Positions 1-64,000 of a stretch of DNA of 64,000 nucleotides are shown here, one piece after another. Under the pieces are notes generated by a model. The model was not told where the DNA came from. It ran no database searches and saw nothing but the letters and a program-made list of their open reading frames with translations. This DNA is from Chloroflexota bacterium (lineage in GTDB: Bacteria > Chloroflexota > UBA11872): the NCBI GenBank assembly GCA_022826485.1, contig JAJDUU010000035.1:124001-188000 (forward strand), in the 5' to 3' direction. The number at the start of each line of letters is the position of its first letter. Position 1 is the first letter of the stretch. The translations under genes were made by a program, and so were the position numbers.

Positions 1-1220
1 GCTACATGGCCCGGCCGCGCAGGCGGTGGATCTATATCGCCTGGGTCGCGCTGGGACTCTCGTTCGTGACCAAGGAGAACACCTACATCCACGGCGTGCT
101 GCTGGTCGGGCTGCTGGCCGGGTTCGTGATCGTGGCGTGGGCCGCGGCGCGGCGTCCGTCGCGGAAGACCTCGCCGGTGGTGGGCGGGATTCACTCGGCC
201 ATGACCCACCTGCGCCGCGACGCGGAGCACCTCGTCTACGGCTTCCTGATCTTCGTGCTCATCGCTTTCCTGTTCTACACCTCGTTTCTGACCAACCTGA
301 CGGGGTTTCGCGACGCCTTCGTCGACTCGGTGAACTATTGGGCGGCGGTCCACGAATCCGAGCGCGTCAACCAGCCGTGGTTTTACTACCCGATGTTCCT
401 GCTGGTCTATGAGCCGTTCGCGTTGCTCGTGGGCGCGTTCGCGCTCACCCGCCTGACCACGGCGCGCACGCCCCTGCCCTGGGTGCTGGCCCTGTGGGGC
501 GTCGTCGGCATGGGCATCTACTCGACGCTCGGCGAGAAGGCCCCCTGGCTGGTGCTGCACGTCATGTGGCCCTTCCTGGTGCTGGCAAGCTGGTATGCGG
601 GCCGCCGGCTGGAATCCAGTCAGCCGATCATGCTGCGCGCCGCCATGGCCGTGATGGTCGTCGGTCTACTCGCCTGGACCGTGCGCTTCGGCGTGCCGAC
701 CACCTACGAACGGGGAGACGTTCCCATCGACTTCGTGATGTACGTGCAAACGGCGCCCGACGCGCTGAAGGGCATCGACGCCATCGAGGCGTCCGGCCAG
801 GTCACCGGCGACGCCAACTACGTGCGGGCGGTGGTCGAACATGAGTTCGCCTGGCCGCTGGCGTGGTATTTGCGGAACTACCCGAACATCGCCTATGAGA
901 AAGAAGTGACGCTGGAAGAGGCGCTGAGCTCGCCGGTGGTGCTGTTGAAGAAAGATACGTCGGCGCGGTTGCGCCTGGATACCCACGGCTACTCCTCGGA
1001 GGTCCTGCCGCTGCGGCGCTGGTTCCCCGAGTTCGCCTATCGGGGCTGGACGCTTGGCTTCCTGGGCAAGTTCTTCAACGACCCCAAGGCCCGCGAGACC
1101 TTCTGGGATTGGCTCGTGCTGCGCGAGCGGACGCCCGTGCCCATCGGCAGCTTCGACTACGTGCTGCACGTGCGCGACGACGTGCGTCCCAGCCAGCCCC
1201 TGGGTGAGGTGGTCAAATGA
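1..1220 (+). CDS. TIGR03663/Agl23-like membrane protein, 5' truncated
   Basis: Multi-spanning membrane protein whose reading frame is already open at base 1, so the N-terminus lies outside the window. At least 404 residues are visible, with about seven hydrophobic segments in the first 230 and then a soluble C-terminal part. A lysine-glutamate motif after an early membrane segment (KENTYIHG) and a GEKAPWLVLH motif before a later one resemble the TIGR03663 family, glycosyltransferase-39-like proteins annotated as flippase activity-associated Agl23. The role is inferred: polyprenyl-sugar handling in the membrane. It overlaps the next gene by 4 bp (ATGA), so the two are probably co-translated. 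Confidence 0.75.
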   Translation, partial: YMARPRRRWIYIAWVALGLSFVTKENTYIHGVLLVGLLAGFVIVAWAAARRPSRKTSPVVGGIHSAMTHLRRDAEHLVYGFLIFVLIAFLFYTSFLTNLTGFRDAFVDSVNYWAAVHESERVNQPWFYYPMFLLVYEPFALLVGAFALTRLTTARTPLPWVLALWGVVGMGIYSTLGEKAPWLVLHVMWPFLVLASWYAGRRLESSQPIMLRAAMAVMVVGLLAWTVRFGVPTTYERGDVPIDFVMYVQTAPDALKGIDAIEASGQVTGDANYVRAVVEHEFAWPLAWYLRNYPNIAYEKEVTLEEALSSPVVLLKKDTSARLRLDTHGYSSEVLPLRRWFPEFAYRGWTLGFLGKFFNDPKARETFWDWLVLRERTPVPIGSFDYVLHVRDDVRPSQPLGEVVK

Positions 1221-2542
1221 AGGTAGCCATCGTCGGGGCCGGCATCACCGGGCTCACCCTGGCCTACCTGCTCCGGCAGCGCGGCCATGCGGTGGAGGTG
1301 TTCGAGGCCGGCGGCGCGCCCGGCGGCGAGCTGGCGACGGTCGAGGTCGGCGGCGAGCCCATCGAGCGCTTCTATCACCACCTGTTCACCCACGACCGGT
1401 TCATGATTGGGCTCTGCGAGGAGCTCGGCATCGCGGATCGGCTGGACTGGCACGAGCCGTTGATGGGGTTCTACGCCGGCGAACGGGTCTACCCCTTCAC
1501 CTCGCCGCTCGACCTGCTGCGCTTCGGGCACCTGTCGCTGCCGTCCCGCGTGCGGCTGGGACTGGGAACCGTCCTGCTGCAGCGGCGCCGCAGCTACGCG
1601 GCGTTCGAGGATCGGACGGCGGCCGAGGTGATGCCGCGGTACACCGGGCGCGAGGCCTTCGAGAAGATCTTCCGACCGCTCCTCGAGGCCAAGTTCGACC
1701 GCCACTGGGAAGGCGTGTCCATGGCCTGGATGTGGGCCCGGCTCATGTCGCGCGCCCGCACCCGGACGCCCGACAAACGTCGCGAACGCCTGGGCTACTT
1801 CCGCGGCGGATTCCGCGTCGTGGTGGACGCGCTGGCGCGCACGATCACCGAACGCGGGGTGGGGCTGCATCTGCGCTCGCCGGTCCAGGAGGTGTCCATT
1901 GGCTCGCCTGGCGCCCCGGCGCTGCGCGTCGGCGGCCAGCCAATCGATGCCGACGCCGTGGTGGCGACCGTGGGCCTGCCGATCATCCGGCGCATCCTGC
2001 CCGAGGAGCGACGCGACTTCACCAACTCCCTGGCAGCCACGAACTATGTCGGCGCCTGCGTGGTCCTGATGGAGATCGAGCGCCAGCTTTCGGAGTATTA
2101 CTGGACCAACATCGGCGACCGCGGCCTGCCCTTCGCCGGGCTGATCGAGCACACCAATATGGTCGAACGCGAGCGCTACGGCGGACAGCGGCTGCTCTAC
2201 GTCAGCAACTACCTGCCGCCGGAGCATGAGTTCTTCCATATCGACGACGACGACCTGATCGACCGGTTCGTCGAGCCGATCCAGCGAGTTTTCCCGCGCT
2301 TCGCGCGCGAGCAGATCGGGCGCTCGTGGGTCTCGCGCGATCCGGTGGCGCAGCCGGTGATCGCGGCCGGATACCAGCGGCGCAAGCCGGCCTATCGCTC
2401 GCCGATTCCCGGCTTCTACATCTGCAACACGTCGCAGATATATCCCGAAGACCGAGGCACCAACTACAACGTGCGCATCGCCCGCGAGTGCGTGAACGTG
2501 CTCGACGGCGACGCCGCGGAGCTGACGGGCCGCCAGCGCTAG
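1217..2542 (+). CDS. FAD/NAD(P)-dependent oxidoreductase, amine-oxidase/PPOX-like
   Basis: A 441-aa flavoprotein beginning with a classical Rossmann dinucleotide-binding motif (VGAGITGLTLAYLLRQRG, near residues 5-22) followed by the acidic FEAGG strand end. The overall pattern is that of the NAD(P)-binding protoporphyrinogen-oxidase/phytoene-desaturase-like group often found beside glycosyltransferase-like genes. The ATG overlaps the stop of the upstream membrane protein by 4 bp, which argues for a shared transcript and function in lipid-linked sugar or isoprenoid chemistry. The substrate cannot be told from sequence. Confidence 0.75.
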   Translation: MKVAIVGAGITGLTLAYLLRQRGHAVEVFEAGGAPGGELATVEVGGEPIERFYHHLFTHDRFMIGLCEELGIADRLDWHEPLMGFYAGERVYPFTSPLDLLRFGHLSLPSRVRLGLGTVLLQRRRSYAAFEDRTAAEVMPRYTGREAFEKIFRPLLEAKFDRHWEGVSMAWMWARLMSRARTRTPDKRRERLGYFRGGFRVVVDALARTITERGVGLHLRSPVQEVSIGSPGAPALRVGGQPIDADAVVATVGLPIIRRILPEERRDFTNSLAATNYVGACVVLMEIERQLSEYYWTNIGDRGLPFAGLIEHTNMVERERYGGQRLLYVSNYLPPEHEFFHIDDDDLIDRFVEPIQRVFPRFAREQIGRSWVSRDPVAQPVIAAGYQRRKPAYRSPIPGFYICNTSQIYPEDRGTNYNVRIARECVNVLDGDAAELTGRQR

Positions 2543-2599
2543 GCGTCGGGATGTTGGGGGCGCCTTGGTGGGCGCCTGGATGTCGGGCCTCTCCCAGGG

Positions 2600-2745
2600 G
2601 TAAGGGCAGGCCTGAGACCTGCCCGACGCCGAGCATCCGGCGCGCTTTCAGGTTCGACCGGACTGGATTCCGGCCCCGTATCGAGTACGGGGCAGGCTCT
2701 TCGCCGGAATGACGGAGGGGTTACGCAGAGGTCTCCGAAGGCGGG
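2600..2745. repeat. Composite palindromic repeat, copy 1
   Basis: Most of the gene-free stretch 2543-2839. A hairpin with arms TTCCGGC (2668-2674) and GCCGGAA (2703-2709) encloses a second palindrome, CCCCGTA/TACGGGG, at 2674-2692. The flank carries a GACGCCGAGCATCCGGCGCGC-like module upstream and a GGAGGGGTTACGCAGAGGTC-like module downstream. Near-identical copies occur at about 21409-21520 and 62870-62960. Nothing in this stretch looks coding. Confidence 0.8.
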
Positions 2746-2839
2746 TATCCAACGGACCCACAACCTGTCGGTCCACGACTCGGGGCTCGTCAAAGGTAGG
2801 AGCGGGTTTCAAACCTGCCCGTGCGTCGGATGCGTCCGG

Positions 2840-3589
2840 TCAGCCGTTCTCCAGGAGCCGCAGGCGACCCTCGCCGCCGAGTTCCGGCACCGCCGGCGAC
2901 ACGTCCAACGCCGCGCAGTAGGGGACGTCGTCCCAGAGCCCCACGCCGACGAGGGCCTGCGCGCTCTGCGACTCCGCCAGCGCCGCCTCCGCGTCAGGCT
3001 GCGCCTGCGTCACCCGCAGCGCTACGGTCGCCGTCTCGTCGAGCTCCGTCTCGGGCCGCAGCTCCAGAATGCGCGACACGATGTCCCCCGCTGCATAGAC
3101 GTCATCGAGGGCCAGGGTTCCCTCCTTGCCGGCGCACACCACCGTCAACGATCCGCCCGCCGCCGTTTCCACGAGGCGTCGCGCGACGGCATCGCGGTTG
3201 CGCAAGGCGCCCACGAACGTCCGCCGGGCCGTAGACCAGCGGCGCAGGGCATTGGTGCCGTTGGTGGTGACGAACACCACCCGTTGGCCGGCGTAGGCGC
3301 CGGCGGACGCCTCGCGCGGCGAGTTGCCGAAGTCGTAGCCCTCGGGTCGCAGCCCGCCTTCCTCGCCGCCGAGCAGCGTGCCGGGTCCCAGCCGCGCCGC
3401 CGCCGCGCGGGCCGCCGCGTGGTCGGCCGCCAGCCAGACCTCGGGATCGCCGGCCCCGGCCAGCTCGATGAGCGTGGTGGAGGCGCGAATCACGTCGACC
3501 ACGGCGCACACGCCCGCCGGGTCGGGGTCGATGAGGTCGGGCGCCAGCGCCACGCGCAGCCGCGACGACCCGGAGGCGGGGCTATTCAT
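2840..3589 (-). CDS. comB: Probable 2-phosphosulfolactate phosphatase (ComB family)
   Basis: A 249-aa protein matching the ComB family, which dephosphorylates 2-phospho-3-sulfolactate; many bacterial members have no proven substrate. Family landmarks are visible: DVIRAST (residues 32-38), EGYDFGNSP ending near 91, TTNGT (108-112) and a later CAGKEG...DDVYAAG stretch. The frame is open for 90 codons upstream, but the ATG at 3589 puts the conserved core 30 residues from the start, as usual for the family. It stands alone and convergent to the oxidoreductase. Residence near a sulfur-assimilation cluster may be coincidental. Confidence 0.8.
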   Translation of the reverse strand: MNSPASGSSRLRVALAPDLIDPDPAGVCAVVDVIRASTTLIELAGAGDPEVWLAADHAAARAAAARLGPGTLLGGEEGGLRPEGYDFGNSPREASAGAYAGQRVVFVTTNGTNALRRWSTARRTFVGALRNRDAVARRLVETAAGGSLTVVCAGKEGTLALDDVYAAGDIVSRILELRPETELDETATVALRVTQAQPDAEAALAESQSAQALVGVGLWDDVPYCAALDVSPAVPELGGEGRLRLLENG

Positions 3590-3858
3590 CGACCGATGCC
3601 AACGGTGCGCGGTTTGTGATGACGCATGTGGCCCGAAAGTAGCCGATCGGGGCAACGGTCTGACGGGGGCGCATTGCGCGCCGATCAACCGGCCCGAGCG
3701 GTCGCCGACGGCGAGTTGGGACACTGATAGCGGCGGCGGGGTGGCTTTTGTAGTATTCGCTACGAAGCGGCACGTGCGCTCGGCTTGGCCCGGAGGTGGC
3801 GCGTCCCCTTCGCGGCCGTCGCCGTTGATATCGCAGCCAAACCTGGAGGCAAGCGTCA

Positions 3859-4746
3859 ATGTTGAATCCCGCTGCCCGAATCCATGTTCCCTCCGGTTGG
3901 CCGCGGCGGATGCGCCGGCGCATCGCCCAGGGCGGCCTGTCGCTGCTGGTCATCGGCTGTTTGGCGGTTGCCGCGTTCGCCTGCGGCGAATCCGAGTCGG
4001 ATGCTGCGCCCGCCCCGGAGGCCGCGCCTGCCCAAGCGGACGCAGCTACCGCCGCGCCTGAGCCAACCGCAGCCCCCACCCCAACTCCTGCTCCGACCCC
4101 CACGCCAACTCCGGCGCCGACCCCAACGCCGACGCCGACTCCCCTGACCGAGGCCGACGTGCTCCAGCGCGCGGGCGCCGTGATGGGCGGCCTCAAGACG
4201 TTCGATTTCGCGCTGACGCATGAGGTGGGCGCCAGCGAGTTCCTGCCCGGACTGGCGGTCGAGGAGGTGAAGGGCCAGCTCGAGATCCCCGACAAGCTGA
4301 GCGTGGAGTTCTCCGGTCTGTTTGGCGACATTCCCATCCAGGTCAAGCTCATCAAGGTCGGCGACCTGCACTACATCACCAACCCGCTCACCGGGGTCTG
4401 GGAAGAGGTCCCGGCGGCGAACTCTCCCGTCGGCTTCTTCAGGCCCGAGGAGGGGATAGCCGCGGTGATGACGTCGATCGAGGCCACCTTCGACGGGCCC
4501 GAGGGCGAGGTATTCAGTCTCTCCGGGACCCTGCCCGCCAGTGCCTTCGCGGCGCTGATCGGCGACACCCTCGAGGGCGCTGTCGTTGACGTGAACATCG
4601 AGATCGATGCCGACAGCTTCCACCTGGTCAAGATCCGGTTCGCCGGTCAGGTCAGCCCGCTCGACGACCCGAGCGTCATACGGGTGGTCGAGTTGTCGCG
4701 GTTCGGCGAGTCCGTCTCGATCGAGGCCCCCGACACCGGTTCCTAA
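3859..4746 (+). CDS. LppX/LprG-like lipoprotein
   Basis: A 295-aa secreted lipoprotein. The N-terminus has a basic stretch, a hydrophobic core and a lipobox ending at Cys42 (VAAFAC). A Pro/Thr/Ala-rich linker (about 55-95) with alternating PTP units tethers a C-terminal domain of about 200 residues. That domain resembles the LppX_LprAFG fold of actinobacterial triacylglycerol/lipoglycan carriers. An SD (GGAGG) lies about 7 bases before the ATG. The next gene encodes a P55-like MFS exporter, the same order as the mycobacterial lprG-P55 operon. Lipid carriage across the envelope is therefore the likely role; this rests on family resemblance plus context. Confidence 0.75.
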   Translation: MLNPAARIHVPSGWPRRMRRRIAQGGLSLLVIGCLAVAAFACGESESDAAPAPEAAPAQADAATAAPEPTAAPTPTPAPTPTPTPAPTPTPTPTPLTEADVLQRAGAVMGGLKTFDFALTHEVGASEFLPGLAVEEVKGQLEIPDKLSVEFSGLFGDIPIQVKLIKVGDLHYITNPLTGVWEEVPAANSPVGFFRPEEGIAAVMTSIEATFDGPEGEVFSLSGTLPASAFAALIGDTLEGAVVDVNIEIDADSFHLVKIRFAGQVSPLDDPSVIRVVELSRFGESVSIEAPDTGS

Positions 4747-4832
4747 GGAGCCCGTGGTCCACGGAGCACGGCCCCGAGGGATGCCCATGAGCGCCTGCCG
4801 AGCCGGCATTCGACGGCCGGCGAGGACCTAGC

Positions 4833-6350
4833 GTGTTCCGCGTCTCTCCCTACGTCGCGATCATCCCCGTCTGCCTGGGGGTATTCGTCGCCGCCGACGA
4901 TCAGACGGTGATGGTCACGGTGCTGCCGGACATCATGTTCGACTTCCGCATCCCGCCGATTGAGCTCGACTACGCGTCGTGGACCATCACCGCCTACCTG
5001 TTGGGCTACGTGGCCGCCATGCCGCTGATCGGCAGCATGTCGGACGCCTTCGGCCACCGCCGCATGTTCGCCATCGCCACGGTGTTTTTCATGCTGTGCT
5101 CGGCGGTGGCCGCGCTGTCGCCCAGCCTGCCGTTCCTGATCGGCATCAGGGTGTTCCAGGCCGTGGGCGCCGGGGCGATGCTGCCGATCGCCATCGCGGT
5201 GGTCGGCGACCTGTTCCCGCGGGGCGGACGCGGTCTCGCGCTGGGCATCGTGGGCGCCTCGGCGGAGGCGGGCGGCGTCATCGGTCCGCTGTGGGGCGGC
5301 CTGGTCGCGCGCTTCCTGGATTGGCCCTGGGTCTTCTGGATGAATCTGCCGCTGGGCGCGCTCGTCCTGATCGCGCTCTTCCTGCTGCTGGGACCGAGCC
5401 CGAGGTTCAAGTCCTCGCTGGACTATGTGGGCGGTTTCTTCATCGCCGTGGCGCTGGCTTCGCTCACGCTCGGGCTCTCGCGCATCGACCGGCTGGACCT
5501 GGGGATGCTCGGGCTATTGGCGCTCACGGCGGTGGCTTTGGCCGCCTTCATCTACCGCCAGCGGACGGCGGCGGTGACCCTGCTGCCCAACTCGATGTTC
5601 CGCAGCCGCACGGTCGTGATGGCCAACCTGGCCCACTTGATGGTCGGCGTGGCGCTGATCATCGGCATGGTGACCATTCCCATCATGACCACCTATCTGA
5701 TCGGTCACTCGCCGCTCGAAGGCGGCCTCCGGCTCATGCGCATGACGGTGGCGATGCCGTTCGGGGCGGTGATCGGCGGGCTCGCCTGCCAGCGCATCGA
5801 CTACCGCATCCCCAGCGTGGTCGGCCTGATCCTGGTGGCCATCGGCTACGGCTTCATGACCACCTGGGACCTGAGCGTGGCCGATCCCCAGCTCACGATC
5901 CACCTTGCGCTTGCCGGCCTCGGATTCGGCCTGCTCATCGCCCCCATCGCCCTGGGCGCCACCGAGCCCGTGGGCCAGGGCGACCGCGGCGCTGCGGCGG
6001 GGGCGGTGACGGCGATGCGGCTGGTGGGCATGACCCTCGGCCTGGCGGCGATCACGGCCTGGGGGTCCCAGCGGTTCTCGCTGCTCGTGGCCGGCATCCC
6101 GATGCCCGTGCCCCAGGAGGGCGAGGCGATCGAGGTCTCACGCCAACGGGTGGCAGAGTTCCAGGAGACCCTCACCAACATCGGCATGGACGTGTTCGTC
6201 ACCTTCTTCGCCGTCGCGGCCGTCGTCGCCGCCCTCGGCATCCTCCCCGCCATCCTCATGACCTGGAACCGCGCCCGCAGCCGCGAGATCGACCAGATGG
6301 AGCCGGGCGACACGGAACCTGAGGCGCCCGGACAGCCCCAGACCGCGTGA
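4833..6350 (+). CDS. MFS transporter, DHA2/P55-like exporter
   Basis: A 505-aa major facilitator with about 14 hydrophobic segments, GTG start with GAGGA eight bases upstream. TM1 carries an acidic pair (D22-D23) followed by QTV, motif A is GSMSDAFGHRR (67-77), and the TM5/TM6 area has the DHA2 motif GPLWGG...WPWVFWMNLPLG. The stretch WTITAYLLGYVAAMPLIG recalls the equivalent segment of mycobacterial P55 (Rv1410c), compared from memory. Preceded by the LprG-like lipoprotein, it probably exports lipid or drug substrates in partnership with it. Confidence 0.85.
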   Translation: MFRVSPYVAIIPVCLGVFVAADDQTVMVTVLPDIMFDFRIPPIELDYASWTITAYLLGYVAAMPLIGSMSDAFGHRRMFAIATVFFMLCSAVAALSPSLPFLIGIRVFQAVGAGAMLPIAIAVVGDLFPRGGRGLALGIVGASAEAGGVIGPLWGGLVARFLDWPWVFWMNLPLGALVLIALFLLLGPSPRFKSSLDYVGGFFIAVALASLTLGLSRIDRLDLGMLGLLALTAVALAAFIYRQRTAAVTLLPNSMFRSRTVVMANLAHLMVGVALIIGMVTIPIMTTYLIGHSPLEGGLRLMRMTVAMPFGAVIGGLACQRIDYRIPSVVGLILVAIGYGFMTTWDLSVADPQLTIHLALAGLGFGLLIAPIALGATEPVGQGDRGAAAGAVTAMRLVGMTLGLAAITAWGSQRFSLLVAGIPMPVPQEGEAIEVSRQRVAEFQETLTNIGMDVFVTFFAVAAVVAALGILPAILMTWNRARSREIDQMEPGDTEPEAPGQPQTA

Positions 6351-6457
6351 CGGACGACGCGCGGGACTCCGCGGAATTGCTGCGAGTCGCCATGCGACCC
6401 GTGGGGGAGGGTTGGACGGTGACCTACGACCCGAATCGCGCCGTGGAGCTGCTCTAG
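6347..6457 (+). CDS. Possible 36-aa coupled small ORF
   Basis: A GTG at 6347 overlaps the stop of the MFS gene (GTGA) and opens a 36-codon frame ending in TAG at 6455-6457, with a C-terminal ending VTYDPNRAVELL. The overlap geometry is that of translational coupling. It may be a real small protein or the remnant of a third operon gene truncated where the AT-rich restriction-modification DNA begins just downstream. I do not recognise the sequence. Confidence 0.3.
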   Translation: MTDDARDSAELLRVAMRPVGEGWTVTYDPNRAVELL

Positions 6458-6669
6458 CTGGGTACACCACATCCGTATGTGCCCCTTTTCTTGGAAATGC
6501 AAGTAGCAGCCATCCGTAACGTGCTGAACGGAGCCGGACCGCAGTGGCGGAGCCCCCTTACGGTAGTATCTTTGACATTGCAGCCAATCTCCGCCAGCGA
6601 AGTAGGACGTCGCCAGGGCGATTCAACAAACCCCACTGCGGGTTTCGAGGATTATCACGAGACTGGACA

Positions 6670-8493
6670 ATGAACGAGCGAAAGACAGAAGATCTTGTTG
6701 ACCAACGGCTGCGTGACCGCGGCTATTACGTAGCCGACCGCAAGATCATCGTCGAAAAGCAGACCAGCGAGACTCCGCGCGTCCAGAAACTTCTCAAGAA
6801 CGCTTCGAAGCGCGGGCACGGCGTCGGGAAACCCGAATTCTTGATCCGATCCCAGGCGGCCGCCAATTTTATCATTGTAATTGAATGCAAAGCAGATCCA
6901 AAGAAGCATGTCAGCGTCACACGAAACAACTACGCTGACTACGCGGTCGATGGCGTGCTCCTCTATGCCTCATGCCTGGCCAGGGGCTTCGACGTTTTAG
7001 CAATTGCTGTGAGCGGGCAAGACGATCGCACCCTCAGGATTTCTCACTTCTGGCATCTACGCGGCAGCCCGAAGGCCGTTGACTGGACGGACGAGAGCGA
7101 AATCCTGTCATTCGATGACTATCACCAAGCGTTTATCCACAGCGATGCAAAGTTCCGTCAGGACTATGACACCCTGGTGGCTTTCAGCCGATCACTCAAC
7201 AACCAACTTCAGGCCAAGAAGATTACGGAGGCTGAGCGAGGATTCCTCATAAGCGGCATCCTAATCGCCCTCAACAATTCAGCGTTCAAGCAGAGCTATC
7301 ACCTTCATGCCACCGCAAGGCAACTCGGTGCTAGCTTGACAGACACCATCCGCGGGGAGTTTGAGCATGCAAATCTATCTGAGGACAGGCGCAAGGACCT
7401 CTCGCAAGCTTTCTCGTTCATCTCACTTTCCCCGCCACTGATTGAAGACTTTGACTTTTTTGTATCGCTAATCCGAAGTACCGACGAGAGCATCAACAGT
7501 TTTATGAAGACACATGAGTACTATGACACTATAGGGCAGTTCTATGTGGAATTTTTGCGCTATGCAAACAACGACAAAGGTCTTGGTATCGTCCTAACGC
7601 CAGCACACATTGCCGATTTGTTTAGCGAATTAGCGGGCGTTGACAAAAATAGCGTTGTATTCGATAACTGCTGTGGGACAGGCGGTTTGCTAATAGCAGC
7701 GATGAGAGCCATGATCCGGGATGCTGGCGCAGATCAAGCGGTCCAACGGCGGATCAAGAACGAGCAGCTCTTTGGGATTGAATTTCAGCCGAAGATTTAT
7801 GCGCTTGCGGTCTCTAACATGGTTCTGCACGGGGATGGAAAGACGAACGTCCTTCGTGCCAACTGCTTCGACGATCCGACAGCATCGATGGCGGTCCACA
7901 GGCCCTCGGTCGGCCTTCTGAATCCGCCGTACAAGAACAAAGAGATTTCGGAAGACAGAGAGGAGCTTGAGTTTGTATTGAATAATCTCGATCTGTTGGA
8001 GCCTGGTGGTACGTGCGTCGCTATTGTCCCAATCACCTGCGCCACCGCGCCATCGGGGGTCATCGGACAATGGAAAGAGACGTTGATGTCACGCCATACG
8101 CTCGAGGCAGTCATGTCAATGCCGATTGATCTCTTTCACAACTCAAAAACAACGGTCGTGACGTGCATAATGGTATTCACGGCCCATCGGCCTCATGCGC
8201 AGGGAAAGAAGACTTGGTTTGGCTATTGGCGCGACGACGGATTTATTAAGACTAAGCATCGTGGGAGAGTTGACATGAATGGCACGTGGCAGGACATCAA
8301 GCGACAGTGGGTAACGTCCTTTCGAAATCGCGAGGTGATTCAGGGACAAAGTGTGATGCGAGAAGTCCGGCATTCAGACGAGTGGTGTGCGGAGGCGTAT
8401 ATGGATGTAAACTATGCGGCGATCGGCGCAAGTGAGTTGACGCGATTCGCTAAGCGACGAGCAATTGCGTTGCTTACGATTTCAGCCAGATAG
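6670..8493 (+). CDS. Restriction nuclease-N6-adenine methyltransferase fusion (type IIG/IIB-like)
   Basis: A 607-aa protein joining cutting and modifying functions. The N-terminal domain has a PD-(D/E)XK-like pattern (P55-E56, then E72-C-K74 in VIECKAD). The central class I methyltransferase has motif I (FDNCCGTGG, from about 331) and the catalytic NPPY at 418-421, typical of N6-adenine methylation. The C-terminus (WCAEAYMD...) ends like HsdM-type proteins. The ATG at 6670 is preferred over an upstream one at 6544 because conserved sequence begins here. It is followed by a specificity protein after 11 bp. Bases are clearly AT-richer than the neighbours, suggesting transfer. Length is close to that of the BcgI A subunit. 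Confidence 0.85.
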   Translation: MNERKTEDLVDQRLRDRGYYVADRKIIVEKQTSETPRVQKLLKNASKRGHGVGKPEFLIRSQAAANFIIVIECKADPKKHVSVTRNNYADYAVDGVLLYASCLARGFDVLAIAVSGQDDRTLRISHFWHLRGSPKAVDWTDESEILSFDDYHQAFIHSDAKFRQDYDTLVAFSRSLNNQLQAKKITEAERGFLISGILIALNNSAFKQSYHLHATARQLGASLTDTIRGEFEHANLSEDRRKDLSQAFSFISLSPPLIEDFDFFVSLIRSTDESINSFMKTHEYYDTIGQFYVEFLRYANNDKGLGIVLTPAHIADLFSELAGVDKNSVVFDNCCGTGGLLIAAMRAMIRDAGADQAVQRRIKNEQLFGIEFQPKIYALAVSNMVLHGDGKTNVLRANCFDDPTASMAVHRPSVGLLNPPYKNKEISEDREELEFVLNNLDLLEPGGTCVAIVPITCATAPSGVIGQWKETLMSRHTLEAVMSMPIDLFHNSKTTVVTCIMVFTAHRPHAQGKKTWFGYWRDDGFIKTKHRGRVDMNGTWQDIKRQWVTSFRNREVIQGQSVMREVRHSDEWCAEAYMDVNYAAIGASELTRFAKRRAIALLTISAR

Positions 8494-8504
8494 CGTTAGA
8501 GGAA

Positions 8505-8990
8505 ATGGATCTTATTGAGCTCGACGGTATATTCGCTGTTGAGCATGGAAACAAGCGCGATTTGAATAAGATGGATCAGTGTAGCGGCGATGACGACGAT
8601 GCAGTGGTGTTCGTCGGCAGGTCAGGGGAGCGGAATGGATTCGCGGCGTTTGTGAAGGAAATGGCGGATCCGAAGCCTTATGAGGGTGGACTGATTACCG
8701 TTGCATTGGGAGGGTCAGCACTCTCGTCATTCGTTCAATCGCGCCCGTTCTATACGGCCCAGAACGTTGACGTATTAGTGCCTCGGACGGCTATGTCGTT
8801 GGATATGAAACTCTATTACTGTCTGTGTATCGAAATGAACCGATTTAGGTACAGTACGTTTGGTCGAGAGGCTAACCGTACCCTCAGTAGGCTGTTGGTG
8901 CCAACAATTGAGGATGTTCCTGAGTATGCTGAGGGTGCTACTCAGCGTGCTACTGATGAATTGTATCGAGAGTTGGTCGCGCTGAGCTAG
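8505..8990 (+). CDS. Single-TRD DNA specificity subunit
   Basis: A 161-aa protein resembling one target-recognition domain of Methylase_S/TaqI-like specificity modules. Visible are a glycine-rich strand ITVALGGSALSSF, the FYTAQNVDVLVP segment, and YYCLCIEMNRFRYSTFGREA near the C-terminus. It would direct the upstream nuclease-methyltransferase to its site. Only one TRD is present, where type I HsdS has two, so it may dimerise or recognise a short or asymmetric site. The start lies 11 bp after the upstream stop with AGAGGA almost abutting the ATG. Composition is as AT-rich as its partner. Confidence 0.7.
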   Translation: MDLIELDGIFAVEHGNKRDLNKMDQCSGDDDDAVVFVGRSGERNGFAAFVKEMADPKPYEGGLITVALGGSALSSFVQSRPFYTAQNVDVLVPRTAMSLDMKLYYCLCIEMNRFRYSTFGREANRTLSRLLVPTIEDVPEYAEGATQRATDELYRELVALS

Positions 8991-9199
8991 TCAAACTATG
9001 ACTACGAGCTCGGTTAGGTCCAGCGGAGCGCGTCAGTTTCGCGCCAGGACCTTGGCAAATCCTGGAATTATCGTTTGATAGTTTGTGACGAATACTTTGG
9101 TGCAAGCGGGGATTGTTCTGATATCGAGATGCACGCGAGGTGGTCGGTCGCAGTGCTATACGCTAGTGGGCCGACTGGAATACTCCTCGGAGAGATTCG

Positions 9200-9280
9200 G
9201 TGGCGGCGTACAAGCTCCGCTCCCACGGAAGCGGCGAGGTCTTTCCCTTGGCGCTTGGCTTGGTTAGCGGCAACACGTGA
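9200..9280 (+). CDS. Possible 26-aa ORF coupled to the DprA-like gene
   Basis: A GTG at 9200 has a good Shine-Dalgarno (GGAGAG, 5-6 bases upstream) and opens 26 codons (starting [10 protein letters not shown]). The TGA stop at 9278-9280 overlaps the GTG start of the DprA-like gene at 9277 (ACGTGA). Such an arrangement usually means translational coupling. It could be a leader peptide, a small protein or the tail of a decayed gene. The rest of the gap 8991-9199 shows nothing I can support. Confidence 0.35.
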
Positions 9281-10275
9281 TTACCGATCTTTCGGCCAAC
9301 GCCCAGGCCATCCTCTTGCTGACGGCCCCGCTGATCGTCGGGCGGCGTTCCCCGGCGGCGGAAGTGTTACGGCCGCGTGAGTACCGACATCTCGCCCAGT
9401 TTCTCCATCGAAACGGCCGGGAGCCGGCCGATTTCCTGACGCAGGAAGCCTCTGACCTACTTTGCGACGACCAGCAGCCCGTCGACGCCAAGCGCCTCAC
9501 TCGACTCCTCGACCGAGGATTTCTGCTCAGCCAGGCCGTGGAGCATTGGCAGCAGCGGGCAATCTGGGTGCTGAGCCGCGCCGACGCCGGGTACCCGAGA
9601 CGGCTCATTGATCGACTCGGAGCAGACGCACCCCCCATCCTCTACGGATGCGGTGAGTGCGACCTGCTGGACTCCCCGGGCTTGGCGGTCGTCGGCTCGC
9701 GCCACGTCAATGACGAAGTGCGCGAGTACGCGATTCGGGCTGGCGAAGTGACCGCCGGCGCCGAATACACGCTAGTGTCCGGCGGCGCGCGCGGAATCGA
9801 CCAGGCGGCCATGCAAGGCGCGCTCGACGCTGGCGGACGAGCAACGGGCGTATTGAGCAACGACCTCCAGCGGGCAGTGCTGCAACGCGAGCACCGCGAG
9901 TTCCTCATGGATGGGCAGTTGGTGCTGATCTCGCCGCATGACCCTGCGGCCGGGTTCAACGTGGGCAATGCGATGGGGCGCAACAAGCTGATCTACGCAC
10001 TCGCCGACGCGGCGCTGGTGGTGAGCTCGGATCACGGCAAGGGGGGAACGTGGGCAGGGGCGGTCGAGCAGCTTGAACGACTCAAGCTCGTGCCTGTCTA
10101 TGTGCGTCCGGACCCGGCGGAGGGATTGCAGGCACTCATCGAAAAGGGCGCCCGCGTGTGGCCGGAGCCCGAAACGCCGGAGGGCTTCTGGACGGCGCTG
10201 GCCAATGGCCATGACCAGGCGGAGCCCGCTTCCGGCCAGCTTGAGTTTCAGCTCGAAGTAGGCAGCGACCGCTAA
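9277..10275 (+). CDS. DprA/Smf-like Rossmann protein
   Basis: A 332-aa protein with a DprA-like Rossmann core: LAVVGSR (136-142), [12 protein letters not shown] (167-178) and a [16 protein letters not shown] segment (234-249). True DprA loads RecA on incoming single-stranded DNA. Here the usual SGSL-TA signature after the GRN segment is replaced by [10 protein letters not shown], so this may be one of the divergent DprA-like proteins found in mobile and defense loci. The N-terminal 100 residues are helical and unassigned. GTG start; an in-frame TAG at 9265 rules out a longer form. Restriction-modification genes lie just upstream. Confidence 0.75.
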
Positions 10276-10380
10276 GAATCTCGCTGTCGCTCGTCCATTG
10301 GCGACGGTGCTGCGAAACCTGAGCCGTGCACTCGTGCCGTACGCTGCGGGCTAGACGAAATGACGGGGTAGGCGAGGGCC

Positions 10381-11559
10381 ATGGCGGCTGGACGGCGGTT
10401 GGGGCTGTTGGTGGTGGCGGTGCTGGCGGCGGCGGTGGGCGGCGTGGCGCTGGCGGGGCGCCGGCAGCAGTCGTCGCTGGTCAACTGGTCGCTCACGCGG
10501 CGCTTGGCGCTGCGGCTGGCGGACGCGCAGGGCGAGCCGGAAGCGTCGCCGGAGCTCACGGCCATATATTCCGACCTTGTCGCGCGCAGCTATGCCGCGG
10601 TCGGCGACTACACCGGGGCTCCGATCCCGCCAGCCATGGACTCCGTGCGGGTGCTGCGGCGCGGGGATTGGATCGGCGCCAATCTCTCCAACTTCCGGCG
10701 CATCCTGCGACCGGTCATCGAGGCGTACGACCAGGCCCAGGCCGGCGGCGGCGTGGGGTCGCAAGTGCTTGCCGTGACCACGCAGGCCGGCGTCTCCACC
10801 CAGCTTGGCGTGCTGCTCGGGTTCCTGGGCCGTCGCGTCCTGGGCCAATACGACATCCCGCTGCTCGACCCCGAGCCCGGCCCCGCCGCGATCTACTTCG
10901 TGGATTCCAACCTCCGAGCCGTGGCGGCCCGCGCGGGCGTCCCCGTGGACGACCTGCGGCTGTGGGTGACGCTGCACGAGGTCACGCACGCCTTCCAGTT
11001 TCATGCGGGGAATCCGCCCTGGCTGCACGGCTACATGTCCGGCCTGCTGCAGGAGTACCTGGAAGAAGCCGTGGTGACGCTGGGGCAGCACGGTGAGCTG
11101 CGTGAGCGGCTGAGCGCGGCGGTGCAGGAGTTCCAGCGCGGCGGTCTGCGCCAATCGGGGTGGCTGCGCCTGGCGCTGTCACCGCGGCAGGTGCGCACGA
11201 TCGAGCAGATTCAGGCGCTGATGACCGTCGTGGAGGGCTACGGCAACCACGTGATGCACGCCACCGGCGCCCGCCTGATTCCGGGCTATGCCCACCTGGC
11301 CAAGCGCATGCGAGCCCGCGAACGCTCGCAGGCCACCTGGGTGCGGCTGCTCACGCGGGCGCTCGGGCTCGACATGAAGCTGGAGCAATATCGCATCGGC
11401 GAGGCGTTCGTGGACCAGGTGGTGAGCCAGCGCGGCATAGCCTTTGCCAATCGCCTGTGGGAAGGGCCGGAGCATCTGCCGACGCTGGCGGAGACGCAGG
11501 ATCCGGCTGCGTGGATGGCGCGCGTGGAGGGGGCGAGCCCGGCGGGCGTGTCCCTATAG
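10381..11559 (+). CDS. Zincin-like metallopeptidase, F420-associated family (Zincin_2)
   Basis: A 392-aa protein with an N-terminal hydrophobic segment (about 5-22, possible signal anchor) and a zinc-binding HEVTHAFQF motif (199-207), followed by PPWLHGYMSG. This arrangement matches the Zincin_2/TIGR03624 family, found in actinobacteria and Chloroflexota and called coenzyme F420 biosynthesis-associated from its distribution. No peptidase substrate is known. No F420 genes are visible in this window. The ATG at 10381 follows a weak GGCGAGGG-like SD. Confidence 0.75.
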   Translation: MAAGRRLGLLVVAVLAAAVGGVALAGRRQQSSLVNWSLTRRLALRLADAQGEPEASPELTAIYSDLVARSYAAVGDYTGAPIPPAMDSVRVLRRGDWIGANLSNFRRILRPVIEAYDQAQAGGGVGSQVLAVTTQAGVSTQLGVLLGFLGRRVLGQYDIPLLDPEPGPAAIYFVDSNLRAVAARAGVPVDDLRLWVTLHEVTHAFQFHAGNPPWLHGYMSGLLQEYLEEAVVTLGQHGELRERLSAAVQEFQRGGLRQSGWLRLALSPRQVRTIEQIQALMTVVEGYGNHVMHATGARLIPGYAHLAKRMRARERSQATWVRLLTRALGLDMKLEQYRIGEAFVDQVVSQRGIAFANRLWEGPEHLPTLAETQDPAAWMARVEGASPAGVSL

Positions 11560-11639
11560 CGGGCGCGGGGCCACGCTGCACCGGGCGGCAAGCGGGTGGT
11601 GGATGTGACCCTGACCGGCGGCCTTTCCGATCCGCAAGT

Positions 11640-11995
11640 CCCTGGCACGACCCCGAGAGGGCGGGTCCGAGGCACGCTCCGACGCCAAGCATTGGGCGTG
11701 CTTCCCGGTGCGGCCGGACTGGATTCCGGCCTTCGCCGGAATGACGGAGGGGGGCTCTTCGCCGGAATGGCGGAGGGGTTGCGCAAGGGTCTCGGTAGGC
11801 GGGAATCCAGGGCCCCTGGACCGAGTCGCCACACACGACGCCTCGGAGTATGCGGGCAGGGGCGCGTCGCAGACTCGCCCGACGCCAAGCATTGGGTGCG
11901 CTTCCCGGTGCGGCCGGACTGGATTCCGGCCTTCGCCGGAATGACGGACGCAGATTCGGCCGGACTGGATTCCGGCTTTCGCCGGAATGACGGAT
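11640..11995. repeat. Direct-repeat cluster with three REP-like hairpins
   Basis: Fills most of the gene-free stretch 11560-12149. A unit of about 68 bp starting GACGCCAAGCATTGGG occurs at about 11680-11747 and again at 11881-11947. Both copies contain a GGATTCCGG/CCGGAATGACGG hairpin. A third, shorter hairpin copy lies at about 11956-11993. The remainder up to the reductase gene shows only an SD (GGAGG at 12136-12140). Confidence 0.8.
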
Positions 11996-12149
11996 TCAAA
12001 GTGACCCGCTACCAGCCGCCGGGCAGCTTTGGCGCGGGGCGTTCCGGCCTGTAGACTTCCCGCACCCGGTCAATAATCGTTGCCGGGTCGGCCCATCTGG
12101 CAAAATCTGTCTATCAGCAGGGGCCGAGGCGCGCCTGGAGGCTTGTGCA

Positions 12150-13934
12150 ATGGCAGTCACGCATTCGACCGATACGCCTGGGCGCGTCATTCCGATCAGC
12201 GACGAAGAGTTTGAGGACTTCGACACCGAGGCGACGGCTTTCCTGCGCGGTGAGCGCGATCCAGACCTGTTCACCGGCTTTCGGTTGAAGCAGGGGGTCT
12301 ACGGACAGCGCCAAGCCGACGTCCAGATGATTCGCGTCAAGCTGCCGTTTGGCGGCGTTTCCGCCGATCAGCTCGACGCCTTCGCCGAAGTGGCCGAGCG
12401 GTTTGCTCCGCTGAAGAAGGGGCACATCACCACGCGCGAGAACGTGCAGTATCACCACGTGCCGCTGCCGTTGGCGGCCATGGCCATTCGCGTGCTGGGC
12501 GACGCCGGGCTGTCGAGCCGCGAGGCCTGCGGCAACACCGTGCGCAACGTCACCGGCGACCCGTGGGGCGGCATCTGCAACGACGAGGTCTACGACGCCA
12601 CGCCCTACGCCGGGGCTTTCGTGCGCTATTTCGTGCGGCACCCGCTGACGCAGCTCCTGCCGCGCAAATTCAAGGTGGCGTTCACCGGCTCCGAGACCGA
12701 CCGCGTGGTCACCGACATCCACGACCTGGGCTTCATCTCGCAGATCCGGAATGAGAATGGCAAGGAAGTCCGCGGCTTTCGGATGGTGACCGGCGGCGGG
12801 CTCTCCATCATGGCCAAGCGCGCCTTCGTGCTCTACGACTTCGTGCCGCTGACCGAGTACCTGCGCGTCTCCGAGGCCGTGCTGCGCATCTTCGAGCGCT
12901 CCGACGACCTGCGCCGCAACCGCGCCAAGGCGCGCATCAAGTTCCTGGTGCATCGCGTCGGCATCGACGCCTTCCGCGAGATGGTCGAGGAGGAGCTGAA
13001 GGGCGACTGGGCCAAGCGCGACTACCCGCTCGACGATCTGGTGTACCTGGACGACGAAGCCGCCGAGGCGCCGGTGCTGAACGGCCACACGCCGACCGTT
13101 GCCGAGGCCGACCGCGACATGTTCGAGCGGTTCATGCGCTCCAATGTGCAGGCGCAGATTCAGGACGGATACGCCTCGGTCGAGGTCAAGGTCACCCGCG
13201 GCGATTTCTCGCCGGAGCAGTTCCGCGGCCTGGCGACCATCCTGCGTACCTACGGGTCCGGGCGCGCCCGCACGACGCCGTGGCAGAACATCGTGCTGCG
13301 CTGGATTCCGCACAACCGCGTCTACGACGTGTGGCGCGAGCTCTACGCGATGGACCTGGGCAACCCCGGCGCGCTCGAGATCACCGACGTCGTGAGCTGC
13401 CCCGGCACCGACAGCTGCAAGCTGGGCATCACCTCGTCCATGGGCCTCAATCGCGCCGTGCAGGGCAAGATCGAGGAGATGAACATCCAGGACCCGCTGA
13501 CGCGCCAGATCCTGGTCAACATGAGCGGCTGCCCCAACTCCTGCGGCATGCACCACGTGGGCAACATTGGTTTCCACGGCGCGGCCATCAAGAGCGGCGA
13601 CCGGCAGGTGCCGGCGTATCACGTCTTCGTCGGCGGCAACCGGCGCGCCGGCGAGCCCATGAAGCTCGGCACGCTGCTGCGCACGCGGCTGCCGGCCAAG
13701 CGCGTCCCGCTGGCCGTGGAGCGGCTGATCCTTGACTACGAAGACAACCGCGAGGAAGACGACGAGCCGTTCAACGAGTACGTCGACCGCCTGGGCAAGC
13801 TGTACTTCAACGACCTGCTCAAGGACCTGGCGCTGCCGCCCGAGTTCACCGACGAGAACCGGGAGCATTTCGTGGACTGGGACCGCGACCGCCTCTACGT
13901 GCTGGAGCGCGGCGAAGGGGAGTGCGCGGTTTAG
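12150..13934 (+). CDS. Ferredoxin-type sulfite/nitrite reductase (siroheme-4Fe-4S)
   Basis: A 594-aa hemoprotein of the NirA/Sir family. The siroheme-4Fe-4S ligands are visible as CPGTDSC (Cys417, Cys423) and SGCPNSCG (Cys461, Cys465). Two ferredoxin-like half domains and the duplicated core fit the expected length. It reduces sulfite to sulfide with six electrons; nitrite reduction cannot be excluded from sequence alone. Downstream lie cysH, cysC, sat and genes for siroheme, which favours sulfite as substrate. SD GGAGG about 9 bases before the ATG. A repeat-filled gap of about 0.5 kb separates it from cysH. Confidence 0.9.
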   Translation: MAVTHSTDTPGRVIPISDEEFEDFDTEATAFLRGERDPDLFTGFRLKQGVYGQRQADVQMIRVKLPFGGVSADQLDAFAEVAERFAPLKKGHITTRENVQYHHVPLPLAAMAIRVLGDAGLSSREACGNTVRNVTGDPWGGICNDEVYDATPYAGAFVRYFVRHPLTQLLPRKFKVAFTGSETDRVVTDIHDLGFISQIRNENGKEVRGFRMVTGGGLSIMAKRAFVLYDFVPLTEYLRVSEAVLRIFERSDDLRRNRAKARIKFLVHRVGIDAFREMVEEELKGDWAKRDYPLDDLVYLDDEAAEAPVLNGHTPTVAEADRDMFERFMRSNVQAQIQDGYASVEVKVTRGDFSPEQFRGLATILRTYGSGRARTTPWQNIVLRWIPHNRVYDVWRELYAMDLGNPGALEITDVVSCPGTDSCKLGITSSMGLNRAVQGKIEEMNIQDPLTRQILVNMSGCPNSCGMHHVGNIGFHGAAIKSGDRQVPAYHVFVGGNRRAGEPMKLGTLLRTRLPAKRVPLAVERLILDYEDNREEDDEPFNEYVDRLGKLYFNDLLKDLALPPEFTDENREHFVDWDRDRLYVLERGEGECAV

Positions 13935-14077
13935 GACGGGCCGCCCTCGGTCATTCCGAGCGCACGCGAGGAATCTAAGGGTCGACGACGGGGCGCAACG
14001 CCTGTCAACTCCTGACGGCCCCGCCCTTCCGTCATTCCGGCGGAGGCCGGAATCCAGTCGGGCTTGAGGGCTTGAGG

Positions 14078-14400
14078 GCGTGTCGGCCGGACCTGGACCC
14101 CGGCTTTCGCCGGGGTGACGGAGGGGGCGAATGGCTTGGAGCCTGCCCGTACTTGATACGGGGCCGGAATCCAGGTGTGATCTGGGGCGTGTCGGGCGGA
14201 CCTGGACCCCGGCCTTCGCCGGGGTGACGGATGGGGGCGAATGGCTCTGAGCCTGCCCGTGATTGATACGGGGCCGGAATCCAGGTGTGATCTGGGGCGT
14301 GTCGGGTGGGCCTGGACCCCGGCCTTCGCCGGGGTGACGGAGGGGGCGAATGGCTTGGAGCCTGCCCGCAATTGATACGGGGGGGATCGGGCGTCGTCGG
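14078..14400. repeat. 109-110 bp tandem repeat, about three copies
   Basis: Units begin at 14078, 14187 and 14297 with GCGTGTCGG. Each contains CTGGACCCCGGC/GCCGGGGTGACGG hairpin arms and a CCTGCCCGTA...GATACGGGG palindrome; the third unit is cut short near 14385. The preceding bases 13935-14077 hold a GTCATTCCGAGCG...GAGGAATC repeat (about 13953) and one inverted GTCATTCCGG...CCGGAATCC hairpin (14030-14058). Together these fill the gene-free gap before cysH. Confidence 0.85.
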
Positions 14401-14410
14401 GGGTCGATTC

Positions 14411-14438
14411 TTGATAAACCGGATCAACTTTGTACACT
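14411..14438 (+). promoter_or_regulatory. Candidate sigma-70 promoter for cysH operon
   Basis: TTGATA (14411-14416) and TACACT (14433-14438) are separated by 16 bp in a locally AT-richer patch, 32 bp ahead of the cysH ATG. It would let cysH-cysC-sat and the heme genes be transcribed independently of the reductase gene. Confidence 0.4.
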
Positions 14439-14470
14439 TACGCGCCCCTTTGGAAACCAACTGGTGAGTG

Positions 14471-15226
14471 ATGGCGCTGGCCGTGCAGGCCGTGGCGGAG
14501 GTCGATCGGTCGAATCCCGAATCGACGGTCGATTCGGCTGAGATCGAGGCCGCGGCGCTGCGACTGGAGTCGGGAGCGCCCGAGGACATTCTCCGTTGGA
14601 CGGTCGAGCGCTTCGGTCCCGACGTGGCGGTTTCGTGCTCGTTCGGCGGGCCGAGCGGCATCGTGCTGGTGGACATGCTGGCCCGGCTGGCGCTGCTCGA
14701 CCAGGTCGACGTGTACGTCGTCGATACCGGGCTGCTGTTCGACGAAACCCACGCGCTGCGCGCCGAGGTCGAGCGCCGCTACGGCTTCAGCACGACGGTC
14801 TTTGCGCCGGCCCTGAGCCTGGACCAGCAAGCGGCGGCCTACGGCGACGCGCTGTGGACGCGCGATCCCAACGCCTGCTGCGCCATGCGCCGCGTGGCGC
14901 CCAATCGAGAGGCGCTCAGCCGGCGGGGCGCCTGGATCGCCGGGCTTCGCTGCGACCAGTCGCCCACCCGCGCGAATACGCCGGTGGTGGCATGGAACGA
15001 CCGCCACGATCTGGTCAAGGTCGCGCCGCTGGCGAACTGGACCGAAGCCATGATCTGGAACTACGTCCGCCGCTACGACATACCCGTCAACGCCCTGCAC
15101 GCCCAGGGCTACCCCAGCCTCGGCTGCACCGTTTGCACCACCCCGGCCCGCGACGGCGAAGACCTGCGGGCCGGTCGCTGGCGCGGCTCCGACAAGACCG
15201 AATGCGGTCTGCACTGGCAGATCTGA
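14471..15226 (+). CDS. cysH: Adenylylsulfate (APS) reductase, 4Fe-4S type
   Basis: A 251-aa CysH-family protein that reduces activated sulfate to sulfite. It has the paired cysteines C136-C137 (NACCAMRR) and C219-x-x-C222 (GCTVC) that bind a 4Fe-4S cluster in the APS-using branch, and the catalytic C-terminal ECGLHW motif. The early SCSFGGPSGI segment corresponds to the PP-loop-like nucleotide site. A GTG one codon upstream is an alternative start. The SD is weak. cysC follows after 49 bp. Confidence 0.92.
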   Translation: MALAVQAVAEVDRSNPESTVDSAEIEAAALRLESGAPEDILRWTVERFGPDVAVSCSFGGPSGIVLVDMLARLALLDQVDVYVVDTGLLFDETHALRAEVERRYGFSTTVFAPALSLDQQAAAYGDALWTRDPNACCAMRRVAPNREALSRRGAWIAGLRCDQSPTRANTPVVAWNDRHDLVKVAPLANWTEAMIWNYVRRYDIPVNALHAQGYPSLGCTVCTTPARDGEDLRAGRWRGSDKTECGLHWQI

Positions 15227-15275
15227 TCGCAACCGCGCCGCGACAACAAACCGGCAAGAAAGGACCCACCACCGC

Positions 15276-15851
15276 ATGAATCACGACGGCGTCACCATTT
15301 GGTTCACCGGCCTCTCCGGCGCCGGCAAGACCACCCTGGCCGACCTATTGGCGCCTGAGCTGGAAGCCCGCGGCCATCGCGTCGAGAAGCTCGACGGCGA
15401 CGTGATCCGCACGCACCTGAGCAAGGGACTGGGATTCTCCAAGGAGGATCGCGACACCAACATCCGGCGCATCGGCTGGGTCTCGGCCATGGGCACCCGC
15501 CTCGGCGGCACCATGATCGTCTCGGCCATCTCGCCCTATCGCGACGTGCGCCGCGAGGTGCGCGCCATGACCGCCGCGTTCTTCGAGGTCTACGTCCAGT
15601 GCCCGCTCGATGAGCTGGTGCGGCGCGACCCGAAGGGCCTCTATGAGAAGGCGCTGGCCGGCGAGATCGCCAACTTCACCGGCGTCTCGGATCCCTACGA
15701 GGAGCCGGAGCAGCCTGAGGTGGTGGTGAACACCGCCGGCGAAACGCCGGAAGCGTCGCTGCGGAAGATTCTGGCCGCGCTGGAGCGGCAGGGATATCTC
15801 GCCGACAGCCTTGAGCCAATGGCGCCCGCAGTCACAGGGGCCGCCCGATGA
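15276..15851 (+). CDS. cysC: Adenylylsulfate kinase
   Basis: A 191-aa kinase that phosphorylates APS to PAPS. The Walker A motif GLSGAGKTT lies at 12-20. Further family marks are LDGD (about 38-41), [13 protein letters not shown], and [11 protein letters not shown] near the C-terminus. An SD (AGAAAGGA) stands upstream. It overlaps sat by 4 bp (ATGA). Because the CysH here carries the cluster cysteines of APS-using enzymes, the PAPS made may serve sulfation rather than reduction, or CysH may accept both. Confidence 0.93.
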
Positions 15852-16933
15852 GCGCCATTGCCGCACCCCCTGCCCTGCGCCTGGGCGAGCGCCATCTGGG
15901 CGATGTCGAGATGCTGCGGGTCGGCGGCTACGCCCCGCTGACCGGCTTCATGACGCGCGCCGACTACACGCGCGTGGTCGACGACATGCACCTTGCCGAC
16001 GGCGCGCCATGGTCCATGCCGATCACCCTGGCGGTCGATGACGAAACGGCGGCGACGGTGGCCGAGGGCGACACGGTGGCGCTGCTCGACCAGTCCGACC
16101 GCCTGGTGGGGCATCTCGAAGTGCGCGAGAAGTTCGGCTACGACAAGCGGCGCGAGGCGCAAGAGGTCTACCGCACCACCGACGAGGCCCACCCCGGCGT
16201 TGCGGCGCTTTACGCGCAGGGCGACACGCTGCTGGGCGGTCCGGTGCGCCACGCCGCCACGGGTCCGACGGGTCCGTTCCCCGAATACCGACTGACGCCG
16301 GCCGAGCTGAAGGCCGAGTTTGCGGCTCGCGGCTGGCGCACCGTTGTCGGGTTTCAGACGCGCAATCCGGTCCACCGCGCGCACGAATACATCCAGAAGG
16401 CCGCGCTGGAGACCGTGGACGGGCTGCTGCTCCATCCGCTGGTCGGCGAAACCAAGGGCGACGACGTGCCCGCGGACGTGCGCATGCGCTGCTATCACGT
16501 GCTGCTCGAGAAGTACTACCCGCGCGAACGCACCATCCTGGCCGTGTTGCCGGCGGCGATGCGCTATGCCGGCCCGCGCGAGGCGATATTTCACGCGCTG
16601 ATGCGCCGCAACTACGGCTGCACCCACTTCATCCTGGGCCGCGACCACGCCGGCGTCGGCAACTACTACGGCAGCTACGATGCACAGCACATCTTCGCGG
16701 AGTTCGGCCCGCACGAGCTTGGCATCACGCCGCTGTTCTTCGAGCATGCGTTCTGGTGCCGTGCGTGCAACGGCATGGCCACCACCAAGACGTGTCCTCA
16801 TGAGCCTTCCACGCGGACGTTCCTCAGCGGCACCGCCGTGCGGGAGTTGCTGCAAGCGAATCAACCGCTGCCGGTGGAGTTCACTCGCCCCGAAGTGGCG
16901 CATGAGCTGGTGGCGGCCTACCGGCGCGACTAG
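15848..16933 (+). CDS. sat: Sulfate adenylyltransferase (ATP sulfurylase)
   Basis: A 361-aa ATP sulfurylase of the single-chain Sat type, which makes APS from sulfate and ATP. Visible motifs are [11 protein letters not shown] (the nucleotide-binding QxRNPxHxxH) and [24 protein letters not shown] cysteine-rich segment, a possible metal-binding element of bacterial Sat, lies near residue 305. It begins within the last codons of cysC and is followed 9 bp later by hemC, so the sulfur and tetrapyrrole genes are on one transcript. Confidence 0.93.
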
Positions 16934-16942
16934 CGAGGCGCC

Positions 16943-17851
16943 GTGAGCGGCGCGGCGCCCCCGGTGCTGCGCGTGGCCACGCGCGGGACGCCGTTGGCGC
17001 GCGCCCAAACCGACCTCGTCATCGCCGCGCTGCGGCGGGTACATCCCCAGGTGCGGTGCGAGCCGGTGGTCGTGCGCACGACCGGCGACGCCGACCCCAC
17101 GCGGCCGATTACCGATCTTGGTGAACGCGGCGTGTTCACCAAGGCGCTGCAAGACGCCCTGCTGGACGGCCGGGCGGATGTCGCGGTGCACAGCTTCAAG
17201 GATTTGCCCACCGAGCCGGCGCCCGGACTCGTGATCGCCGCCGTGCCGACGCGCGGCGACCCGCGTGAGGCTCTCGTGGCCGGCCCTGGGCGCTCGCTGG
17301 CCGACCTCGCGTCCGGAGCGACCCTCGGCACCGGCAGCCCCCGGCGCGGCGCCCAGGCGCTGCGCCGGCGTCCCGACTTGAACATCGTGCCGCTGCGCGG
17401 CAGCGTAGGGACGCGCGTCGCGGCGCAGCGGGAGGGACGCATTCACGCCACGATCATGGCCGTCGCCGGGTTGCAGCGCGCCGGGCTGGACGCGGCGATA
17501 TCCGCCGTACTCGAACCGCCGGACTTTCTGCCGGCGCCTGCCCAGGCCGCGTTGGCCGTGGAGGCGCCCGCCGGCCGCCCGGACGTGCTCGCGCTCCTCG
17601 CCGCGATCGAAGACCCGGCGGCGCGCGCCGCCACCAGCGCCGAGCGCGCGTTCCTGCACGACCTTCAAGGCGGCTGCTCACTGCCCGCGGCGGCCCTGGC
17701 CACCGTGAATGACGACGAGCTGGCGCTCGATACCGCCGTCTACGTCGACGACGGCGGCGTGGTGCGCACCCACCGGCGAGGTCCGGTCGACCAGGCGGCG
17801 GCGCTGGGCCGCGAGGCGGCCGCCGAGACCGTGGCCCGAGGCGTCACGTGA
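16943..17851 (+). CDS. hemC: Porphobilinogen deaminase
   Basis: A 302-aa hydroxymethylbilane synthase that joins four porphobilinogens. It starts at GTG 16943. Conserved blocks are RVATRGTPLARAQ near the start, the DVAVHSFKDLP segment, GTGSPRRGAQ and the cofactor-attachment loop LQGGCSLP, whose Cys binds dipyrromethane. It overlaps the next gene by 4 bp. Confidence 0.93.
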   Translation: MSGAAPPVLRVATRGTPLARAQTDLVIAALRRVHPQVRCEPVVVRTTGDADPTRPITDLGERGVFTKALQDALLDGRADVAVHSFKDLPTEPAPGLVIAAVPTRGDPREALVAGPGRSLADLASGATLGTGSPRRGAQALRRRPDLNIVPLRGSVGTRVAAQREGRIHATIMAVAGLQRAGLDAAISAVLEPPDFLPAPAQAALAVEAPAGRPDVLALLAAIEDPAARAATSAERAFLHDLQGGCSLPAAALATVNDDELALDTAVYVDDGGVVRTHRRGPVDQAAALGREAAAETVARGVT

Positions 17852-18594
17852 CCGCGCAGCCCGGCACCGTGCATCTCGTGGGCGCAGGTCCCGGCGATCC
17901 GGGGCTGATCACCGTGCGCGGCCAACGGATTCTCGAGAGCGCCGACGTGGTGGTGTACGACCGCCTCGTTTCGCCGGAGTTGCTCGAATCCGCCAAGCCC
18001 GACGCCAAGCGCCTGTCCGCCGGCAAGGCTCCCGGAGGCCGCGGGCCAACCCAGGCCCAGATCAACGCGCAGATCGTCGAGCACGCACGCGCCGGACGGT
18101 CCGTCTGCCGCCTCAAGGGCGGGGACCCATTCGTGTTCGGGCGCGGCGCGGAGGAGATCGCCGCCGTGGCGGCTGCCGGCATTCCCTGGGACGTGGTGCC
18201 CGGGGTGACCTCGGCCGTCGCCGCGCCCGCCGCCGCCGGCATTCCGCTCACGCATCGGGACTGGGCGTCCACCGCGACGCTGGTGACGGGGCACGAGGGC
18301 GAGGACACGAGCAGCGCGCCCGTGGACTGGGCCGCGGTCGCCGCCGGCGGCGGCACCATCGTCATCCTCATGGGCGTCGCCACGCTGGCAACGACAACTG
18401 CCCGCCTCATGGCTGAAGGCCGTCGGCCCACCGAGCCGGTGGCCGTCATCGAGTGGGCCACCTGGCCTGATGAGCGCGTCACCCTGGGCACCCTGGCGGA
18501 TATTGCCGACACCGCCCGGCGGATCGGCGTGCGCAACCCGGCGGTGGTCGTGGTGGGCCCGGTGGTTGGGGCGTTGCGGGACGACTCGGCATGA
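17848..18594 (+). CDS. cobA: Uroporphyrinogen-III C-methyltransferase
   Basis: A 248-aa SAM-dependent enzyme of the SUMT family, which methylates uroporphyrinogen III twice to give precorrin-2. It has the GAGPGDPGLITVRG N-terminal loop, the VVYDRLVSPE segment, and RLKGGDPFVFGRG; the later VPGVTSA loop is also typical. There is no fused HemD or CysG oxidase/chelatase domain. It is coupled to both neighbours by 4-bp overlaps. Its product feeds siroheme for the reductase upstream; the dehydrogenase/ferrochelatase needed to finish siroheme is not in this window. Confidence 0.92.
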   Translation: MTAQPGTVHLVGAGPGDPGLITVRGQRILESADVVVYDRLVSPELLESAKPDAKRLSAGKAPGGRGPTQAQINAQIVEHARAGRSVCRLKGGDPFVFGRGAEEIAAVAAAGIPWDVVPGVTSAVAAPAAAGIPLTHRDWASTATLVTGHEGEDTSSAPVDWAAVAAGGGTIVILMGVATLATTTARLMAEGRRPTEPVAVIEWATWPDERVTLGTLADIADTARRIGVRNPAVVVVGPVVGALRDDSA

Positions 18595-19364
18595 CGCCCC
18601 AGCCACGCGTCGTGGTGACGCGGCCGCAGGACGCCGCCGACGATCTGGTCGACCGGCTCGAAGAGTTGGGGTTCGAGGTCGTGCACGTGCCCGCCATCGA
18701 GATCGGTCCGCCGCGCAGCTACCAGGTCCTCGATCGCCTGGTGGCCGACCCCGCGCAGACCCACTGGCTGCTCTTCACCAGCCGTAACGCCGTGCGCTAT
18801 TTCGTGCAGCGCAGCCGGCGGCTGCGGCGACCTCGGGCCGTGCCGGACGGCGTGAAGGTCGGGGTCGTGGGACCGGCGACGCGGGCCGCGTGCGATCGGG
18901 CGGGGATTGACGTGGACCTGGAATCCACGGGACGCACCGGCCACGATCTGGCCGAAGAGGTCATGGCTTGCGCCGAGCCGGGCGCCGCCGTCGTGGTGGT
19001 GCAAGCGGAGGACGGGCGGCCCGACGCGACGGAGCTGCTCGCGATGGCGGGATTTCAGGCGCGGTCGGTGGCGGCTTACCGCACCCGCAACGCCAGGGTG
19101 CCGCCGGCCGTCGCGCAGGCGATCAAGGACGGCGAGGTCGATGCGCTGGCGTTTGCCAGCCCGTCGAGCGTCGTCAGCTTCGCCATCGCCCTCGGCGGAC
19201 TTGGCAAGGCGGCGGCGTCGGTGCGGATCGCGGTCATCGGCCAGACCACGGCGGATGCCTGCCGGCGCGCCGGACGCGCCCCGGACGCGGTGGCGCGGGA
19301 GTCGTCCGCGGCGGCGCTCGCGGATGCCGTCGCCGAAGTCGTTCAGACGGCGGGGGCCGCCTGA
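18591..19364 (+). CDS. hemD: Uroporphyrinogen-III synthase
   Basis: A 257-aa HemD-family protein that cyclises hydroxymethylbilane with ring-D inversion. The family diverges strongly, but the two-domain layout is visible: RVVVTRPQDAADDLVDRLEE at the start, WLLFTSRNAV at about 58-67, and the DALAFASPSSVVSF segment in the second half. Position between the methyltransferase and hemB makes the call firm. Its stop and the hemB start share a base (TGATG). Confidence 0.88.
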   Translation: MTPQPRVVVTRPQDAADDLVDRLEELGFEVVHVPAIEIGPPRSYQVLDRLVADPAQTHWLLFTSRNAVRYFVQRSRRLRRPRAVPDGVKVGVVGPATRAACDRAGIDVDLESTGRTGHDLAEEVMACAEPGAAVVVVQAEDGRPDATELLAMAGFQARSVAAYRTRNARVPPAVAQAIKDGEVDALAFASPSSVVSFAIALGGLGKAAASVRIAVIGQTTADACRRAGRAPDAVARESSAAALADAVAEVVQTAGAA

Positions 19365-20383
19365 TGTCTGCCGACGAGTCACGACGTCAAGGTTGGGCGC
19401 CGCCGGTCGTGCGCCCGCGACGGCTGCGCGCCACCCCGTCGCTCCGCCGGATGCTGCGCGAGACGCGGCTCTCCGTCGATCAGTTCATCTACCCGCTGTT
19501 CGTCGCCCCTGGCAGCGATGTCGTCGAACCCATCGACGCCATGCCGGGGCAGTTTCTGCGCTCGGTCGATCGCGTCGTGGACGAGGCGCGCCGCGTCGCG
19601 GCACTCGGCATTCCCGCCGTGCTGCTGTTTGGCCGCGCCGTCGCCAAGGATGCGCGGGGCAGCGAGGCCTCGTCGCCCGACGGGGCCGTGCAGCGCGCAG
19701 TGACCGCCATCAAGGCCGCGGCGCCGGATCTGACCGTGATCACTGACGTATGTCTCTGCGCCTACACCGACCACGGGCACTGCGGCATTGTCGTCGGCGA
19801 GCAGATCGACAACGATCGCTCCGTGTCGCGCATCGTGGACGCGGCGCTGTCGCATGCGGCGGCCGGCGTGGACCTGGTGGCGCCATCCGACATGATGGAC
19901 GGTCGCGTGGCGGCCATTCGAACCGCCCTGGACGCCGCCGGACACACAGACGTGGGAATCCTGGCCTATGCGGCCAAGGCCGCCAGCGCCTTCTACGGAC
20001 CGTTTCGCGAGGCCGCCGACTCGGCGCCCGCGTTCGGCGACCGCCGCACCTATCAGCTGGACCCCGCGAACGCGCGCGAGGCCCTGCGCGAGGTCGATCT
20101 GGACGTGGCGGAATGCGCCGACATCGTCATGGTGAAACCGGCGCTGGTGAACCTGGATCTCGTGGCGCGCGTGCGCGACCGCGTCACCGTGCCCGTGGCC
20201 GCCTACTTCGTGAGCGGGGAATACGCCGCCATCAAGGCCGCCGCCGCGCAGGGCTGGCTCGACGAGCGCGCCGCGGCGCTCGAGGCCCTCACCGCCATCG
20301 TCCGGGCGGGCGCGCAGATCGTCGTGACCTACTTCGCGCCGGACGCGGCGCGATGGCTGCGTGAGGAGGAGATGCGGGACTGA
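19364..20383 (+). CDS. hemB: Delta-aminolevulinic acid dehydratase
   Basis: A 339-aa porphobilinogen synthase. The three zinc-ligand cysteines of the zinc-dependent class are present (Cys130, Cys132, Cys140 in DVCLCAYTDHGHCG). The two active-site lysines are K205 (YAAKAASAFYGPF) and K258 (VMVKPAL). The frame is open far upstream, but the ATG at 19364 touching the hemD stop gives the family's normal N-terminus with RPRRLRATPSLRRMLRET. It is the last of the sulfate-siroheme cluster; hemA and hemL are not seen. Confidence 0.94.
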   Translation: MSADESRRQGWAPPVVRPRRLRATPSLRRMLRETRLSVDQFIYPLFVAPGSDVVEPIDAMPGQFLRSVDRVVDEARRVAALGIPAVLLFGRAVAKDARGSEASSPDGAVQRAVTAIKAAAPDLTVITDVCLCAYTDHGHCGIVVGEQIDNDRSVSRIVDAALSHAAAGVDLVAPSDMMDGRVAAIRTALDAAGHTDVGILAYAAKAASAFYGPFREAADSAPAFGDRRTYQLDPANAREALREVDLDVAECADIVMVKPALVNLDLVARVRDRVTVPVAAYFVSGEYAAIKAAAAQGWLDERAAALEALTAIVRAGAQIVVTYFAPDAARWLREEEMRD

Positions 20384-20409
20384 CCGCAAGCGCCTGGCGG
20401 GGCATCGCC

Positions 20410-21249
20410 ATGTCGGTGGCCGCGGCCTCGCTGTTCATGTGGAGCGGCGCCGTCACCCGGCTCACGGTCCCCGCGTCGCCGGCCGTGGTGACCTTCGGCC
20501 GCCTCGCGGTGGCGGTGGCGGTGGTGCTTCTCCTCACCATGGCGCTGCGCCGCCCGCTGCGACCGGCGCTGAGCCTGCGCCACGCGGTGCTGGGCGTGAC
20601 GCTCTATCTCCACTTCTACCTGTTTACGGTGGCGGCGCAGACTTCCACCGTCGCCCACGCGCTGTCCATCACCTACACGGCCCCGATATTCGTCGCCGCC
20701 GGCTCGGCGCTGCTGCTGCGCGAGCCGCCCTCGCGCCCCCAGCTGGCCGGCGTCGTCGCCGCCATTGTGGGGATTGGCATCCTCGCCGGCTTCAACCCTG
20801 GCGAGCCCGGCGTCTCGTTGCTCGGCGACCTCGCGGCGCTGGGATCGGCGGTCACGCTGGCGGCCTACGTCCTCGCGGGACGCTGGCTGCGCCGCGCCAA
20901 TCCGCTGGAGACGTATGTGACCGGCGTCTACGGCTGGGCCGCCCTTGCGGCCCTGCCCGGCGCCGCGGCCACGCTGGATCTTGCCGCCCTTGGGGACGCC
21001 TGGCTGTGGATCGCATTGCTCGGCATCGGACCGCTGGCGGTTGGACACACCCTCATCAACGCCGCGCTGCGCCGGCTGCCCGCCACCGTGCCCAACGTCA
21101 TCGCGGCGCAGGAAGTGCCGGCGGGAGTCCTCATCGGCATCTGGCTGGTGCAGGAGGTGCCCGGACCGGCGACGCTGATCGGTGGTGTCATTGCGCTGGC
21201 GGGCGTTATCGCGGTGATCACGGGGACGCGGGAGGGCCGCCGCCGCTGA
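20410..21249 (+). CDS. DMT/EamA-family transporter
   Basis: A 279-aa membrane protein with ten hydrophobic segments forming two EamA repeats, typical of drug/metabolite transporters. The motif VAHALSITYTAPIFVAAGSALLLREPPS marks the end of the first repeat, and GHTLINAALRRLPATVPNVI lies in the second. It starts 26 bp after hemB and may be read through from it. The substrate is unknown. Confidence 0.85.
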   Translation: MSVAAASLFMWSGAVTRLTVPASPAVVTFGRLAVAVAVVLLLTMALRRPLRPALSLRHAVLGVTLYLHFYLFTVAAQTSTVAHALSITYTAPIFVAAGSALLLREPPSRPQLAGVVAAIVGIGILAGFNPGEPGVSLLGDLAALGSAVTLAAYVLAGRWLRRANPLETYVTGVYGWAALAALPGAAATLDLAALGDAWLWIALLGIGPLAVGHTLINAALRRLPATVPNVIAAQEVPAGVLIGIWLVQEVPGPATLIGGVIALAGVIAVITGTREGRRR

Positions 21250-21295
21250 CCCCTATCCCAGCCTTTCCCCTGCTAGGAGGCCTTTGAATGAGGAG

Positions 21296-21530
21296 GCAAG
21301 GGCGACGCATGCGTCGCCCCTACGCGTGGGCTGACAGGTTCAGCGTCCGGTGGATTCCCGCCTTCGGAGACCTTTGCATAAGTCCGTAGGAGCGGGCCTT
21401 AGACCCGCCCGACGCCAAGCATCTGGCGCGCTTCCAGGTTTGACCGGACTGGATTCCGGCCCCGTATCGAGTACGGGGCAGGCTCTTCGCCGGAATGACG
21501 GAGGGGTTACGCAGAGGTCTCCCTTCGCCG
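21296..21530. repeat. Perfect palindrome plus composite palindromic repeat, copy 2
   Basis: A 20-bp perfect palindrome GGGCGACGCATGCGTCGCCC lies at 21300-21319, followed by CTAC. The composite repeat then runs from about 21365 to 21520, nearly the same as that at 2600-2745, with the nested CCCCGTA/TACGGGG hairpin. It occupies the gene-free stretch 21250-21692 together with the next repeat entry. Confidence 0.8.
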
Positions 21531-21594
21531 GAATGATGGAGGGGTTTCGCAGGGGTCTCCTGCCAGGGGGAAGGGGCCTAAGGGATTCCGTAAG

Positions 21595-21697
21595 GAAGCT
21601 CTGAATAAATCTGTAGGCCGCGCTTCAATCCCCCCATCCAAACCTTCCCCCCAAGGGGGAAGGGACCGGAAGGAGGCTTAATCAGAGGTTTCCTAAG
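21595..21697. repeat. About 100-bp dispersed repeat, copy A
   Basis: A segment containing TAAATCTGTAGGCCGCGCTT and a TTCCCCCCAAGGGGGAA palindrome is repeated at 30219-30320 with few differences. This copy runs into the stop codon of the histidine kinase gene (21693-21695). Confidence 0.8.
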
Positions 21698-23729
21698 GCG
21701 CGAACCTTAGGGTCGCCGCCGCGCCGGGGCCGTCGTCGCGCGGCTCGATGGCCACCGAGCCTTCCAGGTTTCGCTCCGACAGATTGCGCACGATGGACAG
21801 GCCCAGACCAATATCCGACTCGAGATTGAAGCCCGGCGGCAATCCGCGACCGTTGTCGGCCACCGTCACGATCAGCGATTCGCCGTCGACCCGCGCCGTC
21901 ACGTGAATCTGTCCGGTTGGACGCCCCTCCAGGCCGTGCTGGAGGGCATTCCACAGCAGCTCGTTGACGACCAGGGCGAAGACCGAGGCCTTGTCCGAGG
22001 TGATCTGCGCCGGCTCGGCCTCGACCTGGATTTCCACCGACCGTCCGCTCACCGCAAGGTCGGCGCGCATCAGCGTCACCATGGCCTCGATGATCTCGCC
22101 CACCGACGCCAGTCCGATGTCTTGGCGGGACAGCAGGTCGTGGACCTGCGCCATGCCTGCGATGCGGCCGGCGCTGAGCTTGAGCAGCTCGGCGGCCTCG
22201 GCCGTCTGCGCACGCCGCGCCTGCATCTCCAGCAGCGACTTGATGGTCTGCATGTTGTTCTTCACGCGGTGGTGGAGCTCCTGCAGCAGCAGCGATTGGC
22301 TCTCCAGGCTGCTGCGCGCCTCCTCGAACAGGCGCGCGTTTTCCATGGCGATCGCCGCGTGATTGCCGAAGGTGAACGCCAGGTCCACCTGCTCCTGGCT
22401 GATCTCGCCGGGCTGCTGGCTATAGAGGCTGACCGCGCCCAGCACGTCGTCGCCGGTGATCAGCGGCACCGAGAACATGGCGCGGTAGCCCTCCCGGCGC
22501 ACCAGATCGGGCGACGCCGACAGCAGGTCGCTGTTGGTGGCGTCGGGCACCACCACCGGCGCGCGCGTCTGCACCGCGCGGCCGACCGCGCCCTCGCCCA
22601 ACGTCAGCCGGTGCCGGGCGTACTCGGGGCCGAGGTTGAACGAGGTGATGATGCGCAGGTCGTCGTCGCTCACGCGCCAGATGGCCGCCTTCTCCATGCC
22701 CGTCAGCTCGGCGGCCTGGCGGGCGATCTGGGCCAGCACCGACTGGAGCTCGAGGTTCGAGGCCAGCGCGCGCGCGAGGTTCTGCACCGACGTGAGCTGC
22801 TCGACCTTGCCGTGCAGGGCGTCGTCGGTTTCCCCGTGCAGCCGGGCGTTCTCCACCGCGATGGCGATGTGCCCGGCGGTGATCTCGGCAAACCGAATCT
22901 CCTCCCGGGCAAAGTCGCGAAACTCCGTCGAGGTGACGTTGAGCACGCCGATCAGCCGGTTAACGGTGAAGAGCACGATGGGTACGGCGAGGAAGCTGCG
23001 CAGCCGCTCTTCGCCCAGGCCGGGCACGTATTTGAAGCGCGGGTCGGACCACACGTCCCGCACCGGCACCGGGCGGCCGATCTTGGCGGACTCGCCGACG
23101 ATGCCCTCGCCGATGCCCAGCGTGAGTTGCCCCACGGCCTCGGGGTTGAACGAGCGCGTACCCCGCAGGATCAGGCGGTCGATGGCCGGGTCGTAGAGAT
23201 AGATCGTGACCTCGGGCGCGTTCAGGACTTCGCCCACCGACTCGACCGTGAGTCGTAGCACCTCTTCCAGCTCCAGCGATGAGTTGATGGCCGCGTTGAT
23301 GCGGTCCAGTCCCTCGATCGTCTCGGTGAGCTGCCGCTCGCGCTTGGTGGGGCTCGAGCTGAGGGCCACGACCGAGCCGTGACCCTGGATCAGCGCCTCG
23401 ACGACCAGCGCGTGCAGCTCCTCCAAGCGCTCGGCGGCGTGCAGCCGCTGCGAGGCGTCCAGCCGCGCCAGGTAACCGGTGGCCGCGTGTCCCAGGCGTC
23501 GGATCGCGGTGGACGCCAGCACCGCCGCCGAGCTCCCGTGGCTGGCGGCGTCCGCCCCGGCGGCGTGCAGGTGCTGGCGAAACTCCAGGGAAGCGCCAAG
23601 GTGCAGCGCCAGGCGCGCCAACTCGTGATCCGGTGCGGTTACCCGACCGGCTTCGCGGTCGGCCAGCCACAGTGCCAAGCGCTCGGCGTCAACCATGTCG
23701 GCGCCATTATCGGTGGAGGGCGGCCTCAT
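21693..23729 (-). CDS. GAF-domain sensor histidine kinase, HisKA_2 type
   Basis: A 678-aa cytoplasmic sensor kinase with no membrane segment. Residues about 1-110 form an unassigned helical region, then come two GAF domains (about 155-310 and 320-475). A HisKA_2 dimerisation box follows with LHHRVKNN (phospho-acceptor around H486-H487), then a HATPase_c domain with VVNELLWNALQHG and DNGRGLPPGF. An ATG 11 codons later is another start. It lies 33 bp downstream of ftsZ in the same direction. No response regulator gene is adjacent, so its partner is elsewhere. Confidence 0.85.
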   Translation of the reverse strand: MRPPSTDNGADMVDAERLALWLADREAGRVTAPDHELARLALHLGASLEFRQHLHAAGADAASHGSSAAVLASTAIRRLGHAATGYLARLDASQRLHAAERLEELHALVVEALIQGHGSVVALSSSPTKRERQLTETIEGLDRINAAINSSLELEEVLRLTVESVGEVLNAPEVTIYLYDPAIDRLILRGTRSFNPEAVGQLTLGIGEGIVGESAKIGRPVPVRDVWSDPRFKYVPGLGEERLRSFLAVPIVLFTVNRLIGVLNVTSTEFRDFAREEIRFAEITAGHIAIAVENARLHGETDDALHGKVEQLTSVQNLARALASNLELQSVLAQIARQAAELTGMEKAAIWRVSDDDLRIITSFNLGPEYARHRLTLGEGAVGRAVQTRAPVVVPDATNSDLLSASPDLVRREGYRAMFSVPLITGDDVLGAVSLYSQQPGEISQEQVDLAFTFGNHAAIAMENARLFEEARSSLESQSLLLQELHHRVKNNMQTIKSLLEMQARRAQTAEAAELLKLSAGRIAGMAQVHDLLSRQDIGLASVGEIIEAMVTLMRADLAVSGRSVEIQVEAEPAQITSDKASVFALVVNELLWNALQHGLEGRPTGQIHVTARVDGESLIVTVADNGRGLPPGFNLESDIGLGLSIVRNLSERNLEGSVAIEPRDDGPGAAATLRFAP

Positions 23730-23762
23730 GTCCGGCCGGTTGGGCGGAGGGCGCTCGGCTCG

Positions 23763-24905
23763 TTAGCGGCCGGCGGCGCCGGTCTCGTCGCGCTCCGCCG
23801 GCGTGGGAACCACCGTGAAGGGCGAGTTGCCCCGCGGCCTCGAGACCCGTGAGGTTCGGCGGCGGGTGCGGCGACCGGGCGTGGACGACTGCGCCGCCGA
23901 CGCCGGCCGGCATCCCGTCGCAATCAGGGTGATGCGCAGGCCTTGCGCCAGGCGCGGGTCGATCACCGAGCCGAAGATGATGTTGGCGTCGTCGGCCACC
24001 ACGTCGGCGACGGCTTGCGCGGCCGTGTTCAGCTCGACCAGCGTGACGTCTTCGGACGCGGTGACGTTGAGCAGCACGCCCCGCGCCTGTTCGATGCTGG
24101 TCTCGAGCAGCGGGCTGTGCATGGCCGCGTTGACGGCGGTGATCGCGCGGTCCTCGCCGGAAGCCTCACCGACTCCCATCAGCGCCGGGCCGGCGTTGGT
24201 CATCACCGCCCGCACGTCCGCGAAATCCACGTTCACGATCCCGGTCGTGAGGATGAGGTCGGTGATGCCTTGCACGCCGCGCTGCAGCATCTCGTCGGCC
24301 AGCACGAACGCGTCGCCGATGCCCATGCGGGGATTGGACATCTTCAGCAGCCGGTCGTTGTGGACCACGATGAGCGCGTCGACCTGCTCGCCCAAGGCTT
24401 GAATCCCGCCCGCGGCGATCTGGCCCCGCCGCGTGCCCTCGAAGGTGAACGGGCTGGTCACCACGCCAACCGTCAGCGCCCCCTGCTCGGAGGCGATCTC
24501 GGCGATGGCCGGCGCGGCGCCGGTTCCGGTGCCGCCGCCCATGCCCGCCGCGATGAACACCATGTCGGCGCCCTCGGTGGCATCGGCCAGGGCGGACGCG
24601 CTCTCGCTGGCGGCCTTCGCGCCGCGCCGCGGGTCGCCGCCCGCGCCGAGCTGTCCGGTGGTGTGCGTTCCGATCTGCACGATCTCCGAGGCGCGCGAAC
24701 CCTGCAGCGCCTGGGCGTCGGTGTTGACCGCGACGAACTCCACGCCGTTGAGCCCGGCGTCAACCATGCGGTCCACCGCGTTGACTCCGGCCCCGCCGAC
24801 ACCGATCACGCGGATCTGCGTGAATCCGGTCGCGCGTCCCGGCAGGGGGGCGTCGCGCGCCAGGATGCGCGGCACCAGCCCCGGCGGCCGGTTGTTGGCG
24901 TCCAT
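23763..24905 (-). CDS. ftsZ: Cell division GTPase FtsZ
   Basis: A 380-aa tubulin homologue forming the division ring. The signature GGGTGTG lies at 123-129, the N-terminal IRVIGVGGAGVNAVDRM at 31-47, and NTDAQAL at 61-67. A longer frame exists, but the ATG at 24905 is chosen because it lies just after the parA stop; the extension would overlap parA. The C-terminal tail after about residue 330 is Arg/Ser/Pro-rich, and the usual short conserved FtsA/ZipA-binding peptide is not recognisable. Its neighbours are parA and a histidine kinase instead of dcw genes. Confidence 0.93.
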   Translation of the reverse strand: MDANNRPPGLVPRILARDAPLPGRATGFTQIRVIGVGGAGVNAVDRMVDAGLNGVEFVAVNTDAQALQGSRASEIVQIGTHTTGQLGAGGDPRRGAKAASESASALADATEGADMVFIAAGMGGGTGTGAAPAIAEIASEQGALTVGVVTSPFTFEGTRRGQIAAGGIQALGEQVDALIVVHNDRLLKMSNPRMGIGDAFVLADEMLQRGVQGITDLILTTGIVNVDFADVRAVMTNAGPALMGVGEASGEDRAITAVNAAMHSPLLETSIEQARGVLLNVTASEDVTLVELNTAAQAVADVVADDANIIFGSVIDPRLAQGLRITLIATGCRPASAAQSSTPGRRTRRRTSRVSRPRGNSPFTVVPTPAERDETGAAGR

Positions 24906-24933
24906 GCGCGCGGGGTCGAAGCCGCCGTGGTCG

Positions 24934-25710
24934 CTAGGCGGCACGCTTGAGCACTTCCTCGGCCAGGGCCTCGTAGGCGTCAACCGCCCGCCGCACCCCG
25001 CGGCCGCGCGCTCCGGGCGCGAAGATCGACAGCCCGGAGCTCGACGCTTCCAGAATCTTGCTGTTGGTTGGAATCCTCGAGGCGAACATCTCGCTGGCCC
25101 ACTGCTCCTCTAGATATCCGGCCACGTGCTTCTCCTCGCGCAGGCGTCGGTCGAACTTGTTGAGCACGATGCCCAGCACGCGCAGGTTCGGATTGACGAT
25201 GGTCACCTCTTCGATGCTCTCGGTGAGCATTTGCAGACCGCGCAGGGAGAAGAAGCGCGCCTCGGTGGGAATGATGACCCACTGCGCGGCGACCAGCGCG
25301 TTGAGCGTCAGCACGCCCAGCGACGGCGGCGTGTCGACGAGCACGAAGTCATAGTCCCGGTCCAGCCGCATCAGGTGCTCGCGCAGGCGCATCTCGCGAC
25401 CGAGCTTAGTCTGCAGCTCGCTCTCCACCGCCGCCAGCTCCGGCGTGCCCGGCACGAGGTCGATGGCGACGTCCGTGGCGTCCTGCACGCGATAGCGAGG
25501 CAGCTCGGCGTCGCGGTGCAGCAGTGAATCGGCTAGCGAGGGCGACACGGCCTTGTCGAGACCGAACGAGGTCGTCAGATTGCTCTGCGGGTCGGTGTCG
25601 ATGGCCAGCACGCGCAGATCGTGACGGGCCAAGGTGACGGCAAGGTTCGCGGTGGTCGTGGTCTTGCCGACGCCGCCCTTCTGATTGGCAACGGCGATGG
25701 TGACAGCCAT
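24934..25710 (-). CDS. parA: ParA/Soj-family ATPase
   Basis: A 258-aa deviant Walker ATPase. ANQKGGVGKTTTTANLA (residues about 8-24) is the deviant Walker A with its signature lysine, followed by VLAIDTDPQSN and FVLVDTPPSLGVLTLNAL. Such proteins position DNA or cell-pole and division machinery. The ATG at 25710 has an SD (GGAGA, about 6 bases upstream). No parB or centromere-like array is visible nearby. The first gene of a parA-ftsZ-kinase run, it might position the Z ring in MinD/PomZ-like fashion; that is inference. Confidence 0.9.
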   Translation of the reverse strand: MAVTIAVANQKGGVGKTTTTANLAVTLARHDLRVLAIDTDPQSNLTTSFGLDKAVSPSLADSLLHRDAELPRYRVQDATDVAIDLVPGTPELAAVESELQTKLGREMRLREHLMRLDRDYDFVLVDTPPSLGVLTLNALVAAQWVIIPTEARFFSLRGLQMLTESIEEVTIVNPNLRVLGIVLNKFDRRLREEKHVAGYLEEQWASEMFASRIPTNSKILEASSSGLSIFAPGARGRGVRRAVDAYEALAEEVLKRAA

Positions 25711-25767
25711 AGGCGTCTCCGAGCGCTGCCGCCCACGGGCCCCCACGGCAGGCAAACGCCCGGAGCG

Positions 25768-25796
25768 ATGGTAGGCGTCGCCTGCAATCAAGTCAA
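25768..25796 (-). promoter_or_regulatory. Candidate sigma-70 promoter for parA-ftsZ operon
   Basis: On the minus strand TTGACT (25796-25791) and TACCAT (25773-25768) are separated by 17 bp, about 57 bp before the parA ATG. This is the best -35/-10 pair seen in the window. Confidence 0.5.
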
Positions 25797-25849
25797 CATA
25801 AGTTGTTGTTGGGGCAGACCTTCACGGCAAGTCCGTCATTTCCGCGAAG

Positions 25850-26100
25850 GGAGACCTTTGCATAAGTCTGGAGGGGGAGTCTGAGGCCCGCCCGACGTCG
25901 AGCATCCGGCGCGCATCGAGGTTCGACCGGACTGGATTCCGGCTCCCCGCCTTCGCGGGGACAGGCTCCGCAGGAATGACGGAGGGGGCAGGCTCTTCGC
26001 CGGAGTGTCGGAGGGGTTTCGCAGAGGTCTCCGAAGGCGGGAATCTAACGGCCGCTCAACCTGTTACCCCATGAGTAAGGGCCGTTCGCGAACGGCCCCT
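25850..26100. repeat. Composite repeat cluster with second palindrome type
   Basis: The gap between parA and the sigma factor gene holds a composite repeat at about 25854-26045. Its inner hairpin is CTCCCCGCCTTCGCGGGGA instead of the CCCCGTA type. A 20-bp perfect palindrome GGGCCGTTCGCGAACGGCCC follows at 26079-26098 and is again followed by CTAC. No coding signal is seen; 26101-26233 is unremarkable. Confidence 0.75.
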
Positions 26101-26233
26101 ACCTCTCTACTCAGTGGTCTCCGAATTTGGGGATTGGTACTCCGGCCTCGCCCTCCGCGAGGGAACGATCGGACCGCAAACGGCGTACTTCTCTATGCAA
26201 TACCCCGCGGCACGCGGGCCATGAGGGCGGCTT

Positions 26234-26755
26234 ATGACCGATCAACAGGCTGTTCTGCGTTGCCAGGACGGCGATCGAGAGGCGTTCCACCACCTGGTGG
26301 AGCGCTATCAGGACCTGCTCTATCGCACGGCCATGCTGATGACCGGAAGCCGGGCGCTGGCCGAGGAGTTGGTCCAGGGAGCCCTGCGCTCGGCGTGGCG
26401 GGGCATCCACGGCTTCCAACATGGGTGCCCGGTCAAACCCTGGCTGATGCGCCATCTCGCCCGCGAGGGCGTGTCTCAGAGCGGCCGGCGGCCGACGGCG
26501 AGCATCCCGCCGGCCGAATCCGGCGAGGCGCACCCCGAGCGCCAGGAGATGCGTCTGGCCCTGGCCGGTCTCGAGCCGGACCAGCGGCACATCCTGGTGC
26601 TGCACTACTTCGCCGATCTCACCGTCCCCCAGCTGGCGAAAGCCCTCGACGCTCGGGAGGACTCCGTCAACACCCGCCTCGGACGCGCGCTCGGTCACCT
26701 GCGCGAGCGACTCGAGGCTCAAGGTGCCCAGGAGGTCGCCAACGATGGCTCCTAA
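26234..26755 (+). CDS. ECF-family RNA polymerase sigma factor
   Basis: A 173-aa sigma factor with only regions 2 and 4. Region 2 (about 8-75) includes FHHLVERYQDLLYRTAMLMTG and the AEELVQGAL helix. Region 4 (about 100-165) includes LEPDQRHILVLHYFADLTVP and a helix-turn-helix with VNTRLGRALGHLRERL. It recruits RNA polymerase to a dedicated stress or envelope regulon. Its 3' end overlaps the next gene by 11 bp, the usual arrangement with a cognate anti-sigma factor. Confidence 0.9.
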   Translation: MTDQQAVLRCQDGDREAFHHLVERYQDLLYRTAMLMTGSRALAEELVQGALRSAWRGIHGFQHGCPVKPWLMRHLAREGVSQSGRRPTASIPPAESGEAHPERQEMRLALAGLEPDQRHILVLHYFADLTVPQLAKALDAREDSVNTRLGRALGHLRERLEAQGAQEVANDGS

Positions 26756-28661
26756 CTACTCCACCGACGAATCCCTGGGCGACGCGCTGCGGGAATATTT
26801 CGCGGCGGAAGCCCCCTCGCTGCGCGCGCCCATGAGCCTTTGGGACGCCCTGGAGGAACGTCTCGACGAGCCCCGGCGCATGCCGCGGATACGACGCAAG
26901 GTTCTGGCCGCCGCCTCGCGCTATTGGATCCCCACGCTGGCGACCGGCGGAGCGGTCGCGGCGGGCGCCGTGCTGGCGGTCTGGGCAAGCACGGCCAACC
27001 TTGGCGAACCACAAGTCGTCGAGAAGATCGTGACCGTGGAGGTCATCAAGGAGATTCCGGTCGAAACGGTGGTGACGAAGGAGGTGATCAAGGAGGTCCC
27101 GGTCGAGACGGTGGTCAGGCGGGAAGTCGTCAAGGAAGTCGCGGTCGAGAAGATCGTCGCGGCGCCGTCGACGGGATCGCGCTCTGCGGCTCAAGCCGCT
27201 CCTCCCTCCGCTGCCCGACCGGCTGACACGACCTTCCAGGACAACCGGCGGCAGCCGGTAGTCGCGACCGCCGACGACGCGGTTTCGACCTTCAGCCTGG
27301 ACACCGACCGCACGTCGTACCAGCTCGCGCTCACCTGGGCGCGGCAGGGCTACGACATCGAGCCGGACTCGGTGCGGGCCGAGGAGTGGATCAACGCGTT
27401 CAACTACCAGTACGCGCCTCCTGCCGACGAGTGGGGCTTTGCGATCACCAGCGATGTCGTCGCGCATCCGCTGGATGAGCGCAAGCATCTCGTCCGGCTC
27501 GGGTTCCAGGCGGCGGAGGTGGCGGACGACCGCCCGCTCAATGTGACGCTGGTGCTCGACGCCTCGGGCTCGATGCGTGATGGCAATCGGGTGTGGATCG
27601 CCCGCGCGGCGGCGGAGGCCATTCGCCAGAGCCTGCGCCCGCAGGACCGGGTGGCGGTGGTGCACTTCACCACCGACGTGATCCATCACCTGACGGTTGA
27701 GCATCAGGGGCCGGACGACCCGTCGGTGGCCTCGTCCATTGCGCGGTTGGCGCCGCATGACAGCACCAACGTGCAGGCGGGGCTGGATCTGGGCGTGCGG
27801 CTGGCGCACGAGGCGCGGTTGGAACGCCCCGACGCCCATAACTACGTCATCCTGATGTCGGACGGCGTGGCCAATGTGGACGCCACCAACCCGTTCGCGA
27901 TCCTGGAGTCAGCCCATGACCGGGACGCCGGCAATCCGCTGCGGCTCATCACCGTGGGCGTGGGCATCAACAACTACAACGACGTGTTGTTGGAGCAGTT
28001 GGCGCAGCACGGCAACGGCTGGTACCGGTATCTCGATGACACCGACCAGGCGCGGGCCACGTTCAGCCGGGCGAACTGGCTGGCGCTGTCCACGCCGTTC
28101 GCCGACCAGACGCGGGCCCAGGTGACCTGGGATCCCGACGTGGTGAAGTCGTGGCGGATCATCGGGTACGAGAACCGGGTGACGTCGGACGCGAGCTTCG
28201 CGGAGGACCGCAAGGAGTTCGCGGAGCTGCCCTCGGGCACGGCGACGACGGTGTTCTACGAGGTGGAGCTGCACGACGGCGTGCGCGGAGGCGACGACCT
28301 GAAGCTCGGCAAGGTGGAGCTGCGCTGGGTGGTGCCGGACACGGGTCAATCGCGCAGCCAGCAGGTCGAGGTGACGGGACGCGATCTCGGCTTCGACAAC
28401 GCCGGCGTGGATCCGCTGCTGCGATTGGGCGGCATCGTGGCGCTGTCGGCGGACCGCTACAGCAGCCTGCCGCGAGGCGGGGAGGATAGTCCCGCCGGAG
28501 TCTCCACCGACCTGGCCATCCTGCAGGAAGAGCTGGGAGCGCTGGCCGGTCCGCTGGGCGGGTTGGACGCCTACCGGGACTTCCGCTTCCTGCTGGAACG
28601 CATGGCGGAGCGGGCCTACTCGCAGGCCCCGCCGGAAACCCCCTCCGGCTACAGCCGCTAG
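26745..28661 (+). CDS. Membrane-anchored VWA-domain protein, probable anti-sigma partner
   Basis: A 638-aa protein read in overlap with the sigma gene. The cytoplasmic part (about 1-65) resembles an anti-sigma N-terminus without a zinc motif. A transmembrane segment follows (about 65-85), then three degenerate repeats of a V-E-x-I/V-K-E-x-P-V-E-T-V unit (about 88-130), then a linker. The YfbK-like part has FSLDTDRTSYQLA, a VWA domain with MIDAS motif D272-A-S-G-S276, and a C-terminal DUF3520-like region. It probably senses an extracytoplasmic ligand and releases the sigma factor; this is inference. A strong terminator follows. Confidence 0.8.
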   Translation: MAPNYSTDESLGDALREYFAAEAPSLRAPMSLWDALEERLDEPRRMPRIRRKVLAAASRYWIPTLATGGAVAAGAVLAVWASTANLGEPQVVEKIVTVEVIKEIPVETVVTKEVIKEVPVETVVRREVVKEVAVEKIVAAPSTGSRSAAQAAPPSAARPADTTFQDNRRQPVVATADDAVSTFSLDTDRTSYQLALTWARQGYDIEPDSVRAEEWINAFNYQYAPPADEWGFAITSDVVAHPLDERKHLVRLGFQAAEVADDRPLNVTLVLDASGSMRDGNRVWIARAAAEAIRQSLRPQDRVAVVHFTTDVIHHLTVEHQGPDDPSVASSIARLAPHDSTNVQAGLDLGVRLAHEARLERPDAHNYVILMSDGVANVDATNPFAILESAHDRDAGNPLRLITVGVGINNYNDVLLEQLAQHGNGWYRYLDDTDQARATFSRANWLALSTPFADQTRAQVTWDPDVVKSWRIIGYENRVTSDASFAEDRKEFAELPSGTATTVFYEVELHDGVRGGDDLKLGKVELRWVVPDTGQSRSQQVEVTGRDLGFDNAGVDPLLRLGGIVALSADRYSSLPRGGEDSPAGVSTDLAILQEELGALAGPLGGLDAYRDFRFLLERMAERAYSQAPPETPSGYSR

Positions 28662-28667
28662 CCCGTT

Positions 28668-28702
28668 CGGCGCCTGCCGGTCAGCCCGACCGGCAGGCGC
28701 CG
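28668..28702. terminator. Stem-loop terminator between convergent genes
   Basis: A perfect 15-bp stem (CGGCGCCTGCCGGTC at 28668-28682 against 28688-28702) with a 5-base loop lies 6 bp after the VWA gene stop and 20 bp before the end of the opposing NIPSNAP gene. It lacks a T run. It could end transcription from both sides. Confidence 0.6.
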
Positions 28703-28721
28703 TTCAGGGCCCTGGTCGGTC

Positions 28722-29045
28722 TTACGGCAGCGGCGAATAGTCCGTCGGTTCGAGGAAGCGGTTGTGGATGCGGGCCACGATCTGCCCGTCGGCTTCCGTC
28801 TCGGCCCGGAGTTGCAGCCACTCGGGATCGCTGACGAAGGCGCCCCACTTCCGCTCGCGGTCGGCCATGTCCGCGAAGCGCGTCAGATACACCAGCCGGT
28901 CGCTGCGGCCCACGACCTCGTGCCAGAACCCGACCACCTCCACGCCGTGCCGCTCGAAGAAGCCCAGCGTATGCTCGCGAAAGCGCGCGTCGATGACCGG
29001 CATGCGGCCCGGAAGAATCTCGTAGATGCGCAACTCATACAGCAT
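28722..29045 (-). CDS. NIPSNAP family protein
   Basis: A 107-aa dimeric alpha-beta barrel protein of the NIPSNAP type. It starts MLYELRIYEILPGRM, with VYLTRFADMADRERKWGAF and a SDPEWLQLRAETE segment later. The frame continues upstream, but the ATG at 29045 gives the family's exact N-terminus. Bacterial members are often near catabolic enzymes, and no biochemical role is established. It is transcribed alone. Confidence 0.85.
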   Translation of the reverse strand: MLYELRIYEILPGRMPVIDARFREHTLGFFERHGVEVVGFWHEVVGRSDRLVYLTRFADMADRERKWGAFVSDPEWLQLRAETEADGQIVARIHNRFLEPTDYSPLP

Positions 29046-29132
29046 GGCGGATGGACCTCGGACGGCGAGCGCGCGGGAGCGTAGCATGGGGGCCGCGAGG
29101 ACCGGGCGGTTTCGTCGGAAGGGCGCGGGGAC

Positions 29133-29543
29133 ATGTACGCCATCGTGATCGGCTGCGGCCGCGCCGGGGCCGAGATCGCCGCCCGCATGGCCGCGGCGGG
29201 CGACTCGGTGGTCGTCATCGACCGCGACAGCCACGCGTTCCAGCGGCTGCCCGACGACTTTCCCGGCACCACGCTCGTGGGCACCGCCATTGACCTCGAC
29301 GTGCTGGAGTCCGCCGGCGTCGCCAGCGCCGACGTGCTCGTGGCGGCCACCTACGGCGACAACTCCAACCTCACCGCGGTCCAGCTGGCGCGCCTGAAAT
29401 ACGACGTCCCGCGCGTGATCGCCCGCGTCAAGGACCCCGTGCGCGCGCGCGTCTTCGCCGATCGCGGCATCGAGACCATCTGCTCCACGGACATCGTTGC
29501 CGGCGCGATCATGGACCGGCTGACCGGCTCTCCGGCGGCCTAG
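29133..29543 (+). CDS. TrkA-N (RCK) domain protein, short
   Basis: A 136-aa protein consisting of one RCK/TrkA-N nucleotide-binding domain: VIGCGRAGAEIAARM near the start, VVVIDRDSHAF, and DVLVAATYGDNSNLTAVQLA. Such domains gate potassium channels or transporters on binding NAD(H) or ATP. The TrkA-C domain is absent. It sits 2 bp ahead of a second TrkA protein. No TrkH/KtrB channel gene is in the window. Confidence 0.85.
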   Translation: MYAIVIGCGRAGAEIAARMAAAGDSVVVIDRDSHAFQRLPDDFPGTTLVGTAIDLDVLESAGVASADVLVAATYGDNSNLTAVQLARLKYDVPRVIARVKDPVRARVFADRGIETICSTDIVAGAIMDRLTGSPAA

Positions 29544-29545
29544 CC

Positions 29546-30217
29546 GTGTTCATCATCATCGCCGGCGGCGGCAAGGTGGGTGCCGCGCTGGCGCACGATC
29601 TGCCGCCCGGCGGGCACGAGATCGTCGTGCTCGAAAAAAACCGCCGCAAGGCGCAGGACCTGGAGGACGACCTCGGCGCCTCGGTCATTCCCCAGGACGC
29701 CTCCGAGGGCCGCTGGCTGTCGACGGCGGGCGTGGCGCGCGCCGACCTCGTGATCGCCGTCACCGGCGACGACGAGGACAACCTCGTCATTTGTCAGCTC
29801 GCCCGCGCGCTTTCCAATGGCCGGGCGCGCACCATCGCGCGTCTCAACAACCCCAAGAATCAAGACGCGTTTCGCCTGCTGGAAATCGAGGCCATCGTCA
29901 ACGCCACCGACCTTGTCATGAGCATGATCGAGCGCGGCCTGGGCGCGGCGTCGGTGGTGCATCTCATGCGGCTGCGCTCCGCGGGTCTCGAGCTCGTCGA
30001 GTTGACCGTGGCCAGTGAATCAGCCGCCGCCGGATCGTCGGTCGACGACCTGCAACTCGAGCAGCTGGGCGCCCGCATCGCCGTGGTGCTGCGCGGCGAC
30101 GACGCGCTGTTCACGTTCACCGATCTCGTGCTCAGGCCCGGCGATACGGTGGTGGCGGTGGTGGCTATCGCCAACGAGGGCGCCGTGCGCGCCCGCTTCG
30201 ACGCCGCCCGCTTCTAG
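29546..30217 (+). CDS. TrkA-like potassium uptake regulator
   Basis: A 223-aa protein with an RCK N domain (IIIAGGGKVGAALAHDL, then LEKNRRKAQDLE and TGDDEDNLVICQLA) and a C-terminal TrkA-C ligand domain (about 140-220). It starts at GTG 29546, two bases after the stop of the shorter TrkA-N protein. The pair probably forms a heteromeric gating ring for a potassium transporter encoded elsewhere, as in two-gene Ktr/Trk arrangements. The 100-bp repeat begins directly after its stop. Confidence 0.87.
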   Translation: MFIIIAGGGKVGAALAHDLPPGGHEIVVLEKNRRKAQDLEDDLGASVIPQDASEGRWLSTAGVARADLVIAVTGDDEDNLVICQLARALSNGRARTIARLNNPKNQDAFRLLEIEAIVNATDLVMSMIERGLGAASVVHLMRLRSAGLELVELTVASESAAAGSSVDDLQLEQLGARIAVVLRGDDALFTFTDLVLRPGDTVVAVVAIANEGAVRARFDAARF

Positions 30218-30218
30218 G

Positions 30219-30430
30219 GAAGCTTCTGAGTAAATCTGTAGGCCGCGCTTCAATCCCCCCATCCTAGCCTTCCCCCCAAGGGGGAAGGGACCGGAAGGAG
30301 GCTTAATTGGAGATTTCCTAGGAAAACTCGGAATCGGTCGTTAGACCGCGCCCCAATCCGTTCTACGGACCCTTCGACAGGCTCAGCGCCTGCCCCGTAC
30401 TAGATACGGGGGCGAACGGATTGGGGCGGC
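30219..30430. repeat. About 100-bp dispersed repeat, copy B, plus hairpin
   Basis: 30219-30320 duplicates 21595-21697, including the TTCCCCCCAAGGGGGAA palindrome. At about 30386-30411 there is a GCCTGCCCCGTA...GATACGGGG hairpin of the nested type. Together they fill the gene-free stretch 30218-30530. Confidence 0.8.
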
Positions 30431-30530
30431 TGATTGCCAGTGGCCCTGTGTGTTCAGTGACTCTTGACGCGCACCGCTCGCAGCCTTCGGCCAATGGTTC
30501 CGTGGACTGCTACCGGCGCGGCAGGGTGGC

Positions 30531-31202
30531 TTAGGCCGGCGCGGTCTCCTCGGGCGGCGCTTCCGCGACCTCGCCTTCCTCGCCGGGCTCGATCTCTACC
30601 TCGTCGAGGTCGAGCGCTTCTTCCTCGTCATCCTCGGCCTGCGCCCGCAGCACGTGGACCGAAATCACGGTTTCGGCGGCGTCGCCCACCGGCGTATACA
30701 CGCCGTCCGTCGCCCGCAGGTCGGCCACCACGACTTCGTCGCCCGGCTCCTCGAGGCCGGAGATATCGGCCACCAGGCCCGACGGGATCTCGGATGGCAG
30801 CGCGGCGATCTGCAGCGACGTGAGGGATTGAATGACCGTCACGCCCATCACCGCCGCGGCAGGCGCCGTCCCTTCCAGCTCGATTGCCACCTCGACCGTC
30901 ACGGGCTTGGTGAGATCCACGCGCCGGAAGGTCGCGTGCAGCAGGCGGTCGGTAATGATGTCCAGCTCGTAGTCGTCGAACAGCACCGCTTCGGTTGCGC
31001 CGTCGCACTCAAAGTCCAGCAGGCGACCGTCGGCGCCCTGCCGCACCAGCGTGGCCAGCGCGCGCTCATCCACCTGCACCGCCGTCGAGGGCTGGTTCGG
31101 CGTGACGAGATTGGCTGGGATCACTCCCGACTGCCGCAGTCGCTTGACGGCCCGGCCCTTCACGGTGCGCGGGGAAGCCTGGAGGCGTGGACGTTCAGGC
31201 AC
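30531..31202 (-). CDS. rplY: 50S ribosomal protein L25 (CTC/TL5 type)
   Basis: A 223-aa long-form L25. The N-terminal 5S-rRNA-binding domain begins with ERPRLQASPRTVKGRAVKRL and has SGVIPANLV in place of the usual GxIPAVLYG. The C-terminal TL5/CTC domain contains VDLTKPVTVEVAIEL. The tail from about 190 is strongly acidic (Glu/Asp/Ala/Pro-rich). In CTC proteins the extra domain is linked to general stress. No pth gene is adjacent. Confidence 0.92.
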   Translation of the reverse strand: MPERPRLQASPRTVKGRAVKRLRQSGVIPANLVTPNQPSTAVQVDERALATLVRQGADGRLLDFECDGATEAVLFDDYELDIITDRLLHATFRRVDLTKPVTVEVAIELEGTAPAAAVMGVTVIQSLTSLQIAALPSEIPSGLVADISGLEEPGDEVVVADLRATDGVYTPVGDAAETVISVHVLRAQAEDDEEEALDLDEVEIEPGEEGEVAEAPPEETAPA

Positions 31203-31389
31203 TCGGATTTCCTCTGGGATGGGTTCGGCGGTTTCGCCGGGAGCAGCGCGCGCGGCGCCAGCGGCTCACGCACGAGCCGCGCGCAGCACGAGTCTAGAAA
31301 CGCCGCCCCCTCGCGTCAACGCCCGATCGGCTTCACAAACGCCGGCATCGGGTGCGCTTGGCAATCTCGGACACCGACGAGGCGGTCGG

Positions 31390-34380
31390 CTAGCGCACCG
31401 TGAACGTCACCGGGTCCGACGCCGTCTGGTTGCCGGCCCGATCTGTCGCAATCGCTCGCAGGGTGTAGGTCCCCGGCTCGGCTGTCCAGCGCAGGCGGTA
31501 GGGGGCGCGTTGCACCTCGTCGATCACCTCGCCGTTCATCTCGTAGGCCACGGCCGCCAGCCCACCCGCGTCCTGCAGGGCCGCCGCCAGCTCGATCACT
31601 CCGGCCGAGCGCTCGTCGCCGTTGGCCAGGCCCGCCACCGCCACCGCCGGCGGCGTGTTGTCCACCACGAACCGCCGGAACACCAAGTCCTCGCGCCCGT
31701 TCGACGCGCGCACCACCAGGCGCAGCGTATAGGGGCCGTCGGGCAACTGACTGGTGTCGATGGCGCGCAGCGGGCCCTCCGTCACCGGGGTCGCGCCAAC
31801 CGTGCCGATGCGCACCCAGCTCCCGGGGGCAGGGCCGGCGCCGTAGCGCAGCTCGAACTCCGCAAACAGCGGTCCCGCCGCCGTTCCCTGGATTTCGAGC
31901 ACGCTGCGCACGCGCTCCTGCGGCAGCGGGCTGGTGATGGCGGCTCGCTCGGATGCCCCGGTCGGCGCCGTTCCCGCGACGAAGGCTTCCGGCGGCAGCC
32001 GCAGCGGTGAGTCGTCGTCCAGCGTCCGCTGCCACTCCTCGGCCTCCGCCGGCAGCACCACGAAGACTTGCTCCTCGGTTTCGTCCGGCGGCGTAGCTGG
32101 CGTGGCCAGCAGCCCCGTGGGCACGTGAATGGCAAACGGCTGATGCACCATGTCCCGCTGCACCGGCACGGTGCCCGCGAGGAAGAACTCCTCCCGCGTC
32201 TCCGGCGTGAACGGTGACGGCAACAGGCCCGAGAGCGCGTCGATCTCCTGCACCACGACCGTTGCCGGCTGCGGCCACTCCAGCGCCGGCTGGCCCTCCA
32301 GCGCGGCCGTCATGAACCGTTGCCAGATGGGCGCGGCCCCGCGCACGCCGGTCACGTCGTCCATGGGCGTCCCGTCGGCGTTGCCCACCCACACGCCCGT
32401 CACCAGCTGGGGCGTATAGCCCACCGTCAGCGCGTCGCGCGTATCCTCGGTCGTTCCCGTCTTGGCGGCCGCCCGCCGGTCGGGCAGCTGGAGATTGCGC
32501 CGCGTCTCACCGAAGCCGAGCACCCGCGCGCGCTCGTCGCTCAGGATCGACGTCACCAAGAACGCCAGACCGGGACTGATGACCTGGGTCGAGGCAATGC
32601 GAGTCGGCGTTTCGGAAACGTCGGCCAGCACCCGCGCGCTGCAGCCGTCGTCCCCGAGCTGCTCAACCACCCGGCCCTGCGCGTCCAGAATGCAGAGGAT
32701 GCCCGTGGGCGCCACCGCCCGGCCCTCGTTGGCGAAGACGCCGTAGGCGCTGGTCAGCTCGATCAACCGCACCTCGTTCGAGCCCAGCGCGAGGGCCGGT
32801 CCGATGCGCGACGGATCCGTCAGCGTCGTAATCCCCAGCTGCTCCGCCATATCCACGGTTGGCTCGAGCCCCGCGAACAGCTGGGTGCGCACCGCCGGGA
32901 TGTTCAGCGAGCTGCCCAGCGCCGTGCGCAGGCTCACCGGGCCGCTGAACCGCTCGCTGTAGTTGCGCGGCGCGTACGGCTCCTGTCCCACGATCGGCAC
33001 GATCGTCGGGATGTCCAGCAGCATGGTGGCCGGCGAGTAGCCCCGCCGCAGCGCGCTGGCGTAGGTGATGGGCTTGAACGCCGACCCCGGCTGCCGCGGC
33101 GCCAGCGTGACGTTTACCTGGCCGTCGATGGCCACGTCGTTGAAATCGAGGCTGCCGACCATGGCCACGACCTCGCCGGTCCCCGGCCGCACCGCCACCA
33201 GCGCCGCGTTGGTCACCGTCTGGTCCGCCAGCGTGGCGACGTGCTCTCGCGCCGCCGTCTCGGCCTGCTCTTGCAGGTCCAGGTCCAGCGTGGTGATGAT
33301 GCGCCAGCCCTGCCAGCTCACGTCCGGTCCGTAGCGGGCTTGGACTTCATCCAGCACAAAGCGGAAGAAGTGCGGCGCGCGCACCTCAGCCGGCTGCGGC
33401 GGCATGATGGTGATGACTTCGCGTCGCGCCGCCTCGACCCGCGCCGGGGGCGCGAGACCGGTTTCCTCCAGCCGGTCCAGGACCCGCAGCTGCTCCCGCC
33501 GCGCCGCCTCCGGGTCGGCGTGCGGGTTGTCGGTGGCGGGAGACCGCAGGATGCCCGCCAGCAGCGCGGCCTCCGCCAGGGTCACCTCACGCAGCGGCTT
33601 GCCGAAATAGGTGCGCGCCGCCGCCGCCACGCCGTAGCTCAGGCTGCCGTAGTAATTCTGATTCAGGTAGAGGCCCAGGATCTCGTCCTTCGAGAACCGC
33701 TCGCTGAGTTGCCAGGCCAGCACGGCTTCCTTGACCTTGCGCTCCACCGTCTCCTCGGGCGTGAGCAGCACGTTCTTGACCAGCTGCTGCGTGATCGTGC
33801 TGGCCCCGGAGACGATTTCGCCGCCGGTGAAGTTCTGCCACAGCGCGCGCACGATGGCGCGCAGCTCAACGCCGGGGTTCTCGTAGAAGGTGGCGTCTTC
33901 CGCCGCGATCACCGCGGCCTTCACATCGGCGGGAATGGCCTCCGGCGGCACGAGCGTCCGCCGGCCCTGGCCCAGCAGCTCGCCGAGCGGACGACCGCGC
34001 CGGTCGACGATGGTGGTGGTTTGGAAGAGGCCAGAGCCGACGTCCAGGATCTCCTCGACCTCGGGGACGTCCGTCAACAGCGTGCTGGCGGCCGCGGCGG
34101 CCGCTGCCGCGCCGCTGGCCGCGACAACCGCGAGCACCAGCGTGGACGCGATGATGGCCGCCGCCGCGCCGCCCGCCAGCAGCCAAACCCACGGCCCGAC
34201 CGGGGCGCGCGAGCGCCGCGGTTTCACGAGCGAACTCCGCGCGAGGCGCGCCCGCGCCTTCGGATCGACAGGGCGGCCGGCGGAGGGCCGCATCCGCGAG
34301 CTACGCACCCGCACCAGCCTTACTCTCGAATGTCGCCATTCTAAGCGTGCGCGTTGCCGCCCCTCGTTACGCCGGTCCAC
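31390..34380 (-). CDS. Bifunctional class A penicillin-binding protein (PBP1A-like)
   Basis: A 996-aa peptidoglycan synthase. Order: basic cytoplasmic tail, transmembrane segment (about 63-90), GT51 glycosyltransferase with catalytic E161 (AAEDATFYENPGV) and GASTITQQLVKN, then a transpeptidase. The transpeptidase motifs are SAFK (S433), SLN and K640-TG. After about 780 comes a linker and an Ig/bacterial-surface-like region ending in GTYTLRAIATDRAGN. The EDxxFxxHxG motif has Asn where His is usual. An ATG 29 codons later (34293) is an alternative start. It implies peptidoglycan in this organism. Confidence 0.92.
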   Translation of the reverse strand: MDRRNEGRQRARLEWRHSRVRLVRVRSSRMRPSAGRPVDPKARARLARSSLVKPRRSRAPVGPWVWLLAGGAAAAIIASTLVLAVVAASGAAAAAAAASTLLTDVPEVEEILDVGSGLFQTTTIVDRRGRPLGELLGQGRRTLVPPEAIPADVKAAVIAAEDATFYENPGVELRAIVRALWQNFTGGEIVSGASTITQQLVKNVLLTPEETVERKVKEAVLAWQLSERFSKDEILGLYLNQNYYGSLSYGVAAAARTYFGKPLREVTLAEAALLAGILRSPATDNPHADPEAARREQLRVLDRLEETGLAPPARVEAARREVITIMPPQPAEVRAPHFFRFVLDEVQARYGPDVSWQGWRIITTLDLDLQEQAETAAREHVATLADQTVTNAALVAVRPGTGEVVAMVGSLDFNDVAIDGQVNVTLAPRQPGSAFKPITYASALRRGYSPATMLLDIPTIVPIVGQEPYAPRNYSERFSGPVSLRTALGSSLNIPAVRTQLFAGLEPTVDMAEQLGITTLTDPSRIGPALALGSNEVRLIELTSAYGVFANEGRAVAPTGILCILDAQGRVVEQLGDDGCSARVLADVSETPTRIASTQVISPGLAFLVTSILSDERARVLGFGETRRNLQLPDRRAAAKTGTTEDTRDALTVGYTPQLVTGVWVGNADGTPMDDVTGVRGAAPIWQRFMTAALEGQPALEWPQPATVVVQEIDALSGLLPSPFTPETREEFFLAGTVPVQRDMVHQPFAIHVPTGLLATPATPPDETEEQVFVVLPAEAEEWQRTLDDDSPLRLPPEAFVAGTAPTGASERAAITSPLPQERVRSVLEIQGTAAGPLFAEFELRYGAGPAPGSWVRIGTVGATPVTEGPLRAIDTSQLPDGPYTLRLVVRASNGREDLVFRRFVVDNTPPAVAVAGLANGDERSAGVIELAAALQDAGGLAAVAYEMNGEVIDEVQRAPYRLRWTAEPGTYTLRAIATDRAGNQTASDPVTFTVR

Positions 34381-34456
34381 CGCCGCTGGGCCTTAAGCTG
34401 GCAGTCGCCGTGAGCGGCGATCGAAGGGGCAGGCTGCGTCAATTGAGGCCGGGTAA

Positions 34457-37249
34457 GTGACCGTGGACTGGGCGGTCATGCCGGGATTGCTGCTTCTGCT
34501 GGCGCAACTCGCGGCGCTGGCCGCCGTGGGCTACGTGGTCGCCCGCACCGTGCTCCGTCAGAGCGACGAGCGCCTGGCGCTGGCCCAGGGGCTGGTGGTG
34601 GGGCTGGCGCTGTGGGGCTTCGTCGTCAACGTCGTGCTGTACGTCATTCCGGCGCCCGCGGGGGCGATCGCGGCCTGGGTGGTCACGCTCGCGCTCGGCG
34701 TCGGCCTGGCCTGGCGCGCGCGCGAGCCCCTGCGGCCGTCGCCGCGGACGACGGCGGGCATTCTGGTCGCGGCCCTGGCGCTCTTTTGGGTCGCGCTCGC
34801 CAGCCGTCAGTTCCTCTCGATTGTCGAGGGCTTCCTGCATCTCGGCCTGGCGGCTTCGATTCGCGCGGGTGGGTTTCACCCGCCGGCGTTCCCGTGGAAC
34901 CCGGATCTGCCCACCGCCTACCACTACGGCGCCAATCTGCTGGTCGGCCTGATGGCCCCGCCGTTCGGACCGGACCTGGCGTTCGTGACGGAATTGCTGG
35001 GCGCCTATCTCTGGATGAGCTTCGCCTTGATCGTGGGCCTGCTCCTGCTGCAGCGGGGATCGTGGGTCGCGGTGCTGGCCCTCGCCCCGCTGTTGCTCAC
35101 GGCCGGCGCCTGGACGCAGGTGCACTACTTCACGCCACCCGGCCTCGTGCAGATTCCCGCTGTTGGGGAGCTGCCGGCGCTCGATGCCAGCGTCCGCACG
35201 TGGCTGGCGCAGGCCTATTGGCCATCGACGGAATTTCCCTGGGAGCGAGTGTTCGAGACGGCGCCGCCGAATATCTGGAAACCCTCATTCACGCTGGCCT
35301 ACGCCCTGACGCTCGTGGTGTTGGAGCGGGTCGTCGCCGGCGGCCGCCGGTCGTGGCCGTCGGCGGCGGTACTGGCGGCGCTGGTCGGATTCATGGGTCT
35401 GGCCGACGAGACGGTCGCCGTGATGGTGCTGGTCCTGTGGGCCTTGCTCGAGGCCGCGCGGTTTGTTGCGGCCCGACCGCCGCGCGCGCGCGACGCGCTG
35501 CGGGCGGCCGCGGGGCCGGCGATCGCCGCCCTGGTGCTGGCCGTCGGCGGCGGCGCCATCACCGGCGTCCTGACCGGACCGTCCGGAACCGGCCTGTCCC
35601 TGGCCTGGATTGACGATCCCGCGAGCCGTCGACCAATCGGCGACTTTATCGACGTGTCGGGCGGTCTCGGCGTGCTTGCGCTGGGCGTGGTTCCGGTTGC
35701 CGTCGTCTCCGTATTGCTCGCATGGCGCGACCGCCTGGTCCTGGCGCTGGTCCTTGGAAGCGGGATCTTCCTGCTCGCCGCGCTCACGCTGCAGTACGAG
35801 TTCTCGCGTGACGTCGCCCGGCTGGACGGCCACGCGCGAAACTTCGCCCTGCTGGGGCTGGTCGCCGCGCTGAGCCTGCGCTTGCCGGCGCTGCGTCCGC
35901 GCCGGCGCTACGCCGCGGGCGCCCTGCTCGTCGTGCTCGTCACCTGGCCGACCGTGGTGACACCCCTGCGCAATCTCGGCCCCGCGCTCAGTGGCGGCGT
36001 CGAGCTGGCGAACGCCGAGCCGGGCCGGGGGGATTTCGATTCCGATTTCCTGGGCCGCGAAGGGCTGCCGCGCTCGCCCCCCGACCGGATCGTCGCCTAT
36101 ATCCGAGACCATACGCCCGCCGACGCGCGCATTCTCTCGCCCGATCCGATCCCGATGTCAGTCGCGACGGGGCGCGCGAATGCCTCGGGATTCGCGGAGT
36201 TCATACAGTTCTCGCGCGTGCGCGGGCCCGAGTATGTCGACGCCGTCCGCCGGCTCGAACCGGCGGCTATCCGTCGGGTGGGCTTCGACTACGTGCACGC
36301 CACCGACCGTTGGCTGGCCAGCCTGCCATCCCGCGCGACGGAGTGGATCGAGACCCCGGGCTTCTTCGAGCTGCTGGTGCGCGATGGCGCGGACGCCCTG
36401 TACCGGATCCGGCCCGAGTTCCTGGCAATCGATGCGGCGCCGCTGCCGGAATCGTTCGAGGCGCTGCGTCAGGCGGTGCCGGCGTCGGCGACCGTCTACT
36501 TATCGCCGTCGATCGACCATATCGGGTCGGTGCGCGCGGCGTCCGTGCTGTCCCACGCCCGCCTGCTCGGCGTCGTGCGCGTGTTTACGGAGCACTTGCG
36601 GCCAGGCTTTCACACCGAGCCGCTCGGCGATGGCGCGCCGGATCTCGTGGTCACCTCGGCGCGCCTGGCGCCAGCGGCGTTTCCTCCCGGCCAGCGAACG
36701 CCGATCTGGTCCAACGACGACTTCGCGGTCTATGCCCCGGGCGGAGCCGTGGCCCCGATCATGCCCGCCCCCGCGCCGCTCCTCAGCGTGCGGATGTCGT
36801 TGGTGAGCGCCCACGACGGGCGGCTCGCCTTCACCGCGACGCTCGCGGATGACGCGGCGAAGCGTTGGACCGGGCAGGAGTGGCTGGTCGTGGCGGCCGA
36901 TGACTCGCCGTGGGCGTTTCCGCGCGACTTCAACACCGACGGCCGTCTGCACAGGTCGGCACAGTGGTTTGACGGCCAGTTCCACCCAGGTCAGGGCATC
37001 GTGAGCCACGCGTATCTGTTCGACGCCAACACCCGCAGCCTGGCCGTACAAGGCCGCGATGGTCGCTTCGTTCCCGCGCCGGCATCCGACAGCGACCTGG
37101 GCCCGGGTGTGTGGACGCTGGCGCTGCGTCTGCGACACGACTGGTGGGAGGCGGCCTTTATTCCAGTTGCGCGCATTGAGATTGCCGGCGACGGCACGGT
37201 GACCTATACGGTCTACGAGGAAGCGCTCAGCGTGACGCCGATTCCGTAG
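34457..37249 (+). CDS. Large multi-spanning membrane protein, unknown
   Basis: A 930-aa protein with about a dozen hydrophobic segments in the first 510 residues and a soluble C-terminal part of about 400 residues. The layout (membrane half, then an extracytoplasmic globular half) is that of GT-C-type glycosyltransferases. The loop after TM4 holds FHPPAFPWNPDLPTAYHYGA, reminiscent of the acidic/aromatic loops of such enzymes. I do not recognise a named family. GTG start at 34457, with an ATG at 34478 as another option. It is divergent from the PBP gene. Confidence 0.7.
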   Translation: MTVDWAVMPGLLLLLAQLAALAAVGYVVARTVLRQSDERLALAQGLVVGLALWGFVVNVVLYVIPAPAGAIAAWVVTLALGVGLAWRAREPLRPSPRTTAGILVAALALFWVALASRQFLSIVEGFLHLGLAASIRAGGFHPPAFPWNPDLPTAYHYGANLLVGLMAPPFGPDLAFVTELLGAYLWMSFALIVGLLLLQRGSWVAVLALAPLLLTAGAWTQVHYFTPPGLVQIPAVGELPALDASVRTWLAQAYWPSTEFPWERVFETAPPNIWKPSFTLAYALTLVVLERVVAGGRRSWPSAAVLAALVGFMGLADETVAVMVLVLWALLEAARFVAARPPRARDALRAAAGPAIAALVLAVGGGAITGVLTGPSGTGLSLAWIDDPASRRPIGDFIDVSGGLGVLALGVVPVAVVSVLLAWRDRLVLALVLGSGIFLLAALTLQYEFSRDVARLDGHARNFALLGLVAALSLRLPALRPRRRYAAGALLVVLVTWPTVVTPLRNLGPALSGGVELANAEPGRGDFDSDFLGREGLPRSPPDRIVAYIRDHTPADARILSPDPIPMSVATGRANASGFAEFIQFSRVRGPEYVDAVRRLEPAAIRRVGFDYVHATDRWLASLPSRATEWIETPGFFELLVRDGADALYRIRPEFLAIDAAPLPESFEALRQAVPASATVYLSPSIDHIGSVRAASVLSHARLLGVVRVFTEHLRPGFHTEPLGDGAPDLVVTSARLAPAAFPPGQRTPIWSNDDFAVYAPGGAVAPIMPAPAPLLSVRMSLVSAHDGRLAFTATLADDAAKRWTGQEWLVVAADDSPWAFPRDFNTDGRLHRSAQWFDGQFHPGQGIVSHAYLFDANTRSLAVQGRDGRFVPAPASDSDLGPGVWTLALRLRHDWWEAAFIPVARIEIAGDGTVTYTVYEEALSVTPIP

Positions 37250-37339
37250 GTCTCCGCGCTACGACACGCGCGACCCTTCCCGGCCACCAGCCGTGCTCAA
37301 GTACCCTCACCCCGCAGGGGCCGCAAGCGGGATGCTGTC

Positions 37340-38329
37340 GTGAGCAAGATTCGTGTCGGCCTGATTGGGTTCGGCGATTGGACGCGCAGCGCCTATGTCC
37401 CGGCGCTGCGGCTGGACGGCCGCGCGACGATTGCGGCGGTGGCGGCGCCCAGCGCCGCGACGCGCGACCGAGCCCTTGCGGAGCTTGGGCCCGAGATCAC
37501 TGTGTTTTCCTCGGCGTCTGAGCTCCTGGCGGCTGCCGACCTCGATGCGGTGACGGTCGCCGTCCCCGATCTGGCGCACGAGACGGTGCTGACGGACGCG
37601 CTGGCGTCAGGCTTGCCGCTCCTGTTCGAGCCGCCCGTCGCCTCCGACCGGCCCGGCGTGGAACGAATGCTGGACGCGCTCCGCGCCGCCCCGCAGCTCA
37701 TTCATCCCGACCTGGAGCTCTCGTACCTTCCCATCCTCGCGGACGTGCGCGAGGCGCTGGACGCGGGAGCGATCGGTCAGCCCCGCACCGCCTTGGTGCG
37801 GCTGCAAGCGGGGTGGGGCCATCCGCCGCGGCACGACCTGAGCGTGGTGCACATGCTGGCGGGCTGGTACCTGGACATGCTCGACCGCGCCATCGGAGGC
37901 ACGGCGCGCCGAGTGCTCGTGCTCAACGGCCAGGATGCGCCCGGGCTGATGCAATCGCGCGCCATCGCCCACCTGGACTACGGCGACGTGACGGGCACGT
38001 TCCAGGTCAACATCGGCGCGGTTGGGCCGCTGCGCATCGACCTCGAGGTCAACGGGACCGAGGGCGACATCGTCTGCGACCCGCTGGCGGGCGCCTGGCG
38101 CCTGCGCACGCGGGAGTTCCCCCATTGGCGCCTGGCGCGGCAGCCGGCGCTGGAACCGCCCGCCGGCTGGCCCGGCGTCCACGAGTGCCTGCGCGCGTTC
38201 CTCGACGCCGTCGAACAGGGCGCGACGAACACCGGCATGCGCGACGCGATCATCCGCCAGCACGAGGTCGGCCTGGCCGCCGACCGATCCTGCGTAAGCG
38301 GCGCCTGGGAAGACGTGCGCCCGGCCTAA
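37340..38329 (+). CDS. Gfo/Idh/MocA family oxidoreductase
   Basis: A 329-aa NAD(P)-dependent dehydrogenase. It has an N-terminal Rossmann fold (VGLIGFGDWTRSAYVPAL) and the DAVTVAVPDLAHE strand. A LLFEPPVASDRPG segment stands where the family has its EKP lysine; here the lysine appears replaced (FEPP), so activity may be altered. The C-terminal alpha/beta domain follows from about residue 125. GTG start. Substrate unknown. Confidence 0.8.
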   Translation: MSKIRVGLIGFGDWTRSAYVPALRLDGRATIAAVAAPSAATRDRALAELGPEITVFSSASELLAAADLDAVTVAVPDLAHETVLTDALASGLPLLFEPPVASDRPGVERMLDALRAAPQLIHPDLELSYLPILADVREALDAGAIGQPRTALVRLQAGWGHPPRHDLSVVHMLAGWYLDMLDRAIGGTARRVLVLNGQDAPGLMQSRAIAHLDYGDVTGTFQVNIGAVGPLRIDLEVNGTEGDIVCDPLAGAWRLRTREFPHWRLARQPALEPPAGWPGVHECLRAFLDAVEQGATNTGMRDAIIRQHEVGLAADRSCVSGAWEDVRPA

Positions 38330-38339
38330 ATTCACCATC

Positions 38340-38370
38340 CGTCATTCCGAGCGCAGCGAGGAATCCAGGG
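38340..38370. repeat. GTCATTCCGAGCG...GAGGAATC repeat
   Basis: A short palindromic element GTCATTCCGAGCGCAGCGAG followed by GAATCC lies after the oxidoreductase stop. A variant occurs at about 13953-13978. It differs from the CCGGAATGACGG hairpins but shares the GTCATTCC end. Confidence 0.6.
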
Positions 38371-38493
38371 CTAGGACCTCGGGCGCGCCCACCCGCATCT
38401 TGTGCCTACAATCCTCGCCACTTAGGGGAGGTCGCAACATCAAGGCGTGCCAAGCCGCGGTAGTAGGCGGTCGCGGAAACCGAGCATGATCCA

Positions 38494-39483
38494 ATGAGTC
38501 TCTACCGCATCGATGACAATGCACTGAAGCCCGTGCCAGCTACGACGTTCCATGCAGAAGGCCTACAAGAGCGCCGAGATCTGCAACAACTCATCATCAA
38601 CCAGCCCGGCGCCCTCGGCAGCGACATGTTCATTATCACCGAGGAGTTCGAGAACTGGTCCGACAGCTATAGGCGGATCGATCTACTGGCCATTGATGAG
38701 GACGGAACCCTCGCCGTCGTCGAGCTTAAGCGCGACGAAAACCCCGGGCCGATGGAGCTCCAAGCGCTGCGATATGCGGCCATGGTCGCCAATATCACCT
38801 TCGAGCAGTTAGTGCACGCTCATCAGGACTTCGGCGACGCACAGGGTCTCGATGGCGACGCCTTAAGCCGAATCGACGAATTCCTCAGCGAAAAGGAAGT
38901 GAATCGCGACGACCTCCAGACTGCGAAGCCGCGAATCATTCTCGTCGCGCCTGACTTCCCCACCGAGCTTGCGACTAGCGTCCTTTGGCTAAACGACTCT
39001 GGCTTGGACATTCGCTGCGTGCGGCTGCTGCTCTATCGCGCAGGCGACACACTTTTTGTTGACACCGGCCAGGTGATCCCGCTGCCCGAGGCGGACGACT
39101 ATCTCGTGCGCGTGCGCGAAAAGGCGGAAGAGGTCGAGAAAGTTACGCGCCGGCGTCGCCGGACATTGGCAGTCCTGGTCGATCACGGCGTCATTAGAGG
39201 CGGCGAGAAGATAAGGCCATACGCGCTGAACATGGGCGAGTTGGACAACTTCGACGTCAACGACCCCAAATGGCAGGCAGAAATCATTGCGGACCGACTG
39301 ATTGGCTGGAACAAAAACCTGAACTGGAATGGCAAGGCGTATTCGTTGAGCAAGCTCACCTCGCTCCTCCGGGAACGGCACAACGTGCCGTTCCCAAATG
39401 GCGGTCCCTACTGGTATTGGTGCCTCGTCGAGCAACCGGAGAGTTCGCTCGCCGAACTCGCCAGTCCGTTGCGCGAGGACTAA
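38494..39483 (+). CDS. NucS-like PD-(D/E)XK nuclease with probable RAMA-like C-terminus
   Basis: A 329-aa protein. The first 110 residues carry a NucS/DUF91-like nuclease pattern: D63 (RRIDLLAID), then E77-L-K79 (VVELKRDEN) and a downstream QALRYAAM helix. A middle segment holds IILVAPDFPTELATSVLWLN. The last 95 residues (RRTLAVLVDHGVIRGGEKI ... GPYWYWCLVE) look like the RAMA domain that reads modified DNA, with an insertion; this second call is tentative. It stands alone and may be a modification-dependent restriction or repair enzyme. Confidence 0.7.
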   Translation: MSLYRIDDNALKPVPATTFHAEGLQERRDLQQLIINQPGALGSDMFIITEEFENWSDSYRRIDLLAIDEDGTLAVVELKRDENPGPMELQALRYAAMVANITFEQLVHAHQDFGDAQGLDGDALSRIDEFLSEKEVNRDDLQTAKPRIILVAPDFPTELATSVLWLNDSGLDIRCVRLLLYRAGDTLFVDTGQVIPLPEADDYLVRVREKAEEVEKVTRRRRRTLAVLVDHGVIRGGEKIRPYALNMGELDNFDVNDPKWQAEIIADRLIGWNKNLNWNGKAYSLSKLTSLLRERHNVPFPNGGPYWYWCLVEQPESSLAELASPLRED

Positions 39484-39582
39484 GTTCCAGCACCACGGCT
39501 AACCGCTGCGCCACCTTGGCTTCTCCGACCGTCTCTTCTGCGTGTGCAGCGGAAGGAAGACGGGCGCCCACTAGGGGCACCC

Positions 39583-40188
39583 CTACGCCGAAGGTGCCGA
39601 GTCCCCCGCCAGCGCCTGCTCCAGCGCCTCCCGCTCGTCGGACGGCAAATCCAACTCCAGCGCCAACTCCCTGGCCGCGGGCGACATCTTGCGCCAGGTT
39701 TTTTGCACGATGTCGGCGATCTTTGCCTCCGGATACCGCGCGCGCAGGTCGGCGAACTGCGTTTCGAGGAAGACCAGGCAGAGCCCGTCCTCCAACGTTT
39801 GCGCTTCGGGGTCGCGCTTGAGGTTGTGCTTGCGCACCAGCTGTTGGACGCGCGCAATCGTGTCGCTGTCGTAGCCGGCCTCCTGCAAGACGCGGCCGAC
39901 CTCGTCGGCGTGCATCGCCTGCAGCGCCGTGCGCCAGCGCAGATAGCCGCGCCGGCCGCTCGGATAGGCGTCGCGAGGAATGGTCCAGCGGCGGATATGG
40001 TGCGCGCGCGCCGCCAGCAGCAGCGCCTCGCCGGCGTCGGGGCGCAGGCGGCGGACCCAGGCCGAGAGCATGGCGGCGTGGGTGATCTCCTTGGGCCGGG
40101 GCTCGCCGTCCACGATCAGCGTGTGCGGATCGTCGGCGTTGGCCGCGTCGATGCGCCGGATGGCGTCGTCAAAGCGCTCGGTTTCCAC
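39583..40188 (-). CDS. DUF4202 family protein
   Basis: A 201-aa protein matching the DUF4202 pattern: RRIDAANADDPHT near the start, then ARAHHIRRWTIPRDAYP, GRRGYLRWRTALQ, MHADEVGRVLQEAGYD and DPEAQTLEDGLCLVFLE. The conserved His and acidic residues suggest an HD-like metal site, but function is unknown. It is transcribed alone. Confidence 0.82.
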   Translation of the reverse strand: METERFDDAIRRIDAANADDPHTLIVDGEPRPKEITHAAMLSAWVRRLRPDAGEALLLAARAHHIRRWTIPRDAYPSGRRGYLRWRTALQAMHADEVGRVLQEAGYDSDTIARVQQLVRKHNLKRDPEAQTLEDGLCLVFLETQFADLRARYPEAKIADIVQKTWRKMSPAARELALELDLPSDEREALEQALAGDSAPSA

Positions 40189-40325
40189 GGTCGGATTCTC
40201 GCATGGATGGCGTTTGCGTCACCCATCCGGCATGCCCGACCCCCTCATCCTAGCCTTCTCCCTCCAGGGGAGAAGGAACCGGACCCGCGGGCCGTGGCGC
40301 GTCAGCTCGGGTATCGTGCCGCACG

Positions 40326-41417
40326 ATGAGCGAATCGGCGGCGGATGTGGTGATCTGCGGCGGCGGCGTGCTGGGCGCGGGCCTGGCCTATGAGCTGGCC
40401 GAACGCGGCGCGCGGCCGCTGCTGATCGAGTCTCGCGCCATCGCGTCGGGAGCCAGCGGCAAGGCGGCGGGTCTGCTCTCGCCGGCGTCGGACGCACGCG
40501 CCGTCGGGCCGCTCGGATCGCTCTGGCGGGCGAGCCTGGCGAGACATCACGAGCTTGCGGAGGAGCTCGTGGGCCTGGGCGCGCCGGGCTACGGGTTCGA
40601 GGAGAGCCCGTCGCTCCTGATTGCCGCCGACGTCGCCGAAGCGCGCACGCTGCGCCAGGCGGCGCCTGCCCAGTGGTTGGAGCCGGACGAGGTGCGCGCC
40701 CGCTGCGCCTGGATCGACGGCCCCATCGAAGGCGGCCTGCTGCGCGAAGCGAGCGCCGCGATCGATCCCGCCGCCTTCACCCAGGCGCTGATCCACGCCT
40801 CGAAAGCCCGTGGCGCGCGCGTTGAGCATGGACGGGTGACCGGGCTGAGCCTGAATGGCCGAAGCATCGCCGGAGTGCAGGTGGATGGCCGGATCGTGCC
40901 CGCGAATTCAGTCGTCCTGGCCATGGGACCGTGGACGAGCGCGGCTGGCGAATGGATCGGGTGCCGCGTACCCGTCACGCCGCTGAAAGGCCAGATCCTG
41001 CGACTGCGCCTGCCGCCCGCGCAGGCCGAGACCCGGTTCTCCGACATGGATGGCAACTACATGGCGCGCAAGTCCGACGGTCTAGTCTACGTCGGCACCA
41101 CCGAAGAGCGAGTGGGGTTTGACGAGGCGCCAACCGATGCGGCCCGCCGCCAGATCCTGCGCCAGGCCGGGCGCTTCGTCTCCGCCGTGTCGCAGGCCGA
41201 GGTCGTGAAGCAGACGGCCTGCCTGCGTCCGCTCTCGCCCGACGGCCTGCCGATCCTGGGCGCCGCGCCGGGACTGTCAGGCGCGTTCATCGCCACCGGA
41301 CACGGACGCGCCGGCCTATTGCTCGCCCCCGGCAGCGCCGCCGCGTTGGCCGCTCACATCACCGGCGAGTCGCCCGCCGTCGACCTGACGCCCTTCGACC
41401 CCGCGCGCTTCGGCTGA
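40326..41417 (+). CDS. FAD-dependent amino-acid oxidase (glycine oxidase ThiO-like)
   Basis: A 363-aa DAO-family flavoprotein. It has the N-terminal VVICGGGVLGAGLAYELAERG dinucleotide motif, the GASGKAAGLLSP FAD loop, a central VVLAMGPWTS segment, VPVTPLKGQILRL, and the C-terminal LRPLSPDGLPILGAAPG...ATGHGRAGLLLAPG. It oxidises glycine or a small amine. No other thiamine genes are adjacent, so the pathway is open. Confidence 0.82.
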   Translation: MSESAADVVICGGGVLGAGLAYELAERGARPLLIESRAIASGASGKAAGLLSPASDARAVGPLGSLWRASLARHHELAEELVGLGAPGYGFEESPSLLIAADVAEARTLRQAAPAQWLEPDEVRARCAWIDGPIEGGLLREASAAIDPAAFTQALIHASKARGARVEHGRVTGLSLNGRSIAGVQVDGRIVPANSVVLAMGPWTSAAGEWIGCRVPVTPLKGQILRLRLPPAQAETRFSDMDGNYMARKSDGLVYVGTTEERVGFDEAPTDAARRQILRQAGRFVSAVSQAEVVKQTACLRPLSPDGLPILGAAPGLSGAFIATGHGRAGLLLAPGSAAALAAHITGESPAVDLTPFDPARFG

Positions 41418-41460
41418 CGCGCGCATTCCCACGCTGCACGCAGCGCGGGCCACCGGACCC

Positions 41461-41721
41461 TTAGTCCAAGCCGAGGTTGCGTAGGCGTACGTTGAGGTCG
41501 CCGCGGACGGCGTCGACGTACTCGGCGCCGGTGAAGCCGCGGTCGCTCCACAGACCGGCGCTAGCGCGGAGCGCCCGCAGCTTGTCCGTGATCGACATGG
41601 TTCCAAACGTGCGCCGCACAGCGCGCCGGATCAGTTCCGACCGCGAGGCGCCGGTGGCGCTGGCGGCAGCATCGAGGAGCGCGAGTTCCTGGTCGCCAAG
41701 GTAGACCTGTATTCGTTTCAC
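41461..41721 (-). CDS. Ribbon-helix-helix (CopG/Arc) protein
   Basis: An 86-aa DNA-binding protein. The RHH motif is in the first 45 residues ([20 protein letters not shown], then [16 protein letters not shown]). The C-terminal half may bind a toxin, but no toxin gene is adjacent. It ends 43 bp from the oppositely read oxidase gene and starts 59 bp beyond the 3' end of the selenocysteine tRNA on the same strand. Confidence 0.75.
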
Positions 41722-41780
41722 CGCGCTCCGATACCCCCCATGGCGTCAATCGACATTGGCCCACCACGACCCGCACTGGC

Positions 41781-41874
41781 GGAGGTGCATGGGAGTCGAA
41801 CCCACCTAGGACGCTGACCAGCGCCCCACAACGGTTTTGAAGACCGCGAGAGCCACCCGGCCCCTTCCACCTCC
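41781..41874 (-). tRNA. selC: Selenocysteine tRNA (anticodon TCA)
   Basis: A 94-nt RNA on the minus strand. Acceptor arms are GGAGGTG/CACCTCC; the eighth pair of a Sec-type acceptor would be G-G here. It has a 6-bp D stem (GGGGCC/GGCTCT). The anticodon loop CTTCAAA carries TCA (41840-41838). A long variable arm (GGGCGCT/AGCGTCC) and a T arm with TTCGACT complete it. The overall pattern closely parallels E. coli SelC. CCA is not encoded. It implies that the host decodes UGA as selenocysteine; selA, selB, selD and a selenoprotein gene are not seen here. Confidence 0.92.
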
Positions 41875-41958
41875 ACCGCCACGCTAGCAGGTTCGCCGCT
41901 TACCATGACAAGCGGGCGAACGTGTTGGCTCCGAGAGTCCGGCACCGGAGGGAGGCCT

Positions 41959-42309
41959 ATGGCTCGTGACGCAACCGTCACGCTGTCGCAGACGGCGTAT
42001 GACGCCCTGATTGCCCGAAATGAGGAGCTTGAGGACCGGCTGGCCGCGATTGAAGCGGACGATGGGAGCCGGATTCCTCATGCGGTGGCGCTCGCCATCA
42101 TGCGCGGCGAGCGTCCACTGGCTGCCTTCCGGAACCATCGCGGCCTCACGCTGCGCGGCCTGGCCGAGCGGACGGGCATTGCCGCAAGCTACCTTTCCGA
42201 AATCGAACGCGGACATAGACCGGGCTCGGCGGCGGCGATGGCCCGCATCGCCGCCGCACTGGATACCACGGTCGACGTTCTGCTGAGTGACGTAAGCGAG
42301 GATTCCTAA
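41959..42309 (+). CDS. XRE-family transcriptional regulator
   Basis: A 116-aa protein. An N-terminal helical stretch (ARNEELEDRLAAIEA) precedes an XRE helix-turn-helix (LTLRGLAERTGIAASYLSEI, about 71-90). The SD GGAGGGAGG lies 4-12 bases before the ATG at 41959, which is why this start is preferred over an upstream one. The stop and the following mrr start share a base (TAATG). It probably controls the restriction gene downstream, like C proteins of restriction loci; this is inference from context. Confidence 0.82.
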   Translation: MARDATVTLSQTAYDALIARNEELEDRLAAIEADDGSRIPHAVALAIMRGERPLAAFRNHRGLTLRGLAERTGIAASYLSEIERGHRPGSAAAMARIAAALDTTVDVLLSDVSEDS

Positions 42310-43184
42310 TGGCTGAAATCACCCAGCGTCGAAATGGTGAGATGACCCAGGCTCTTTTCGGAGTCCTGCCAGATGCACCCGACGGGCTGCCAGCCCGGGA
42401 GGCCATCGACCGCGTGGAGAAGGTCCTCAAACCCACGCCATTCGAAGACAGCGAGTACCCGAACCGCCCAGGCGTGCGTCGTTTTCCGAACATTGTCCGC
42501 TTCGTGACCATTTGGCTGGTGAAGGCCGGATGGATGGTCAAGCGGCGGGGAAACTGGTCGGTAACTGAGGACGGGAAGAGCGCACTGGAGCAGTTTCCAG
42601 ACCCCGAGGCGCTTTTCCGCGAGGCGAATCGGCTTTATCGGAAATGGCGTGCCGAGCAGCCCGACCCCGAGCCGGACGAGGCAGAGCCGAGTTCGGTGTC
42701 AATACTTGAGGAGGCTGAAGAAAACGCGTGGCGGGAGATCAAGGACTATCTCGCCGCAATGAACCCTTTCGATTTCCAGAGCCTTGTCGCCGGACTCCTG
42801 AAGGCCATGGGCTACCACGTCCAATGGGAGGCGCCCCCAGGTCCGGATCGGGGGATCGACATCGTGGCGTCTGCCGACCCTCTGGGAGCGGCGTCCTCCC
42901 GGCTCAAGATTCAGGTCAAGCGACGCGCAGACCGGATCAATGTTGATGGGCTTCGCGCGTTCCTGGCCGTGCTCGGCGACGACGACATTGGCATTTTCGT
43001 GTCAGCGGGCGGGTTTACCCGCGACGCCGAGCAGGAAGCACGGACTCAAGAACGTCGCCGGATTACCCTTGTCGATGTTGATCGCCTCGTGAGCCTGTGG
43101 GTGGACAATTACGACCGGCTCGACGAAGGCGCGCAGCAACTCCTGCCGCTGCGGCCGGTTTTCTTCCTCGCGCCAGAGGTGTAG
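42309..43184 (+). CDS. mrr: Mrr-type restriction endonuclease
   Basis: A 291-aa type IV restriction protein. The N-terminal part (about 1-100) is the Mrr_N winged-helix DNA-binding region (WLVKAGWMVKRRGNWSVTEDG). The C-terminal PD-(D/E)XK domain has FDFQSLVAGLLKAMGYHV, D184 (DRGIDIV) and Q202-V-K204 (KIQVKRR). Mrr proteins cut DNA carrying foreign methylation. It is coupled to the XRE regulator and lies about 0.4 kb from the selenocysteine tRNA. Confidence 0.88.
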   Translation: MAEITQRRNGEMTQALFGVLPDAPDGLPAREAIDRVEKVLKPTPFEDSEYPNRPGVRRFPNIVRFVTIWLVKAGWMVKRRGNWSVTEDGKSALEQFPDPEALFREANRLYRKWRAEQPDPEPDEAEPSSVSILEEAEENAWREIKDYLAAMNPFDFQSLVAGLLKAMGYHVQWEAPPGPDRGIDIVASADPLGAASSRLKIQVKRRADRINVDGLRAFLAVLGDDDIGIFVSAGGFTRDAEQEARTQERRRITLVDVDRLVSLWVDNYDRLDEGAQQLLPLRPVFFLAPEV

Positions 43185-43317
43185 ATCGCTCTCCGTTGCT
43201 GTTGGACTGACCGCGTTGTGATCGATGGTTCACGCGGGGCGGCCGGTCGTTGGGCGGACAGACCGAACTAGGCGACCTCTGCGGTAGCTTGGAGGGACCC
43301 GCCACCGCGAACACCTG

Positions 43318-44763
43318 ATGACCCCCGACCGCCCGAACATCCTCTGGTACTGCACCGACCAGCAGCGGTTTGACACCGTTGGCGCGCTGGGGAATCCGCA
43401 CGTTCGGACGCCGAATCTCGACCGCTTCGTGGGCCAATCGGTGGCGTTCACGCATGCCTACTGCCAGAGCCCGATCTGCACGCCCAGCCGCGCCAGCTTC
43501 CTTACCGGCATGTATCCCAGCCGGGTCCGCAATGCGCGCAATGGCAACGCGGTGGTGCCGCCGGAGACCGCTGAGCGACTGGTCACGCGGGCGCTGGCCG
43601 ACGCCGGCTACGACGGCGGGCTGGTGGGCAAGCTGCACCTGGCCGGCGCGGCGACGGCGCAGGAGCCGCGCGTGGACGATGGCTACCGCGTCTTCGAGTA
43701 CAGCCACGCCCCGCGCAACGACTGGCCGCCGGCCGAGCACGACTATGCCCGCTGGCTGCACGAGAAGGGCCATGATCCGGCGGAGCTGCTCAACGCGCCG
43801 GCGGGCTACGGCGGGCTGATTGCGCCCACGCCCGAGCGTGACAACGTGCCGCCGGAGCTGCACCAAACGACCTGGTGCACCGAGCGCGCCATCGACTTCA
43901 TCAGCAGCGACCGTGACCCTGACACGCCGTGGTTCCTCTCGGTGAATCCCTACGACCCGCACCCGCCCTACAACCCGCCCTGGGAGTTCTACCGCCGCTA
44001 CGATCCGTCGGCGCTGCCCGGACCGCTGTTTCGTGCGAGCGATCTCGAGACCCAGGGCCGCCTGACCCGCGCCGGCGTGGACTTCCAGAGCGAGTCGCAG
44101 CATCCCGACGACTTCCGCGCGCGCGAGGTCCAGGCCGCCTACTACGCCATGATCGAGCTGGTCGACGAGCAATTCGGGCGGCTGCTCGACGCGCTGGAGA
44201 CGGCGGGCCAGGCGGAGAACACCGTCGTCATCTTCACCAGCGATCACGGCGAGTCGGCGGGCGACCACGGGCTTACCCAGAAAGGCTGCCGCTTCTTCGA
44301 CGGCCTCACGCGCGTGCCGCTCATCTGGCGCTGGCCGGGTCGCTTCGTCGCCGGGCTGCGCAGCGACGCGCTGGTGGAGCTCACGGACATTGCGCCCACT
44401 CTGCTGGAGATCGCGGGGCTGCCCGTGCCCGAGGAGACGCAGGGCCGCTCGCTGCTGCCGATCCTGCGCGGCGCGGCGCCGTCAGATGTGCATCGGGACT
44501 TCGTGCGCTGCGAGTACCTCGACGCGGTGGACTTTCCGGGCCACACCCGCGCCACGATGTATCGCAACCGCCGCTGGAAGCTGAACGTTTACCACAACCA
44601 CGGGCTGGGCGAGCTCTACGACATGCAGGCCGATCCGCACGAGTTCGACAACCTGTGGGACAGCCCGGACCACCGCGACGTGCGCGACGAGCTCGTGCAG
44701 GCCAGCTTCAACGCCACGGTCATGGCCCTCGATCCAGGACCACGAAGGACGTCGAGCTTCTAG
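43318..44763 (+). CDS. Sulfatase (type I, formylglycine-dependent)
   Basis: A 481-aa alkaline-phosphatase-superfamily hydrolase that removes sulfate from organic esters. The formylglycine motif C54-T-P-S-R58 is intact. Metal ligands begin at NILWYCTDQQR near the start, and SDHGESAGDHGL provides the later Asp/His pair. No signal peptide is visible, so it is probably cytoplasmic. The maturase (anSME or FGE) is not nearby. Freed sulfate could feed the assimilation cluster at 12-20 kb, though the genes are distant. Confidence 0.88.
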   Translation: MTPDRPNILWYCTDQQRFDTVGALGNPHVRTPNLDRFVGQSVAFTHAYCQSPICTPSRASFLTGMYPSRVRNARNGNAVVPPETAERLVTRALADAGYDGGLVGKLHLAGAATAQEPRVDDGYRVFEYSHAPRNDWPPAEHDYARWLHEKGHDPAELLNAPAGYGGLIAPTPERDNVPPELHQTTWCTERAIDFISSDRDPDTPWFLSVNPYDPHPPYNPPWEFYRRYDPSALPGPLFRASDLETQGRLTRAGVDFQSESQHPDDFRAREVQAAYYAMIELVDEQFGRLLDALETAGQAENTVVIFTSDHGESAGDHGLTQKGCRFFDGLTRVPLIWRWPGRFVAGLRSDALVELTDIAPTLLEIAGLPVPEETQGRSLLPILRGAAPSDVHRDFVRCEYLDAVDFPGHTRATMYRNRRWKLNVYHNHGLGELYDMQADPHEFDNLWDSPDHRDVRDELVQASFNATVMALDPGPRRTSSF

Positions 44764-45081
44764 CTAGGGCCGCGGCGCCATGACCACCAGCAGCCGCGCG
44801 CGGTCGCCGGTCTCATTTGTCACGCCATGGTCGGAGCCGGCCGGCGCCCAGACGGCGTTTCCGGGACCTGCCGTCTGCCGCTCGCCGTCCACCTCGAACG
44901 TCGGCGTCCCGTCAATCACGTAGTAGACCTTGTCGGAGGCGGCGTGGGCGTGGACGCGCTGGGCCTGCCCCGGCTCCAGGCAGTAGACATCGCAGAACAT
45001 CCGCTCCGACTCGAACAGGTTGTTCTTGGCCATCTTGGCGGCGGCAAAGTCGCTGTGGCGATCAACGTGGTGCACGTGCAT
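44764..45081 (-). CDS. Cupin-domain protein
   Basis: A 105-aa single cupin. Motif 1 (EPGQAQRVHAHAASDKVYYV) supplies His-x-His and a downstream acidic position, and motif 2 lies at GPGNAVWAPAGSDHGVTN. The ATG at 45081 is chosen because GGGAG lies about 7 bases upstream; an ATG four codons earlier also exists. It ends directly against the sulfatase stop. Function is not determined; small cupins can be isomerases, dioxygenases or sensors. Confidence 0.8.
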   Translation of the reverse strand: MHVHHVDRHSDFAAAKMAKNNLFESERMFCDVYCLEPGQAQRVHAHAASDKVYYVIDGTPTFEVDGERQTAGPGNAVWAPAGSDHGVTNETGDRARLLVVMAPRP

Positions 45082-45143
45082 GGCGTCTCCCATTCGGCGG
45101 GGTATCGAGCGGCAGCGTAGCGTCGGCGAAGCGTGCTCGCCGC

Positions 45144-46445
45144 CTAGGCCGGCAGCTCCGGTCCGGCGGTTACCAGGGTGTAGGCCTCGGGATCGAGCAG
45201 CCGCGCCGCCGCCTGCTGCACGTCGTCCACCGTCACCGCCTCGACGATGCCGGGATAGCGCTCGAGATAGTCGAGCCCCAGGCCGAAGTTCTCGATCGTC
45301 AGCAGCATGCCGGCGATGCCGCCGTTGCGCTCCAGCCGCAGCGGCAGCGAGCCGATCATGGCCTGCTTGGTCAGCCGCAGCTCCTCGTCGGTCGGCGGCT
45401 CGTCCATCAGGCGGCGCGCCTCGGCCAGCCCGCTGGTGACGGCCTTGGCGACGTTCACCGGGTTGACACCCGCGCGAATTGTCCAGGGCATGCGCGCGTG
45501 GGCCGCCTCGGCGTGGCTGGTGGCGTGATAGGCCAGCCCCTGGGCGTCCCGCACGTTGGCGCCGATGCGCCCGCCGAGCCCCAGTTGCCCCAGGATGTAG
45601 TTGCCAATCATGACCGGGAAATACGCGGCATCCAGCCGCCGGACGCCGGGCCAGCCGAGCGTGAACTCGGTCTGCGTCTTGCCCGCCATGCTCAGGTCCT
45701 CGCGCACGCCGCCGCCCGTGGTCGCGGCGGTGTCGAATTCGCGGATGGCCTCGCGCTGACGCTGGGCTGTGCCCGAGCCCGATCCGCGCCAGTCCTCGAA
45801 GTAGCGCGCCGCCAGGTCGCGCACGGCGTCGGGCGTCACCGCGCCGACCACCGCCAGCACCAGCGATTTCGGGTCGTAGGACGCGGCGTGAAAGTCCCGC
45901 ACGTCGTCCGGCGCGAGGGCGCGCATGGTCTCGGCATAGCCCTCGTCGGGGCGGCCGTAGGGATTGTCGCGGCCGAACAGCAACTCGCGGAAGCGGCGAT
46001 CGGCCAGCGCGCCGGGGTTGTTCTCCACGTGCGCGATCCCGGTCAGCGCCTGGTCGCGCAGACGTTGGACCTCGTCGTCGGGGAAGGTGGCATTGCGCAG
46101 GCCGTCCGCGGCCAGGCGCAGCAGCACGTCCAGGTCCTCGGCCAGCGCGCGGCCGCTGAAGCTGCCGGACTCGATGCCGGCGCCGAAATTGAGCGCCGCG
46201 CCCACGTCGTCGAGCTCGGCGCTGAAGTCCATGAAAGACCGCGTCGCCGTGCCCCGGTTGAGGCCGTCGGCGGTCAACCCCGCCAGGCCGCAGTCGGCCT
46301 CGGATTCCAGGATGGCCCCCGCCGCGTGCTGCGCGGCCACGGCCACCGACGGCGACGACGGGTTGGGATAGACCAGCAGCACGATGCCGTTGGCCAGGGT
46401 GGCCCGCGCCACCGTGTCGGGGCCGAGCGACCGACCGTCCGTCAC
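45144..46445 (-). CDS. M16 peptidase-like protein, inactive-type subunit
   Basis: A 433-aa member of the M16 (insulinase/processing peptidase) family. The N-terminal half has the fold but no HxxEH zinc motif: the place is taken by DCGLAGLTADGLNRG. The arginine-tyrosine-like region of the C-terminal half is retained. It starts at GTG 46445 inside the upstream stop (GTGA), so it is translated together with the catalytic partner. Two-subunit M16B peptidases consist of one active and one inactive chain, which fits exactly. Confidence 0.87.
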   Translation of the reverse strand: MTDGRSLGPDTVARATLANGIVLLVYPNPSSPSVAVAAQHAAGAILESEADCGLAGLTADGLNRGTATRSFMDFSAELDDVGAALNFGAGIESGSFSGRALAEDLDVLLRLAADGLRNATFPDDEVQRLRDQALTGIAHVENNPGALADRRFRELLFGRDNPYGRPDEGYAETMRALAPDDVRDFHAASYDPKSLVLAVVGAVTPDAVRDLAARYFEDWRGSGSGTAQRQREAIREFDTAATTGGGVREDLSMAGKTQTEFTLGWPGVRRLDAAYFPVMIGNYILGQLGLGGRIGANVRDAQGLAYHATSHAEAAHARMPWTIRAGVNPVNVAKAVTSGLAEARRLMDEPPTDEELRLTKQAMIGSLPLRLERNGGIAGMLLTIENFGLGLDYLERYPGIVEAVTVDDVQQAAARLLDPEAYTLVTAGPELPA

Positions 46446-47722
46446 GCCCGCGCCGGACCCTCGGGGATGAACCAGCCGGTGGTCCGCCGCTCGGGACGCA
46501 GATAGGTTTGCGCCGCGCGCTGGACGTCCTGCGGCGTGACTTCGGTCAGGCGGTCGGTAAACGTCTGCGCCGCGCGCCAGGTATGCGCGATATCCAGGAA
46601 GCCCAGCCACATCGCCTGCGCCGTCACGCCCTCCAGGCCGATGGCCTGCTTGGCGCGCGCCTGGCGCACGGCCCGGGCGAGCTCGGACGCGTCGGGCGGG
46701 GCGTCCTGCAGGGCTTGGATCTCGGCCGCCACCGCCTCGGCGATCGGCTCGCGGTCGCCGTTGGGCTTCAGCACCACGGTAATCCGGTGCAGGGTGGGAT
46801 CGATGTTGAAGCCGATGTCCGTGCCGACGGCGGCGGCCAGCCCCGACGCCACGAAGCGCCGATAGAGGCGCGAGGTGCGCACGATGCCACCCCCGCCGAA
46901 CGGCCCGCTCTTGGGTCCGGTGAGCAGCGCGTCCAGCACCAGCAGCGCGGGAAGGTCCGGATGCGCAAACTCCGGGATCCGGTGGCCCACGGTCAGGATC
47001 GGGAAGGGTCCCGGATGCCGCACGTCCACCTCGCGCGGGCTCGTCTGCTCGGGTTCTCGCACGTCGAGCGACGGAGGCGGCGTCCGCGCGGGGATGTGTC
47101 CAAAGGCCTTTTCGAGTCGATCGAGCGCCTCGGCCTCGGCGAAATCCCCTGCCATCACCGCTAGCGCGTTGTTGGGCGCGTAGTAGGCCTGGTAGTGCTC
47201 GTACAGCTCGTCGCGGGTCATGCGGTTGAGGTCGGCCTTGCTGCCGATCACGCCGTGGCCGTAGGGATGGGCGGTGAAGACGGCGGCCTCTAGGGCCTCC
47301 GAGAGCAGAAACATGGGCTCCGCCTCGTGGCCCTCGCGCTCCGAGATGATCACGGTGCGCTCGCTGGCCACGTCGTCGGGATCGAAGACGGCGTTGGCCA
47401 TGCGGTCGGACTCGATCCTCAACGGCAGGTCCAGATGCTGTGACGGCACCGTCTCGAAATAGGCGGTCGTATCCTCGGTGGTGAACCCGTTCCAGGTGCC
47501 GCCCACGCCGTTGACCAGGCGGCCGATGTCACCGGGGTTGAGCGTCTCGGTACGCTTGAACAGCATGTGCTCGACCCAGTGGGAGGCGCCGCTCATGCCC
47601 GGCGGCTCGTTGCGCGCGCCGACGCGGTACCACATGACGAAGCTGACCAGGGGGACGGCGTGACTCTCGCGCAGCAGGACTTGAAGTCCGTTGGAGAGAG
47701 TGTGCTCGGCGACGTCGTCCAT
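46442..47722 (-). CDS. M16 zinc peptidase, catalytic subunit
   Basis: A 426-aa M16B peptidase with the inverted zinc motif H48-W-V-E51-H52 and a downstream acidic ligand region (ERTVIISEREGHE). It begins with MDDVAEHTLSNGLQVLLRES. The ATG at 47722 is preferred over one 15 codons upstream. The following gene overlaps by 4 bp and encodes the non-catalytic chain. They probably form a heterodimer that degrades peptides. Confidence 0.9.
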   Translation of the reverse strand: MDDVAEHTLSNGLQVLLRESHAVPLVSFVMWYRVGARNEPPGMSGASHWVEHMLFKRTETLNPGDIGRLVNGVGGTWNGFTTEDTTAYFETVPSQHLDLPLRIESDRMANAVFDPDDVASERTVIISEREGHEAEPMFLLSEALEAAVFTAHPYGHGVIGSKADLNRMTRDELYEHYQAYYAPNNALAVMAGDFAEAEALDRLEKAFGHIPARTPPPSLDVREPEQTSPREVDVRHPGPFPILTVGHRIPEFAHPDLPALLVLDALLTGPKSGPFGGGGIVRTSRLYRRFVASGLAAAVGTDIGFNIDPTLHRITVVLKPNGDREPIAEAVAAEIQALQDAPPDASELARAVRQARAKQAIGLEGVTAQAMWLGFLDIAHTWRAAQTFTDRLTEVTPQDVQRAAQTYLRPERRTTGWFIPEGPARA

Positions 47723-47817
47723 GGGGTGCGATTTACCGCCGAGGGCGGGCCGACGGGATGCTAGCACAGTGATTCATCGTCCCCCCGCCATCCGGAGGCC
47801 GATAGTGGCCCGTCGCC

Positions 47818-47918
47818 GCTCCGTCATTCCGGCGAACGCCGGAATCCAGAACCGGCTCACCGTCGCCGGATCACCACGGCATCGTCATTCCCGCGGAGGC
47901 GGGAATCCAGTCCGGACG
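47818..47918. repeat. Two REP-like hairpins between divergent genes
   Basis: GTCATTCCGGCGAACGCCGG followed by AATCC lies at about 47822-47847. GTCATTCCCGCGGAGGCGGG followed by AATCC lies at about 47884-47910. Both are in the orientation opposite to those at 2.6 and 11.7 kb, in the space between the M16 and zincin genes. Confidence 0.75.
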
Positions 47919-47938
47919 ACTCGCCGCCCATCCACCGG

Positions 47939-48319
47939 ATGTCGCCCATGACCCCCGCCGAGTTCGAGGCGACCGTCCGCGAGGCCATCGCCCTCATTCC
48001 GGCGGGCTTGCGCGATCGCCTCGAAAACGTCGAGGTCGTCGTCGCCGACTGGCCCACGGAGGACGAGCTGGAGAGCGCCGAGGTGCCGCCGGGCTATACG
48101 CTCTTCGGCCTCTACAGCGGCGTGCCGCTCACCGAGCGCACCTCCGGCTATCACATGGTGCTGCCCGACCGCATCACGATCTACCAAGGCCCATTGGAAG
48201 AGGCCTGCCGCGATGTCGACGAGCTCCGCGAAGAGATCCGATCCACGGTGATCCACGAGTTCGCCCACCATTTCGGGCTCTCGGACGACGATTTGATACG
48301 GCTGGGGGAGGGCGGCTGA
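47939..48319 (+). CDS. Zincin_1 family metallopeptidase-like protein
   Basis: A 126-aa protein of the small zincin family (PF06262, DUF1025). The zinc motif HEFAHHFG lies at 106-113, preceded by PDRITIYQGPLEEACRD. The family is widespread in actinobacteria and Chloroflexota, with no proven substrate. An ATG three codons later is an alternative start. The stop is immediately followed by the ATG of the threonine synthase-like gene. Confidence 0.83.
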   Translation: MSPMTPAEFEATVREAIALIPAGLRDRLENVEVVVADWPTEDELESAEVPPGYTLFGLYSGVPLTERTSGYHMVLPDRITIYQGPLEEACRDVDELREEIRSTVIHEFAHHFGLSDDDLIRLGEGG

Positions 48320-49480
48320 ATGGCTGCCGTGACGCTGCGCTGTCCGGCGTGCGCCATCGATGTGCCGTGGAACGCCTCGCTGTTGGCCTGCCGGCGTTGC
48401 GCCGGGCTGCTCGACGCCGCCATGGACCTGCCGAGGTTGACCGACGACATTCAACCGCTCATCGACGAGGGCGCGCCGGGCGTCTGGCGTTACCGACCGG
48501 CGCTGGCGCTGCCCGGCGACGTGCCCCTCCTATCGCTCGGCGAGGGGCGCACGCCGGTGGTGGAGCTTGCCGCGTGGGGCGGCAGCCATGGACTGAGCCA
48601 ATGCCGCGCCAAGCTGGAGTTCATGGCCCCAACCGGGTCGTTCAAGGACCGCGGCGCGGCTCCGGTCATCGCCTCGCTCGAGGCGCAGGGCGTCGCCAAG
48701 ATCGTCGAGGACTCGTCGGGCAACGCGGGCGCCGCCATGGCCGCCTACGCCGCGCGCGCCGGGCTGGCCGCCGACATCTACGTGCCCGCCGCGGCGCCTT
48801 CGGCCAAGCTCGCGCAGATCGCGCAGTACGGTGCCGCGGTGCGTCCCGTGGGAGGAACGCGCGAGGACGTGGCCGACGCGGCGGCCTTCGCCGCGCAGGC
48901 GCCCGGCGCGGCCTACGCCTCGCACAGCCGGCATCCGGCATTTGTCGAAGGAACCAAGACGTTCGTGCTGGAGCTTCTGGAGGCCGGCGTGGACGCATTG
49001 CCGCAACACCTCGTGTTTCCGGTGGGCAACGGCGGCCTGATTCTTGGCGCGCACAAGGCGCTGACCGAGCTGCGGCAAGCCGGCCTGCGGTTTTTGATGC
49101 CGCGCATGCACATCGCCCAGGCCGCGGCCTGTCAGCCGCTGGTTCGGGCGTTCGAGTCGGGCGCCGCCGGGCCGGTGGCCGTGGACCGCCGCCCGACCAT
49201 TGCCGGAGGGATTGACGTCGCCGTGCCGGCCCGCGGCGCAGCCGTGCTACAGGCCGCCCGCGACACCGGCGGCAACGCCGTGGCGGTCCGCGAAGACGAG
49301 ATCGCGGCGACCCGCTCCGCCCTGGCGCGCGACGAGGGCCTGTTCGTCGAAGGCACCTCAGCCGCCGCCTTCGCCGCCGCCGCCAAGCTGCGCGCCCAGG
49401 GTGCAATTGCCGCCGGTGACTCCGTAGTCATCGCCGCCACCGGCAGCGGCCTCAAGGATCCGCCGCAAGAGCCGGCCTAA
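48320..49480 (+). CDS. Threonine synthase-like PLP enzyme
   Basis: A 386-aa fold-type II PLP enzyme. The pyridoxal lysine is K109 in TGSFKDRG. DSSGNAGAAMAAYAARAG gives the cofactor phosphate contacts and FPVGNGGLILG the glycine loop. An N-terminal four-cysteine ribbon (C8, C11, C24, C27) is present, as in many threonine synthases. It converts O-phosphohomoserine to threonine if a true ThrC; related lyases are possible. It is coupled to the zincin gene. Confidence 0.82.
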   Translation: MAAVTLRCPACAIDVPWNASLLACRRCAGLLDAAMDLPRLTDDIQPLIDEGAPGVWRYRPALALPGDVPLLSLGEGRTPVVELAAWGGSHGLSQCRAKLEFMAPTGSFKDRGAAPVIASLEAQGVAKIVEDSSGNAGAAMAAYAARAGLAADIYVPAAAPSAKLAQIAQYGAAVRPVGGTREDVADAAAFAAQAPGAAYASHSRHPAFVEGTKTFVLELLEAGVDALPQHLVFPVGNGGLILGAHKALTELRQAGLRFLMPRMHIAQAAACQPLVRAFESGAAGPVAVDRRPTIAGGIDVAVPARGAAVLQAARDTGGNAVAVREDEIAATRSALARDEGLFVEGTSAAAFAAAAKLRAQGAIAAGDSVVIAATGSGLKDPPQEPA

Positions 49481-49502
49481 TCCGCTCGCGTCCGCCCCGG
49501 AT

Positions 49503-49997
49503 TCAGGAGGCGCGGCGCTTGGCCCGCGCCTTCCGCCGCGCTTGCTTGGCCTCGGGGCTGTGCACCGCCTCATGCGCCGCGATCAGATCCTCCGGGGTCA
49601 CTCGCGCCACGGCCTCGCCGATCACGTCCAGCGCCGCGTCGTCGGCGCGCCGGAAGCGCACGCACGACTTGCCCATGTTCAGCTTCTTGCCCGATTCCGC
49701 GTAGGCCGCCACGAACCAGTCCGTCAGCTCCTGGCTGGCGTAGAGCCCATGCAGATAGACCGAGATGTGCCGCTTCTGCGACGCTAGGGCCACCGAGCCC
49801 AGCGCCTGGCCGTTGTAGGTGTTGGGAAAGCGTTCCAGCGGAATCGCGTAGCCGATCATCCCGTACTGCATGGTCTCCTCGAACCCGTCGGGCAGGCTGG
49901 CCAGAATCGCCTCGCGCACCCGCGCCACGTCCGCCCGCCGGTCGTCCGGCAACTCGGCCAGGTACTGCTCGACCGTCGTCGCCTTACTGGAAACCAT
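49503..49997 (-). CDS. DUF1801 family protein
   Basis: A 164-aa YdhG-like protein. Pattern: VEQYLAELPDDRRADVARVR, FEETMQYGMIGYAIPL, VALASQKRHISVYLHGLY, and MGKSCVRFRRADDAALDVI, all typical of DUF1801. The tail is Arg/Lys/Ala-rich. Function is unknown. It is convergent to the threonine synthase-like gene. Confidence 0.85.
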   Translation of the reverse strand: MVSSKATTVEQYLAELPDDRRADVARVREAILASLPDGFEETMQYGMIGYAIPLERFPNTYNGQALGSVALASQKRHISVYLHGLYASQELTDWFVAAYAESGKKLNMGKSCVRFRRADDAALDVIGEAVARVTPEDLIAAHEAVHSPEAKQARRKARAKRRAS

Positions 49998-50242
49998 GCG
50001 CTCGTTCCGTCCGGGTCAGGCGTGCAATGCCGCGACTATGTGGGCTGAATAGCGTAACGCTCGCGGGTTCGGCAAGAGCCGAACCCAGCGTCATCGCCGG
50101 GCTTGGCCGGCGTCACAGTCACCGCCATTCGGCCAATCGAGTGCGATACTGCCGCGGTGCGCTTGCTTTGCCTTGCGGCACGCCGCGCCACCTTGTCAGA
50201 CGCCGTGATCCCGCCAAGACCGCGACCCATTCGGAGAATGCC

Positions 50243-51931
50243 ATGGCCGTTATGAGCGGCGGCGAGGCGCTGGTCGAATCCCTCGTCCGTGAAGGCGTGG
50301 AGGTCATCTTCGGCATTCCGGGCATCCACATGTCCGGCATCATGGCCGCCCTGCGGGATGACTCCCGCATCCGCATGATCACCACCCGCCACGAGGCGGC
50401 TGCCAGCCACATGGCCGACGGCTATGCCCGCGTCTCCGGCAATCCGGGCGTCGTCCTCGTCGTGCCAGGCGCCGGGGTGTACAACGCCGCCAGCGGCCTG
50501 GCCACCGCCTACGCCCGCTCCTCGCCAGTCCTCGCCATCGCCGGCCAGATCCCGCGCGGCCAGATCGGAGGAGGCTCAGGCAGCCATCACGAAGTTCTGG
50601 ACCAGGGATCCATCCTGGAGCCCGTCATCAAGTGGCGGCGGCAGGCGCTCACGCCACGCGAGATCCCGGACGCCGTCTCCGAAGCCTTCCGCCAGATGCG
50701 CGCCGGCCGACCCCGCCCCACGCTGATCGAAATCCCGCCCGAGGCCGGTGTCGAGCGCGACGATGTCGAGCTGCACGACCCGGCGCCGGTTTCGCGCCTC
50801 GTGCCTGGCGCCGACCAGTTGCGCGAGGCCGCCCGCGTCATCGCGGCGTCTCGCCTGCCCCTCATCTACGCCGGCGGCGGCGTGGCCCTCTCGGACGCCG
50901 AATCCGCCCTCGTGGCCCTGGCCGAAGCCACCAACATCCCGGTCATCACCTCCAGCGGCGGCAAGGGCGCCATCCCCGACCGCCACCCGCTCGCCTACGG
51001 TTCGTGCTTCGCCCCCTGGGGCGAGCACGACGAGATGAACGAGCTCTACGAGGTGATGCAGGCCGCCGACGTCGTCATCGGCATCGGCGCTCGCTTCTCG
51101 CTGGGCAATCCCGCCGGCGAGGCCTCCACGCTGATCAATATCAACATCGACGAGGACGATCTCACCCGGGTCCAGGCCAACACGCTACCGCTGCACGGCG
51201 ACGCCAGGGCCACCATCGAAGCCCTGCTCCCCATCCTGCGCGCGGCCGACGCCGGCGACCGCCCCTCGCCGGTGGAAGCCGTCGTCGCTGCCCGCCGCCT
51301 TATCGCCTACGCCGACATCCGACGCCAGGAGCCGCAATACCCGATCCTCGAAACCATGCAACGCAGCATTCCCGAGGACACCCACATCGTCTGGGACGTC
51401 ACCCAGTTTGGCTACTACGCTCGCACCCACTATCAGGTGAATTGCCCCAAGACCTTTATCGACTCCGGCTACTCCTTCAACCTTGGGTTCGGTTTCCCTA
51501 CCGCCCTGGGTGCCAAGGTGGCGCACCCCGACCGCCAGGTGCTCTGCGTCAGCGGCGACGGCGGCTTCCTGTTCAATGCGGCTGAGCTCGCCACGGCCGT
51601 GCAATACGGGATAAACGTGGTCACCGTCGTCTTCCGCGACGACGCCTACGGCAACGTCGCGCGCGACCTGGATGAGCTATTCGGCGGCACCTACGAAACG
51701 GACCTGCACAACCCGGACCTCGTCGCGTTCACCGAGTCCTTCGGCGCCGTCGCCCTGCGAGCCGGCGAGCCCGCGGAGCTGGAAACCCTGCTCCCCCAGG
51801 CTCTCGCATGCCAGGCCCCCGTGGTCATCGACGTCCCCGTCGGTCACATGCCGCTGCCGCGCGCCAAGTTCATGGCGGCCCTCCCGTCACTCCCGTGGAC
51901 TCGCCCCCAGGACGGCCTGATTCCAGGCTGA
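50243..51931 (+). CDS. Thiamine-diphosphate enzyme, acetolactate synthase-like
   Basis: A 562-aa three-domain ThDP enzyme. The N-terminal Pyr domain starts with SGGEALVESLVREGVEVIFG and has the catalytic Glu in TTRHEAAASHMADGYAR. A central Rossmann-like domain follows, then the C-terminal PP domain with GDGGFLFNAAELATAVQYGI ending in the VVFRDDAYGN part of the ThDP motif. The ATG at 50243 is preceded by GGAG. The substrate is uncertain: no small regulatory subunit or ilv genes are adjacent, so a catabolic decarboxylase or lyase is as likely as acetolactate synthase. Confidence 0.85.
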   Translation: MAVMSGGEALVESLVREGVEVIFGIPGIHMSGIMAALRDDSRIRMITTRHEAAASHMADGYARVSGNPGVVLVVPGAGVYNAASGLATAYARSSPVLAIAGQIPRGQIGGGSGSHHEVLDQGSILEPVIKWRRQALTPREIPDAVSEAFRQMRAGRPRPTLIEIPPEAGVERDDVELHDPAPVSRLVPGADQLREAARVIAASRLPLIYAGGGVALSDAESALVALAEATNIPVITSSGGKGAIPDRHPLAYGSCFAPWGEHDEMNELYEVMQAADVVIGIGARFSLGNPAGEASTLININIDEDDLTRVQANTLPLHGDARATIEALLPILRAADAGDRPSPVEAVVAARRLIAYADIRRQEPQYPILETMQRSIPEDTHIVWDVTQFGYYARTHYQVNCPKTFIDSGYSFNLGFGFPTALGAKVAHPDRQVLCVSGDGGFLFNAAELATAVQYGINVVTVVFRDDAYGNVARDLDELFGGTYETDLHNPDLVAFTESFGAVALRAGEPAELETLLPQALACQAPVVIDVPVGHMPLPRAKFMAALPSLPWTRPQDGLIPG

Positions 51932-51997
51932 GCGTCAGGCGCGGGCCTGTCGGCGCAACCACGGACCCACCGCGCCATGCAACGTGGTCCGGTGGGC

Positions 51998-53128
51998 TTA
52001 GCGACGAGCGGTGGCGGCCTCGGGGTGCGGCAGCGGGCGGTGGTCGTCGACGGGATATTGCTCGAAGAGCCGGCCCCAGGGTCCACGGAGAGCATCAGCC
52101 GCTCGCCGCCGACCGTGCACGTTCCACCAGTAGACGTCGTGATAGGCGCGCGACGCCGCGTAGGACCAGGGCGCGATCACGGTGCGCAGCAACAGCCGCT
52201 CCAGGGGCTTCAGCGGTCCCCAATAGATGAGCTTTTGGCCGCGGCTGGCAAAGGTCTCGCGCGCGGTGCGGGCCTGCCAGCGCACGGCATCGGGATCGAC
52301 GCCGACGACTTCGATCTCGCGCGCGTCGGCGGTGCCCAGGCCGGCTTCGTGCGCCAGCCGCAGGAACGGAATCTCAAACGGGTCCAGGCCCATCAGCCGG
52401 GCGATGGTGGCGTCCACGGCGACCTGATCGGCGCCCGCCAGCATCAAGCCACGCTCGTAGACGTCCATGCAGCGCGGGCCGGGGCCTTCGCCGATGAAGG
52501 TGCCGTCCACGACGGCGAAGACGCCCTTGTGGATCTCTTTCTGAATGGTCAGCAGGTCCACCAGGGTCTCGTGAATCGTGGCGTGGCAGAAGTGGCGCTT
52601 CTCGAAGAGCAGGCCGCCAAACGCGTTCTTCATGGCGCCGGTGATGGTGGTGAAGACGTGCGTCTTCATGGTCGGCAGGTGGATGATGTTCGTGCCGATG
52701 AGGCGCTCGGGAATGCGCACGCCTTCCGGATACACGTCGTGCAACGTGAGCATCCGGCCCTGTGGCTCATAGCGCACCCAGCGCTCGTCCTCGTAGAGAT
52801 GCACGTTGCGCACGCCGTGCGCCGCCAGCACCGGGCGGTGCTTGTTGACGCGCTCGCCCACGCGGGCGCTGACCACCACCGTGCGGTTGTGCGCGCCGAA
52901 GAGGGTCTCCACCGGGAAGCCGTCGGCCAGCAGCGTGCGGGTGACGCCGTCGAGCTGCCAGGGCGCGGTGGAGCAGGCGGGGTACCAGTGGTGCCAGGAG
53001 ACGTTGATCTTGAGCGCGGTCTCGACATCCGGGTTCAGGTGGTCGCGATACCCGGCGCGGCGCATGGCGTCGGCGATGTCGTCGAGAACCGACTCGGGCT
53101 GCGTGCGAACCAGTGCGACGGTGCTCAC
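51998..53128 (-). CDS. DUF362 domain-containing protein
   Basis: A 376-aa protein of the DUF362 family. It has ALVRTQPESVLDDIADAMRR, LKINVSWHHWYPACSTAP, and later IHLPTMKTHVFTTITGAMKN with AVVDGTFIGEGPGPR. Some members are fused to ferredoxins; this one has no cysteine cluster. Function is unknown. It stands alone. Confidence 0.83.
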   Translation of the reverse strand: MSTVALVRTQPESVLDDIADAMRRAGYRDHLNPDVETALKINVSWHHWYPACSTAPWQLDGVTRTLLADGFPVETLFGAHNRTVVVSARVGERVNKHRPVLAAHGVRNVHLYEDERWVRYEPQGRMLTLHDVYPEGVRIPERLIGTNIIHLPTMKTHVFTTITGAMKNAFGGLLFEKRHFCHATIHETLVDLLTIQKEIHKGVFAVVDGTFIGEGPGPRCMDVYERGLMLAGADQVAVDATIARLMGLDPFEIPFLRLAHEAGLGTADAREIEVVGVDPDAVRWQARTARETFASRGQKLIYWGPLKPLERLLLRTVIAPWSYAASRAYHDVYWWNVHGRRRAADALRGPWGRLFEQYPVDDHRPLPHPEAATARR

Positions 53129-53216
53129 AGCAATGTCAACCCGAGGCGATCCGATAAAGGAATGGCATACCGGGTTGGTCCGGTCCCTTCTCCCCTTGTG
53201 GTGACGTTTGCGTAAC

Positions 53217-53370
53217 CCTCCGTCATTCCGGCGAAAGCCGGAATCCAGTCCGGTCGAACCTGGGGTGCCTGGATGCGTGGCAGACGGGCGGTTCGCGAAC
53301 CGCCCCTACATCTTCGTTCAAAGGTCTCCGTGGGGGAGAAGAATAGAGCCTGCCCCGTACTCGATACGGG
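53217..53370. repeat. Repeat cluster: REP hairpin, 20-bp palindrome, nested hairpin
   Basis: In the gap 53129-53424: GTCATTCCGGCGAAAGCCGG followed by AATCC (53222-53246), the perfect palindrome GGGCGGTTCGCGAACCGCCC (53286-53305) followed by CTAC, and a CCTGCCCCGTACTCGATACG hairpin (about 53349-53372). The segment of about 68 bp around the palindrome (53262-53333) reappears inverted at about 62806-62872. Confidence 0.8.
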
Positions 53371-53424
53371 GATGAGGGGTCGGCCCCGGCGAAGGGGACC
53401 GCCGCTGACGATGAGTCACGACTG

Positions 53425-54177
53425 CTACCTGGCGTACGGCGTGGCATTGGGCACACGGTAACGCAGGAAGACCTCGCCCTGGCACTTCGTCACGCTCACC
53501 AGTTCGAGCGATAGAACGTCTTCGGGCGTCAGCGCGCGCTCACCCTCGACCGCCGTGCGCGGCCGCGGCTCGCCGATGATCGCCGGCGTGACGGTGATGA
53601 AGAACTCGTCCACCAGACCGGCGTGCAGCATGTGGGCGTTGAGAATCGCGCCGCCTTCGCACACCAGGCGCCGGACGCCCCGCGCGGAGGTCAGGTGGGC
53701 GGCGAGGGCCGGCAAATCGACCACCGAGTCGCCCAGGCGCACGATCTCAGTTACCTGGGCAAGAGCCGGTGACACGACGGCGGCCTCGTGCGTCACCACG
53801 ATGGGCCGCCGCGGGTACCGCCGGTGCCGGAACACCCGATCGGCGGGATCGATTCGCGCCGAGTTGGTCACGATCACGAATAGCGGGGGCTCCGCGAAGC
53901 CGCGCTGCCGGCGCATCTCCCGCAGCTCGCTGCTCCACAGGTAGCGGTCCAGTCCCATCCCGAGCGTCCGCGCGCCGTGCAGCACGGCGTCGAAGTGCGC
54001 CCGAAACCGGCGAAAGGTGCGCTGGTCGGCCTCGCCGCCGATCGGCCAGTAGGCGTCGGTCGGCCCCTTGATGGCGCCGTCCAGCGTCATCACCATCTGG
54101 ATCGCCGTGTAGGGGCGGAGGGTTCCAAGGGGAATCTCCAGATCGTCGTAGATCCCGGACGACTCCTCGCTCGGCAC
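53425..54177 (-). CDS. RibD C-terminal/dihydrofolate reductase-like protein
   Basis: A 250-aa pyrimidine-reductase-fold protein. It has PYTAIQMVMTLDGAIKG near residue 22, HFDAVLHGARTLGMG (NADPH-binding region) and RRLVCEGGAILNAHMLHAGL (the conserved EGG...N). The RibD deaminase domain is absent. The start is uncertain: GTG 54177, one base after the neighbour's stop, fits coupling; an ATG at 54207 would overlap it. Reduction of a pterin or a related substrate is likely, but the true substrate is unknown. Confidence 0.78.
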   Translation of the reverse strand: MPSEESSGIYDDLEIPLGTLRPYTAIQMVMTLDGAIKGPTDAYWPIGGEADQRTFRRFRAHFDAVLHGARTLGMGLDRYLWSSELREMRRQRGFAEPPLFVIVTNSARIDPADRVFRHRRYPRRPIVVTHEAAVVSPALAQVTEIVRLGDSVVDLPALAAHLTSARGVRRLVCEGGAILNAHMLHAGLVDEFFITVTPAIIGEPRPRTAVEGERALTPEDVLSLELVSVTKCQGEVFLRYRVPNATPYAR

Positions 54178-54178
54178 C

Positions 54179-55336
54179 TCAGAGCTCGGCCGGTGCGCCG
54201 TCCGCATAGCGCAGGAGGTCGGGTGGCGCGGCCGGACCCGCGGCCTCCAGCGTTCGGGCGGCGGACTCGTCCAGCGCAATGCCCAGCCCCGGACTCGTCG
54301 GCGGGAGCGCGTGGCCGTCCGTGATCGTCAGATCGCACTCGAACAGCGCCACGATCTCGGGCGCAAACGGCCAGATCACCTCCTGGATCGCCGCGTTGTG
54401 CAGCGCGAAATCCAGGTGCAGGCTGGCCATGGTGTTGACCGGGCTCTGGGGATTGTGCGGCGCCAGCTTGATGAGGTGCGCGTCGGCCGCCACGCCCATC
54501 TTCCACACCTCGGTCAGGCCGCCGGCGTGGGCGATGTCCGGCTGCAAGTAGTCCACCAGCTCCTCGTCGATGACCGGCTGCGCGTCCCAGCGGTGCAGCA
54601 GGCGCTCGCCGGTGGCCAGCGGCACCCGCACCGTCCGCCGGATCCGCCGCAGCGGGGCGACCGCTTCCGGTCGCGTGGGCTCCTCCAGGAAGTAGGGATC
54701 GAACGGCTCCAGCCGCCGCGCCAGGTCGACGAACTCGTCCGGCCGGAGCCGTCCGTGCGTCTCGATGAGCAGGTGAAACGCCTCGCCCACGAACTCCCGC
54801 GCGGCCTGCACGATGCGCTCTGCCTGGCGTATGGCGGCGGGCACGTCCATGCCGCGCCGCTGCTCGTCGGCACGCATCAGCGGCAGGAACTTGGCGGCGG
54901 TCCACCCCTCATCCAGCAGCGGACCGAACGCGTCGGGAACCTCCTCTGGCGCATCGGCGTGGCAGTGGGAATAGAGCGCCATGCGGTCCCGCACCGGCCC
55001 TCCGAGCAGCCGGTGAATCGGCAGCCCCAGGGCCTGCCCGGCGATGTCCCACAGGGCCACGTCGATGCCGGCCAGCGCGCCCATCTGCACCGCGCCGCTG
55101 CGACGGCGGTCGCTCAGGAACACCCGGTGCCACAGGTATTCGCGCCGCAGTGGATCCTCGCCGATCACCAGCTCCGCGAAGTCCCGCAGCGCCTCGCGCA
55201 CCGACCGCTCGCGCCCCATCAACGTCGCCTCGCCCAGGCCCGTCAGCCCCGCGTCCGTCCGCACCAGCACATAGACATAGCTGCGCCCCGCCTGCGGAAC
55301 GATGACGCTATCGACAGCCGTAATGAGCATGGTCAA
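54179..55336 (-). CDS. Mandelate racemase/muconate-lactonizing enzyme family (enolase superfamily)
   Basis: A 385-aa enolase-superfamily sugar-acid dehydratase-like protein. The N-terminal capping domain begins TAVDSVIVPQAGRSYVYV. The barrel contains HLLIETHGRLRPDEFVDLAR (first metal ligand region), YFLEEPTRPEA (Glu) and ATGERLLHRWD. DYLQPDIAHAGGLTEVWKMG and LAPHNPQSP complete the metal and His region. It dehydrates an acid sugar; the specific substrate is not clear. It is followed by the reductase-like gene on the same strand. Confidence 0.87.
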   Translation of the reverse strand: MTMLITAVDSVIVPQAGRSYVYVLVRTDAGLTGLGEATLMGRERSVREALRDFAELVIGEDPLRREYLWHRVFLSDRRRSGAVQMGALAGIDVALWDIAGQALGLPIHRLLGGPVRDRMALYSHCHADAPEEVPDAFGPLLDEGWTAAKFLPLMRADEQRRGMDVPAAIRQAERIVQAAREFVGEAFHLLIETHGRLRPDEFVDLARRLEPFDPYFLEEPTRPEAVAPLRRIRRTVRVPLATGERLLHRWDAQPVIDEELVDYLQPDIAHAGGLTEVWKMGVAADAHLIKLAPHNPQSPVNTMASLHLDFALHNAAIQEVIWPFAPEIVALFECDLTITDGHALPPTSPGLGIALDESAARTLEAAGPAAPPDLLRYADGAPAEL

Positions 55337-55419
55337 GGCTCGTGGGAGTTACGGGGAGATGGTGCCACGGGCCGTAACCCGCCGCGCGAGAAAGGCCGGG
55401 CCGCTGACGCCGCCCGAGA

Positions 55420-58400
55420 CTATGGACCCGGGACGGCTGCGGGTGCGACCGCCGGGTTGTAGGTCTGGGCGAAGAGCATCTCGGACAGCCATCGGCGAAA
55501 TGAGTCGTTGTCGCTGAACTGCTTGAACAGCTCGGTGTGATCGGCCAGCAGATCGGTCATCGCCCGTCCCAGGGCTTTGTCGTGCTCGATGCGCGCGTTC
55601 TGGGCGTCGGAGTTGGCCATCGCGTTCTGGTACGCCTGGTCGGCGGCAACCTTCGCCGGCAGCTCCTCCGAGATCACCTGGTGGATCTTGTCCTGGTCCT
55701 TCCAGTCGATGTTGCCCCAGCGGTCGTTGAACTCCCTGATGATGTTGGAGAGCCGGTCCATCTCCGGGTCCGGCTGCAGCCCGCCGCCGTCCGTGGGGAC
55801 CGGATCGATCTCCGCGTCCTCGTCCGGCAGCTGGATGTCCCGCACCGCCTGCTTCTCGACGCGGTAGCTGTCCATGTCGATGGCTTCCAGAATCCCCTTC
55901 GACAGGTCGTCCTCCTCGGGCGCCGGCAGCTTGGGAACCAGGAACGTCAGGAAGATGTACAGCTTTTCCCACTCGGCGTTGGTGAAGGGCAGGATCGCCG
56001 CCAGAAACCCATAGGTCCGCAGGAACGCCTTCGCCTTGCCTTTGAAGTCCACCTGGCCGTCCTCGTCCAAGTCCTCGCGGTAGACGGCCACACAGGCGTC
56101 CAGGATCGGGTCGAGCTCCGTGCGGTCGGCGCCGGCCAGGTAGCGCTCGACGAACTCCTCGACCTGCGCCGGTCCATAGACCTGATACCCCTCCAGCGCC
56201 GCCGTCAGGTCGTGCAGCTTGTCCGGATCGGTCTCCTCGGCCAGCACGGTGGTCCGGTAGTAGTCGGCGAAGGCGGACTCGATCATGTCGGCGTCGTTGC
56301 TGAAGTCCAGCACGAAGGCGTCGTGCTTCTTGGGGTGCGCCCGGTTCAGCCGCGACAGCGTCTGCACGGCCTTCACGCCGGAGAGCACCTTGTCCACGTA
56401 CATCGTGTGCAGCAGCGGCTCGTCGTAGCCGGTCTGGAACTTGTCGGCGCAGACCAGGAACCGATACGGCTCCTCCTGGATCCGCTCGGCGATCAGGTTC
56501 GACGAGAAGCCGTTCAGCGACGCCTCCGTGACCTTCATCCCGTCGTGCTCGTGCTCGCCCGAGAAGGCCACGATGGCCTGGTATTGGCTCTTGCGCGCCG
56601 TCAAATAGGACCGGATGGCGTGGTAGTAGCTGATCGCCCGCCGGATGCTGCTGGTGACCACCATGGCCCGCGCCTGCCCGCCGATCCTCTGAACGCCGGC
56701 CACCTGCTCGTGGAAGTGGTCCACCATGATCTCGGCCTTCAGGCGGATGGCATGGTCGTGGTCCTCCACATAGCGCCGCAGCTTGCGCCCGGCCCGTTTG
56801 GTGTCGAACTCCGGGTCGCCCTTGACCGTCTTGACCAGCCGGTAGTAGCTGTCCACCGGCGTGTAGTGCGCCAGCACGTCGATGATGAACCCCTCCTGGA
56901 TCGCCTGCTTCATGGTGTAGGCGTGGAAGGGCGCGTGGCGGGTGTGCTCGCCGTCGGGAACGGGCGTGCCGAAGATCTCCAGCGTCTTGTTCTTGGGCGT
57001 GGCGGTGAAGGCGAAGTAGCTGGCGTTCGACAGCAGCTTCTTACTCTCCATGATCCGGTTGATCTGGTCCTCGGTGGTTTCGTCGTCTTCCTCCGCGCCG
57101 GCCTGCCCCAGCGCCATGGACACCGCTGCCGACGTCCGCCCGCCCTGGCTCGAATGGGCCTCGTCGATGATGATCGCGAAGGTGCGCGCCCGGTGCTCGT
57201 TGCCGATCGCGTCCAGGATGTGCGGGAACTTCTGCACCGTGGTGATGATGATCCGCTTGCCCTCCTGGAGCAGACGCCGCAGACGATCCGACCGCTCGGC
57301 GTGCCCCACCACGGAACCCACCTGCGCGAACTGCTTGATGGTGTCCCTGATCTGCTTGTCCAGCACGCGCCGGTCCGTCACCACGACCACCGAGTCGAAC
57401 AGCTCCCCGTCGCCCCGCCTCAGCCCGATCAGCTGGTGCGCCAGCCAGGCGATGGAGTTGGACTTGCCGCTGCCCGCCGAGTGCTGAATCAGATACTTGT
57501 GGCCGACGCCCCGCGTGGACGCGTCGTCCAGCAGCTTCCGCACCACGTCCAACTGGTGATAGCGCGGCCATAGCTGCTGCCGCGTCTTCTTGCCCGTCTT
57601 GGCATCCTTCGATGCAACGATCTGAGCGTAGTTCTCGATGATGTCGGTCAGCCCGTCGCGGGTCAGCACCTGCTTCCAGAGGTAGTCGGTCTTGAGCCCG
57701 TTCGGGTTCGGCGGATTGCCCGCGCCGTCATTCCAGCCGCGATTGAACGGCAGGAACCACGACGCCTTGCCCCGCAGGTGGGTGCAGAACCGCACCTCGT
57801 GGTCGTCCACGGCGAAGTGGACCAGGCAGCGCCCGAGCTCGAAGAGCCGCTCCCGCGGGCTGCGGTCGCGCTTGTACTGCTCCACGGCGTCGTTCACCGT
57901 CTGCTTGGTCAGGCTGTTTTTCAGCTCGAACGTGGCCACCGGCAGGCCGTTGATGAATAGGCCCAAGTCCAGCGCCAGATGGGTCTCGTCGCGGCTGTAG
58001 CGCAGCTGCCGCGTGACGCTGAAGCGGTTCTGCCGGTTGAGTTCCCTGGCGCGCTCGTTGCCGGGTGACGGCGTGCCGTACATCAGGTCGATCTGGTGCG
58101 GCCCACGCTTGATCCCCTTGCGCAGCACGTCGATAGTGCCGCGCTTGGTCACTTCCCCCTGCAAGCGGGCCAGGAACTTGCGCCGCGTCGGACAGTCCTC
58201 GCCCAGGCGCAGCGACTCCGCGATCTCGGGCTGCGTGGCGTGGAGGAAAGCCGCGAGCTGCGCCAGGTCCACGCAGTGCTCCCGGTCATAGTCCCGCGGG
58301 TCGCCGCCGATCCAGCCCGCGCCGTAGGCCGGTGGCCGCTCGCGCGTCGCATCGGCCGCTTGCGGGTCGCAGGCGTGTCCCGTGAGCGCCGTGCAGATGA

Positions 58401-58437
58401 GGCGCTCGAGCCCCCGCTCGCTGGTGTCGCTGGTCAT
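55420..58437 (-). CDS. hsdR: Type I restriction enzyme HsdR
   Basis: A 1005-aa restriction and translocation subunit. The N-terminal nuclease has E171-L-K173 (ATFELKNS). The helicase core has Walker A SAGSGKS (320-326), DEAH (425-428), FTATPKNKT and a later QTLSRLNRAHPKK. The C-terminal helical part (about 800-1000) would bind HsdM. The length is normal for the EcoR124/EcoAI group. HsdS is encoded 1.3 kb upstream, but a VapBC-like pair and repeats lie between, and no hsdM is in the cluster, so function depends on a methyltransferase encoded elsewhere. Confidence 0.92.
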   Translation of the reverse strand: MTSDTSERGLERLICTALTGHACDPQAADATRERPPAYGAGWIGGDPRDYDREHCVDLAQLAAFLHATQPEIAESLRLGEDCPTRRKFLARLQGEVTKRGTIDVLRKGIKRGPHQIDLMYGTPSPGNERARELNRQNRFSVTRQLRYSRDETHLALDLGLFINGLPVATFELKNSLTKQTVNDAVEQYKRDRSPRERLFELGRCLVHFAVDDHEVRFCTHLRGKASWFLPFNRGWNDGAGNPPNPNGLKTDYLWKQVLTRDGLTDIIENYAQIVASKDAKTGKKTRQQLWPRYHQLDVVRKLLDDASTRGVGHKYLIQHSAGSGKSNSIAWLAHQLIGLRRGDGELFDSVVVVTDRRVLDKQIRDTIKQFAQVGSVVGHAERSDRLRRLLQEGKRIIITTVQKFPHILDAIGNEHRARTFAIIIDEAHSSQGGRTSAAVSMALGQAGAEEDDETTEDQINRIMESKKLLSNASYFAFTATPKNKTLEIFGTPVPDGEHTRHAPFHAYTMKQAIQEGFIIDVLAHYTPVDSYYRLVKTVKGDPEFDTKRAGRKLRRYVEDHDHAIRLKAEIMVDHFHEQVAGVQRIGGQARAMVVTSSIRRAISYYHAIRSYLTARKSQYQAIVAFSGEHEHDGMKVTEASLNGFSSNLIAERIQEEPYRFLVCADKFQTGYDEPLLHTMYVDKVLSGVKAVQTLSRLNRAHPKKHDAFVLDFSNDADMIESAFADYYRTTVLAEETDPDKLHDLTAALEGYQVYGPAQVEEFVERYLAGADRTELDPILDACVAVYREDLDEDGQVDFKGKAKAFLRTYGFLAAILPFTNAEWEKLYIFLTFLVPKLPAPEEDDLSKGILEAIDMDSYRVEKQAVRDIQLPDEDAEIDPVPTDGGGLQPDPEMDRLSNIIREFNDRWGNIDWKDQDKIHQVISEELPAKVAADQAYQNAMANSDAQNARIEHDKALGRAMTDLLADHTELFKQFSDNDSFRRWLSEMLFAQTYNPAVAPAAVPGP

Positions 58438-58448
58438 ATCGCTATCGA

Positions 58449-58859
58449 CTACTCGCGGAACGGATTGATCACCCGCAGGCCGTCATAGTCCTGCTTGGCG
58501 CTCAGGTCCTCCGAGTACACCGCGTCGCACCCCAACGCCCGCGCCGCGGCAAGGATGGCTCCGTCCCAGTAAGACAGCCCGAAGCGCCGGCTGATTGCGA
58601 CAGCATGGTCGAAGATCGCAGGAGTTAGCGGCTGAATCGGGAAGAGGCGAAGAGGCTCCAGAAAGGTGAGCGTCTGCTCCGGGGTCAGCCGCCCCTCGCG
58701 GCTTCGCCGAGTGGCCTGGTGATAGAACTCCTGGAACACCTGCACCGACAATGCCAAGTCAGGCTCTGCAAGCAGTTCCAGTGCACGTTGCCGTTTGTCG
58801 AACTCCCTCGGTGTACCGCAAGCGGCATAGAGCAGAACATTGGTGTCAACAAATCGCAT
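58449..58859 (-). CDS. PIN-domain toxin (VapC-like)
   Basis: A 136-aa PIN ribonuclease. Acidic residues are D5 (MRFVDTNVLLYAA), the central Glu in VFQEFYHQ, and the C-terminal pair in SYWDGAILAAARALGCDAVYSEDL. It cleaves RNA when not held by its antitoxin. The ATG at 58859 lies 8 bp after the antitoxin stop; a GTG one codon upstream also exists. It ends 11 bp before hsdR, so toxin and restriction gene are probably one transcript. Confidence 0.85.
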   Translation of the reverse strand: MRFVDTNVLLYAACGTPREFDKRQRALELLAEPDLALSVQVFQEFYHQATRRSREGRLTPEQTLTFLEPLRLFPIQPLTPAIFDHAVAISRRFGLSYWDGAILAAARALGCDAVYSEDLSAKQDYDGLRVINPFRE

Positions 58860-58867
58860 CACGCCAT

Positions 58868-59395
58868 TTATCGTTGGAACTTGAGCGGATTGTCGGGCGA
58901 CTTTGCATCCTTGATGCTTGCCTTGAGCGCGGCAAGTTCGCCTTCGAGGTCCTCGCCCCGCTCCTCGGCGGCAGCCAACATGGCCTCAAGACGCGCCTTG
59001 CGCCGATCGTACAGTTCTTCCCGATCCACCACACCGGGCATATGCAGTCCGATGCCCTTCGCGCGAAAGTCGGACGCGACCTCCTTGAGCAGTTGCCGAC
59101 GAAAGTCCAGGAGCTCTTGCGCGTCGCCGATGGGACGGCCGGCCAGGGCTGCGGCCCTGGCCCGTGCCTCGTCATGCAGTTGCTGCACATGCAGGCGGAC
59201 CGTGGCATCCGCCGCAGCGGTCGTCGCCCGGTCGCCTTGCGCCTCGCTGACGTCCCGCGACAAGTCATCCTCCGTCAGCGCCGACAGGTGTTCCCGCACC
59301 AGCGCCGAGACCGACGTGTCCAACTCCGCCGCGCGGATGCGGGCGCGCCGATAGGTCGCGTCGTCGACGGATACGGTGATGTTCCTCATCGTCAC
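58868..59395 (-). CDS. RHH antitoxin-like protein with long C-terminus
   Basis: A 175-aa protein. The N-terminal ribbon-helix-helix (RNITVSVDDATYRRARIRAA, then LVREHLSAL) resembles VapB/CopG antitoxins. The C-terminal 110 residues are helical and charged, much longer than usual, and may form a coiled coil (LEAMLAAAEERGEDLEGELAAL). Start at GTG 59395, or ATG 59389. A TATACT element lies 25-30 bp upstream. It is the partner of the PIN protein downstream. Confidence 0.78.
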   Translation of the reverse strand: MTMRNITVSVDDATYRRARIRAAELDTSVSALVREHLSALTEDDLSRDVSEAQGDRATTAAADATVRLHVQQLHDEARARAAALAGRPIGDAQELLDFRRQLLKEVASDFRAKGIGLHMPGVVDREELYDRRKARLEAMLAAAEERGEDLEGELAALKASIKDAKSPDNPLKFQR

Positions 59396-59447
59396 AGTCT
59401 CACAGTTTCAGTGGGTCGCAGTATACGAGGCCGTTGCGAAACCTTCC

Positions 59448-59713
59448 GTCATTCGGTAGTTGGTCACCTTGAGTCCGTCATTCCCGCGAAGAGCCTGCCC
59501 CGTACTTGATACGGGGCGGGAATCCATCCCCGTACGGCAACCGGCGAATCGAGGGTACCCGCCGGTGCTGGGTCACCATGCGGCGCTCAGATGTCAGAGT
59601 TGCCCACTACCCGTCATTCCGGCGGAAGCCGGAATCCAGTTTCCCCGAGCCTAACCACCCTTGGAGCAGAGCCTTCCCCGTGCGTGATACGGAGGGCGAC
59701 GCATGCGTCGCCC
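59448..59713. repeat. Repeat cluster inside the restriction locus
   Basis: The gap 59396-59713 between hsdS and the toxin-antitoxin pair. It holds a hairpin GTCATTCCCGCGAAGAGCCT with CCCCGTACTTGATACGGGG (about 59477-59517) and GTCATTCCGGCGGAAGCCGG (59612-59631). The 20-bp palindrome GGGCGACGCATGCGTCGCCC lies at 59694-59713, its last bases touching the hsdS stop codon region. Confidence 0.8.
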
Positions 59714-61072
59714 CTACGTCTGCTCGTCGTCGACCTCCGTCTCCTCCGGCAACCCCGCCGCCGCCTCACGCACGTCCAGCTTGCCCGTCACCACGTCCGC
59801 GATCAGCCGCGTGCGGTATTCCTCGATCAGCTCGATCTGCCGCCGGGCGCGGGCGATGGCGGCGTCGCTGTCGGCGGTGGCGGCTCGAAGAGCAATGCCG
59901 ATATTCTTTTGCTCCTCAGTAGACGGAAGAGGTAGTGCCACTGCGCAAAAGTTATTGAAGTTCAGGTCTTGCCCGTCACGAATGAAGTTGGCTGTTGACT
60001 GTAGAGCCTTGATGTAAGCTTGCGACTTGAAGACGTAGCTAAAGAACTCCACATCTGCCTCAATAGCTGGGCGAAGCACGATGTACGAGGAGCGGATGCA
60101 TCCAGATGCCCAAGCTCTCTCCAATCCACCTTGAAAGCTGCGCATGCTGATGACGAAGTCGTCAACTTCGACATGCCGGCGCTTGTCGAGATGAAGAGAG
60201 ATCTTGACCACCCTCCGACCTTCTCGCCGCTCGAACTCGTCTTGGGGGATTACTCCGTGTGCTTGTGTCGCGGAGAGCTGAACGTCGTTTGGTCTGGCTA
60301 ATTCTCGGCGGGGGCTGAATAGCCGCTTGCTTGACCGCACCTCCCAATGCTCCGGCACGTCGCCGAGCCACTCGACGCCGGAGGGCTTGAGGCGGACGTT
60401 GGGATCGAGGCCGCGAGTCACGGCCTGGTTGATGACCGCCTGCTTCTCCTCCTCCAGCAGCCCAATCAGCTTCCGCTTCGCCCCCACATACCGCCGAATC
60501 CGCCGGTCCACCCAATCCAGGTAGCGGACGATGGCGTGCTGTTCCGAGAGGGGTGGGAGAGCTACCCATAGATATTTGAGTTGGCCACTGTAGATGTGCA
60601 TGATGGTGATGCCGCGACCCATCTGGGATTTCTGCGTCTGCGCGGCAGGGCAGTCCAATGCGTAGCCCGCAAACTTGGGTTCGATTGGAATCGTCGGCCG
60701 GAATACGATCAAGTCTCCACCGCAGAGAACCTGGCTGTGCATCAAGTTCACCGCAGATTTGCCAATCTCCTCTATTGTCTCTCCTGACGTCGGAAAGAGA
60801 ACGTCGCCTCTATCGATTGGCGTATAAGCATTGGCCCTCGCTGGCGAAACGCAACTCCGTGTCTGGCTTATGAAGGACCTGTGGGTCGTGTAGAGGTCTC
60901 CATACCGCACACACGGTATCCCAACGGGAACCTCGTCATCCTTCGTTCCCCCGGAGCCCTTAGAGAAGGTGCCAATCCTTCCAAGCTGGACAACTTGCCA
61001 ATGCGCTGGTACGTCGCCAAGCCACTCGACGCCAGACACCGTATAGTTCTGATATCGAACAGGATTGCCCAT
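59714..61072 (-). CDS. hsdS: Type I restriction specificity subunit HsdS
   Basis: A 452-aa protein with two target-recognition domains. Each is introduced by the same conserved block: SGVEWLGDVPAHWQV near residue 12 and SGVEWLGDVPEHWEV near 241. The central conserved helix region (HAIVRYLDWVDRRIRRYVGA) and the terminal one (ELIEEYRTRLIADVVTGKLD) are GC-rich, while the TRDs between are AT-richer, as if exchanged. ATG 61072 gives the usual N-terminus; a start at 61120 would overlap the HNH gene. It ends beside a perfect palindrome. Confidence 0.88.
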   Translation of the reverse strand: MGNPVRYQNYTVSGVEWLGDVPAHWQVVQLGRIGTFSKGSGGTKDDEVPVGIPCVRYGDLYTTHRSFISQTRSCVSPARANAYTPIDRGDVLFPTSGETIEEIGKSAVNLMHSQVLCGGDLIVFRPTIPIEPKFAGYALDCPAAQTQKSQMGRGITIMHIYSGQLKYLWVALPPLSEQHAIVRYLDWVDRRIRRYVGAKRKLIGLLEEEKQAVINQAVTRGLDPNVRLKPSGVEWLGDVPEHWEVRSSKRLFSPRRELARPNDVQLSATQAHGVIPQDEFERREGRRVVKISLHLDKRRHVEVDDFVISMRSFQGGLERAWASGCIRSSYIVLRPAIEADVEFFSYVFKSQAYIKALQSTANFIRDGQDLNFNNFCAVALPLPSTEEQKNIGIALRAATADSDAAIARARRQIELIEEYRTRLIADVVTGKLDVREAAAGLPEETEVDDEQT

Positions 61073-61109
61073 TGCCTTCGTTACCTCGTCATTCCAGAAC
61101 CCGATAGAG

Positions 61110-62273
61110 TTAGTTGCCAAAACTCTCAGTGTTGTGCTTGATGAATGGTTTCATCTTGCCCATGATATCCTTTATCAGGCGCTGAAGTTGATCGTCAGTC
61201 AAATACTCACCGTGCTCCGCATCGCAGTTGTCAAAGGCGTGCTTCACAGCATCGCCAATCGATTTGTCTAATGACCTTTTGAAGTTTGATTTGACAATAT
61301 ATTCAAATAAGCTGTTGACCGCAGACTGCCTGACTCTATCGTCGAACCTCTCATAGGCAAATGCCGAGTGGATATCTGGCATGGACAAGTCTAAATCAAT
61401 CTCAATATCCAACTCCTCACCCTTGACAGGGTCTACTGCATAGAGATTTGCGAAATCGTCCCCTGAATACGATTCAGAAAGACAAAGGAGCATTCTGTGG
61501 AGGCTGTAAAACTCGACATATCCCAATATTGCCCTGATATCGGAGCGACCTCTCACATAGACGCAGTGGAGTGGCTTCTCCAACGGACGATTGACTACCA
61601 GATCGCGATCGCCATCGTAGTAATATCCAAAACATGGCTTCGCATTATGAGTCGACAGATAATTGATCGCAAGATCGCATGCTTGAGGGTCAATGCCCGA
61701 GTCGTACACTAGCGCTACCGCCGATTTTACGAGTGACCTTCCAGTCTTCTCGCCTCCGAAGTCCAGGGTGACTTCTGTCATGTCAGAACTATAATATGAA
61801 TCTCCCCGTGCGGTTGCCATTAGCTCATGGACGCTTCTGTTCGCTAATGGTGGATATTTCCTGCGCAGCCCCGTAATCAAGCGCCTCAATTCGCGCATGG
61901 ATCGAGCACGAAGCTTGAGTTGCTTGATGTTTCCAATAGTAGTTTCTTTATATGATGGTGTAGCGATGGTCATCCGGCCATCGGAATGGAGTTGCACCTC
62001 TTCATCGCCACTGGTAGGAAACACTTGTGAAGGTACACGTCCCCTGTGCCGCTTTATTCCCAAGAGGAGACTCAGGGGATTCAATTGCCTTGCCAACTCA
62101 GCATCCCAGAGTCGTCCTGTGTTCTGGTTACATCTGGTGCAGATGAAGCCGGTGACCGTCTTACGCCCACCGATGGCATTCAGGATTACGTGCTCCTTCG
62201 TTGAGTCCTCTTCCGTGAGAAGGTTGCCACATTGCAGGATGCATTCCGGATCTGACATTTTCATCTCATCCAT
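61110..62273 (-). CDS. HNH endonuclease-like protein (HNH_5 type)
   Basis: A 387-aa protein. Near the N-terminus a treble-clef pattern is visible: a CILQC pair, then KEHVILNAIGG (the EH of HNH_5) and CTRCNQNTG. The remaining 320 residues match nothing I know and include RHRGRVPSQVFPT and a long acidic-to-helical C-terminal region. Base composition is markedly AT-rich against the neighbours, suggesting recent transfer. It lies directly upstream of hsdS, where hsdM would be expected. GGAG nine bases before ATG 62273 supports this start; ATG 62258 is also possible. Confidence 0.7.
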   Translation of the reverse strand: MDEMKMSDPECILQCGNLLTEEDSTKEHVILNAIGGRKTVTGFICTRCNQNTGRLWDAELARQLNPLSLLLGIKRHRGRVPSQVFPTSGDEEVQLHSDGRMTIATPSYKETTIGNIKQLKLRARSMRELRRLITGLRRKYPPLANRSVHELMATARGDSYYSSDMTEVTLDFGGEKTGRSLVKSAVALVYDSGIDPQACDLAINYLSTHNAKPCFGYYYDGDRDLVVNRPLEKPLHCVYVRGRSDIRAILGYVEFYSLHRMLLCLSESYSGDDFANLYAVDPVKGEELDIEIDLDLSMPDIHSAFAYERFDDRVRQSAVNSLFEYIVKSNFKRSLDKSIGDAVKHAFDNCDAEHGEYLTDDQLQRLIKDIMGKMKPFIKHNTESFGN

Positions 62274-62308
62274 TTGTGCGAACTCCACCCACAGTCTCGT
62301 CTACTAGT

Positions 62309-62378
62309 CCTTCCGTCACCGGTTCCAACGCTATTCCGTCCGTCCGTATCTCGGCAAGGGCTCTCGGGCGCCGGGGCT
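62309..62378. repeat. 70-bp direct repeat, copy A (leader of HNH gene)
   Basis: About 89% identical to 62679-62748. It lies 36 bp before the HNH start on the minus strand. Identity to copy B ends at GACGGAAGGA, exactly at the Shine-Dalgarno of the HicB-like gene. Confidence 0.8.
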
Positions 62379-62455
62379 AGATTCCCGCCTCCGCGGGAAT
62401 GACGGACTCAAAGTGACTCACTGCTGGCTTGTGCCGCTGACGCTTCGGGGCAACT

Positions 62456-62668
62456 TCACGCGGTGAGGACCTCGTCGCGCACGAAGTGCAGGCGAATCAA
62501 CTTCGGCCGCGGCATCGTGGAGTCGAAGTAGCAGTCGACGGCTTCCCTGACATTGTCGCGGACCTCTTCCAACGAATCGCTCTGGGTGTGGATGCCGTAG
62601 CCGACCGCGCTGGCCGAATAGCCGCCGTCCACCTCGTCTTCGGTGACCTCGAAGATGATCTCGGTCAT
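62456..62668 (-). CDS. HicB-like small protein
   Basis: A 70-aa protein with the HicB partial RNase-H-like pattern: MTEIIFEVTEDEVDGGYSAS, then GYGIHTQSDSLEEVRDNVRE and a short tail. A good SD (AAGGAG, 8 bases before the ATG) fixes the start. No HicA gene is adjacent and there is no DNA-binding tail, so it may be an orphan. Its leader is the 70-bp repeat copy B. The gap 62379-62455 holds a CCCGCCTCCGCGGGAATGAC hairpin. Confidence 0.72.
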   Translation of the reverse strand: MTEIIFEVTEDEVDGGYSASAVGYGIHTQSDSLEEVRDNVREAVDCYFDSTMPRPKLIRLHFVRDEVLTA

Positions 62669-62678
62669 GCCACGATCT

Positions 62679-62748
62679 CCTTCCGTCTCCCGTTCCAACG
62701 CTAAGCCGTCCGCCCGTATCTCCGCAAGGGCTCTCAAGCGCCGGGGCT
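62679..62748. repeat. 70-bp direct repeat, copy B (leader of HicB-like gene)
   Basis: Partner of 62309-62378, with about eight differences. It includes the ribosome-binding site region of the HicB-like gene at its lower-coordinate end. Confidence 0.8.
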
Positions 62749-62749
62749 C

Positions 62750-62985
62750 AAGGGCGCCTGGAGGGGCGTCCAGGCTCGGTCGGGACTGGATTCCCGCTTC
62801 CGGAGACCTTTGAATAAAGATGTAGGGGCGCTTCGCGAACCGCCCGTCCGCCACGCACCCAGGCTCCCCCAGGTTCGACCGGACTGGATTCCGGCCCCGT
62901 ATCGAGTACGGGGCAGGCTTTTCGCCGGAATGACGGAGGGGTTACGCAAAGGTCTCCTTCCGCGGGAATGACGGAGGGGGCCGCA
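62750..62985. repeat. Repeat cluster: inverted 68-bp copy and composite repeat copy 3
   Basis: About 62806-62872 is the inverse of 53262-53333, with its palindrome (62826-62845) carrying one mismatch. About 62870-62960 is a near-identical copy of the nested composite repeat at 2.65 and 21.45 kb. The repeats fill the gene-free stretch 62669-62990 together with copy B. Confidence 0.8.
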
Positions 62986-62990
62986 GACAC

Positions 62991-63413
62991 TCATCCCTCA
63001 CGATGTCCCGCTCGTCCGGCCTTTCCCGCGAGCTTCGGTCCGGCGTCGGCGAGGGTCTGGTCGAAGGTCATGATCTCTCGCACGCCGCGCCGCCGGCAGC
63101 TTGCCAGATGGCAAAGGTCTCTCGCGCTCAGGGTGGGCTGATGATCATGGAGTTGGCGGGCGAGGATGACGTCCGCCTCTTCCAGGGGCCACACGTCCAC
63201 GCCGGCCCTGTCCATCAGTTCCAACGCCGAGTCCAAGGTGTGCGGCCGCTTCATCCGCAGATAGACATGCAGCAGTTCTTGGATGACCTCGGCCGAGGTG
63301 CAGAGCGTCCGGCGGGTGCGCAGCGACTCGTCAAAGAACCGCTGGGCGGGAGATTGCAGCGGATGCGGCTTGCCGACCGCATACATGAAGACGCTGGTGT
63401 CGATGAAGATCAT
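62991..63413 (-). CDS. PIN-domain toxin (VapC-like), second
   Basis: A 140-aa PIN protein: MIFIDTSVFMYAVG (first Asp), SAEVIQELLHVY (Glu), and LSARDLCHLASCRRRGVREIMTFD with the C-terminal Asp residues. The ATG at 63413 overlaps the antitoxin stop by 4 bp. It is a probable RNase toxin of a VapBC pair, unrelated in sequence detail to the one at 58.4 kb. Confidence 0.87.
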   Translation of the reverse strand: MIFIDTSVFMYAVGKPHPLQSPAQRFFDESLRTRRTLCTSAEVIQELLHVYLRMKRPHTLDSALELMDRAGVDVWPLEEADVILARQLHDHQPTLSARDLCHLASCRRRGVREIMTFDQTLADAGPKLAGKAGRAGHREG

Positions 63414-63685
63414 ACGTTGGGCAAGCCGCCGGTTTTCGATTCGTGGAGTGTCTGGAGGTGCTCGCGCCAATCCGGTTCCACGCCGGGCCCTTCACGCGCG
63501 GCGCAGGTGTCGAAGAACCGCCGCAGGTCCTCCGACGACGCGAACCGTTGCGTGCGTTGCCGCGCCTCGAGCCGCTCGCGCGCGGCGGCCCGCAGCCACG
63601 CGCTGAAGGTCAGGCCCTCCCGGCGCGCTTGGCGGACGAATCGCTCGCGGTCCTCGTCCGGAATGATGAGTTGAACCCTCGCCAC
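63410..63685 (-). CDS. VapB-like antitoxin
   Basis: A 91-aa protein starting at GTG 63685. Its N-terminus (ARVQLIIPDEDRERFVRQAR, then LTFSAWLRAAARERLEAR) is a ribbon-helix-helix DNA-binding fold. The C-terminal part would cover the toxin. A palindrome 29-47 bp upstream is a likely operator for its own repression. Confidence 0.82.
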   Translation of the reverse strand: MARVQLIIPDEDRERFVRQARREGLTFSAWLRAAARERLEARQRTQRFASSEDLRRFFDTCAAREGPGVEPDWREHLQTLHESKTGGLPNV

Positions 63686-63713
63686 GGCGACAGCTTCAAT
63701 CTACGCGAGAATG

Positions 63714-63732
63714 TGTGTATTGATCGTACACA
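63714..63732. promoter_or_regulatory. Candidate operator of the second VapBC pair
   Basis: TGTGTA (63714-63719) and TACACA (63727-63732) form a perfect 6-bp inverted repeat around a 7-base spacer, 29 bp upstream of the antitoxin start, in an AT-richer patch. RHH antitoxins commonly bind such sites. Confidence 0.5.
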
Positions 63733-63777
63733 TCAGGGAGGCTGGCATCAACGTCCAACCTCTTGGCCGGTGCGAAA

Positions 63778-63797
63778 GGGCGACGCATGCGTCGCCC
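63778..63797. repeat. 20-bp perfect palindrome
   Basis: GGGCGACGCATGCGTCGCCC followed by CTAC, identical to the copies at 21300-21319 and 59694-59713. A half-site (CATGCGTCGCCCC) follows at about 63831-63843. Confidence 0.85.
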
Positions 63798-63869
63798 CTA
63801 CCCGTACCACGCGTTGCCTCGGCCCATCCCCATGCGTCGCCCCGACGGCCGCCAAACGGTATTCATCCC

Positions 63870-64000
63870 TCACGGTCTCCCGCCGCCGCCGACAATCTCT
63901 CCCAGAAACCCGCCCGTCTCTTGCTTCATTCCAGCGGGGCTATCGTGCCGGGCGATTCTTGCCGTCGCGCGCGCGTCCAGGCGTGCTGCAACTCTTGCTG
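63870..64000 (-). CDS. Possible 3' end of a gene entering from the right
   Basis: On the minus strand a frame is open from the window edge for 43 codons to a TGA at 63872-63870, ending GGFLGEIVGGGGRP. Another frame ends earlier, at 63927. Neither is long enough for identification, so coding is only possible. Confidence 0.25.
   Translation of the reverse strand, partial: ARVAARLDARATARIARHDSPAGMKQETGGFLGEIVGGGGRP

Follow-up and report, generated by a model that had tools for sequence, protein, structure and literature searches.

A 24-nucleotide palindromic unit nested in dispersed repeats of a Chloroflexota genome and patchily spread over bacterial phyla

How does one hairpin come to sit exactly inside another? 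The window analysed here, 64 kb of DNA (67.6% G+C) from a 3.17-Mb draft Chloroflexota genome, holds composites in which a CCCCGTA..TACGGGG palindrome lies between the arms of a TTCCGGC/GCCGGAA hairpin. From these, the original prediction proposed two mobile palindromes, one targeting the loop of the other. Both words are strongly enriched: the window has 18 occurrences of CCCCGTA where 5.1 would be expected and 42 of TTCCGGC where the expectation is 16, and 0 of 100 shuffles reached either count. Over the whole genome we count 317 outer hairpins (GATTCC(S)G..C(S)GGAATGAC), 98 inner sites CCCCGTA..TACGGGG (a palindrome, so that either strand gives the same 98) and about 60 exact copies of the inner unit, which we call X. 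In Rfam, X has no match; the sole match within the window is a selenocysteine tRNA gene (RF01852, 41781-41874, minus strand).

The outer hairpin and what fills it

Judged by its sequence, the outer hairpin (H1) is a CGTC-tagged REP, of the kind called dRS3 in Neisseria. It reads CGTCATTCCGGC-GAAG-GCCGGAATCCAG or, in full on the other strand, CGTC-ATTCCGGC-GAAG-GCCGGAAT-CCA; that is, it has a CGTC tag at one end, an 8-bp stem starting with AT, a 4-nt loop and a CCA tail, and the same tag, 8-bp stem, 4-nt loop and CCA tail define the CGTC-1 REPs, neisserial dRS3 included (Di Nocera et al. 2013, PMC3733652). That survey names no transposase dedicated to CGTC repeats and no such repeats from Chloroflexi, whereas H1 is in Chloroflexota. 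It had already noted REPs within palindromes in A. variabilis, T. roseum and H. neapolitanus, and nesting as such therefore has precedents, but the arrangement here is the reverse, with a REP hosting the smaller unit.

The three composites at about 2.65, 21.45 and 62.9 kb are all present (2668-2709, 21454-21495 and 62889-62930). Each belongs to a minus-strand H1 (CGTCATTCCGGC..GCCGGAATCCAG; 2662..2714, 21448..21500 and 62883..62935) with X in its loop, at 2675..2698 (minus strand; GAGCCTGCCCCGTACTCGATACGG, 24 nt in a register that can slide by one G), 21461-21484 and 62896-62919. A fourth, missed at first, lies on the plus strand at 59476..59526 (X at 59491-59514) in an H1 of the TTCCCGC/GCGGGAA variant (CCCGC/GCGGG). 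An inner unit does sit in the outer loop at a fixed point, as proposed. The division of the bases has to be redrawn: CAGGCT is part of X, and the last four bases of the composite (CTTC, CTCC, TTTC or GTTC) are H1's own loop, as the empty copies show.

What of the hairpins said to occur alone? The one at 11.7 kb is indeed an empty H1 (11724..11741, unstranded, loop CTTC), and more empty copies lie at 11924-11941, 11970-11987, 14035-14052, 47827-47844, 53226-53243 and 59617-59634. The other two are not alone. The palindrome at 30393 sits in a different host, H2 (CCCTTCGACAGGCTCA^GGGCGAACGG; 30370..30419, plus strand, X at 30386-30409), and that at 53353 in an H3-like repeat of the type GGGAGAA..TA^GGATGAGGGG (53332..53379, plus strand, X at 53346-53369). 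The different filler noted at 25.94 kb is real and occupies the same place, in an H1 whose right arm is mutated (25937..25976, minus strand). This unit, X2 (CCTGTCCCCGCGAAGGCGGGGA, 22 nt), is a second unit that fills this REP loop, less often than X does; it is placed at AG^G and was seen at 25944-25965 of the window and at two other loci (L029 and L030). Tandem 110-nt units at 14123..14382 (plus strand) contain a degenerate X joined to half an H1 (GCCTGCCCGTACTTGATACGGGGCCGGAATCCA).

In a survey of H1 loops, 78 were empty, 29 held X and 4 held X2, the remainder being concatemers or chance matches; filled outer hairpins are longer than empty ones by exactly 24 nt, or by 22 nt with the second filler. 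The three composites first noted are embedded in copies of a single longer block of repeat (137 nt, with 93% and 79% likeness) and so are not independent within the window. Genome-wide the picture differs from that of a single duplicated block: the 29 filled H1 copies, taken from sampled loci, fall into at least nine groups with unrelated flanks, which rules such a block out as the carrier of X.

A unit with fixed ends and many hosts

X (GAGCCTGCCCCGTACTYGATACGG, read with GAGCCTG first) is an exact 24-nt unit, a GAGCCTG tag followed by a hairpin of 5-7 bp, in which the GG that belongs to the target completes the last pairs. When the flanks of 223 copies were joined and the uninterrupted 36-mer was sought in 1.18 Mb of fetched DNA, excision of exactly 24 nt found a partner for 93 of the 223 at up to 8 mismatches in 36 (52 at up to 4); with either end shifted by 1-6 nt, only 0-12 of the 223 were restored. 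The copy is 24 nt long in 183 of the 223. Copies are almost always placed at A^GG, with a register ambiguous by one G, and the target logo over the copies gives A 0.84 ^ G 0.92 G 0.96, the scans having in part required the GG 3' of the site. Filled and empty copies of host H3 differ at the preceding base, which is A in 18 of 19 of the former versus 13 of 30 of the latter (Fisher p = 2e-4). When the scan no longer required a final GGGG, the count in the six congeneric genomes (G000-G005, this genome included) rose from 166 to just 187, so that 166 of the 187 copies have it. At loci partly chosen for X, 40% of GAGCCTG occurrences precede a perfect hairpin, versus 0-3% for control 7-mers.

The same 24 nt occupy many unrelated repeats at identical boundaries, and the outer REP is just one of the hosts. 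Others are CCCTTCGACAAGCTCA^GGGCGAACGG, CCCTCTCCC..GGGAGAGGGYTA^GGGTGAGGG, GGGAGA^GGGCTGGGGTGAGGG, GGCGCA^GGTTGCAAACCTGCGCTACC, GGTGGCACA^GGCGTCC..CGCCTGTGCG and, in Xanthomonads, GGGAGAAGGTGCCCGAA^GGGCGGATGAGGG. The idea of one palindrome targeting the loop of another thus holds for the fixed point of nesting and for the filled and empty orthologous sites, but it was drawn too narrowly, as X enters many repeats at A^GG. Most hosts are themselves multicopy, and part of the copy number of X therefore comes from amplification of filled hosts. As to the orientation bias along contigs that single-strand transposition would predict, neighbouring copies more than 2 kb apart share an orientation in 43 of 68 pairs (p = 0.04); H1 itself is similar.

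The comparison of occupied and empty sites among relatives came out as the original prediction would have it, with two orthologous pairs that differ by a clean 24 nt. At an H1 site, G005 (L230) has the composite and G004 (L229) the plain REP, with 92.5% identity and a single 24-nt internal gap; at an H2 site, X is in G002 (L204) and missing from G004 (L206), again with 92.5% identity and a single 24-nt gap. A third pair, from another family of the class, is probable: a host called H5 is filled in G027 and G031 and empty in G025, with the same flanking genes. At the H1 locus X, or a decayed or variant version of it, is present in G000, G001 and G003 as well, so the empty state in G004 could be a precise loss, or it may reflect gene conversion with an unfilled REP as donor. 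Gain or loss, the 24-nt unit comes or goes cleanly. Larger stretches turn over as well. Four of five sister species lack the intergenic repeat blocks with X of about 445 bp (21248-21692) and 290 bp (53130-53421), and in these species the same genes are 7-12 bp apart (absence at the 21.45-kb locus was judged by BLAST coordinates).

Distribution and kinship

How far does X reach? A 26-mer pattern with 21 fixed bases, scanned over a 257-Gb genome collection, matched at least 118 stretches, where by our own estimate (equal base frequencies) about 0.35 would be expected by chance. Among the matches listed are Dehalococcoidia and other Chloroflexota, Pseudoxanthomonas and Lysobacter (Xanthomonadaceae), Syntrophaceae and other Deltaproteobacteria, Nitrospirae, Brocadiaceae, Alphaproteobacteria and Nitrosomonadales; a match in Belliella may be chance. 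Of the Chloroflexota sampled, 13 of 301 genomes and 3 of 179 genera have the 26-mer. The genera g1, g8 and Pseudoxanthomonas are rich in X; the sister genus g2 has it in 0 of 13 genomes. Presence in many phyla, yet patchy within Chloroflexota, points to horizontal spread. An assembly artefact is unlikely, as X is also present in cultured isolates. No phage or plasmid vector was found (the viral collection gave four matches, of which two share the same flanks, and the plasmids one weak match), nor was the 26-mer found in print in the literature searched.

The closest kin, by description, are the small dispersed repeats (SDRs) of heterocyst-forming cyanobacteria, reportedly described by Elhai et al. 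in 2008 as hairpin-forming, dispersed repeats of 21-27 nt, embedded in other repeats, nested and recently mobile; there are said to be eight published families, one of which (SDR5) lies in HIP1, all within one cyanobacterial subgroup. We know of no mobilising gene for them. Compared by description, X is like them in size (24 nt), hairpin, nesting in other repeats and signs of recent mobility, and it differs in sequence, in its target (A^GG) and in its spread over several phyla; that is, it fits the SDR kind, with a target of its own and a range beyond one group. With the GTAG REPs and REPINs that are served by RAYT (TnpA-REP), X shares a short tag and a hairpin, high copy number, intergenic position and a supposed single-strand mobility, but it has neither a GTAG nor a CGTC tag beside its stem (the tag is GAGCCTG), which places it outside both REP groups, and its genus (six congeners) has no Y1 transposase, which sets it apart from RAYT-mobilised REPs and REPINs. 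The Rickettsia palindromic elements (RPE) are likewise short palindromic insertions, some of them in frame in genes; RPE-4 and RPE-6 are CGTC REPs, whereas X differs in its tag and is more widely distributed. MITEs are 70-300 bp long with terminal inverted repeats of 15-30 bp and usually a target duplication; X, with 24 nt and no target duplication, is not one.

How X might move

X is a discrete unit with fixed ends and a fixed target motif, found in many unrelated hosts, responsible for exact 24-nt differences between orthologues and patchy in its distribution over phyla. What, then, is it? Our preferred reading, to which we give a probability of about 0.6, is that X is mobile but non-autonomous, an element of about 24 nt that would insert at A^GG, without target duplication, in the loops or beside the stems of other dispersed palindromic repeats, CGTC-type REPs among them. 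Its copying would proceed through a single-stranded hairpin, of DNA or RNA, which an enzyme supplied in trans, other than a Y1 transposase of this genome, would join into the target; palindromic hosts might be favoured for their exposed single-stranded loops, or because insertion there does no harm. The size of X, its tag and hairpin, and the lack of a target duplication suggest, by analogy, single-strand processing as in the IS200/IS605 and REP systems, and an RNA intermediate or template switching is possible. No mobilising gene for X was identified, nor was X seen to move. A bolder version, which we put forward tentatively and short of even odds, makes X a hyperparasite of REPs: a 24-nt hairpin spreading between phyla and guided by structure into the loops of other selfish palindromes, independently of a transposase or through RNA. 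If true, X would be among the smallest mobile elements that spread horizontally.

Could X spread with no transposase at all, if repeats exchanged it at replication through template switching or ectopic gene conversion (hairpin-induced slippage)? Hairpins do provoke polymerase switching, the hosts are multicopy, whole repeat blocks turn over between species and the six congeners searched have no Y1 transposase, all of which would suit such a process. We nevertheless regard it as rather unlikely, because fixed ends and an A^GG target, in hosts with little homology beyond 3 nt, are unexpected if homology drives the exchange, and because an identical sequence in distant phyla needs import. A RAYT (TnpA-Y1) transposase, encoded in the genome or recently lost, might be the mover; the original prediction had likened the palindromes to RAYT-moved elements, and X resembles REP/RAYT and IS200/IS605 elements in size, in tag plus hairpin and in leaving no target duplication. 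The other strand of X has CT at the junction, the dinucleotide beside the hairpin at which TnpA-REP cleaves (PMC8266576), and Y1_Tnp matches occur in most genomes of g8, the other X-rich genus. Against this, PF01797 (Y1_Tnp) is absent from all six congeners, those with polymorphic X sites (G002, G004 and G005) included, by a search that was positive in E. coli and four other controls; it was not found in the X-bearing g8 genome G033 either, and X has no GTAG tag. A resident RAYT is rejected on the lack of PF01797, the suggestion of RAYT-moved elements is not supported in this genome and its congeners, and the RAYT account as a whole is improbable.

Somewhat more improbable still is that the composite is a REP with a long structured loop, like some GTAG-3 and GTAG-14 REPs, which spreads as one unit while X itself is immobile. 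Long self-complementary loops are known in Bradyrhizobium and enterobacterial REPs (PMC3733652), and filled H1 copies often have longer flanks in common. This account is already largely refuted by the same 24 nt, with the same ends, in unrelated H2, H3, H5 and Xanthomonad repeats, and the gap in the H1 orthologous pair is of those 24 nt alone. Least probable is an immobile functional motif, a protein-binding site or bidirectional terminator selected at convergent gene ends: X is very uniform and several window copies lie between convergent genes, but its distribution is scattered and patchy, it is precisely present or absent in otherwise conserved loci, and it occurs in the reading frame of a GH3-family gene.

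The movement of REPs and other palindromes of 20-30 nt is an old question, and X offers a case in which the mechanism can be tested, since its ends are exact, its target follows an A^GG rule, its hosts are unrelated, orthologous sites exist both with and without it, and cultured bacteria (Pseudoxanthomonas) carry it. Dispersed repeats, moreover, can be nested mosaics of smaller mobile units common to several phyla.

Two hosts are doubly nested. One (L091) has two X-type copies at different sites of a single CCCTCTCCC/GGGAGAGGG repeat. The other (L254; G031:C22:9800-10300, about 130-215) is a triple nest, a host hairpin GGTAGCGCAGG..TTTGCAACC..TGCGC, of which one arm contains an H2-type unit (CCCTTCGACAGGCTCAGGACGCG) and the other X. 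Long open reading frames that run through X in GC-rich DNA were not counted as genes, with one exception, which has a Pfam match: the GH3-family gene (PF00933, E 3e-70) of the deltaproteobacterium GWC2_42_11 (L094:1540-3243, minus strand), where X is read in frame as ..VPE[EPAPYLIR]GLNRG... The gene also contains another repeat-like stretch (KSPLNLPFTKGGQGG), and it recalls the palindromic elements within Rickettsia proteins.
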